Shown here piece by piece: positions 1-32,866 of a stretch of DNA of 32,866 nt. The stretch covers positions 1-32,866 of the forward strand of contig CANRGA010000012.1 in the NCBI GenBank assembly GCA_947630055.1. The letters run 5' to 3'. This DNA is from an uncultured Bacilli bacterium. GTDB lineage: Bacteria; Bacillota_I; Bacilli_A; RF39; UBA660. Position numbers and translations under genes: made by a program. The notes beneath the pieces are model-generated. The model was given only the letters and a program-made list of their open reading frames with translations. It was not told the origin of the DNA and did no database searches. Position 1 is the first letter of the stretch. The number at the start of each line of letters is the position of its first letter.

Positions 1-5
1 TTATA

Positions 6-82
6 AATATAAAATAAATTTTGTTCAAGTTTCATGGCTATGTGTGCCTTGAACGAAGTGAAAGGAATGGATGGTTATTATG
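6..82 (+). repeat. Left copy of 77-bp inverted terminal repeat (leader plus start codon)
   Basis: Positions 6-82 match the reverse complement of 32790-32866 with one mismatch (position 78, T here and A in the other copy); 6-77 is identical. The repeat ends on the G of the ATG at 80-82, and the right copy ends on the ATG of its own gene, so it is a leader cassette carrying start-region sequence. It holds a possible -10 (TAAAAT, 10-15), the arms GTTCAAG (23-29) and CTTGAAC (48-54), and the ribosome-binding stretch AAAGGA (61-66). No copy was noticed inside the window. Because both contig ends lie in it, it may be a dispersed repeat that broke the assembly. Confidence 0.93.
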
Positions 83-1270
83 AATAATGAAATAATTTTT
101 AAAATCAAGTCATTTAGAAAAATACCTAATCCGTATTATTTGAGTGATGAAGAAGCAATGAAAGGTGCTGAAATGTATTATATTGTATGTGATGTTAAAG
201 ACGTTCCAGCTAATATACCAATGGATACTAATCCGAGAGAACAAAAATTAACTACAGCAGTAGCAAAAAAAATAAGAACAAGTTTAACAACACCCGGTGC
301 AAATAATTTTTATTTATTGAATAGAGGATTATTATTATCTGCAGAGAAAGTAACATTTAATAGTAAAAATGATACTGTTAGTGTTGTTTTCTCTGATACT
401 AGCGTTCATGGTGATATTGATGGTGGACATACTTATAAAATAATTCAAGAATGTCAATCGGAATTGGATTATGGGCAACAGTATGTAAAAATTGAGATTC
501 TTACGGGCGTTGAAGACATGTTTCAAGAGTTAGCGAGTGCAAGAAATACTTCAACTCAAGTGCAAGATAAATCAATAGCTGAGCTATATAATAGATTCGA
601 TATAATAAAACAAGCTATACAAAATGAATCGTTTAAAGATGAGGTGTTCTTCGAGGAAAATGCTGAAGGAAGTATTGACGTTAGTGACATTTTGGCTTTG
701 TTAAATTTATATAACATTGATAGGTATCCAGATTTAAATGATTATGCAATTGTTTCTTATAATGGAAAAAAGCAATGTATTGATTACTATATTAAACAAC
801 ATATGGAAAAAGGCGAAACAATAGAAAACCCTTATGTTAAAATGTCTAAAATAATGGTTGATATTTTTAAACTATATGATCAATTAGAATTAAAAGCTAG
901 AGATTATTATAGCGGCGGTGTGTCTGGAAAGAAGTATGCATTAGTTGTAGGTGTTAATAAAAGAAAAGATGGGAAACCAGCATATAAAACTAAATTTTAT
1001 AAAAACAATACTGATTACATTACTCCAAATGGTTTCTTATTTCCAATATTGGGTGCGTTTAGAGCTTTAATTGATGTTGATTCTGAAGGATACTATTGTT
1101 GGAAAAAAGATCCATTCTATGTGCTAGATAAGATTGGATCAGATTTGATGGAATCAACAGTTGATACAAGCAGAACTTTAGGAAATAATCCTAATGCTAC
1201 TGGAAAAAATAAGACTTTATGGAAAAACTTATATATGTGTGTTGCAATGGAAACAATGCATAAAGATTAA
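80..1270 (+). CDS. AIPR-family protein (candidate phage defence component)
   Basis: This protein of about 396 residues resembles the AIPR family (abortive infection phage resistance, PF10592), whose members share features with DGQHR/DndB-like proteins. Seen, numbering from the upstream ATG at 71: NPREQKL (54-60), LLNRG (82-86), DGGHTY (117-122, at the DGxHR-type position) and ARNTSTQVQDKS (157-168). No signal peptide or membrane segment is visible. Two in-frame ATGs compete, at 71 and 80; the one at 80 is preferred because the flanking repeat ends exactly there and AAAGGA/GGATGG lies upstream. The GHKL ATPase follows 20 bp downstream with its own GGGGAG site, so the two are probably cotranscribed. 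The family's biochemical activity is not established from this sequence; a defence role is inferred from family name and partner. Confidence 0.8.
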   Translation: MNNEIIFKIKSFRKIPNPYYLSDEEAMKGAEMYYIVCDVKDVPANIPMDTNPREQKLTTAVAKKIRTSLTTPGANNFYLLNRGLLLSAEKVTFNSKNDTVSVVFSDTSVHGDIDGGHTYKIIQECQSELDYGQQYVKIEILTGVEDMFQELASARNTSTQVQDKSIAELYNRFDIIKQAIQNESFKDEVFFEENAEGSIDVSDILALLNLYNIDRYPDLNDYAIVSYNGKKQCIDYYIKQHMEKGETIENPYVKMSKIMVDIFKLYDQLELKARDYYSGGVSGKKYALVVGVNKRKDGKPAYKTKFYKNNTDYITPNGFLFPILGAFRALIDVDSEGYYCWKKDPFYVLDKIGSDLMESTVDTSRTLGNNPNATGKNKTLWKNLYMCVAMETMHKD

Positions 1271-1290
1271 AAAAGGGGAGTAAGAATTTT

Positions 1291-3480
1291 ATGAAGTTTA
1301 AATTAAGTGAATTATTGGCAATCTATAAGCCAGAACAACTAAATGCTTTCTTAAAAGAACACATAAACACAGATTTAGAAGACAATAATTTATTATATGA
1401 AAATATTAGTGATAACTGGACTTGCGTAGGAGATACAAAGTATAATTTATCAGCTATTAATATGCTTAAAGATTCAGGTAAAGGGCTTATAGAAAGAATC
1501 ACTAATGGAATTGATGCTGTACTTGAAAAAGAAAAAGAAAAGAATGGTTTAGCTTTTCCTAAAACTGCTGATGATATAGTTAAGGTAGCTTTTCCGCACT
1601 ATTATGAAAATAGGCAAAATGTTAAAAAAGGTACATCTGATAGACAAAATGCTTGTGAAACGGCAGATAAAGTCATAGTAGCTATTAATGATAGTACAAA
1701 ATCTAACAAGCCTACAATTGATGTGGTAGATCAAGGATGCGGAATAAGCGGTGAAAAATTTGGAGATACTATTCTATCAATTCATAAAGGCAATAAATCA
1801 ACAACAGATAAGAATTATTTGATTGGTGCGTTTGGACAGGGTGGTTCAACGTCATTGCCATTCTCTTTTGCAACAATAATAGTTTCTAAAAAAGAAGACA
1901 ACATTTATTTTACAATCGTAAAAAAATGTTTATTCGCTGACATGAAAATGGATACATATTTATATCTTACACCAAATGGTCAAGTTTCGTTGATTGAGAA
2001 CGATGAGCATAACTATGAAGATGAATATATTAATACTTTTATTAATTCAGAATCTGGAACATTAATTAGAATGATAGATATGGAGATACCACGTGAATAT
2101 AGAGTAAATGATGCTGCAAAACCTGGTATGCTTGGAGATTTTATTAATACTGAATTATACAATGTTAGCTTACCAGTAAAAGTAGTTGAAAACAGAGCAG
2201 ATTTTACAAGCAATGTTCATAAACAAAATAGATACTCATATGGTTCTAACAATAAAATGATGACGTGGGAATATGCCAGAAAAGAATATTTTGGCACAAT
2301 AAGCATTGAACACAATACAAAAGAATATAAACTAAATTATTACTTTATACTTCCACCAGATGAGTCGGATTGGGCTAAAGATGCAAAATGTAAGGATATT
2401 TTTAAACAAGTAAACGTTCATCTTGATCCGATAATTTATACTGTTAATGGACAATACATATCTAGCGAAAAATTTACAAAATTAAAAAATGCTGGTTTAA
2501 GCTTTTTACAGTATCGATTATTAGTAGATATTAATCTTGATGTTTTAGGAAAGGACAAGTATCGATTCTTTACTACTGATAGATCTAGAATTCAAGATTC
2601 AGATTTAACAAATGGCTTTCTTGACAAAGTAATTGAAGCTTTAAAAAATGAAAAAACGATAATTGATATGAATAACTATATTGCAAGTCAAAGCGTTAAT
2701 GCAAATATAGATAATGAATTAATAAATGATATTAGTAGTAATGTAAAAAGCATTTATAATAAGTTTTTGAAATCAGGCAATAAAATATTAAACATTAATA
2801 AAGGCCATCACGTTAATCCAACTTCTGAAGAGATATACTATGATTCAATTCAAGAATTTGAAATTACTACATCAAAACAAGTTTTTTACAAGAATGAAAG
2901 TATAAACGTTGTAGTAACAACTAAAGCCAAAAAGAGTGTTAATGATAAAGCAAAAATATATATGTTTGTTGATGGCAAACAAAATTATAATCATTCTGAA
3001 TCTGTGATGAATGGTAGAATTCAATATACATTAAATGATATTCCTATAGGAATGCATAATATTCAATTTGATTTATATGATGATGAATTAAATCTAGCAA
3101 AGAGAAGTAATGTATTTGAATTTGCTGTAGTTGATGATTTGAAGAAAAAAACTGAAAGTATAACTAATAATAAGGACTTAGAATTAAACATTCAACTTGT
3201 GGATGATAAGGAACTGATAATAGATACTGTAAAAAATGAAGTTGATAAAACAATTGCTGTTTATCTGTGCTTAAGCCATGATTTGTTAGTAAATAATTTA
3301 TATGGTAAGAGTGCTAGTAATGATGAAATTCAAGTATTAAAGAACAAATTATTAGAACCTATTATTCTATTCACACTTTTCCTAGGTGATAATTATGATA
3401 ATATAGAAGATATTGATAAGAAAAATGAAATTATTTTGTCGTTCTGTAACACTTTCTATATTACAAATAGTTTAAATTAA
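1291..3480 (+). CDS. Large GHKL (Hsp90/histidine-kinase-like) ATPase, partner of AIPR protein
   Basis: A 729-residue cytoplasmic protein. The Bergerat ATP-binding fold is readable: N-box around LIERITNGID (66-75, with Glu68, Asn72, Asp75), G1 box DQGCGI (147-152), and G2 lid GAFGQGGS (179-186). A helical middle region follows, then a beta-rich segment near 540-650 that looks like an immunoglobulin-type domain, and a helical C terminus. No histidine-kinase phosphoacceptor, MutL endonuclease motif or topoisomerase domain is apparent, so it is probably not a sensor kinase, MutL or GyrB. ATP-dependent conformational switching is the family expectation. Pairing with an AIPR protein suggests a sensor/effector unit against phage or plasmids; that is inference. 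GGGGAG lies upstream of the ATG. Confidence 0.8.
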   Translation: MKFKLSELLAIYKPEQLNAFLKEHINTDLEDNNLLYENISDNWTCVGDTKYNLSAINMLKDSGKGLIERITNGIDAVLEKEKEKNGLAFPKTADDIVKVAFPHYYENRQNVKKGTSDRQNACETADKVIVAINDSTKSNKPTIDVVDQGCGISGEKFGDTILSIHKGNKSTTDKNYLIGAFGQGGSTSLPFSFATIIVSKKEDNIYFTIVKKCLFADMKMDTYLYLTPNGQVSLIENDEHNYEDEYINTFINSESGTLIRMIDMEIPREYRVNDAAKPGMLGDFINTELYNVSLPVKVVENRADFTSNVHKQNRYSYGSNNKMMTWEYARKEYFGTISIEHNTKEYKLNYYFILPPDESDWAKDAKCKDIFKQVNVHLDPIIYTVNGQYISSEKFTKLKNAGLSFLQYRLLVDINLDVLGKDKYRFFTTDRSRIQDSDLTNGFLDKVIEALKNEKTIIDMNNYIASQSVNANIDNELINDISSNVKSIYNKFLKSGNKILNINKGHHVNPTSEEIYYDSIQEFEITTSKQVFYKNESINVVVTTKAKKSVNDKAKIYMFVDGKQNYNHSESVMNGRIQYTLNDIPIGMHNIQFDLYDDELNLAKRSNVFEFAVVDDLKKKTESITNNKDLELNIQLVDDKELIIDTVKNEVDKTIAVYLCLSHDLLVNNLYGKSASNDEIQVLKNKLLEPIILFTLFLGDNYDNIEDIDKKNEIILSFCNTFYITNSLN

Positions 3481-3526
3481 TATTAGTCAGGATTACAATA
3501 GATATAGAAATAGTGGTGAGTATAAT

Positions 3527-4129
3527 ATGTCAAAATGGATAAAAATATTTTTAATAATTTTTAGTATTTTAATAGTTTTTATATTAATTGATACTATGCA
3601 AGCTAAAGTATTTGATAATAGGCCTTTCTTAAAAATTACCGAAAATTATAATGATGGTAATGTCTTAAAAAAAGATAAGGGGATTTTTGTTTATACGTAT
3701 GTTTTTACAAATGGTGAAAAGGTAACAGTTTATCGTTGGGAAAAATATTCGCCACCTGAAGTAGTAAAAGATACAAATGAAAAGGAGAGTAATATGGAAA
3801 ATATTAAAGTTAGTATAAATGACAAAATATATAATGTTATACTTGAAGATAATGAAACAGTAAAAGATTTTTTAAAAATATTACCACAAGAATTTGAAAT
3901 GACTGAATTAAATGGTAATGAAAAATACATTTATATAAATACAACTCTACCTACTAATGCAATTAATCCTAAACATATTAATAAAGGAGATATTATGCTT
4001 TATGGTAATAATTGCTTAGTTATTTTTTATAAATCATTTAATACAAATTATAGTTATACTAAAATAGGACATATTGATAATTTAGATGAAATAGGTTCTA
4101 ATAATGTAGTAGTTAAGTTTGAAAGTTAA
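3527..4129 (+). CDS. Membrane-anchored cyclophilin-like fold protein
   Basis: A 200-residue protein with an N-terminal hydrophobic anchor (about 5-22). Residues 24-85 contain DTMQAKVFDNRP and a DKGIFVYTY stretch typical of small exported Bacillota proteins. Residues 91-200 match the bacterial cyclophilin-like fold family (Cyclophil_like), with TELNGNEKYIY (127-137), LPTNA, GDIMLYGNNCLVIFYKSF (154-171) and a YSYTKIGHID ending. An internal Met at residue 90 sits exactly where the cyclophilin-like domain begins and is preceded by AAAGGAGAG, so a soluble form could also be made from 3794. The fold is known from structures, but these proteins lack proven prolyl isomerase activity. The next gene is a flavin reductase remnant; related cyclophilin-like proteins are often found near oxidoreductases. 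Confidence 0.75.
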   Translation: MSKWIKIFLIIFSILIVFILIDTMQAKVFDNRPFLKITENYNDGNVLKKDKGIFVYTYVFTNGEKVTVYRWEKYSPPEVVKDTNEKESNMENIKVSINDKIYNVILEDNETVKDFLKILPQEFEMTELNGNEKYIYINTTLPTNAINPKHINKGDIMLYGNNCLVIFYKSFNTNYSYTKIGHIDNLDEIGSNNVVVKFES

Positions 4130-4153
4130 ATATAATTAAAAAATTATATATAT

Positions 4154-4161
4154 GTTATAAT
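4154..4161 (+). promoter_or_regulatory. -10 element upstream of flavin reductase remnant
   Basis: TATAAT at 4156-4161 preceded by TG gives a TG-T-type context just upstream of the AAAGGA site and the ATG at 4183. No clear -35 was identified. This fits the TG-N-TATAAT pattern seen before many genes in the window. Confidence 0.5.
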
Positions 4162-4182
4162 TATAATGAAAGGATGATTAGA

Positions 4183-4734
4183 ATGCGAAAAAATATTAAA
4201 GTAACAGAAGGAATATTTCCAATGCCAGTATTAATGATCGCTACTTATAATGAAGATGGAAGTGTTAATGTTATGAATGCGGCTTGGGGAACAATGCTTG
4301 AGCGAGATTAAGTTATGTTAAATTTGACTGAAACCCATAAAACAGTTAAAAATATTAAAGAAAGAAAGGCATTTACAGTAAGTATTGCTGATAGTAATCA
4401 TGTTAAAGAAGCCGATTATTTTGGAGTAGTTTCAGGTAATAATACACCAGACAAATTTGCTAAAAGTGGCCTTTCTTATAGTAAATCAGTAAATGTAGAT
4501 GCACCAATTATTAATGAATTTCCTGTTTGTTTAGAATGTGAATTTATAGAATATGGTGAATGTGGAGTTATTGGCAAAGTTGTTAATGTAACAGCAGATG
4601 AAAGTGTTATGAATGGAGATAATGTAGATATTTCTAAAGTATCTGCTATAGCATTTGATCCATATACTCATGGATATTATAAAGTAACTGAAAGAGTAGG
4701 TAATGCTTTTAAAGATGGTTTTGAACTTAAATAA
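4183..4734 (+). pseudogene. Flavin reductase family gene interrupted by in-frame TAA
   Basis: Reading from ATG 4183 (AAAGGATG site upstream) gives 42 residues that begin like the flavin reductase/FMN-binding family (KVTEGIFPMPVLMIATYNED, then NVMNAAWGTMLERD), then TAA at 4309-4311. The same frame continues without a gap as VMLNLTETHKTVKNI, FTVSIADSNHV, YFGVVSGNNTPDKF and DAPIINEFPVCLECEF to the stop at 4732-4734. Both halves belong to one domain of about 184 residues, so a single nonsense change at a codon that is usually charged in relatives (AAA, GAA or CAA to TAA) is the simplest reading. A downstream ATG at 4315 could start a fragment lacking the N-terminal flavin-binding strand. TAA is the normal stop elsewhere here, so recoding is unlikely. 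Confidence 0.85.
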
Positions 4735-4770
4735 TTAAAGTAAAAATCAATTTAATCTTTCAATAATATA

Positions 4771-4779
4771 TGTTATAAT
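4771..4779 (+). promoter_or_regulatory. Extended -10 promoter of pyrophosphatase gene
   Basis: TG-T-TATAAT at 4771-4779 is an extended -10 element about 20 bp before the ATG at 4799. A convincing -35 hexamer was not seen, as expected for extended -10 promoters. Confidence 0.55.
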
Positions 4780-4798
4780 TTTATAAAAGGTGGTTACT

Positions 4799-6415
4799 AT
4801 GGAAGATACAACTTATATTTTTGGTCATAAAAATCCTGATACTGATAGTGTTTGTAGTGCTATAAGTTTATCCTATTTACAAAATAGTTTAGGATATAAA
4901 ACTGAGGCCAGAATACTTTCAAATATAAATGAAGAAACTAAATATGTTTTAAAAAAATTTAAAATAGAAGTACCTAAAATATTAGATGATGTTAAATTAC
5001 AAATAAAAGATATAAATTATCATCGAGATTTTAAAATTGATAGTAAAGAATCAGTATATAATGCTTTTTTTAGAATGCAAGAAGATAATATGAGTACTAT
5101 TCCTGTAGTGGATAATGATAATCATTTTATCGGTGCTTTTGCGATGAAAGATATAGCAAAAAAAGAAATCTTAGGTGATAATACTAAATTAAAAACTAAT
5201 TATAGTCATATTTTACAAACTATTGAAGGCAAAGAAATTCTTAAATTTACTGATGAAATAGAAGGCGAAATTACTAATATAGCGATTCGTAGTACTTCTT
5301 TTTATAATCAAGATTTATTTAATAAAGATACAATATTAATTGTAGGAGATCGTCATTCTATTATTGAAGAAGCGGTTAAAAAGGGTGTTAAACTTATTGT
5401 TATTACAACTGGTCATAAAATGAAAGAAGAACATTTAGAAGTGGCTAAGAAAAATAAAGTAAATGTTATTTATACTAATAAGACTTCTTTTGATACTCTT
5501 CTTACTATCGGATTTGCAAATTATATTGAGAGTTATCGTTATACCAAAGATTTAGTTTGTGTTAATGAAAATTTAGATGTATCTGACTTTAATGAAATAA
5601 TTAATAAATCAAGACATAGTTATTATCCAGTTATAGATAATAATAATAAATGTTTAGGATTAATAAAGTTATCTGATTTAAGAGATAGTTGCCCTAAAAA
5701 AGTTATGCTTGTTGATCATAATGAAATTACGCAAAGTGTTGAAGGATTAGATGAAGCAGAAATAGTAGGAATAGTTGATCATCATAAACTCGGAACACTT
5801 GGTACTAATCAACCAATTAATTTTCGTAATATGACTGTTGGTAGTACTTGTACTATTATTTATGAATTATATAAAGAAAATAAAGTAAAAATACCAGAAG
5901 ATATAGCATCTTTACTTTTAGCAGGTATTATATCTGATACCCTACTTTTGAAAAGTCCAACTGCTACTAAAACAGATGAAAAAACTTTAAATGAACTTGT
6001 TAAAATGACGGGAATTAATCCAGAAAAATTAGCAATGGAAATGTTTAAAGCCAACGATGCTATTAAATCCAAATCACTAAAAGAAATAGTTTATATGGAT
6101 TTTAAAACATTTATTGTTGATAAAAAGACAATTGCAGTAAGTCAAGTAACAACCCTAAATGCTAAAGCAATTATTAAGCAAAAGAGTAGTTATATTAGAT
6201 TTTTAAATAAAGAAAGTACTAATCATGATTATGATGTTATGCTTTTTGCTATAACTGATATATTTAAAAATGGCTCATACTTTATCTTTAATGAAAATGG
6301 TAAAACTACTTTAAGGAATGCTTTTGGTGAATCTTTAGAACAAGGAGATTTTATTCCCGATATAATTTCAAGAAAAAAACAAATTGTACCACCAATTATG
6401 AGTGTTTTAAAATAA
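4799..6415 (+). CDS. ppaC: Manganese-dependent inorganic pyrophosphatase with CBS and DRTGG domains
   Basis: Family II (DHH superfamily) pyrophosphatase, hydrolysing pyrophosphate to two phosphates in the cytoplasm. Metal-ligand motifs are visible: GHKNPDTDS near the N terminus (His10, Asp14, Asp16), VDHNE near residue 305 and VDHHKLG near 327, followed by the DHHA2 domain. Between the first and later catalytic motifs lies a regulatory insert: a CBS motif (SVYNAFFRMQEDNMSTIPVVD), a DRTGG-like segment (IRSTSFYNQDLF, VGDRHS) and a second CBS (HSYYPVIDNNNKCLG). This matches the nucleotide-regulated CBS-pyrophosphatases of Bacillota, in which adenine nucleotides modulate activity. The ATG at 4799 is preferred over the GTG at 4790 because AAAGGTGG precedes it by about five bases. 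It ends in a strong terminator. Confidence 0.93.
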   Translation: MEDTTYIFGHKNPDTDSVCSAISLSYLQNSLGYKTEARILSNINEETKYVLKKFKIEVPKILDDVKLQIKDINYHRDFKIDSKESVYNAFFRMQEDNMSTIPVVDNDNHFIGAFAMKDIAKKEILGDNTKLKTNYSHILQTIEGKEILKFTDEIEGEITNIAIRSTSFYNQDLFNKDTILIVGDRHSIIEEAVKKGVKLIVITTGHKMKEEHLEVAKKNKVNVIYTNKTSFDTLLTIGFANYIESYRYTKDLVCVNENLDVSDFNEIINKSRHSYYPVIDNNNKCLGLIKLSDLRDSCPKKVMLVDHNEITQSVEGLDEAEIVGIVDHHKLGTLGTNQPINFRNMTVGSTCTIIYELYKENKVKIPEDIASLLLAGIISDTLLLKSPTATKTDEKTLNELVKMTGINPEKLAMEMFKANDAIKSKSLKEIVYMDFKTFIVDKKTIAVSQVTTLNAKAIIKQKSSYIRFLNKESTNHDYDVMLFAITDIFKNGSYFIFNENGKTTLRNAFGESLEQGDFIPDIISRKKQIVPPIMSVLK

Positions 6416-6440
6416 AAACTAGCAAATTGCTAGTTTTTTT
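6413..6440 (+). terminator. Intrinsic terminator after pyrophosphatase gene
   Basis: ACTAGCAA and TTGCTAGT form a near-perfect hairpin (6418-6434) extended by A/T pairs and followed by a T run. It overlaps the stop codon region. Confidence 0.88.
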
Positions 6441-6508
6441 CATAAATATTGCATTTTTTGCTATTTTATATTATAATATCAAGCTAAACAAAGGGGATTA
6501 GTGTTGAT

Positions 6509-7165
6509 ATGGAAAGAGAATATTATTTAAAACTTACTAATATTTACCTTAAATTAATGCAAATGTTTTTTGTTATGCCTTTTAAATATGGCTTTTCTAG
6601 TGATAAAGAAAAAAATATTAATAGAGAAATTTTAAGTTTATATAAAAAATATTTACAACTTTTAATAAAATATCAAGAAGCCATACCATGTTTAGAAAAT
6701 GATAATAAATTAAAAAATGTCAGTTGTTATTTATATGCTTTAGGATTAAATATCCCTACAATATTTAAAAATGTTTATGAATCTTTACTTCCATGGCAAT
6801 TTGGAGCTGATCCAGGTGAAATAAGTGGTTATGATGCCTTTGTTAATAATTGGACAGATACAGAGTTATTAGAAAGATTATTTGCGGATTTAGATACTTT
6901 AAAAATAAAAGCGTATCCAAGTACAATTAATTCACCTATAAATCATGATGGCTATAAAATAGCATGTTTTTTAGATAAAGATGGTAAAGATTTTCACTTT
7001 GCAAGACAAAATCAAAATGGTATATGGTCACAAAAAATAGGTTTTGATAATAGATTATACTTAAGTGATAATCCTATGTCTTATTTAGATAAGATTCATA
7101 GATATAAATATGAATTAATTAGGACATTAGAGATAGTAAAACCCAATGAAAGAAAAGGGCGTTAA
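6509..7165 (+). CDS. Tandem paralogue 1: unknown Cys/His protein, possible papain/NlpC-like fold
   Basis: A 218-residue protein, the most divergent of three adjacent paralogues. After a helical N-terminal third, it carries VSCYLYALGL (Cys73), FADLDTLKIKAY, NHDGYKIA (146-152), DFHFARQNQNG (His163) and GIWSQKIGFD. A Cys followed by about 90 residues and then His, with the W-S-x-K-x-G strand, recalls papain-like or NlpC/P60-like peptidase folds found in toxin-like and phage proteins; this is inference from motif layout only. There is no signal peptide. It is expressed from a short leader with AAAGGGGA, and gene 2 starts inside its stop codon, so the three genes form one operon. Confidence 0.7.
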   Translation: MEREYYLKLTNIYLKLMQMFFVMPFKYGFSSDKEKNINREILSLYKKYLQLLIKYQEAIPCLENDNKLKNVSCYLYALGLNIPTIFKNVYESLLPWQFGADPGEISGYDAFVNNWTDTELLERLFADLDTLKIKAYPSTINSPINHDGYKIACFLDKDGKDFHFARQNQNGIWSQKIGFDNRLYLSDNPMSYLDKIHRYKYELIRTLEIVKPNERKGR

Positions 7166-7818
7166 TGATGAATAGTAAGAGAATTAATGCCAAAATTGTG
7201 ATGATTTTTTGGGAACTTGGAGAACTATTATCTAGAGATAATTTAACGAAAAGTTTGGCAAATCAAGAAATTAGAAGATTATATCGTGAATATTTAAAGT
7301 TATATGTTAAAATAAGTAGAATGATTCCTGAATATGATAATGGTAAATATAAAGGAAATATTAATTGTTATTTCTATGCCTTAGATTTAACATTACCTTA
7401 TGTATTTAAAGAATCATTTGAAAGAATTACTAAGCACCCTTTTTGCACAAATTTAGGAGAAATAAGTGCTTTAAAATTTTTCCGAGATAACTTTTTAAAT
7501 CCAACTTCTAGTGATTTACTTGATTATGTTTATACTGATTTAGATACATTAAAAATAAAAGCCTATAATAGTGGTATAAATATTCCACTTCATCATAATG
7601 GCTATAAAATAGCTATCTTTATGGAAAATAATAAAAGAAGTGATTATCACTTTGTAAGACAAAATATTGATGGTAGTTGGTCTTCTAAAATAGGTTATGA
7701 AGAATGTATTGTTAGAAGTGATAATCCCATAGATTATTTAAATGATAATATCTATGGAATTAAAACTGATTATGAACTTGTTAAAACATTAGAATTAGTT
7801 AAACCTAGCAAAAGATAA
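7165..7818 (+). CDS. Tandem paralogue 2: unknown Cys/His protein
   Basis: A 217-residue paralogue of the flanking genes. Conserved blocks: INCYFYALDL (Cys68), TDLDTLKIKAYNSGIN, HHNGYKIAIFME, DYHFVRQNIDG (His162), SWSSKIGYE, NPIDYLNDNIY and YELVKTLELVKP at the end. The start overlaps the previous stop (TAATG at 7163-7167); a second ATG at 7168 is equally possible, and AAAGGG lies at about 7153-7158. It is closer to paralogue 3 than to 1, which suggests a recent second duplication. The putative catalytic Cys and His are kept in all three, so all may be functional. Function unknown. Confidence 0.7.
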   Translation: MMNSKRINAKIVMIFWELGELLSRDNLTKSLANQEIRRLYREYLKLYVKISRMIPEYDNGKYKGNINCYFYALDLTLPYVFKESFERITKHPFCTNLGEISALKFFRDNFLNPTSSDLLDYVYTDLDTLKIKAYNSGINIPLHHNGYKIAIFMENNKRSDYHFVRQNIDGSWSSKIGYEECIVRSDNPIDYLNDNIYGIKTDYELVKTLELVKPSKR

Positions 7819-7832
7819 AAGGGGGAATAAAA

Positions 7833-8489
7833 ATGAATGAAATGCAATTAAGATTAAGAATTATAAGCATAAAAAAAGAAATGCTTTATATAATTATGAA
7901 ATCATTAAAAGCAAATAGATATATGTTAGTAGAAGAATTAAGATACTTATATCAAGAATATTTAAAATTGATAGTAAGATTACAAAAAAATATTCCTTCT
8001 TATAATAATGGCAAATGTAATCCATATAAAAATTGTTATTTTTATGCCTTAGATTTACCAGTACCTAATATATATAGATTAAATTATAGATTAATTTTAG
8101 ATGAAATATATTGTACAGATTTAGGTAGTATATCAAGACCAAATGATTTATATAGATTATATATACCTGAAACTGAAAAAGAAGTATTAGAGTATTTATA
8201 TAGTGATTTAGATACACTAAAGATAAAAGCGTATGATAGTGCAATAAATAAGTTACCAAAACATAATGGCTACAAAATAGCAATATTTATGGAATCAGGA
8301 AGTGATCATGATTATCATTTTATAAGACAAAATAGTGATGGTAGTTGGTCAGGAAAAATTGGTTATGAAGATTGCATAGTTAAAATGGCTAATCCCCTAG
8401 ATTATTTAAATGATAATATATATAATGAACCAACATCTTATGAACTTATTAAAACACTAGAAATAGTCAAACCTAATTTTAAAAGATAA
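7833..8489 (+). CDS. Tandem paralogue 3: unknown Cys/His protein
   Basis: A 218-residue third copy, 14 bp after paralogue 2 with a strong AAAAGGGGG site. It has KNCYFYALDL (Cys68), SDLDTLKIKAYDSAIN, KHNGYKIAIFME, DYHFIRQNSDG (His162), SWSGKIGYEDC and the shared tail YELIKTLEIVKP. The N-terminal 60 residues vary most among the copies, while the Cys, His and W-S-x-K-I-G blocks are fixed, as expected if the C-terminal two thirds form the active domain and the N terminus sets specificity or partner binding (inference). The stop codon is embedded in the operon's terminator. Confidence 0.7.
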   Translation: MNEMQLRLRIISIKKEMLYIIMKSLKANRYMLVEELRYLYQEYLKLIVRLQKNIPSYNNGKCNPYKNCYFYALDLPVPNIYRLNYRLILDEIYCTDLGSISRPNDLYRLYIPETEKEVLEYLYSDLDTLKIKAYDSAINKLPKHNGYKIAIFMESGSDHDYHFIRQNSDGSWSGKIGYEDCIVKMANPLDYLNDNIYNEPTSYELIKTLEIVKPNFKR

Positions 8490-8517
8490 GAGTCGACAAA
8501 ATATTCTTATCTTTTTT
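8481..8517 (+). terminator. Intrinsic terminator of the three-paralogue operon
   Basis: AAAAGATAAGA (8481-8491) pairs with TCTTATCTTTT (8505-8515) and is followed by more T residues. The hairpin overlaps the last codons and stop of paralogue 3. Confidence 0.85.
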
Positions 8518-8541
8518 GTTATATTAAAAGGGGTGAAAAAT

Positions 8542-8709
8542 ATGAAAGTAAAAGTAATTGATGAAGAATGTGAAAGAGATTTAGAAAATAGTATTAATGA
8601 ATTTTTAGAAAGAGATATAGATATTATTGATATTAAATATCAAGTAGCTATAGGTATTAGTGGAGAAGAACAGCTATATTGTTTTAGTGCGATGATTATT
8701 TATCATTAA
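8542..8709 (+). CDS. cse60: Small sporulation protein of the Cse60 family
   Basis: A 55-residue acidic protein: it starts MKVKVIDEE, then LENSINEFLER, DIIDIKYQVA, and ends EEQLYCFSAMIIYH. The start, the helix NSINEFL and the ending YCFSAMIIY match the Cse60 family (PF10957), known in Bacillus as a sporulation-regulated small protein of unknown role. GGGGTG precedes the ATG by seven bases, and TGTTATATT at 8517-8525 could be its own extended -10, so it is probably monocistronic between two terminators. The assignment rests on the motif pattern; the homology was not searched. Confidence 0.75.
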   Translation: MKVKVIDEECERDLENSINEFLERDIDIIDIKYQVAIGISGEEQLYCFSAMIIYH

Positions 8710-8710
8710 A

Positions 8711-8733
8711 AAAACTCGTAAATTCGCGAGTTT
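8711..8733. terminator. Bidirectional terminator between convergent genes
   Basis: AAACTCG (8712-8718) and CGAGTTT (8727-8733) form a hairpin with A residues on the left and T residues on the right. It can stop the Cse60 transcript on the plus strand and the coat-like gene on the minus strand. Confidence 0.7.
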
Positions 8734-9037
8734 ATAACATATACATATTAGTATTATTAGTTTCAATATCATCAGATGATATTATAGTAGTATTTGTATT
8801 TTCTAATTTTGCTAAACGATAATCCATTCTATTTAATTGTCTTTCTATTTTAGCAAGACGACTTTCTATATCATTTCCATTTGGTTGTGTGTTATAATTA
8901 TTAGGCATAGGTCCTTGATAAAAGTAGTTACTAGCTGCTTGATAGGGAGCTCCGCCCATATTCATGTTGGGATTCATATTAGGGTTATATGCTTGATAAT
9001 TACTTTCAGCAAAGAAAGAATTTCTATTTTTTCTCAT
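8732..9037 (-). CDS. Small Asn/Tyr/Gln-rich protein with C-terminal coiled coil (possible spore coat protein)
   Basis: A 101-residue protein not recognised by family. The first half is rich in Asn, Tyr, Pro, Met and Gln (NYQAYNPNMNPNMNMGG, YFYQGPMPNNYN), a composition often seen in spore coat or surface-assembly proteins. Residues about 55-80 (ESRLAKIERQLNRMDYRLAKLE) have a heptad pattern suited to a short coiled coil. The ATG at 9037 is chosen because GGAGG lies seven bases upstream on the minus strand; a longer open frame exists upstream but would run into the trmB start. It is divergent from trmB and convergent with Cse60. A coat role is only a suggestion. Confidence 0.6.
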   Translation of the reverse strand: MRKNRNSFFAESNYQAYNPNMNPNMNMGGAPYQAASNYFYQGPMPNNYNTQPNGNDIESRLAKIERQLNRMDYRLAKLENTNTTIISSDDIETNNTNMYML

Positions 9038-9090
9038 AAGAATACCTCCTACCAACATTATATGTTTTAAAGAAAAGAAGTGTTTTAAAA

Positions 9091-9717
9091 ATGCGTATGC
9101 GTAGTCCAAAATATAAAGATGAAGTAATTAATAATTGTACTTTTTTAATAAATAGTAAAGATGATTTAAATTTTCTTAATAATAATCCCTTACATATTGA
9201 AATAGGTATGGGTAAGGGTAATTTTATTTTAAATATGGCTTTAAATAATCCAGATATCAATTTTATTGGTATTGAAAAATATTCTAGTGTGGCAAGTATT
9301 GCTATTAAAAAAATTCAAGAATATGATTTACCTAATTTAAAAATAATTATTAGTGATATTATGAATTTAGAAGAATTATTAAAAAATAAAGTAGATGTAA
9401 TTTATTTAAATTTTTCTGATCCATGGCCTAAAAAAAGACATGCTAAAAGAAGACTAACATCACCTTTATTTTTAGAACTTTATTCTAAATTATTTAAAAA
9501 AGATAATATAATAATTCAAAAAACTGATAATGATGATTTATTTAAATATAGTCTAGATTCTCTAAAAGAATATGGCTATATTATTAAAGAAATTAGTTAT
9601 GATTTACATAATACAAGTATTCCTAATGTTATGACGGAATATGAAGAAAAGTTTAGTAGAGAAGGAATTAAAATAAAATATTTGAAAGCAGTTAAAGAAA
9701 TTGATATAATTAAGTAG
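9091..9717 (+). CDS. trmB: tRNA (guanine-N7)-methyltransferase TrmB
   Basis: A 208-residue SAM-dependent methyltransferase that makes m7G at position 46 of tRNA. Visible: the SAM-binding motif HIEIGMGKGNF (35-45), IGIEKYSS with the acidic ribose-binding residue (about 58-65), SDIM (87-90), the family signature DPWPKKRHAKRRL (109-121) and TEYEEKFSREG near residues 185-195. Length and motif order are normal for the Bacillus-type enzyme. A weak AAGAAAAGAAG stretch precedes the ATG. The next gene starts about ten bases after its stop, so it probably leads an operon that ends at 11976. In Bacillus the trmB region is also near ytxG/ytxH. Confidence 0.95.
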   Translation: MRMRSPKYKDEVINNCTFLINSKDDLNFLNNNPLHIEIGMGKGNFILNMALNNPDINFIGIEKYSSVASIAIKKIQEYDLPNLKIIISDIMNLEELLKNKVDVIYLNFSDPWPKKRHAKRRLTSPLFLELYSKLFKKDNIIIQKTDNDDLFKYSLDSLKEYGYIIKEISYDLHNTSIPNVMTEYEEKFSREGIKIKYLKAVKEIDIIK

Positions 9718-9726
9718 GAGATATAT

Positions 9727-10377
9727 ATGAAAGTAAAAAAAATATTATTTATTATTTTATCTTGTTTTATTTTAGTTGGATGCACTAATTTAAAAAATGC
9801 TTCTTATGATGATATTATGAATAATTTAACTTTGGCTCCTAAAAGAGCTAATATATTTCGTCAAGGTTATCAATTTTTTATTCCTCAAGGTATGCAAGTA
9901 AAAAAAGCGGGACTTAGTTATGCAATACTTTCTAGTAATAATATTGATTATTATCTTTATGTTGATTTAATTAGTTATAATGCTAAAGATGAAGAGTTTG
10001 TTTATGAAAAAAATAAAAATGCTTTATATAGTACAACAATAAATTATCAAAATAAAAAAGGCTATGCTGAGGTTAATTTACAAGAAAATAATCAATATCT
10101 AATTGAAATTATGTATAATTATGCTAAAATAGAAGTAATGGTAGATGAAAATAAAGTTAAGGAAGTTTTATCTAATTCTGCTACCATTTTAAATAGTATC
10201 AGATATGATGATTTGATTATTAAAGATTTACTTACTGATGATAATTTAGATTATACAGAAGAAAAATTTAATATGTTTGATGATATTAAAGAAAATACTA
10301 ATGTTCTAGATTATAGTGATAGTACAAATCAAGTTGAAGATAAAGAAAAAGTAAAAGATACAGATTATGTAGACTAG
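9727..10377 (+). CDS. Predicted lipoprotein of unknown function
   Basis: A 216-residue protein with a lipoprotein signal: Lys-rich start, hydrophobic core and lipobox LVGC (Cys19). After processing it would be anchored to the outer face of the membrane. The mature part has mixed alpha/beta composition (FRQGYQFFIPQGMQV, AILSSNNIDYYLYVDLISY, ATILNSIRY) and a highly acidic C terminus. No enzyme motif is seen. GGAG precedes the ATG, and the gene lies between trmB and an acidic disordered protein in the same operon. In related bacteria similar proteins may help in envelope or division functions, but the sequence does not show this. Confidence 0.75.
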   Translation: MKVKKILFIILSCFILVGCTNLKNASYDDIMNNLTLAPKRANIFRQGYQFFIPQGMQVKKAGLSYAILSSNNIDYYLYVDLISYNAKDEEFVYEKNKNALYSTTINYQNKKGYAEVNLQENNQYLIEIMYNYAKIEVMVDENKVKEVLSNSATILNSIRYDDLIIKDLLTDDNLDYTEEKFNMFDDIKENTNVLDYSDSTNQVEDKEKVKDTDYVD

Positions 10378-10390
10378 GAAGGTGACTTTG

Positions 10391-11248
10391 ATGAGCTTTG
10401 TCAAAAAATTAAAAGATATTTTATTTGAAGAAGAAGAATATACAGAACCAATAAAAATTAGAGAAGAAAAAAAGGAAGTAGAAAAAGTTGAAACAAAACC
10501 ATTAATTGTAGAAACACCAAAAGAAGAAATTAGAGAAGTTAGAGAAACAAGAACAGCTAAAATGGAAGTAAATGAACCAGCTGAAAGAGATTTATTTAAA
10601 GTGGATAATACTTTTAAATTTCCTGATTTTGATGAAGAAGAATTCGCTAGTAGTGTCCAAACTAGAATTAATCATAATGTATTAGATGTTGAAAGAAAAA
10701 AAGCAGCTGAAAAAAGAAATGAATATAGTCGTTTAGAAAAAGTAGAAGTTAAGGAACCAGAAAAGAAAAAATTTAAACCATCACCGATAATTTCACCAGT
10801 ATATGGTATATTAAATCAAGATTATAAGGCAGAAGATATTGTTAAAAAAGAAGATGTTGCATCTAATATAGATATAGATGAAGTTCGTAAAAAAGCTTAT
10901 CCAAAAGAAGTAGTTAAAGAAGAAGTAAAAGTTGAAGAGAAAAAAGAAGAAAAAATAGTTGATACTATTGATGAACCGGTTGTAACATTCTTTGATGAAA
11001 AAAATAATGATGTAGAAACTTTAGATGATAAAAAATCAATAGATGATTTATTAGAAGAAGCATCAGATGAAATTACTATTGAAGATACTTTAGAAATACC
11101 TAAAACAAATAATATTGAAGCAATTGAAGAAGAATTAGAAAAAATAGATGATGAAGAAAAAACAAAAGAAAAGGATTTAGATGATACTTTAGATAGTGAT
11201 TTATTTGAACTTATAGATTCAATGTATGATGAAAGAGAGGAGGGGTAA
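10391..11248 (+). CDS. Acidic, mostly disordered protein with a conserved KPSPIISPVYG motif
   Basis: About 285 residues, dominated by Glu, Lys and Asp in long stretches that suggest disorder or coiled coil. Two less degenerate islands stand out: FKVDNTFKFPDFDEEEF (about residues 70-85) and KKFKPSPIISPVYGILNQDY (about 133-152). The second recalls, from memory and unchecked, the S-P-x-Y-G motif in the cytosolic linker of SftA/FtsK-type DNA translocases. The N terminus SFVKKLKDILF is an amphipathic helix that could touch the membrane. The ATG at 10391 is preferred over the GTG at 10382 because AGGAAGG lies eight bases before it. A divisome-linked scaffold role is speculative. Confidence 0.6.
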   Translation: MSFVKKLKDILFEEEEYTEPIKIREEKKEVEKVETKPLIVETPKEEIREVRETRTAKMEVNEPAERDLFKVDNTFKFPDFDEEEFASSVQTRINHNVLDVERKKAAEKRNEYSRLEKVEVKEPEKKKFKPSPIISPVYGILNQDYKAEDIVKKEDVASNIDIDEVRKKAYPKEVVKEEVKVEEKKEEKIVDTIDEPVVTFFDEKNNDVETLDDKKSIDDLLEEASDEITIEDTLEIPKTNNIEAIEEELEKIDDEEKTKEKDLDDTLDSDLFELIDSMYDEREEG

Positions 11249-11252
11249 CTAG

Positions 11253-11543
11253 ATGGAATTTTTACTACAATTTTTACCAGTAGTTATATATTTATTATTA
11301 ATTGTTATAATAATAGTAGGAATTATTTTAGGAATTAAACTTATAATTACTATTGATAAGGTTGATAAAATAATTGATGATGTTAATACTAAAATAGAAA
11401 GAGTAACACCTTTATTTGATTCACTTGGAATGATATCTGATAAAGTTGGTGGATTCTTTGCTACAGTTATTAGTACAATTGAAAGCATAGTTACAAAAAT
11501 TTTTACTAGAAATAAAAAAGAGGAGAGTGAGATAGATGAGTAA
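11253..11543 (+). CDS. DUF948/YtxG-like membrane protein
   Basis: A 96-residue protein with one N-terminal membrane helix (about 5-30), followed by an amphipathic helical tail (IDKVDKIIDDVNTKIERV). This is the layout of DUF948 proteins such as Bacillus YtxG, a general-stress gene. GGAGGGG precedes the ATG. It overlaps the next gene by eight bases, and YtxG-YtxH adjacency is also seen in Bacillus, which supports the call. Function is unknown; envelope association is likely. Confidence 0.7.
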   Translation: MEFLLQFLPVVIYLLLIVIIIVGIILGIKLIITIDKVDKIIDDVNTKIERVTPLFDSLGMISDKVGGFFATVISTIESIVTKIFTRNKKEESEIDE

Positions 11544-11976
11544 AAATGGTAAATTTCTACTAGGAGCTGGTGTTGGTTTAGGTTTAGGTTTCTTATTTGC
11601 CCCAAAAAGTGGTAAAGAAACAAGAAAAGATTTAGCAAAATCTTTAAATGAACTAGTTGATAAAGCTAAAGATATTGATGTTGAAGAAGTAAAAAACGCT
11701 ATTATAGTTAAAGCAAGAGAACTTGAAAATACTATTAAAGATTTAGATAAAGAAACAGCTAAACAAATGATAGTAGATAAATCTAAAGAAGTTAAAATTA
11801 AAGCTCAAGAATTAGTAGATCTAGCTGTTGAAAAAGGAACTCCAGTAGTTGAAAAAACTGCTAAAGAAGTAAAAAGTAAAACTGCTGAAATTTTAAAAAC
11901 TGCTGCTGATAAATTAGAAGAATCAGATAAAACAAAAACTACGACTAAAAAAACTACAAAAAAAAGTAATAAATAA
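11536..11976 (+). CDS. ytxH: YtxH domain-containing stress protein
   Basis: A 146-residue protein starting with a Gly-rich hydrophobic helix (FLLGAGVGLGLGFLFAPKSG), then RKDLAKSLNEL and a long Lys/Glu/Ala-rich amphipathic helix. The glycine-rich helix followed by APKSGKETR is the YtxH signature (PF12732). Lys/Thr repeats fill the last 20 residues. It overlaps the DUF948 gene and carries a GAGAGTGAG site inside that gene. YtxH proteins are general-stress proteins of unclear activity. It is the last gene of the trmB operon and runs into a terminator. Confidence 0.85.
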   Translation: MSKNGKFLLGAGVGLGLGFLFAPKSGKETRKDLAKSLNELVDKAKDIDVEEVKNAIIVKARELENTIKDLDKETAKQMIVDKSKEVKIKAQELVDLAVEKGTPVVEKTAKEVKSKTAEILKTAADKLEESDKTKTTTKKTTKKSNK

Positions 11977-12006
11977 TCTGTTAAAAATACTAACAGATTT
12001 TTTTAT
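11975..12006. terminator. Terminator after ytxH, shared with the XRE gene end
   Basis: AATCTGTTA (11975-11983) and TAACAGATT (11991-11999) form a nine-pair hairpin with a T tract on the plus strand. The A-rich left side is a weaker match for the opposite strand, where the XRE gene ends at 12003. Confidence 0.85.
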
Positions 12007-12245
12007 TGCTTATAATTTTTCTCTTGCATAATTGATAGAGGATAAGTTTCTCTTTTATCAGTTCTGTATAATAAATAATCAATACTAGTATTATAATAAT
12101 CGGCTAATTTTATTAATATATCTTCAGTAAGCATAGTTTTACCTGTTTCAAAGTAACTATAATTTCTTTGTGTTATACCTATTTTATTTGCAATTTGTGT
12201 TTGAGTTAGTCCTTTATCTTCTCTAATTTCTTTTAATCTATTCAT
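12003..12245 (-). CDS. XRE-family transcriptional regulator
   Basis: An 80-residue protein that is almost entirely a helix-turn-helix domain: LKEIREDKGLTQTQIANKIGITQRNYSYFETGKTMLTEDILIKLADYYN, typical of phage-repressor-like XRE proteins. No dimerisation or sensor domain follows; the C terminus is a short basic tail. TAGGTGAT precedes the ATG on the minus strand. It is divergent from the surface-protein gene, and the intervening 100 bp holds three copies of the half-site TTGTCTA/TAGACAA inside that gene's promoter, so it probably represses its neighbour and perhaps itself. Confidence 0.88.
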   Translation of the reverse strand: MNRLKEIREDKGLTQTQIANKIGITQRNYSYFETGKTMLTEDILIKLADYYNTSIDYLLYRTDKRETYPLSIMQEKNYKQ

Positions 12246-12282
12246 TTTATATCACCTATTTAAATTTAATCATAGTTAAATA

Positions 12283-12317
12283 TTGTCTATTGACTTTTAG
12301 ACAAAATTTGTCTAAAA
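12283..12317. promoter_or_regulatory. Candidate operator: three TTGTCTA half-sites
   Basis: TTGTCTA at 12283-12289, TAGACAA at 12298-12304 and TTGTCTA at 12308-12314. The last two are arms of the perfect palindrome 12295-12317 (TTTTAGACAAA, central A, TTTGTCTAAAA). The first two form a wider inverted repeat with an eight-base spacer. The palindrome fills the gap between the -35 and -10 of the plus-strand promoter, the classic position for repressor exclusion of RNA polymerase. Confidence 0.75.
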
Positions 12318-12318
12318 T
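12290..12318 (+). promoter_or_regulatory. Sigma-A-type promoter of surface-protein gene
   Basis: TTGACT at 12290-12295, a 17-bp spacer, and TAAAAT at 12313-12318. Transcription would start near 12325, which rules out the ATG at 12340 as a well-served start and favours the ATG at 12355. Confidence 0.75.
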
Positions 12319-12354
12319 ATAAATATAAGATAATTAAATATGGGGATGATAATA

Positions 12355-13743
12355 ATGACTAAAAAAGGTAAGAAATTAGTTATTTTTAATAGCATTATTT
12401 TATTACTTGTGTGCACATATACGATAGGTATGCATTATCAAAATGTAAAGAAATTAAATGAATCGATACCTGAAGTAAAGTTAAAAGAAATAGTAAATAA
12501 AGAAAAAACCATGGCTATAATGATATCAAGTGATGGAAGTAATTATCAGGAATATAATAGTGATACGTGGCCAAGTAATAGTTATAAATTTAAAGAAGCC
12601 AAGTGTATTGATAATAGTGGTGATGAAGTAAAAGAAGCAGTCACATATGAAGAAGGAAAAATAACATTAACCACAAATAAAACAGTATATTGTACGGTTT
12701 ATTTTGATTATAAAGGAACAATAGAAATATTAAAAGAAACGGATTCAAATAAAAATTTAAGTAGTGATTTACAAGGCGGAATGTATAGATATCAAGGTAC
12801 TGATGATGTGCGTAATTGGATATGTTTTGGAACAACGGATAATTGTGGAACAAATGAAGATGATATAGATAAATATATGTATAGAATAATAGGGATAACA
12901 CAAGAAGGACAATTATATTTAATAAAAGAAACTTTTGTAAAAGAAGAAAATTTAACTGGTTTTGCATGGAATGCTAAGTCTCATATGAGTGGTTCAGAAG
13001 TGTATGTATGTTCTAATGGTAAATGTCCTGAGTGGAATGAAACTGATATATTTCTAAGAATCAACGGAATAAGTAATGGAGAAAAAAAGGGCAAAGGTTC
13101 GTGCTATCCGTCTTGTGATGGAGCCAATACAGATATCTTTGTAGATAGCACACAATATGAATATTTGAAATCAGGAGATAACATAAATGGTGGAGAAACA
13201 TCAAGTGTTTGGTATAATTTAATTGAAAATCATAAATGGCTGTATGGAGACATCGCAGATATTGAAATAGTAAACACTTATAATGGTCAAACATTATATG
13301 AAATAGAGAGTGGCTTAACAACTGTAAAACATTACATCGGTACTGTAGAAAATGTAACAGAAGAAACATATACATGGAATCAAAATGTTAATGCTAAAAT
13401 AGGATTAATGTATATGCATGATTATTGCTTTTCTTATTATGATGGAATATCAGAAGATTCAAGAGGTAATGCTAAAGATTATAATATATTAAAAAATAGT
13501 TGGTTACATTTTAGAAAAGACAATTATAATTTTAGTAATAATTATGAATGGTTGATAACTAGACATGGTATAATTAAAACATCAATAGTCTATACGCCGG
13601 CATATGATATTTCGTATGATGGTTCATTTCCAACTGGAGCTTCTTGGCATGATTTTGCAGTCAGACCTACCTTTTATGTAAAAAATGATATACAAATATC
13701 TGGAGAAGGTACAAAAGATAATCCGTTTATAATAAATTTTTAA
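12355..13743 (+). CDS. Surface or secreted protein with N-terminal anchor (DUF6273-like C terminus)
   Basis: About 462 residues. A membrane helix follows the Lys-rich start (KKGKKLVIFNSIILLLV). The rest is extracellular: a domain with MISSDGSNYQEYNSDTWP and CTVYFDYKG, then a long region with paired Cys residues (ICFGTTDNCG, YVCSNGKCPEW, CYPSC) and a C-terminal stretch ending in FAVRPTFYVKNDIQISGEGTKDNPF. That ending recalls the V-R-P-x-F-Y-L and G-x-x-D-P-F-I endings of DUF6273/FISUMP-like surface proteins of gut Bacillota (from memory). It is monocistronic, under the XRE operator. Even-numbered Cys clusters suggest disulphides or metal sites. The function is unknown; adhesion or environmental interaction is plausible. 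Confidence 0.65.
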   Translation: MTKKGKKLVIFNSIILLLVCTYTIGMHYQNVKKLNESIPEVKLKEIVNKEKTMAIMISSDGSNYQEYNSDTWPSNSYKFKEAKCIDNSGDEVKEAVTYEEGKITLTTNKTVYCTVYFDYKGTIEILKETDSNKNLSSDLQGGMYRYQGTDDVRNWICFGTTDNCGTNEDDIDKYMYRIIGITQEGQLYLIKETFVKEENLTGFAWNAKSHMSGSEVYVCSNGKCPEWNETDIFLRINGISNGEKKGKGSCYPSCDGANTDIFVDSTQYEYLKSGDNINGGETSSVWYNLIENHKWLYGDIADIEIVNTYNGQTLYEIESGLTTVKHYIGTVENVTEETYTWNQNVNAKIGLMYMHDYCFSYYDGISEDSRGNAKDYNILKNSWLHFRKDNYNFSNNYEWLITRHGIIKTSIVYTPAYDISYDGSFPTGASWHDFAVRPTFYVKNDIQISGEGTKDNPFIINF

Positions 13744-13776
13744 AAGTAACTTTTTATATAATTGTTACTTTTTTTA
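13742..13776 (+). terminator. Intrinsic terminator after surface-protein gene
   Basis: AAAAGTAAC (13742-13750) pairs with GTTACTTTT (13764-13772), followed by T residues. Confidence 0.85.
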
Positions 13777-13809
13777 AATTCTTATACATATAATTTTCTA
13801 GGTGCTAGT

Positions 13810-14892
13810 ATGAAGAAACTTATTTTATTATTGCTTTTATTATTACCTTTAAAATGTTTAGCTATAAGTGCAAGTAGTGCAATTGCTATGGATTTAGACA
13901 CTGGAAGAGTATTATATGGTTATAATCTAAATGAAGAAAGATTAATTGCTAGTACAACTAAAATAATGACTGCTATTATTGCCATTGAAAATGGTGATTT
14001 AGATAAAAAAGTAGTTGTTTCTGATATTATTCATGAAGCTTTTGGCAGTGCCATTTACATTGAAGTAGGGGAAGAAATAACTTTAAGAGATTTATTATAT
14101 GGCTTAATGCTTCGAAGTGGTAATGATGCCGCTTTAGTAATTGCCGAGATTATATCGGGAAGTGAAGAAGAATTTGTTTATTTAATGAATGATTATGCCT
14201 CTAATTTAGAAATGACACATACCAAATTTTTTAATCCGCATGGACTAGAAGAGAGTAATGGTAATGCTAATAAATCAAGTGTTTTGGATATGGCAAAACT
14301 TACAAAATATGCGATGGAAAATTCTACATTTAGAGAAATATTTCAAACTAAAGAACATACAGTTAAAACTAATTATAAGACTTATGTGTGGCATAATAAA
14401 AATAAACTTTTAAGAGAGGATTATATTACTGGTGGTAAAACTGGTTTTACTGAACTAGCTCGAAGAACTTTAGTATCAACTGGTAGTAAAAATAATATTA
14501 ATATTGTTGTTGTAACTTTAAATGATCCAAATGACTGGGCTGATCATAAAGAATTATATAATGATATTTTTAAAAATTATCGAAGTTATAAAATAATCAA
14601 TAAGAAAAAGTTTAAAGTAGATAATGAAGAGTATTATGATGATGGTAAGCTTTTTGTTAAGAATGATTTTTATATGGCTTTAACTAAAAAAGAATTAAAG
14701 AAAGTAACTTTAAATATCAATTTAATGCGATTAAAAAATTATAATGATGATGATATAGTTGGTTATGCTGAAGTAAAATTAGGTAAAGAAATTTATCACA
14801 AAGAACCAATTTATATTAAAAAGATTAATAAAGATAAAGAAGAAGATTTAACTTGGTGGCAAAAATTTAGGGGATGGTTATTTAAATGGTAG
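13810..14892 (+). CDS. dacB: D-alanyl-D-alanine carboxypeptidase (DacB/DacF type)
   Basis: A 360-residue penicillin-binding-protein-5-type serine peptidase that removes the terminal D-Ala of peptidoglycan stem peptides. The three active-site motifs are present: STTK (48-51, catalytic Ser48), SGN (103-105) and KTG (210-212). A signal peptide covers residues 1-19 (Leu-rich, ending CLA). The C terminus WWQKFRGWLFKW is an amphipathic anchor. The ATG at 13810 is chosen because AGGTG is five bases upstream and it opens the signal peptide; an upstream ATG at 13762 lies inside the terminator. Since spmA, spmB and rluB follow, as after Bacillus dacB, it is probably the sporulation enzyme controlling cortex cross-linking. 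It overlaps spmA by seven bases. Confidence 0.92.
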   Translation: MKKLILLLLLLLPLKCLAISASSAIAMDLDTGRVLYGYNLNEERLIASTTKIMTAIIAIENGDLDKKVVVSDIIHEAFGSAIYIEVGEEITLRDLLYGLMLRSGNDAALVIAEIISGSEEEFVYLMNDYASNLEMTHTKFFNPHGLEESNGNANKSSVLDMAKLTKYAMENSTFREIFQTKEHTVKTNYKTYVWHNKNKLLREDYITGGKTGFTELARRTLVSTGSKNNINIVVVTLNDPNDWADHKELYNDIFKNYRSYKIINKKKFKVDNEEYYDDGKLFVKNDFYMALTKKELKKVTLNINLMRLKNYNDDDIVGYAEVKLGKEIYHKEPIYIKKINKDKEEDLTWWQKFRGWLFKW

Positions 14893-15479
14893 GATACATT
14901 TGGGCATTTTTAATTGGTATAGGTATTATTTATGCTCTTTTAAGTGGTAATATTAATGTTATTAATGAAAGTATTTTAACTAATGCTAATGAAGCATTAG
15001 ATTTAATTTTAAATTTAATGCCAATTATAGTTTTATGGACTGGTATTTTAAAAATAGCCGAAGAGAGTGGTTTGTTAGATAAATTTGCCTCACTTTTAAG
15101 GCCAATTCTATGTCGTTTATTTCCAGATGTTCCCAAAGATAATAAAGCATTAGGTTATATATCTTCAAATATTGCTGCCAATATGTTAGGCCTTGGTAGT
15201 GCGGCAACTCCAGCAGGATTAAAAGCTATGAATGAACTGCAAAAAATAAACCCACAAAAAGATACAGCATCTACCCCAATGATTACTTTTTTAATTTTAA
15301 ATACGGCTGGAGTTACCTTAATACCTACTACAATTCTCGCCTTAAGAGTTGCTTATAAATCAGCGTTTCCTGGGGAAATAATAGTGCCTGCTATTATTGC
15401 TACTACTTGTTCTTCTATTGCGGGTTTAACTTTAGATTATTTTATTAGAAAGAGACAAAAACATGGAAATCGTTTCTAA
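14886..15479 (+). CDS. spmA: Spore maturation protein A
   Basis: A 197-residue multi-pass membrane protein of the nucleoside-recognition/Gate family. Conserved stretches are visible: LMPIIVLWTGILKIAEESGLLDK, LFPDVPKDNKALGYISSNIAANMLGLGSAATPAGLKAM and FLILNTAGVTLIPTT. In Bacillus, SpmA and SpmB are needed for normal spore core dehydration and heat resistance. It overlaps dacB by seven bases and spmB by 17, so the three are translationally coupled. The length is normal for the family. Confidence 0.95.
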   Translation: MVGYIWAFLIGIGIIYALLSGNINVINESILTNANEALDLILNLMPIIVLWTGILKIAEESGLLDKFASLLRPILCRLFPDVPKDNKALGYISSNIAANMLGLGSAATPAGLKAMNELQKINPQKDTASTPMITFLILNTAGVTLIPTTILALRVAYKSAFPGEIIVPAIIATTCSSIAGLTLDYFIRKRQKHGNRF

Positions 15480-15981
15480 AATAATTTTACCAATATTTAT
15501 TATTGTTATTATTTTTTATGGCGTTAAGAAAAAAATAAATGTTTATGATACTTTTTTAGAAGGGGCTAAAGAGGGATTAATGACAACATTTAGTATTTTT
15601 CCCGCTATTATAGCGATGATTTTTGCTATTAATATTTTTTTAGATAGTAATGTTTTAGGCTTTATTATGAAAATTCTTTCGCCTTTGCTTGGTAATATTA
15701 ATATGCCATTAGAAATTATTCCGATGGCTCTTTTACGACCAGTATCTGGTACGGCATCACTTGCGATAATGAATGATATTTTTAAAAGTTTTGGTCCGGA
15801 TTCTTTTATCGGCAGACTTGCTTCTGTTTTACAAGGATGTACTGATACAACTATTTATGTTATTGCTCTTTATTTTGGCACAGTTAAAATTACGAAAATT
15901 AGACATGCTCTATGGGGTGGTTTATTTGCCGATTTAATTGGCATAATTGCAGCTGTTATTTTAACTAATCTTTTCTTTTAA
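15463..15981 (+). CDS. spmB: Spore maturation protein B
   Basis: A 172-residue membrane protein of the same Gate family as SpmA and its usual partner. Seen: GVKKKINVYDTFLEGAKEG, IFPAIIAMIFAINIF, LLRPVSGTASLAIMNDIF and LQGCTDTTIYVIALYFG, which are SpmB hallmarks. The ATG lies inside the end of spmA. It is the last gene of the dacB-spmA-spmB unit; rluB appears to have its own promoter just after it. Confidence 0.95.
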   Translation: MEIVSKIILPIFIIVIIFYGVKKKINVYDTFLEGAKEGLMTTFSIFPAIIAMIFAINIFLDSNVLGFIMKILSPLLGNINMPLEIIPMALLRPVSGTASLAIMNDIFKSFGPDSFIGRLASVLQGCTDTTIYVIALYFGTVKITKIRHALWGGLFADLIGIIAAVILTNLFF

Positions 15982-15990
15982 TTAATATTT

Positions 15991-15999
15991 TGCTATACT
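15991..15999 (+). promoter_or_regulatory. Extended -10 promoter of rluB
   Basis: TG-C-TATACT at 15991-15999, 19 bp before the ATG at 16019. The predicted leader is only about 13 bases and contains GGTGA. Confidence 0.55.
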
Positions 16000-16018
16000 T
16001 TATTTAGTTGGTGATTTT

Positions 16019-16732
16019 ATGGAAAGACTGCAAAAAGTTATAGCCAATAGTGGTTATACATCAAGAAGAAAAGCTGAAGAATTAATTGCTAATAATCATG
16101 TTAAAGTAAATGGCGAAGTTGTTAATACTTTAGGTATTAAAGTTGATGATCAAGATATAATTGAAATAGATGGCGAAGTATTAAAAACTGATCCTTTAAA
16201 AGAATATTATTTACTTAATAAGCCAAGGGAAGTTATTTGTAGTGTTAGTGATGATAAGGGAAGAAAAACTGTTATAGATTTAATTAAAACAAATACTAGA
16301 ATATATCCCGTAGGAAGACTTGATTATGATACAACTGGTTTAATTATTTTAACTAATGATGGAAAACTTGCTAATATTTTAATGCATCCAAAACATAAAA
16401 TCCAAAAAACTTATATTGCGAAAATAGATGGTATTTTAAACGAAGAAGATTTTAAACAAATTAGAAAAGGTATCAAAATAGATGAAAGAATTCTTAAAGT
16501 AGATCATATGAAAGTAAAAGAAATAGATAAACAAAAAAATACTTCTTTAGTAGAAGTAACTATTCATGAAGGTAGAAATCATATCGTAAGAAAATTATTT
16601 GCTACTTTAGGTTATGATGTTTTAAAATTATCAAGAATTGCCTATGGTAATTTAACTTTAGGTAATTTAAAAAGTGGTGAATATCGTCTTCTTTCTCATG
16701 ATGAGGTTAAATCTTTATATGGACATAAATAA
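16019..16732 (+). CDS. rluB: 23S rRNA pseudouridine synthase (RluB family)
   Basis: A 237-residue enzyme that converts a uridine of 23S rRNA to pseudouridine. The N-terminal S4 RNA-binding domain is residues 1-60 (RLQKVIANSGYTSRRKAEELI, HVKVNGEVV). The catalytic motif GRLDYDTTGLIILTNDG spans about 99-115 with catalytic Asp102, and HEGRNHIVRKLF near 185 is the RsuA/RluB/RluE-family motif with the usual Q replaced by H. The position after spmB matches the Bacillus dacB-spmA-spmB-rluB order. It overlaps the next gene by 14 bases. Confidence 0.92.
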   Translation: MERLQKVIANSGYTSRRKAEELIANNHVKVNGEVVNTLGIKVDDQDIIEIDGEVLKTDPLKEYYLLNKPREVICSVSDDKGRKTVIDLIKTNTRIYPVGRLDYDTTGLIILTNDGKLANILMHPKHKIQKTYIAKIDGILNEEDFKQIRKGIKIDERILKVDHMKVKEIDKQKNTSLVEVTIHEGRNHIVRKLFATLGYDVLKLSRIAYGNLTLGNLKSGEYRLLSHDEVKSLYGHK

Positions 16733-17069
16733 TTATTTATTAAAACTACAAAATTCTAAATTTCGTAGTTCTTTTCATTTATCTGAAAAAGATAAATTAT
16801 ATATTCAAACTAAAGGTTTAGATACCATTAAAAGTCATGCCTATGATTTTATTAACAAAAGACTTGCCCCTAAAACTATTTTAAATGATGGTAAACAAAC
16901 TCCAATGAGAGGTCATCCTGTTTTTATTGCCGAACATGCCACTGCTACATGTTGTAGAAAATGTCTTTTTAAATGGTATCATATTAGCCCAAATCGAGAA
17001 CTTACTAACAATGAAATAGATTTTATTGTTGAATTAATAATGTCTTGGATAAAAAATGAAATAAAATAA
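16719..17069 (+). CDS. DUF4186 family protein
   Basis: A 116-residue cytoplasmic protein. KFRSSFHLSEKDKLYI, GLDTIKSHAYDFINKRLAP, TPMRGHPVFIAEHATATCCRKCLFKWY and LTNNEIDFIVELIMSWI match the DUF4186 family. A Cys-Cys-x-x-Cys cluster with nearby His residues suggests metal binding, which is an inference. The ATG at 16719 lies inside the end of rluB, so the two are cotranscribed. An upstream in-frame ATG at 16674 would add unrelated residues and is rejected. The function is not known. Confidence 0.8.
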   Translation: MDINNYLLKLQNSKFRSSFHLSEKDKLYIQTKGLDTIKSHAYDFINKRLAPKTILNDGKQTPMRGHPVFIAEHATATCCRKCLFKWYHISPNRELTNNEIDFIVELIMSWIKNEIK

Positions 17070-17074
17070 AAATA

Positions 17075-17100
17075 AAAAAATAGGAAGTTTCCTATTTTTT
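17075..17100. terminator. Bidirectional terminator between DUF4186 and toxin genes
   Basis: AAAAAATAGGAA (17075-17086) pairs perfectly with TTCCTATTTTTT (17089-17100) around a GT centre. Tracts on both sides let it work on both strands, ending the rluB-DUF4186 unit and the toxin gene. Confidence 0.88.
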
Positions 17101-17406
17101 AAATAATTCCGCATGACTGCCAGTAGCAAAAAGCAATAATATTAATTCATCACCATAAATTTTATAAACTAATAACCAGTTTGGCGATATATGACATTCA
17201 TAGCAATCTTGATAAACATTGTTATCAATTAATTTATGATTTTTATATTTTCTTTCTAGTTCTTCACCATTTGCTAATTTTTTAATAACATATTTTAACT
17301 TATTTAAATCTTTTCCTTGTTTCTTAATTGTTTTGTATTGCCTATTAAAATTATTAGTTGCATCAATTTTGTATTTTGAATTTTTAAAGTTAAAATCTGT
17401 TTTCAT
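17092..17406 (-). CDS. yafQ: YafQ-family toxin (RelE/ParE superfamily mRNA interferase)
   Basis: A 104-residue toxin predicted to cut mRNA in the ribosome. KIDATNNFNRQYKTIKKQG is the N-terminal helix. The C-terminal core YECHISPNWLLVYKI and FATGSHAELF matches YafQ: His57, His72, Trp77, His98 and Phe102 sit at the positions of known YafQ catalytic or substrate residues, while Asn76 replaces the usual Asp. The length exceeds the usual 92 or so because of an extra N terminus. The gene starts one base after the antitoxin stop, as is normal in toxin-antitoxin operons. The stop lies inside a shared terminator. Confidence 0.9.
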   Translation of the reverse strand: MKTDFNFKNSKYKIDATNNFNRQYKTIKKQGKDLNKLKYVIKKLANGEELERKYKNHKLIDNNVYQDCYECHISPNWLLVYKIYGDELILLLFATGSHAELFKK

Positions 17407-17407
17407 A

Positions 17408-17704
17408 TTATTCCTTGTCTAGATCTGCAAATAATTCTTCTGGACTATCATATGGTTTTCTTTTACCATTTTTAATATCTTTGATTATTTGATCTCCTTC
17501 TTTTAAAGCTTCTAATAATTCTTTATTTGGGGTAGGATTATACTCTTTTACTTCAAAAGGTAGGCCTCTTTCAAATATTGCTCTTTTTAAAAACATATTA
17601 ATAGCGGTACTCATATTAAGACCTAGGTTATTAAATAATTTATTTGCTTCATTTTTAACATCGGTGGGAACATTAACATTAATTACACTGGTTAGATTTG
17701 CCAT
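17408..17704 (-). CDS. dinJ: DinJ/RelB-family antitoxin
   Basis: A 98-residue antitoxin. The N-terminal part VINVNVPTDVKNEANKLFNNLGLNMSTAINMFLKRAIFERGLPF is a ribbon-helix-helix DNA-binding domain typical of DinJ/RelB; the acidic C terminus (EELFADLDKE) would wrap the toxin. It is the first gene of the two-gene operon and normally autoregulates it. AAAGCGAGATG precedes the start on the minus strand. The inverted repeat over the predicted -10 fits its role as operator-binding partner. Confidence 0.92.
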   Translation of the reverse strand: MANLTSVINVNVPTDVKNEANKLFNNLGLNMSTAINMFLKRAIFERGLPFEVKEYNPTPNKELLEALKEGDQIIKDIKNGKRKPYDSPEELFADLDKE

Positions 17705-17728
17705 ATAATCATCTCGCTTTCTAGTTAA

Positions 17729-17758
17729 TATAATAACATATTATTATATAAATATCAA
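17729..17758 (-). promoter_or_regulatory. Toxin-antitoxin promoter with inverted-repeat operator
   Basis: On the minus strand, TTGATA (17758-17753), a 17-bp spacer and TATTAT (17735-17730) form a promoter for the antitoxin. TATAATAA (17729-17736) and TTATTATA (17741-17748) are perfect inverted arms separated by CATA, overlapping that -10. This is the expected site for autoregulation by a ribbon-helix-helix antitoxin. The high A/T content raises the chance of coincidence. Confidence 0.55.
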
Positions 17759-17825
17759 TATGTTTCTTTATATTATATATATATTATATGTAGAAATCTG
17801 AAAATTATATCATAAAAAAACAGCC

Positions 17826-18092
17826 TTAAGCTGCTTCTTCTTCATCATTGCAACAGCATTCTTTGCCTTCACAACAACTGCAACATTCTTTTTCTTCACC
17901 CTCAACATCTGCAATACTAATAGCATTAGTAGGGCATGATGAAATGGCATTTGCTACATTTTCACTATCTAAATTTTCTTGGCTAATAGCTTCAGATAAA
18001 CCATCATCACCAAAGTCAAAATGTTCAGAATCAATGGCAACACATGCACCACAGCCAATACAAGCTTCTTTGTTAACATTTAATTTTTTCAT
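17826..18092 (-). CDS. Ferredoxin (one 4Fe-4S cluster) with Cys-rich C-terminal tail
   Basis: An 88-residue electron carrier. Cys11, Cys14 and Cys17 (CIGCGAC) plus Cys53 (SSCPTNAI) give the four ligands of a single 4Fe-4S cluster, as in Bacillus Fer. Residues about 70-81 add seven more Cys (ECCSCCEGKECCC) and the protein ends in acidic and Ala residues. The tail is not part of the ferredoxin fold. GGAGG lies about 15 bases before the ATG, unusually far, so the start is somewhat uncertain; the longer open frame upstream adds residues with no family match. It is monocistronic, divergent from 18248. Confidence 0.9.
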   Translation of the reverse strand: MKKLNVNKEACIGCGACVAIDSEHFDFGDDGLSEAISQENLDSENVANAISSCPTNAISIADVEGEEKECCSCCEGKECCCNDEEEAA

Positions 18093-18173
18093 AATTATTA
18101 TTTGTTTCCTCCTTTCTAAATTATATAAAAAAAATAGATTAAAAGCAATTAATTTACACCTATAATATAAAGG

Positions 18174-18188
18174 AATTGTCAAACAATT
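18174..18188. promoter_or_regulatory. Palindrome in ferredoxin upstream region
   Basis: AATTGT-CAA-ACAATT is a perfect inverted repeat of six-base arms with a three-base centre, in the divergent region between ferredoxin and the 18248 gene. It overlaps a TTGACA on the minus strand that could be a -35, although no well-spaced -10 was found. A regulator site is possible. Confidence 0.35.
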
Positions 18189-18218
18189 TAAAATAGTCTA
18201 TAAAAAAAATGTCGTTTA

Positions 18219-18227
18219 TGGTATATT
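18219..18227 (+). promoter_or_regulatory. Extended -10 promoter of the 18248 gene
   Basis: TG-G-TATATT at 18219-18227, 21 bp before the ATG at 18248, with AGAGGTG between. Confidence 0.45.
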
Positions 18228-18247
18228 AATAATAGAGGTGTTCTCTT

Positions 18248-19078
18248 ATGAATTCACGATTAGATAAATATTATGAAAATAATGATGAAGTAGTAAGCTC
18301 AAGAGTTCATAAAAATGAAGAGTTATATAAAGAGATTAGTAAAAGTGAAATAGATGGTTATGAAGTTAAAAGTAATGCCACTATTTTAGGTGAAAATAAA
18401 AATGAAATAGATGTTGATAAGATCAAAAAAATTCTTGATAATAAATATAATGAAATTCCGAAAAGAAGAAGTATTAGATTAGAGGATACTGAAGAAGAAA
18501 AAGAAGAAGAGGAAACTACTAAAGAATATGATATAAACGTAGTTTTAGAAAAAGCAAGAGAACAAAAAAGTGAAAACTATGAAGAAGAAAGATTAAAAAA
18601 ATTAAGAGATACGCAATTTGATATATTAAAAAATTTAGATATTGAAAAAGCTAAAAAAGAAAGTGAACAAGAAGAATTAGATGATTTAGAAGAAGATAAT
18701 TTAAAGAGTTTAATTAATACAATTGCCCTTAATGAAAAGAATAGTGCTACTAATACATCTTTAGATATTTTAAGTGATTTAAAAGGTAGTGGTAATACTG
18801 AAGTATTAACTGGCTTAAAAGAAGAAGTTGCTAAAAAAGATGGAGAAGAAACAGAAGAATTAAGTAAAACTGATACTAATACTAGTACTACTAATTTAGT
18901 TAATTCATTCTATACTTCATCAAATGCTATTAAGAAAAAAGATTTTGAAGATATCGACGAAGATTTTTCTAAAGATATGGAATCTAGTAATGTTTTCATT
19001 AAAGTAGTTATTGGTATTATTGTTTTAGTCTTCATAGCGGGAGTAGTATTACTTATTAAAACGATTTATTTTTCATAG
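18248..19078 (+). CDS. Acidic coiled-coil protein with C-terminal membrane anchor
   Basis: A 276-residue protein not assigned to a family. Most of it is Glu/Lys/Asp-rich helix (EDTEEEKEEEETT, LEKAREQKSENYEEERLKKLRD, DDLEEDNLKSLINTIALNEK), ending in a single membrane helix (about 250-272, VFIKVVIGIIVLVFIAGVVLLI) with almost nothing after it. It is thus a tail-anchored protein with its bulk in the cytoplasm or forespore. SNVFIKVV follows an acidic stretch (DEDFSKDMESS). yunB starts eight bases downstream, so a role in sporulation or division is possible but unproven. AGAGGTG precedes the ATG. Confidence 0.65.
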   Translation: MNSRLDKYYENNDEVVSSRVHKNEELYKEISKSEIDGYEVKSNATILGENKNEIDVDKIKKILDNKYNEIPKRRSIRLEDTEEEKEEEETTKEYDINVVLEKAREQKSENYEEERLKKLRDTQFDILKNLDIEKAKKESEQEELDDLEEDNLKSLINTIALNEKNSATNTSLDILSDLKGSGNTEVLTGLKEEVAKKDGEETEELSKTDTNTSTTNLVNSFYTSSNAIKKKDFEDIDEDFSKDMESSNVFIKVVIGIIVLVFIAGVVLLIKTIYFS

Positions 19079-19086
19079 TATTTACT

Positions 19087-19821
19087 ATGAGAAGGTTAAA
19101 ATTACATAAAGTAAAAAATAAAAATACAATTAAGAAAAATCTTCTAATTGTATTTTTTGGTCTTATTATTACTAACATTTTTTTGCTTAATATATATTCT
19201 AATAAAGTATCTAAAAAAGCTAGTATTTTAGCAAGTGAACAAATAGATGAAATAATCTATCAATTTTTTAATGAGTTAATAACTAATGATGTCATTAATA
19301 AATCATCAGTTAAAGATATTTTGGAAATAAATAAAAATAATAAAGGAGAGATATTATCAGTTAATTATGATTTGGAAAAAACTTATACAATTTTAACTGA
19401 TGTAACTAAAGTACTTAAAGATGCCTTAATTAATTTGGAAAGTGGTAAGATAGATGTTTCAATGTATAATAAATATTTAGAAAATGGTAAAAATGGTTTG
19501 ATTTTAAAAGTACCATTATTTTTAGGCAGCGATAATATATTTTTAAATAATATAGGACCCAGAATACCTATTGTAGTTAATTTTAATGAAACATTTTTAA
19601 CTAATGTTAAAACTAAAGTAACTAATTATGGTTTTAATAATGCTTTGTTAGAAGTATATATAACAGTTGAAATGCAAAAGTTAATGATTACACCCCTAAA
19701 AAAAGATAATAGTAAATTTCATTATAATATTTTAGTTTCCTCTTTAGTAGTTAATGGTAGTGTACCAGAATTTTATGGTGGTACTTATGAATCTAGCAGC
19801 GGTATTTTAGATATTCCCTAA
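19087..19821 (+). CDS. yunB: Sporulation protein YunB
   Basis: A 244-residue protein of the YunB family (PF09560). It has a basic start, one membrane helix (about 19-38), and a large outer domain with ASEQIDEIIYQFFNELI, LSVNYDLEKTYTILTDVTKVLKDALINL, the family-typical VPLFLGSDNIFLNNIGPRIPI and LLEVYITVEMQKLMI. In Bacillus, yunB is a sigma-E gene needed for efficient sporulation. GGAG is not strong upstream; the gene follows the 18248 gene by eight bases and is probably cotranscribed. Its position near yutD and yutH matches Bacillus. Confidence 0.93.
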   Translation: MRRLKLHKVKNKNTIKKNLLIVFFGLIITNIFLLNIYSNKVSKKASILASEQIDEIIYQFFNELITNDVINKSSVKDILEINKNNKGEILSVNYDLEKTYTILTDVTKVLKDALINLESGKIDVSMYNKYLENGKNGLILKVPLFLGSDNIFLNNIGPRIPIVVNFNETFLTNVKTKVTNYGFNNALLEVYITVEMQKLMITPLKKDNSKFHYNILVSSLVVNGSVPEFYGGTYESSSGILDIP

Positions 19822-19833
19822 ATAAAAAAAATA

Positions 19834-19842
19834 TGGTATACT
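19834..19842 (+). promoter_or_regulatory. Extended -10 promoter of the 19860 gene
   Basis: TG-G-TATACT at 19834-19842, 18 bp before the ATG at 19860 with AGGTGA between, giving a very short leader. Confidence 0.5.
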
Positions 19843-19859
19843 TTAAAATAGGTGAGAGT

Positions 19860-20690
19860 ATGGAGCCATATTTTATTAATGAAGCATTAGATAAAGCAAT
19901 TAATGATTATATGAGCAGTAAAGACAAAGTAGAAAGTGTTCTTTATAATTCTTTTTTAGTTGTTGTAATTAGAATGCTTATAAGTATATATGGTGAACTT
20001 GATATAATTAATCCTTACCAAATTAAAAATGAAGAAGCATTTAAAAATAATTTAATGAAGTTTGGAGCAAAAAAAGAAGACATTGAAAATTTATTTGAAC
20101 TTATTTCTGATTTTTATTTAATAGAAAGAAGAAATAGTTTAGCAATTAAAAGAGAAGAAAATACTTATTTTATTAGTGTTCAAAAAGCATTGATAGATTT
20201 ATTTACTTTAAAAAGATTAAACTTCGGTTTAACCGATAATGAAAGTAAAGACTTTTTTGATCTTCTATATACACCAGGGACTTCAAATATTTTAAGACAA
20301 TCTTATAATTATTTAAATGCTAGTGATATTTATGAAATAGCAGCTTATTATCAAAATAAAATGTTAGAAAAACCAAAAGTAGAGGAAGTAGAAGAAGAAA
20401 AAAAATTATTAAAATTCGATATTTATAAATTGTTTAATGTCAGTGTTGCTGATATAAGCAAAATGAATGCTGAAGATGTTGATAAATTAAATAAAGAAAT
20501 ATATAAATCATTTGATATAAGTGAAAATGCTATTAATAAAGATTATTTATTAGAGGAAAAATTAAAAGAAATAAAAATGCAAAATAGTCCAATAACAACT
20601 GGTAATGGTTATGTTGATATTTTACTTATTATGAGTGTTATAGTAACTACTATTATGGTGGTAGTAATATTTAGTACAATAGTTTTTTAG
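19860..20690 (+). CDS. Unknown protein with C-terminal membrane anchor
   Basis: About 276 residues. It is helical through most of its length (MEPYFINEALDKAINDYMSSKDKVESVLYNSFL, IKREENTYFISVQKALIDLFTLKRLNF, NYLNASDIYEIAAYYQNKML) and ends in one membrane helix (VDILLIMSVIVTTIMVVVIF). Residues in the last third contain KLFNVSVADISKMNAEDVDKLN. No family was recognised. TAGGTGAGAG precedes the ATG at 19860, so an upstream in-frame ATG at 19833 is rejected because it sits inside the promoter. It lies directly before yutD, and its tail-anchored layout matches the 18248 protein. Confidence 0.65.
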   Translation: MEPYFINEALDKAINDYMSSKDKVESVLYNSFLVVVIRMLISIYGELDIINPYQIKNEEAFKNNLMKFGAKKEDIENLFELISDFYLIERRNSLAIKREENTYFISVQKALIDLFTLKRLNFGLTDNESKDFFDLLYTPGTSNILRQSYNYLNASDIYEIAAYYQNKMLEKPKVEEVEEEKKLLKFDIYKLFNVSVADISKMNAEDVDKLNKEIYKSFDISENAINKDYLLEEKLKEIKMQNSPITTGNGYVDILLIMSVIVTTIMVVVIFSTIVF

Positions 20691-20699
20691 GGAGGTTTT

Positions 20700-20999
20700 A
20701 TGAAAATTAAAATTAATGATATAGAATATGAAGTTGAAAAAGATTATGGTGAGACTGTAAAAAGTACTCCTCTTGATGAAATAGTAACTGATTATTATAA
20801 AGATTTTGATTATATTGTTGGTGACTGGGCTTATGGTAAAGTAAGACTTAAAGGTTTTTATAAAGAAAATAATAAAAATGTTAAATCATTTAATAATATT
20901 AAAAGTGTTGATGATTATATTAAAAATAATTGTGCATATGGTTGTAAATACTTTATTTTAAAAAAGTGTAGTATTAATGCAGTTGAAAAACAAAAATAG
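20700..20999 (+). CDS. yutD: YutD family protein
   Basis: A 99-residue protein of the YutD/DUF1027 family. The DFDYIVGDWAYGKVRLKGFY block and CAYGCKYFILKKC ending match the family signatures (YIVGDWxYGQLRLxGFY and CxFGCxYFxLKK). Bacillus yutD is a conserved small gene of unknown role in the yunB-yutH region. GGGAGG precedes the ATG, with nine bases from the previous stop. Confidence 0.9.
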   Translation: MKIKINDIEYEVEKDYGETVKSTPLDEIVTDYYKDFDYIVGDWAYGKVRLKGFYKENNKNVKSFNNIKSVDDYIKNNCAYGCKYFILKKCSINAVEKQK

Positions 21000-21002
21000 T
21001 TT

Positions 21003-21011
21003 TGTTATAAT
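21003..21011 (+). promoter_or_regulatory. Extended -10 promoter of the 21040 gene
   Basis: TG-T-TATAAT at 21003-21011, about 28 bp before the ATG at 21040; GAAGGG lies between. Confidence 0.55.
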
Positions 21012-21039
21012 GTTATAGTAGTGAAGGGATTGACTTAAG

Positions 21040-22053
21040 ATGGGCAAAATTAAAATAAATTTAGAATCAGGAGCAGTAGTAGAGAAACCATTAATTATTG
21101 CATTTCAAGCTAATAATTTTGAATATGTAATTTTAGATAATGAAATGAATGGTTCAATGGGATTACCTATTATTTTAGTATGTAAATTAGAAAATGGTAA
21201 ATTAATTAAAATAGAAGATCAAAATGAATGGCAAATAGTAAAAGAATATTTAAAGAATATAATTGCTGGTAGTGGGGTTGAACTTGTAAAAGTAGCAAGT
21301 GTCTTGCCTGCTAATGATGTTTATTACACACAACTTACTTTACCAGTACCATCTTTCGATTCTTTAAAGAAAGCATATACTATTGCTGGTAGTGAGCCAG
21401 AAAATAATGAAGTTGGTATTGCTGATATTAATGTTGATAATAAACCAATTATGGATCAACCTACTGTAGAGACTCCAGCATCCCCAATAGTAGAGAATGC
21501 TACACCAGCATCTTCAGTTGCAACACCTACAGAACCAACACCAGAAGCACCTGTAGCTGATGTTACTCCAACAGTTGAAACTCCAGCACCACAAGTTGAG
21601 CAAGCTCCAGTAGTTAATGAAACTCCTAATGTTGATACTAATAATTTAGCTGAAACACCAGCTGTAGACTTAGGAATACCTAGTGCTCCAGTTATGGATA
21701 ATCCAGCTGCAGTTAATCCAGTGCCTGATACATCAATTGATTTAAATGCGCCAATTCCAGTATTCGGAGATATTAAAACACCTGAGGCTACTGAAACTGT
21801 TGTAACTCCTGAGACTCCTACAAATGTTAATGAAGATACACCAGCTCCAGCATTAGAAACTCCAGCAGTAGATAATGTTCAACCTGTTGAACAATCTGTT
21901 GTACCGGAAAATGAACCAGTTGTGTCTATAACACCAGATTCTGAAAATGAAAGTCCTTTTAAAGAACAAAAAGAAGCATTTATGCAAGCTTGTGAAAACA
22001 TGTTTGATGCTTTAGTTCAAAAATTTGAAAAAGAATTAGAAAATAATAAATAA
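21040..22053 (+). CDS. Protein with conserved N-terminal domain and long Pro/Thr/Glu/Val-rich region
   Basis: A 337-residue protein not recognised. Residues 1-110 look folded (GKIKINLESG, EYVILDNEMNGSMGLPIILV, EWQIVKEYLKNIIAGSGVELVKVASVLPANDVYY). From about 130 to 310 the sequence is low-complexity, built on repeats like ETPA, TPEAP, PVADV and APVVNE; it is probably disordered. The last 25 residues (KEAFMQACENMFDALVQKFEKELE) form an amphipathic helix. There is no signal peptide, so it is likely cytoplasmic. Pro/Ala codons make this stretch richer in C than its neighbours. Monocistronic, with its own promoter and terminator. Confidence 0.65.
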   Translation: MGKIKINLESGAVVEKPLIIAFQANNFEYVILDNEMNGSMGLPIILVCKLENGKLIKIEDQNEWQIVKEYLKNIIAGSGVELVKVASVLPANDVYYTQLTLPVPSFDSLKKAYTIAGSEPENNEVGIADINVDNKPIMDQPTVETPASPIVENATPASSVATPTEPTPEAPVADVTPTVETPAPQVEQAPVVNETPNVDTNNLAETPAVDLGIPSAPVMDNPAAVNPVPDTSIDLNAPIPVFGDIKTPEATETVVTPETPTNVNEDTPAPALETPAVDNVQPVEQSVVPENEPVVSITPDSENESPFKEQKEAFMQACENMFDALVQKFEKELENNK

Positions 22054-22083
22054 AGTTGAGTAAATAAACACTCAACTTTTTTC
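22052..22083 (+). terminator. Intrinsic terminator after the Pro-rich protein gene
   Basis: AAAGTTGAGT (22052-22061) pairs with ACTCAACTTT (22070-22079), followed by T residues. Confidence 0.88.
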
Positions 22084-22099
22084 ATACAATTTATTAAGT

Positions 22100-23026
22100 A
22101 TGAAAGAGATAATTAATTATTACTATAATTTTGATATTATTGATACTGAAGAACATAGCAACTATACTTCATTTAAATATTTAGGTGAAGATTTTTATTT
22201 TGTTTTTTTTAATCGAACCGAAGAAGAATTAAGAGATTTAGTAACGCTCACTAATGAACTTAAATTAAAGGGCATAAGATGCCATGATATTATTATAAAT
22301 AGACTTGGTAATGTTTTAACTAAAGTTGGAGATAATTATTATATTCTTTTAAAAATAAATTCTTCTAAAAATGAAGAAATAAATTTTATAACACTTTGTG
22401 AATATATTGATAAATTAAAATTAAATAGTACTAATAGTAAATTATATCGTAATAATTGGGGTGAACTTTGGAGTAAAAAAATTGATTATTTTGAATACCA
22501 AATAAAAGAACTAGGCAAAGATAAATCAATTATTTTGGATTCTTTTAGTTATTATATTGGCCTTGCTGAAAATGCTATTAGTTATGTTAATAAAATTAAT
22601 AGAGTTATTGGCATAAGTGAAAATGATAATATTGTTTTATCCCATCGCAGAGTATTTTATCCCAATACTAATTTAAATTATTTAAATCCTTTAAGTTTTA
22701 TATTTGATTTAGAAGTACGAGATATTGCCGGATATTTAAAAATTGAATTTTTTAATGGTGAAGATAGTTTACTTGATTTAATAACTTATTTAAAAATAAA
22801 AAAATTAACTCAATATAGTTATCATATGTTATATGCAAGACTATTATATCCATCATATTATTTTGATATCTATGAAGATATAATGAATAATGGTGCTGAT
22901 GAGGAAAAGTTAATTCCTATTATAAAAAAAGTAGACGATTATGAAATATTTTTAAAAGAAGCCTACTATGAAATAAGTAAATATACTAATTTAGAAAGAA
23001 TAGACTGGTTGCTTAAAGAAAAATAA
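22100..23026 (+). CDS. yutH: YutH-like spore coat protein (kinase-like fold)
   Basis: A 308-residue protein with the layout of the YutH/CotS group, which have an aminoglycoside-phosphotransferase-like fold. The N-terminal part has a YLGEDFYFVFF strand and the KGIRCHDIIINRLGNVLTKVGDNYYILLKI module; the region NIVLSHRRVFYPNTNLNYLNPLSFIFDLEVRDIAGYLKIEF corresponds to the catalytic loop/metal-binding stretch of that fold, but the canonical H-x-D is changed to SHRRV, so kinase activity is doubtful. Neighbours yutD and a NifU gene match Bacillus synteny. It has no obvious strong ribosome-binding site. Its stop directly abuts the stop of the convergent NifU gene. Confidence 0.75.
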   Translation: MKEIINYYYNFDIIDTEEHSNYTSFKYLGEDFYFVFFNRTEEELRDLVTLTNELKLKGIRCHDIIINRLGNVLTKVGDNYYILLKINSSKNEEINFITLCEYIDKLKLNSTNSKLYRNNWGELWSKKIDYFEYQIKELGKDKSIILDSFSYYIGLAENAISYVNKINRVIGISENDNIVLSHRRVFYPNTNLNYLNPLSFIFDLEVRDIAGYLKIEFFNGEDSLLDLITYLKIKKLTQYSYHMLYARLLYPSYYFDIYEDIMNNGADEEKLIPIIKKVDDYEIFLKEAYYEISKYTNLERIDWLLKEK

Positions 23027-23266
23027 TTAAATAGGTATATTAATTATTCCTTTAATTTCTGGTATTTCTTCTTGCATCATTTTAAGTAGGCCATCATTTA
23101 TCGTACTATCTTGACCTAAACAAAATTCACAAGCTCCAGTTAATTTTATATAGACATAATTATCTTCATATTTAACATATTCAATATCGCCACCATCCAT
23201 ATTTAGATATGGTCTAATATTTTCAATCATTTCTTTAATTTTATCTTCAATATTTTCTTTTTTCAT
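23027..23266 (-). CDS. yutI: NifU-like Fe-S scaffold domain protein (YutI type)
   Basis: A 79-residue protein consisting of the NifU C-terminal (Nfu) domain: IRPYLNMDGGDIEYVKY (18-33) and GACEFCLG with Cys46 and Cys49, the CxxC that carries a transient Fe-S cluster for delivery to apoproteins. Length is normal for the single-domain form. It lies tail-to-tail with yutH with no spacer; in Bacillus the Nfu gene yutI is next to yutH. Start at the ATG at 23266, with GTGATTTGTC upstream and no strong GGAGG. Confidence 0.93.
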   Translation of the reverse strand: MKKENIEDKIKEMIENIRPYLNMDGGDIEYVKYEDNYVYIKLTGACEFCLGQDSTINDGLLKMMQEEIPEIKGIINIPI

Positions 23267-23319
23267 GACAAATCACATTAATATTATAACAAATATTTTT
23301 TGTAAGTAAATTAGTTTTA

Positions 23320-23328
23320 TGCTATACT
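23320..23328 (+). promoter_or_regulatory. Extended -10 promoter of the S1-domain gene
   Basis: TG-C-TATACT at 23320-23328, 20 bp before the ATG at 23349; AAGAGG lies between. Confidence 0.5.
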
Positions 23329-23348
23329 TTTATTAAGAGGTTAATATA

Positions 23349-23693
23349 ATGAATGATTATAAAGTGGGAGATATTATTAAAACTCATGTAACAGGGATAA
23401 CTAAATACGGTATTTTTGTTAGTGTTGATCCTTGGCATGATGGTTTAATTCATATATCAGAAGTATCAGAAGATTTTGTTAAAGATATTCATGACTATGT
23501 TAAAATTGGTGAAACTATTTATTGTCAAATATTAGAAATTGACGAAGAAAGTCAAAAAATGAAATTATCAATTAAAAATATAAATTATAAAGAACTATCA
23601 GGTAGTAAAGTAGAAGAGACTAGAAAAGGATTTTTACCTTTAAAAGAAAATTTAGATGCCTGGATAGATGAAAAATTAAAGGAATATAAATAA
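23349..23693 (+). CDS. S1 RNA-binding domain protein (CvfD/YugI type)
   Basis: A 114-residue protein with one S1 domain (residues 1-75): YKVGDIIKTHVTGITKYGIFVSV, GLIHISEVSEDFVKDI, VKIGETIYCQILEIDEESQKMKLSIKN. The layout and length match the general stress protein 13/YugI/CvfD group, which associates with ribosomes or RNA and has been linked to stress and post-transcriptional control. The short C terminus FLPLKENLDAWIDEKLKEY is common to the group. A membrane-protein gene follows eight bases after the stop. Confidence 0.9.
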   Translation: MNDYKVGDIIKTHVTGITKYGIFVSVDPWHDGLIHISEVSEDFVKDIHDYVKIGETIYCQILEIDEESQKMKLSIKNINYKELSGSKVEETRKGFLPLKENLDAWIDEKLKEYK

Positions 23694-23699
23694 TAGTTT

Positions 23700-24410
23700 A
23701 TGAAAAAGATAATTTTATGGATAACTATAATATTAATTTTAGTTGCTAGTTGTTTTGGTATATATCTATTTATTAATAATGATAACAAAGTAGATGAACC
23801 TAAAGAAAATAAAACTGAAGAAAAACAAGAAGTAGATGAAGAAAAAGAGCCAGAATATGTTGATAATAATCCAATAGTAGTAGGATTATATAAAAACTAT
23901 CATAATGGCAAGGAAAGAGAATTAATAAAAGAGTATAATGCTAAATGGGAATATCATAAAGATATATCATCTTTTGAAGTATTTTATACTAATGAGGAAT
24001 TAATAAGTAGTAAAAATCAAATTCAATTAATTGATGAGTATAAAAATAAATATAGTAATATTGATAACTATCGAATAGGATATCTTATTGAATTTAGTAT
24101 TGGTGATAATAAAATAAATAAAACTATTTTAAGACCTAAAGATAGTGAAGAATTCTTTGATTATTTAGAAATATATTTATATGATGATTATCATCGTAAT
24201 GGTTCTTGGTATAGTCATACTACTGAAGAAGAAATGAATGAAGAAACATTGCTTACATCAATTAAACTTACAGCAGGTAAAAAAGTAAATGAAATAACAT
24301 CTGATATTGAATTAACTGCTTTTACTTATGATAGTGATGATTTTACTGATGATGGATATTATAAAGGAATTAGTAAATATACTATAATTGTAAAAAATAA
24401 TAATAATTAA
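23700..24410 (+). CDS. Unknown protein with N-terminal membrane anchor
   Basis: A 236-residue protein beginning with a hydrophobic helix (IILWITIILILVASCFGIYLFI), so it is anchored in the membrane with its bulk outside. A Lys/Glu-rich linker (EPKENKTEEKQEVDEEKEPE) leads to a domain with VGLYKNYHNGKERELIKEYNAKW, WEYHKDISSFEVFYTNEE, IGYLIEFSIGDNKINKTILRP and a final beta-rich part. VASC resembles a lipobox, but the Cys lies within the helix, so processing is uncertain. No family recognised. It follows the S1 gene by six bases and is probably cotranscribed, then ends at a terminator. Confidence 0.65.
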   Translation: MKKIILWITIILILVASCFGIYLFINNDNKVDEPKENKTEEKQEVDEEKEPEYVDNNPIVVGLYKNYHNGKERELIKEYNAKWEYHKDISSFEVFYTNEELISSKNQIQLIDEYKNKYSNIDNYRIGYLIEFSIGDNKINKTILRPKDSEEFFDYLEIYLYDDYHRNGSWYSHTTEEEMNEETLLTSIKLTAGKKVNEITSDIELTAFTYDSDDFTDDGYYKGISKYTIIVKNNNN

Positions 24411-24422
24411 AAATAAATTTTG

Positions 24423-24450
24423 AAACAAATATATTAAGTATTTGTTTTTT
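24423..24450 (+). terminator. Intrinsic terminator after the 23700 gene
   Basis: AAACAAATA (24423-24431) pairs with TATTTGTTT (24439-24447), followed by more T residues. Confidence 0.82.
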
Positions 24451-24514
24451 TAAGAGACTTTATCAATATTTAGAATATAAAAGATAGATTACTGTATATT
24501 GTATATACATAACT

Positions 24515-24594
24515 AAAAAAAGACGTCGTCCAAGTAGTAATACCAGGATAACGTCATTTAGGTAACTAGGTGACGTGAAATTCACGCTTCCTAT
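24515..24594 (-). ncRNA. Probable small RNA with its own promoter and terminator (about 80 nt)
   Basis: On the minus strand, a TTGATA/17/TATACT promoter predicts a start near 24594. The RNA would contain a hairpin CGUGA-AUU-UCACG (24586-24574), then a terminator hairpin GACGUUAUCC (24555-24546) against GGACGACGUC (24531-24522) with one mismatch and one G-U pair, then seven U (24521-24515). ACGUCA (24576-24571) can instead pair with UGACGU (24556-24551), excluding the terminator. The block is richer in G and C than its flanks, and no open frame is apparent. UCACCUA in the loop region could pair with AGGUGA-type ribosome-binding sites. No known RNA family was recognised. Confidence 0.6.
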
Positions 24595-24600
24595 AACTTA

Positions 24601-24629
24601 AGTATAAACAAATATTATTAAAATATCAA
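24601..24629 (-). promoter_or_regulatory. Sigma-A-type promoter of the small RNA
   Basis: On the minus strand, TTGATA (24629-24624), a 17-bp spacer (24623-24607), and TATACT (24606-24601). It lies right after the stop of the PIG-L gene and points away from it. Confidence 0.65.
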
Positions 24630-24633
24630 TATT

Positions 24634-25989
24634 TTATTTTTTTCTTCTAAGTATTATTAATAATAAAATAATTGATATAAGTATTAAACCTACAGGAAGT
24701 AAATAATCTTTATATTTTTCTATGTAATATTTAATATCTTTTTTATTTGTTTTGTCTTCTTTTTTATTAATTGTATTTTTATCTTTATTTTCTTCTTCTT
24801 TTACTTGATCTTTATATAAAGTAATATTTTCTAACATGTCGTTTTTATTAACATCTTCACCAGCCAAACTACGATAAAGACCAAATTCTAAAGGAGAATA
24901 AGTTTTAATATCAGTAGCTTTAGTATATTCATTATTTTTACCATTAATCCAACCTGTAAACCATGTCCATTGTTGACTATTATGTTTACTATAACCCTCT
25001 TTAGATACTTCATAAGCTGTTTTACCATTAAAATAATCAAGTGGTATATCATAATTCATTGTAATTTGATTTTCTTTGTATAAGTGAAGATAAGTTTTAG
25101 GTACATTCCAATTACCATATTTATTATAAGATTCTGGATGGAATGCACTATCATTAGCTTTTTCAATAGCTTGCTCTAAAATATAAGTATTTAAAATATG
25201 TTGACCATGAGAATATTCTCCTTTTTCATCATGTCCTACAACTACTTGTGGTTTAAATCTTCTTATATTTTCTACTTCAAAGTTTAAGGCATCTTCTTCG
25301 GTTAAATTAGCCTTTTTTAAATTATTTAAAGCCCCATTTAAAGATTCAGAATAAGCATCAGGGACAATTCCGATAATAGGGTAATTTCTAATACCTACTG
25401 TATATAAACCATGTAATTGTTCATGTAATCTTTTTGGATTATCAAAATGATTAGTAAAATAAACTACTTGGGTATAAGCTCCTCTTGCAACATAAGTAGG
25501 AAGAAGACCTAAAAAGAATAGTTGCTCATCATCACTATGCGTAGAGAATAATAAAACATCAGCTTTTTCACAAGGTGTCTTCCATATTTCGACATATTCG
25601 GGTATCTCACCTTCCCCAATAACATAAATTTCGCCAATTTTAACATCATTATCATATGTAATAGTAAGTTCTTTACTTTTATTTTCTTTTAAATCAATGT
25701 ATTCATGTAAAAAGTTATTAACACCAATATTTATATTTTTATTATTAATATTTATATTACCAGTTTGACTACTTAGTTCATATATAATATAAATTCCATA
25801 TATATCTTCTTCACTAGTAATACTTATAGTAGATCCTTTACTAATAGATAGATAACTATTTTCATTATTATCTTTTAATTTACTAGCTATAGTATCATTA
25901 ATTTTATAAGTAGATACATCTGTAATATCTTTAGCACTTACCATTAAAGGCATTAAAACTAACATAAAAATTAAAACAAACTTCTTCAT
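24634..25989 (-). CDS. Membrane-anchored PIG-L/LmbE-family deacetylase
   Basis: A 451-residue zinc-dependent deacetylase expected to act outside the cell. A signal peptide covers residues 1-19 (ending VSA). Residues 20-135 are a beta-rich domain (SISKGSTISITSEEDIYGIYIIYEL). The PIG-L domain carries FSTHSDDEQLFF (zinc motif H151-S-D-D-E155, the P-H-P-D-D-E pattern with S for P) and GHDEKGEYSHGQH (H261xxH264). A Lys/Glu-rich linker precedes a C-terminal membrane helix (about 430-448) and a basic stop RRKK. The layout suggests removal of acetyl groups from an envelope glycan, but the substrate is unknown. The ATG at 25989 has GAGGTAAAAAT upstream. Confidence 0.88.
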   Translation of the reverse strand: MKKFVLIFMLVLMPLMVSAKDITDVSTYKINDTIASKLKDNNENSYLSISKGSTISITSEEDIYGIYIIYELSSQTGNININNKNINIGVNNFLHEYIDLKENKSKELTITYDNDVKIGEIYVIGEGEIPEYVEIWKTPCEKADVLLFSTHSDDEQLFFLGLLPTYVARGAYTQVVYFTNHFDNPKRLHEQLHGLYTVGIRNYPIIGIVPDAYSESLNGALNNLKKANLTEEDALNFEVENIRRFKPQVVVGHDEKGEYSHGQHILNTYILEQAIEKANDSAFHPESYNKYGNWNVPKTYLHLYKENQITMNYDIPLDYFNGKTAYEVSKEGYSKHNSQQWTWFTGWINGKNNEYTKATDIKTYSPLEFGLYRSLAGEDVNKNDMLENITLYKDQVKEEENKDKNTINKKEDKTNKKDIKYYIEKYKDYLLPVGLILISIILLLIILRRKK

Positions 25990-26060
25990 ATTTTTACCTC
26001 AAAATAATTATAGCATATTAATCAAAGAAAAAATATTATATAATAAAGATGTGATAAGTT

Positions 26061-26420
26061 ATGAATAAGAATATCAAAAATATTTGGACAATTAGAAATA
26101 TTATAATGTCTATTATAGCTATAATTATTTTATCATGGGCATTTTGCCAAAATAATTTAGTTGGTAAAATTATAATTAGTCCCTTTTTAGTATGTGCCAG
26201 TTCTATGTTAGGTGGAAATATCTGTATTCTTTTGAGTAAAAATAAACTTGCTAAAGTATTTCATTATATTTTTAAATTCACATTTTTATTATATGTAGTA
26301 GGGGTTTTAAGTTATGCTACATATTATAGTTTTAAAAATAAAGAATATTCTATGCTGATAATAGTAGCTATTTTTGTGATTTTTATTATTTTATTTTTTA
26401 AACCCATTAAAAAGAGGTAA
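26061..26420 (+). CDS. Small polytopic membrane protein of unknown function
   Basis: A 119-residue protein with three or four membrane helices (about 14-28, 35-52, 68-88, 95-115) and a basic C terminus (KPIKKR). No motif or family was recognised. A moderate GTGATAAG region precedes the ATG. It stands between the PIG-L gene, which is divergent, and an XRE regulator gene 62 bp downstream, and could be in the same transcript as the latter. Confidence 0.6.
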   Translation: MNKNIKNIWTIRNIIMSIIAIIILSWAFCQNNLVGKIIISPFLVCASSMLGGNICILLSKNKLAKVFHYIFKFTFLLYVVGVLSYATYYSFKNKEYSMLIIVAIFVIFIILFFKPIKKR

Positions 26421-26482
26421 TTCTAGTTTTATTTCGTGTTATTAAAAATAACTTTATTGTAAAATTGGCTTAGAGGTGCAAA

Positions 26483-27574
26483 ATGAATCAAGAAAAAATC
26501 GGAAAGTTTATTGCTGAACGAAGAAAGGCAATAAAATTAACGCAAGAAGAACTTGCAAGCAAACTTGGAGTATCAAATCGTTCGGTTAGCAATTGGGAAA
26601 ATGGTAAAAATATGCCTGATTTATCATTGTTTAAAGATTTATGTGAAATACTAGATATTTCAATTAATGAGTTTTTAAGTGGTGAAAAGGTAAATAGTAA
26701 TAATGAAGATGTCATAAATAATGTAACACTATCTTTATATAAGGCTAAAAATAAGAAAAATAAAATAATTAAGATATTATCATTTTCTTTAGTAATATTT
26801 ATTATTCTTTTTCTTCTGTATTATTTTTTAATATCTTATCAATCTGTAAAAATTTATACTATTAATGGAAATAGTGAAAATGTTAATTTAAGTGATGGAC
26901 TGTTTATCATAACTAATGAAAATATTTATTTTGATGCTAGTGATTTTCTATTAACGAATGAAGAAGATAAAATTACTAGATTAACATTATTTTATGCTGA
27001 TAAAAATCATCAAAAACATTTTATTGCTTCTAATACTGGTGATACACTTATGTTTAGAGATTATATGGGATATGATGATTATTTTGATACTTCTAATTTA
27101 GACTATATTATGAAAAATATGTATTTAAATATTTATTATGAGGATACTATGGAACAAATGAAATTAAGTTTAATAAAAGATTATGTTAATAAAAAAATTT
27201 TTCATTTAAAAAGAGATAATATTGGTGTTGAAAATAAAAAAACAAATAACCCAATTAATGTGGAAGATAAATATTTATTATTTAGACTTAGAAGTAGATA
27301 TGAAAAATATAATGATGAATACAGATATATTAAAACTGAAAATGGTATAACTACAGAAATAAATTTAGTTAACAATTTAATAAATATAATTCGTGATAAT
27401 AGTACAAATAGAGAAGAATGGAGTTATAATATGAGTAATCATCAAATAACTTATCAAGATGGTAAAGGTAATGTTATTAATTTTGATTATAATACGATAG
27501 ATGTAACTAAAGAAGAACAAAACATAGTTGGTAAATTTTATAAAATAATAAATGATTCTTTAGAAAGAAAATAA
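26483..27574 (+). CDS. Membrane-bound XRE-family regulator
   Basis: A 363-residue protein. Residues 8-63 are an XRE helix-turn-helix (IAERRKAIKLTQEELASKLGVSNRSVSNWENGKNMPD). After a Lys-rich linker a single membrane helix follows (about 96-117), and residues 120-363 would lie outside, so DNA binding in the cytoplasm is joined to an external sensor domain. The external part has YTINGNSENVNLSDGLFIITNENIYFD and many Tyr/Asn residues; no family recognised. GAGGTG precedes the ATG. The VanZ-like gene follows 19 bp after its stop and is probably its target or partner. Confidence 0.82.
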   Translation: MNQEKIGKFIAERRKAIKLTQEELASKLGVSNRSVSNWENGKNMPDLSLFKDLCEILDISINEFLSGEKVNSNNEDVINNVTLSLYKAKNKKNKIIKILSFSLVIFIILFLLYYFLISYQSVKIYTINGNSENVNLSDGLFIITNENIYFDASDFLLTNEEDKITRLTLFYADKNHQKHFIASNTGDTLMFRDYMGYDDYFDTSNLDYIMKNMYLNIYYEDTMEQMKLSLIKDYVNKKIFHLKRDNIGVENKKTNNPINVEDKYLLFRLRSRYEKYNDEYRYIKTENGITTEINLVNNLINIIRDNSTNREEWSYNMSNHQITYQDGKGNVINFDYNTIDVTKEEQNIVGKFYKIINDSLERK

Positions 27575-27593
27575 AAAAAGGAGTAGATGTCTT

Positions 27594-29249
27594 ATGAATA
27601 AGAAAATATTTGGTTATTTATTTTATGCTTTAGCATTAATAATAGATGCATATTATATTGTAAATGCAATTAATCCTAATATCTCAATTAATTTTGAGGT
27701 AACAGTATTATTTATTATCATTTCTTTGATATTATTTTATTTTGGTGGAGTTTTACTTTCTAAATATTATAAAAATGATAAACCTTTAAAAATTAATTTA
27801 TGGTTATTCTTTATTTTGTATATTTTATTATTTATTGATTTAACTTTATTTGATACAACTTGGGGAAGAAATGGCTTATTTGTTTCATTTAACTTAGAAT
27901 ATTTAAAAAATTCAGTTAATTTAATTCCTTTTAGAACTATTTATGAATATTTAATAGAGAATTTTAATAATTTAACTGATAGTGCTACGATATTTTATAA
28001 TATTTTAGGTAACTTTGTGGCTTTAATGCCAATGGCTTTCTTTTTACCACTTTTATTTAAAAAACAAAATAATTTTAAAACATTTTTCTTAACTATGTTA
28101 ACAATTATTTTAGGTATTGAATTACTCCAATTATTTGGTGGCGCTGGTAGATTTGATATTGATGACATAATTCTAAATGTTGGTGGCTCATTAATTATGT
28201 TTAAAGTACTTAAAATAAAGACTATTAATGATTTAATTAAAAATATTTTCTTACTGGAAAAAAATAAAATAGATAAGAAAAAGTTAATTAAACTAATATG
28301 TCTATTTGTTATGATTATTTTAGCTATTTATGGGGTAATTAAATATCACGATTATCTTTATCAAAAAAATCTTGATATATTACAATATCGAATGAAAATA
28401 GTAGATGAGTCATCAACTTGCCAAGAAGGTTTAGATAAATTTTATGAAAATGAATTTTATAGTTATTATTTTCCTTGTCACAAAAGTGGTGAAGTTTATG
28501 CCATAATTAATGATAAAGATAAATATTTAGTTAAAGATTTACTTAATGATAATAAATCACCTTATCGTGTTGATATTCAAGATATCGAAGAAGAATTAAA
28601 AAATTATAAAATAGAATATACTAAAGAATACAAATATGAACATACTACCTTTAGTATTAAATTGCCAGTTAAAAATGAGGCAACTATGTCGCCAAGAATA
28701 AAAGTTAATGTTGATAATAAAGTAGTCGAGGCTAAACTTGATTATAAAAATGCTACTCTTGATTATGGTAAATATATTATAAGTTTACATTTTATACCGA
28801 AAGAAGTAGGCAATACTACAGTTCTAATAAATACTTATGAAGTAAATTCTAATAATTTAATAAATGTACGAAAATATAATGTTGAAGTAGATAAAGATTT
28901 AAAAGTTAAATATGAATTAATCGATAATATAGATTTGTTATGTTTAGAAAGTTTTTTAGATGGTTATATTATTAGTGAAAGTAATACTATTAAAGATGAA
29001 AAATTATCTAATATAATTGCTGTTAATTTATCTAATGTTAAAAATTCTTTAGTTAAAGTTACTAATAATGATAATATTTATATAATAATAGATACTGAAG
29101 ATAAAATTGTTATAGATGCATTAACCAATTACTTTGCTGAGATTTATCCTAATTATCAACAAGGCAAATATCATAATTTTAATATTTATTTATCAAATGG
29201 TAATAGTGATTTTAATTTAAAAAACGATTTAAAAGGTATTTGTCAATAA
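27594..29249 (+). CDS. VanZ-like membrane protein with C-terminal extracellular extension
   Basis: A 551-residue protein. The N-terminal 200 residues form a VanZ-family domain of about five to six helices with the family pattern NLIPFRTI, ILGNFVALMPMAFFLPLL and LLQLFGGAGRFDIDDIILNVGG. A further helix (near 235-255) leads to a 300-residue outer part with beta-rich character (TTFSIKLPVKN, KYIISLHFIPKEVGNTTVLINTY), reminiscent of Ig-like or inhibitor-type beta folds. VanZ proteins are linked to glycopeptide/lipoglycopeptide tolerance and envelope stress. AAAGGAG lies before the ATG. Downstream a small membrane protein follows. The extension is longer than typical VanZ proteins (about 160-200 residues). 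Confidence 0.82.
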   Translation: MNKKIFGYLFYALALIIDAYYIVNAINPNISINFEVTVLFIIISLILFYFGGVLLSKYYKNDKPLKINLWLFFILYILLFIDLTLFDTTWGRNGLFVSFNLEYLKNSVNLIPFRTIYEYLIENFNNLTDSATIFYNILGNFVALMPMAFFLPLLFKKQNNFKTFFLTMLTIILGIELLQLFGGAGRFDIDDIILNVGGSLIMFKVLKIKTINDLIKNIFLLEKNKIDKKKLIKLICLFVMIILAIYGVIKYHDYLYQKNLDILQYRMKIVDESSTCQEGLDKFYENEFYSYYFPCHKSGEVYAIINDKDKYLVKDLLNDNKSPYRVDIQDIEEELKNYKIEYTKEYKYEHTTFSIKLPVKNEATMSPRIKVNVDNKVVEAKLDYKNATLDYGKYIISLHFIPKEVGNTTVLINTYEVNSNNLINVRKYNVEVDKDLKVKYELIDNIDLLCLESFLDGYIISESNTIKDEKLSNIIAVNLSNVKNSLVKVTNNDNIYIIIDTEDKIVIDALTNYFAEIYPNYQQGKYHNFNIYLSNGNSDFNLKNDLKGICQ

Positions 29250-29293
29250 GTTAGAATATATAATATAATAATACTTGGAAGGAAATGTAGTTT

Positions 29294-29551
29294 ATGAGTA
29301 ATGAAAAAGAAAAAAATATTCCAGAACAATATGAGCCAATATCTATGTGGGGTTATTTAGGTTATAGCATCTTATTTGCCTTACCTATAATTGGTGTAAT
29401 TATGATACTAGTTTTTTCATTTAGTAAAGATGAGAATATTAATGTTCGAAATTATGCCAAATCATATATTTTAGTTTATGTAATTGGTGTTATTTTATAT
29501 TTAATCCTATTTTTATTCTTTAAAGATCAAATTCAAGCTTTAATAGGATAA
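29294..29551 (+). CDS. Small two-helix membrane protein
   Basis: An 85-residue protein: a polar N terminus (EKNIPEQYEPISMWGYLGY), then two membrane helices (about 26-46 and 60-80) separated by DENINVRNYAKS. The pattern PISMWGY, ALPIIGVIMILVFSFS and NVRNYAKSY is common in unnamed small membrane proteins of gut Bacillota, sometimes labelled DUF4870-like. AAGGAAATG precedes the ATG. It lies 44 bp after the VanZ gene and ends at a terminator, so it is probably the last gene of the 26483 unit. Confidence 0.65.
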   Translation: MSNEKEKNIPEQYEPISMWGYLGYSILFALPIIGVIMILVFSFSKDENINVRNYAKSYILVYVIGVILYLILFLFFKDQIQALIG

Positions 29552-29579
29552 TATAAAATTAAAATTCATATTATTAATT

Positions 29580-29609
29580 AAGATATTTGCTAAGGTGAAT
29601 ATCTTTTTT
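29580..29609 (+). terminator. Intrinsic terminator after the small two-helix membrane gene
   Basis: AAGATATT (29580-29587) pairs with AATATCTT (29598-29605), followed by T residues. Confidence 0.82.
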
Positions 29610-29653
29610 CTTGAAAAATACTAATAAAGTTCACATAAATTACATAATTAATA

Positions 29654-29662
29654 TGTTATAAT
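29654..29662 (+). promoter_or_regulatory. Extended -10 promoter of the ABC transporter operon
   Basis: TG-T-TATAAT at 29654-29662. Its last base overlaps the ATG at 29661, which therefore cannot be the start; transcription from about 29669 leaves a short leader with AAAGGAAAG before the ATG at 29685. Confidence 0.6.
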
Positions 29663-29684
29663 GGGCCAGAAAGGAAAGATAAAT

Positions 29685-31223
29685 ATGTATATTTTAAAAA
29701 ATGCTTTAACATCTATTATAAGAAATAAAGGAAGGAATATTTTAATTGCGATTATTATCATTGTAATTTCTGCATCTTGTGCGATAACTTTAGCAATAAG
29801 ACAAAGTGCTAGTGATATAGTTACTGCTTATCAAAATAAAAATCCAATTGAAGTAACTATTGGGATGAATCGTAATAATTTAATGAATTCTTTAAAAGAT
29901 GGCGATAAAACCCAAGAAGAAATGATTGAGGCTTTTAATGAAATAGAACCTATAACCGAAGAAGAAATCAATAATTATGGTGATAGTAAATATGTGAAAG
30001 AATATTATTATACTTATAGTTTAGGAATTAATGGTAAAGATTTAGAAGAAGCAACAGATTCATTAGTTAAAGAAAAAACAGAAGTTAAAACGGAAACTAC
30101 GCCATGGGGTGGTGATAGAGAAGGTAGAGGCCCAATGGGAGGTGACTTTGCAAGTAAAAAGACTACCACGAAAACAACCGAAAAGATATTTAATGAAAAA
30201 GCCCAAAATGGTGCTTTTCAATTGATTGGTTATAATTCTTATGAAGATATGAAAAACTTTATTAATGGCAACTACCAAATTACTGATGGAGAGGTAAGCA
30301 ATGATTTTGCTTCTGCAAATTGTGTTATCTCCGAAGAATTAGCAACTTTAAATGAGCTTTCTGTTGGTGATAAAATTACTTTAGTAGATGTCGATGATGA
30401 TAAAAATACTTATGAATTTACTGTTACAGGTATTTATAAAGAAAATACTGATGAAGCTAATAACATGGCCTCAATGTTTTCTAATTCTGCTAATGAAATA
30501 ATAACTAATGTTAATGCAATAAAAAATATTTTAAGTAAAAATGAAGATTTAAGTGCCACAATTACGCCAACATTTATTTTAAATAGTAAAGATGATATTG
30601 AAAAATTTAATAAAGAAGTAGAAGATAAAGGTATTAGTGAATACTATACTTTAGTAAATAATTTAGAACAAATTGAAAATGCAACTTCATCAATTGATAA
30701 TGTTAAAAACTTTGCAACAACATTCTTAATTATTACTTTAATTATTGGTAGTGTTGTTTTAGTTGTAATTAATATGATAAATATTAGAGAAAGAAAATAT
30801 GAAATAGGTGTTTTAAGAACTGTTGGGATGAAGAAAATAAAAGTATCTTGCCAATTTATGTTAGAACTACTTATTGTTTGTATCGTATCTTTAATGCTTG
30901 GGGCTTTAATTGGATCATTTACAAGTGTGCCAGTGGCTAATAGTTTACTTAAAAATGAAATAGAGAATACGACATCTAGTTATGACGATGTTAGTAAGAA
31001 TTTTGGTATAGATAGGGAAGAAAGACCAGTGGACAATGGTCACAAATATAATTTTGGCATTGCCCAAATTAAACAAGTTGATAAAATAGATGCAGTTGTT
31101 GACTTTAAAGTTTTAGGAGAATTACTTGGTATAGGTGTATTACTTACTTTATTAAGTTCTCTTGCTAGTATGGTTACTATTTCGAGATTTTCCCCACTTA
31201 CAATTTTAAAGGAGCGAAGCTAA
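29685..31223 (+). CDS. ABC transporter permease (FtsX/MacB type)
   Basis: About 512 residues. One N-terminal membrane helix (ILIAIIIIVISASCAITLAI) is followed by a large extracellular domain of about 300 residues and three more helices near the C terminus, with the conserved FtsX-domain stretch MINIRERKYEIGVLRTVGMKK. This is the MacB_PCD plus FtsX layout. The extracellular domain contains an unusual Gly/Arg/Met insert (WGGDREGRGPMGGDF). Such pumps couple to a cytoplasmic ATPase to export peptides or act on envelope components; the ATPase gene begins at the next base after its stop. Substrate unknown. Confidence 0.9.
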   Translation: MYILKNALTSIIRNKGRNILIAIIIIVISASCAITLAIRQSASDIVTAYQNKNPIEVTIGMNRNNLMNSLKDGDKTQEEMIEAFNEIEPITEEEINNYGDSKYVKEYYYTYSLGINGKDLEEATDSLVKEKTEVKTETTPWGGDREGRGPMGGDFASKKTTTKTTEKIFNEKAQNGAFQLIGYNSYEDMKNFINGNYQITDGEVSNDFASANCVISEELATLNELSVGDKITLVDVDDDKNTYEFTVTGIYKENTDEANNMASMFSNSANEIITNVNAIKNILSKNEDLSATITPTFILNSKDDIEKFNKEVEDKGISEYYTLVNNLEQIENATSSIDNVKNFATTFLIITLIIGSVVLVVINMINIRERKYEIGVLRTVGMKKIKVSCQFMLELLIVCIVSLMLGALIGSFTSVPVANSLLKNEIENTTSSYDDVSKNFGIDREERPVDNGHKYNFGIAQIKQVDKIDAVVDFKVLGELLGIGVLLTLLSSLASMVTISRFSPLTILKERS

Positions 31224-31895
31224 ATGAGCAAAAATAAAATATTAGAAATTAAAGATGTTAGTTATCGTTATAAAGATGCTAAAAAAGATGAATATGTTTT
31301 AAAAAATATTAATTATAATTTTGAATTAGGTAAAGTATATGCTATTAAAGGTAAAAGTGGTAGTGGTAAAACAACTCTTTTATCTCTAATAAGTGGTTTA
31401 GAAACAAAATATACAGGTAATATTTATTATAATAATAAGGATTTAAAGAAAATTGATTTAGATACTTATCGTAATACTTATATTGGCATTGTTTTTCAAA
31501 GTTATAATTTGCTTCCGCATTTAACTGCAAGTGAAAATATTATTTTATCAATGGATATAAGTAAAGTTAAGGTTAAAAATAAAAAAGAAAAAGCCATAGA
31601 GTTAATGCAAAGTGTTGGGCTTAACGAAAGTTTTGCTAACAGACGAGTTTTAAAGTTATCTGGTGGTGAACAACAAAGAATAGCTATTGCCAGAAGCTTG
31701 TCTTATAATCCTGAAATTATTTTAGCCGATGAACCAACCGGTAATTTAGATAAAGATACGGAAGATGAAATATTAACTATATTTAAAAATCTTGCGCATA
31801 AAGAAAATAAATGTGTTATTATTGTAACTCATTCTAAAAATGTTTGTGATAATGCTGATGTAGTATATGAATTAAAAAATACTAAAGAAAAATAA
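31224..31895 (+). CDS. ABC transporter ATP-binding protein (MacB/LolD type)
   Basis: A 223-residue ATPase partner of the preceding permease. Walker A GKSGSGKTT (43-51), Q-loop VFQSYN (90-95), signature LSGGEQQRIAIARSL (145-159), Walker B IILADE (165-170) and the H-loop VTHSKN are all complete. The family motif DEPTGNLD follows Walker B. The ATG directly follows the permease stop (TAAATG), so translation is coupled; AAAGGAGCG lies at the permease end. A terminator follows. Confidence 0.95.
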   Translation: MSKNKILEIKDVSYRYKDAKKDEYVLKNINYNFELGKVYAIKGKSGSGKTTLLSLISGLETKYTGNIYYNNKDLKKIDLDTYRNTYIGIVFQSYNLLPHLTASENIILSMDISKVKVKNKKEKAIELMQSVGLNESFANRRVLKLSGGEQQRIAIARSLSYNPEIILADEPTGNLDKDTEDEILTIFKNLAHKENKCVIIVTHSKNVCDNADVVYELKNTKEK

Positions 31896-31919
31896 AAGAT
31901 CCCCTAAAAAGGATTTTTT
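31894..31919 (+). terminator. Intrinsic terminator after ABC transporter operon
   Basis: AAAAGATCC (31894-31902) pairs with GGATTTTTT (31911-31919), with one G-T pair and a T tract. Confidence 0.75.
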
Positions 31920-31953
31920 ATTTTATAATTTTTTAGTATAATTTAGATGGGGC

Positions 31954-32262
31954 TTATATGAAAAAGAAAAATAAAGAAAAAATTATTATTTTTTTAGAAG
32001 TTGTTGGTATGTTAACAGTAGCCTTTTTAACAATACTAGCATTTATTTTATTAATTAAAGGTTTAGAAATTCCTGACCTAGGATGACTGTCATCTTCAGG
32101 ATCTACATTTTGTCTATAATCATTTACATAATTTTTAATCATATTATAGACATCTTTATAGTCTTTATTTTCAGCAATACTAATTGCTCTGCAAACACAA
32201 TCACCAGCATTTATACCTTTAAAATATTTAGATCTACCACCATCTGAATATTTCCAAATCAT
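31954..32262 (-). pseudogene. 3'-truncated phage/mobile-element protein gene (GDCVCRAI family)
   Basis: From the ATG at 32262 (AAGGAGGTGATTTC upstream, an excellent site) the first 64 residues are IWKYSDGGRSKYFKGINAGDCVCRAISIAENKDYKDVY and so on to DDSHPRSG (about 32071). This recalls a family common in phages and mobile elements (W-x-Y-x-D-G-G-R, G-D-C-V-x-R-A-I), usually of roughly 130-170 residues, with a later His-containing half that suggests a papain-like fold (from memory). Here the sequence after SHPRSG is the antisense of a small membrane frame and is unrelated, so the C-terminal half has been lost. The 102-residue open frame is a fusion to that junk. Confidence 0.65.
31958..32086 (+). 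CDS. Short single-helix membrane peptide, possibly 3'-truncated
   Basis: A 42-residue frame: a Lys-rich start (KKKNKEK) and one long membrane helix (IIIFLEVVGMLTVAFLTILA). TATAAT at 31937-31942 and GATGGGG before the ATG support expression. The last few codons (EIPDLG then TGA) run antisense through the conserved SHPRSG codons of the opposite gene fragment, so the original C terminus was probably lost when the two fragments were joined near 32065-32085. Function unknown. Confidence 0.4.
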   Translation: MKKKNKEKIIIFLEVVGMLTVAFLTILAFILLIKGLEIPDLG

Positions 32263-32344
32263 GAAATCACCTCCTTACTTTAATTAGTAAGGTAACAGCT
32301 TAATTTTTATAATGCAACGGATAATAACAATTTTTAACATTAAT

Positions 32345-32382
32345 TTTTTTAAAAGAAAAGCACATCTATTTTAGATATGCTT
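32345..32382 (-). terminator. Terminator of the 32792 gene (minus strand)
   Basis: On the minus strand, AAGCATATCTA (32382-32372) pairs with TAGATGTGCTT (32368-32358) with one G-U pair, followed by TTTTCTTTT. The rest of the 32263-32423 gap shows only the ribosome-binding site of the gene fragment. Confidence 0.75.
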
Positions 32383-32423
32383 AATTAGTTTTGAACTTTA
32401 CAATAATAACATTTCTTACTTTA

Positions 32424-32792
32424 TTAATTATTAATTTCACGGACATAAATTACTTGACCACATTGTAATTGTTCATAATTATGTTCAACTATACAATGTA
32501 TTTCAGTTGCTTCTCCGGGTGAATAAATTGTAATTGCTTTTTTACCTTCATATTTAAAAGTTGATTTTTCACCATTCATTGTAAATGTAACTGTTGAATT
32601 ATTAAACACTATTGTATTTTCTGGGTTATCATATTCTACCCATTTTCCCATAACACCGTTTGTATTAAATAGATCTGATTCTGTTAAGATTACGGCTATA
32701 ACAACTCCTACAATGACAACAATTATGAATATCAAAATGGCAGTACCATTGTTATTAATTTTTTCACTTTTAATTACTTCTACTTTTGCCAT
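32424..32792 (-). CDS. Small membrane-anchored protein of unknown function
   Basis: About 122 residues from the ATG at 32792. A membrane helix (TAILIFIIVVIVGVVIAVIL) follows a short basic N terminus, and the outer part (GKWVEYDNPENTIVFNNSTVTFTMNGEKSTFKYEG, EIHCIVEHNYEQLQCGQVIYVRE) is beta-rich, resembling small lipocalin/META-like stability domains of surface proteins; two Cys could form a disulphide. An alternative ATG at 32801 exists. The start chosen coincides exactly with the end of the 77-bp repeat, as with the AIPR gene at the other end. The family is not recognised. Confidence 0.7.
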   Translation of the reverse strand: MAKVEVIKSEKINNNGTAILIFIIVVIVGVVIAVILTESDLFNTNGVMGKWVEYDNPENTIVFNNSTVTFTMNGEKSTFKYEGKKAITIYSPGEATEIHCIVEHNYEQLQCGQVIYVREINN

Positions 32793-32866
32793 ATTAACCA
32801 TCCATTCCTTTCACTTCGTTCAAGGCACACATAGCCATGAAACTTGAACAAAATTTATTTTATATT
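32790..32866 (-). repeat. Right copy of 77-bp inverted terminal repeat (leader plus start codon)
   Basis: Inverted copy of 6-82, with one mismatch at the base opposite position 78 (32794). It supplies the leader, ribosome-binding stretch and start codon of the 32792 gene. The contig ends inside it, so the true boundary on this side is unknown. The left copy has five extra bases before its first matched base. Confidence 0.93.

Follow-up and report, generated by a model that had tools for sequence, protein, structure and literature searches.

A small RNA in an uncultured gut Bacilli genome as the probable orphaned antitoxin from a type I toxin-antitoxin-like cassette present in many copies

The intergenic block at positions 24515 to 24593 on the minus strand of the window (the whole 32,866-nt stretch analyzed, from an uncultured Bacilli bacterium) very probably encodes the RNA antitoxin of a type I toxin-antitoxin (TA)-like cassette that exists in many copies, and a deletion of about 227 bp has left it an orphan at this locus. 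An earlier sequence-only reading had proposed an unannotated small RNA between converging transcripts; judging from comparison across genomes, it overlooked that the block belongs to such a cassette, whose toxin half has been deleted here. The result bears on the open question of why so many nearly identical type I TA copies are found on chromosomes and whether these copies cross-talk. Natural evolution offers a testable answer in the form of cassettes that are 99% identical overall and one-third different in a single 17-nt segment, and one site shows intact, orphaned, and empty states. Further, the analysis adds a family that none of the searched libraries contains, from an uncultured lineage of the gut.

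The small-RNA gene is about 79 nt long and sits between converging genes at 23700-24410 (plus strand) and 24634-25989 (minus strand). Its promoter (24601-24629, minus strand) consists of TTGATA at 24629-24624, a 17-bp spacer, and TATACT at 24606-24601, and the transcript start is placed at 24593 from the -10 box. Three minus-strand segments follow: a 5' hairpin, H1 (24573-24592, GCGTG..CACGT), in which compensatory changes are seen; a middle segment of about 17 nt between the two hairpins, H2 (24556-24572, CACCTAGTTACCTAAAT), which is distinct in nearly all paralogues; and a terminator hairpin, H3 (24515-24555, GACGTT..GACGTC plus seven T), identified from sequence, fold, and covariation. The GACGTC hairpin ends at 24522 and the seven T occupy 24521-24515; a simple terminator scan did not include this hairpin among its listed sites. 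GC content is 40% in the block versus 9-25% in the surroundings, and the predicted fold of the minus-strand RNA has an energy of -25.3 kcal/mol (z = -4.45), with 0 of 200 shuffles as good. The upstream plus-strand gene has a terminator-like hairpin of its own, recognized from sequence (AAACAAATA..TATTTGTTTTTTT, 24426-24452, plus strand), which is present in genomes G000, G006, and G017 and absent from G010 and G020, where the site is empty. Taken alone, observations on this one sequence would be weak because the region holds no more promoter-like matches than chance predicts (30 found versus 34 expected in 3.5 kb), and a single TTGATA-17-TATACT match is not special. We regard the decisive evidence for a small-RNA gene as comparative, across copies.

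A search of the whole genome that contains the window returned four full copies, and a covariance model (R1) brought the number to six: C12 (the window copy), C4, C18, C43, C8, and C29. The window copy matches R1 over 24592-24517 with 89.2 bits, one of the top scores in the family. Within the genus, matches occur in 24 of 38 genomes, with up to about 16 per genome, although these counts include some weak matches that are the opposite strand of the same copies, and many copies form tandem arrays with a spacing of 330-360 bp. The promoter is kept at the same place across the 117 copies with enough upstream sequence, scoring 9.05 out of 12 versus 6.2 for shuffled sequence; the -10 box is TATACT in 71 and TATAAT in 35 (together 106/117), the spacer is 17 in 71, and a T run ends the RNA in 113/119 copies. 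Compensatory changes occur in 12 of 13 RNAalifold pairs (63 aligned copies). For the two-hairpin structure, including its outer AGG/CCU pairs, 94.7% of cells pair and 94 cells carry double changes versus 29.7 when shuffled, a value reached in 0 of 500 shuffles, a pattern of selection on RNA structure. The promoter, the RNA of about 80 bases with its seven-T terminator, the elevated GC content, the place between converging transcripts, and the two hairpins had all been called from the one sequence, and all are borne out; that the block is a genuine, discrete, unannotated small-RNA gene is well supported by conservation. Rfam 15 gave no family match in the window at gathering or permissive thresholds (best chance match E 6.9).

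Outside the genus, matches to the RNA family are rare. G208 and G295 carry the RNA together with a small membrane ORF with a Shine-Dalgarno sequence (SD), and G375 carries the RNA with promoter and terminator and no convincing peptide. In G295, which belongs to another genus (loci L204 and L203), these distant members have the same layout, with the peptide MNDKKFYQVIIILLLFIMINSQKKRRFPR preceded by AGGAGG at one copy; its two RNA copies have identical hairpins, share flanks, and differ in H2. A weak family-level match in G041 was discarded, having neither the promoter-RNA-terminator layout nor a partner peptide. Records of the family that carry a name come from uncultured Bacilli of the rabbit and goat gut. 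In G003, G022, G035, and G009, many cassette copies lie less than 300 bp from contig ends, so that assemblies break there, and true copy numbers in these genomes are probably higher than the assemblies show.

On the strand opposite the RNA, a hydrophobic ORF with a good SD and one predicted membrane helix is found in 88 of 119 copies (74%), compared with 9 of 1624 random positions (0.55%) and 2 of 119 copies on the sense strand. The peptides are mostly 33-39 aa long, for example MKARNREKVLLLIILMLVYILYTLIERGVVQVVIQG with a GTG start at C18, and pN/pS is 0.19-0.41 over the roughly 21 codons outside the RNA overlap, which argues that the peptide is under purifying selection. The ORF terminates within the RNA gene, which makes the RNA antisense to the final toxin codons and the 3' UTR; in intact cassettes it is perfectly complementary to these parts of the predicted toxin mRNA, and the complement of H3 is the coding sequence for the end of the peptide. 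In the genome of the window, C4, C18, and C8 are intact cassettes, and C12, C43, and C29 are antitoxin-only copies. The features of a type I TA system are thus present at the sequence level: a hydrophobic ORF with a ribosome-binding site, and an RNA that has its own promoter and terminator and is complementary to the toxin mRNA. Among 34 peptides, Pfam gave no match to known type I toxin families, including TxpA/BsrG, and searches of NCBIfam and PHROGs gave no named match; the family is absent from Rfam, Pfam, NCBIfam, and PHROGs, with neither half covered. Since the peptides match no known toxin family, we use the word toxin on grounds of architecture, and toxicity is presumed.

The ends of the toxin mRNA are themselves complementary. 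The toxin leader (GGAAG..GACGTCACC) pairs with the 3' end of its own mRNA at a mean of -29.0 kcal/mol, versus -22.7 when the 3' end is another one and -13.5 when the leader is shuffled; pairing is better than shuffled in 85/85 cases, the own 3' end is favored in 80/85, and matching changes are seen on the two sides (GCGCCACC/GGTGGCG and ACGTCACC/GGTGACGT). Folds of full and truncated toxin mRNAs show no consistent difference in SD accessibility. In the mechanism that we propose, an intact cassette would transcribe a short single-helix membrane peptide from one strand and the RNA of about 79 nt from the other. The RNA would bind the 3' region of the toxin mRNA and either lead to its decay (RatA-like, by RNase III) or keep it untranslated; H2 would set cognate specificity between paralogues, and the peptide would be toxic when its mRNA is unpaired.

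At the window locus, the history of the cassette can be read from relatives. G017 (92% nucleotide identity) carries the complete cassette in the same intergenic position, next to a neighbor protein that is 96% identical, and places the deletion junction at about 24488/24489. The internal deletion of about 227 bp, common to G000 and G006, removed the toxin promoter, the leader/5' UTR, the SD, the start codon, and the N-terminal half. What is left of the peptide gene, at 24489-24548 on the plus strand, covers profile positions 17-36 with one in-frame TAA and no start or SD, and matches the toxin profile at E 2.9e-5. The window copy alone thus has no intact toxin gene. Because G017 keeps an intact cassette at the site, G010 and G020 have none, and the window holds both deletion and remnant, we read the window copy as an orphan antitoxin.

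Such an orphan could be no more than a fossil antitoxin, a relic without a current role that has yet to erode. This reading, which applies to the window copy alone and does not conflict with our explanation of the family, is a serious possibility that we place somewhat below an even chance. The toxin at the locus is gone, and some other orphans in the genus score far lower, for instance 32-45 bits. G006, the only relative with the same deletion, is about 98% identical and shows 0 differences in 103 nt where about 2 would be expected, which makes it too close to reveal constraint on the orphan RNA. Against a relic stand the high covariance-model score of the window copy, its intact promoter and terminator, and the extensive pairing that it keeps with the intact paralogous toxin mRNAs of C4 and C18 (-108 and -118 kcal/mol, versus -144 and -147 for their own RNAs). 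Further, antitoxin-only orz loci left after toxin loss are common in Escherichia coli, and orphan OrzP is expressed in E. coli MG1655 (PMC11264685). Any trans role of the orphan would most likely concern the C4 and C18 paralogues, because it pairs far better with these toxin mRNAs than with the leaders proposed by the sequence-only reading. Under the antitoxin reading, the orphan may either still buffer paralogous toxins of its own genome or be decaying.

H2 is where the copies differ. In the richest genomes it is distinct in 13/13, 12/12, 12/12, 12/12, 11/11, 10/10, and 7/7 copies, with single repeats in G020 and G000, and the 119 copies hold 111 distinct segments; most repeats are between genomes and only two fall within a genome, and the H2 of the C43 orphan equals that of the intact C4 cassette in the same genome. 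Among 102 pairs of close paralogues, 38% of H2 columns differ, versus 4-16% on average in the other parts; in the 73 closest pairs these other parts differ by 3-13%, and one pair is 1% different overall and 35% different in H2. Assembly error is an unlikely cause, because several H2 segments are common to independent genomes and assemblers collapse near-identical repeats instead of varying one segment. The toxin mRNA carries the exact complement of H2, and so the pattern matches the expected outcome of selection for cognate recognition; it suggests a specificity barcode that keys each antidote to its own toxin. For H2 only, a mutational by-product, such as template switching between the flanking hairpins, could be invoked instead of such selection. 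The segment does sit between two strong inverted repeats, and its stem potential is modestly above chance (a stem of at least 4 bp in 68% versus 47%), support too modest for us to retain H2 as a firm hairpin. Nearly all segments are distinct, however, and repeats fall mostly between genomes, as expected if paralogues are kept apart, and we consider the mutational account the less likely of the two. Our wider proposal is tentative and falls a little short of probable: a new type I TA family whose paralogous cassettes, up to about 16 per genome, would be mutually insulated by the barcode of about 17 nt, which would diversify far faster than the rest by selection or a dedicated mutational process, with antitoxin-only copies as free-standing protectors.

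The sequence-only reading had itself favored an independent small RNA acting in trans, its UCACCUA pairing with ribosome-binding sites, with an optional terminator/antiterminator switch. It was right about a discrete RNA gene with promoter and terminator, and CACCTA does lie between two strong hairpins. The targets that it named, the leaders at 19860 and of dacB, pair with the RNA at -16.4 and -17.2 kcal/mol, values equaled or bettered by 73% and 17% of shuffled RNAs, and other window leaders pair better. The alternative ACGUCA/UGACGU pairing exists, but a switch finds no support in covariation: 82% of cells pair versus 80.9% when shuffled, with no more double-change pairs than in shuffles. 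Most copies, moreover, are antisense to the conserved membrane-peptide gene, and the CACCTA motif is best read as part of the antisense overlap with this cis-encoded mRNA, which leaves the trans-acting account very improbable. Equally hard to credit is a dispersed noncoding repeat (REP/MITE-like or a bidirectional terminator) with incidental small ORFs, which would fit the multicopy, intergenic, palindromic copies, their tandem arrays, and the empty sites, but not an ORF with SD in 74% of copies versus 0.6% of random positions, the purifying selection on the peptide, the promoter and terminator kept in register, or the lack of a transposase adjoining the copies inspected. Searches of phage, plasmid, and viral contigs gave no match to the family, and a phage or plasmid origin was rejected for this reason. 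For the tandem arrays, an integron-attC-like reading was set aside because each RNA comes with a promoter and the ORF between successive RNAs invariably encodes one kind of peptide.

In the known systems TxpA/RatA and BsrG/SR4 of Bacillus subtilis, the transcripts converge, and the mRNA for a short membrane toxin is overlapped at its 3' end by the antitoxin RNA, with RNase III-dependent decay (PMC4147584). The cassette shares this convergence and the overlap with the predicted toxin mRNA 3' end; unlike these systems, it has a shorter peptide with no Pfam match to known type I toxins, an RNA of about 79 nt, an overlap extending into the final toxin codons, numerous tandem copies, and a hypervariable H2. 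As to TxpA/RatA (Hol_Tox-like), then, the 3'-end RNA overlap was found and toxin homology was not. In AapA/IsoA (Helicobacter pylori) and Hok/Sok, the toxin mRNA forms a 5'-3' long-distance interaction (PMC6733600). The cassette is likewise multicopy with mutually complementary toxin mRNA ends. It differs in that the antisense RNA is placed at the 3' end of the toxin mRNA and that no relation in sequence was found, and full and truncated folds do not clearly show that its 5'-3' pairing hides the SD. In modules of the CD2517.1/RCd8 type (Clostridioides difficile), toxin and antitoxin genes are also convergent, overlapping, and many per genome, and antitoxins are reported to be mostly cognate-specific despite homology (PMC6563280); their toxins are 50-53 aa, and the portion of that report relied on here describes no compact hypervariable segment like H2. 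Zor/Orz also leaves antitoxin-only loci after toxin loss, but its layout and sequences are unrelated, and no per-copy hypervariable segment is described in the pages concerned (PMC11264685).

Directly 3' of a diversity-generating retroelement in the same genome lies the antitoxin-only copy C43 (C43:2500-8600, L010; element at 3151-6101, minus strand). The element comprises a MutS_I-like protein, a bAvd-like protein, a reverse transcriptase, a template repeat, and a variable repeat, and the two repeats differ mainly at adenines. A retroelement or SINE-like reading of the family was dropped, as other copies go with toxin ORFs and have no retroelement link. In the window, a 467-aa protein (12340-13743) has a C-terminus (RPTFYVKNDIQISGEGTKDNPFIINF) that resembles the end of the C43 retroelement target protein and is possibly a second target or a relative. 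Elsewhere in the window, 17092-17704 holds a type II TA-like pair, judged by eye (RelE/YafQ-like, 104 aa, and RelB/DinJ-like, 98 aa), and 6509-8489 holds three tandem paralogous genes of 217-218 aa with no assigned function.
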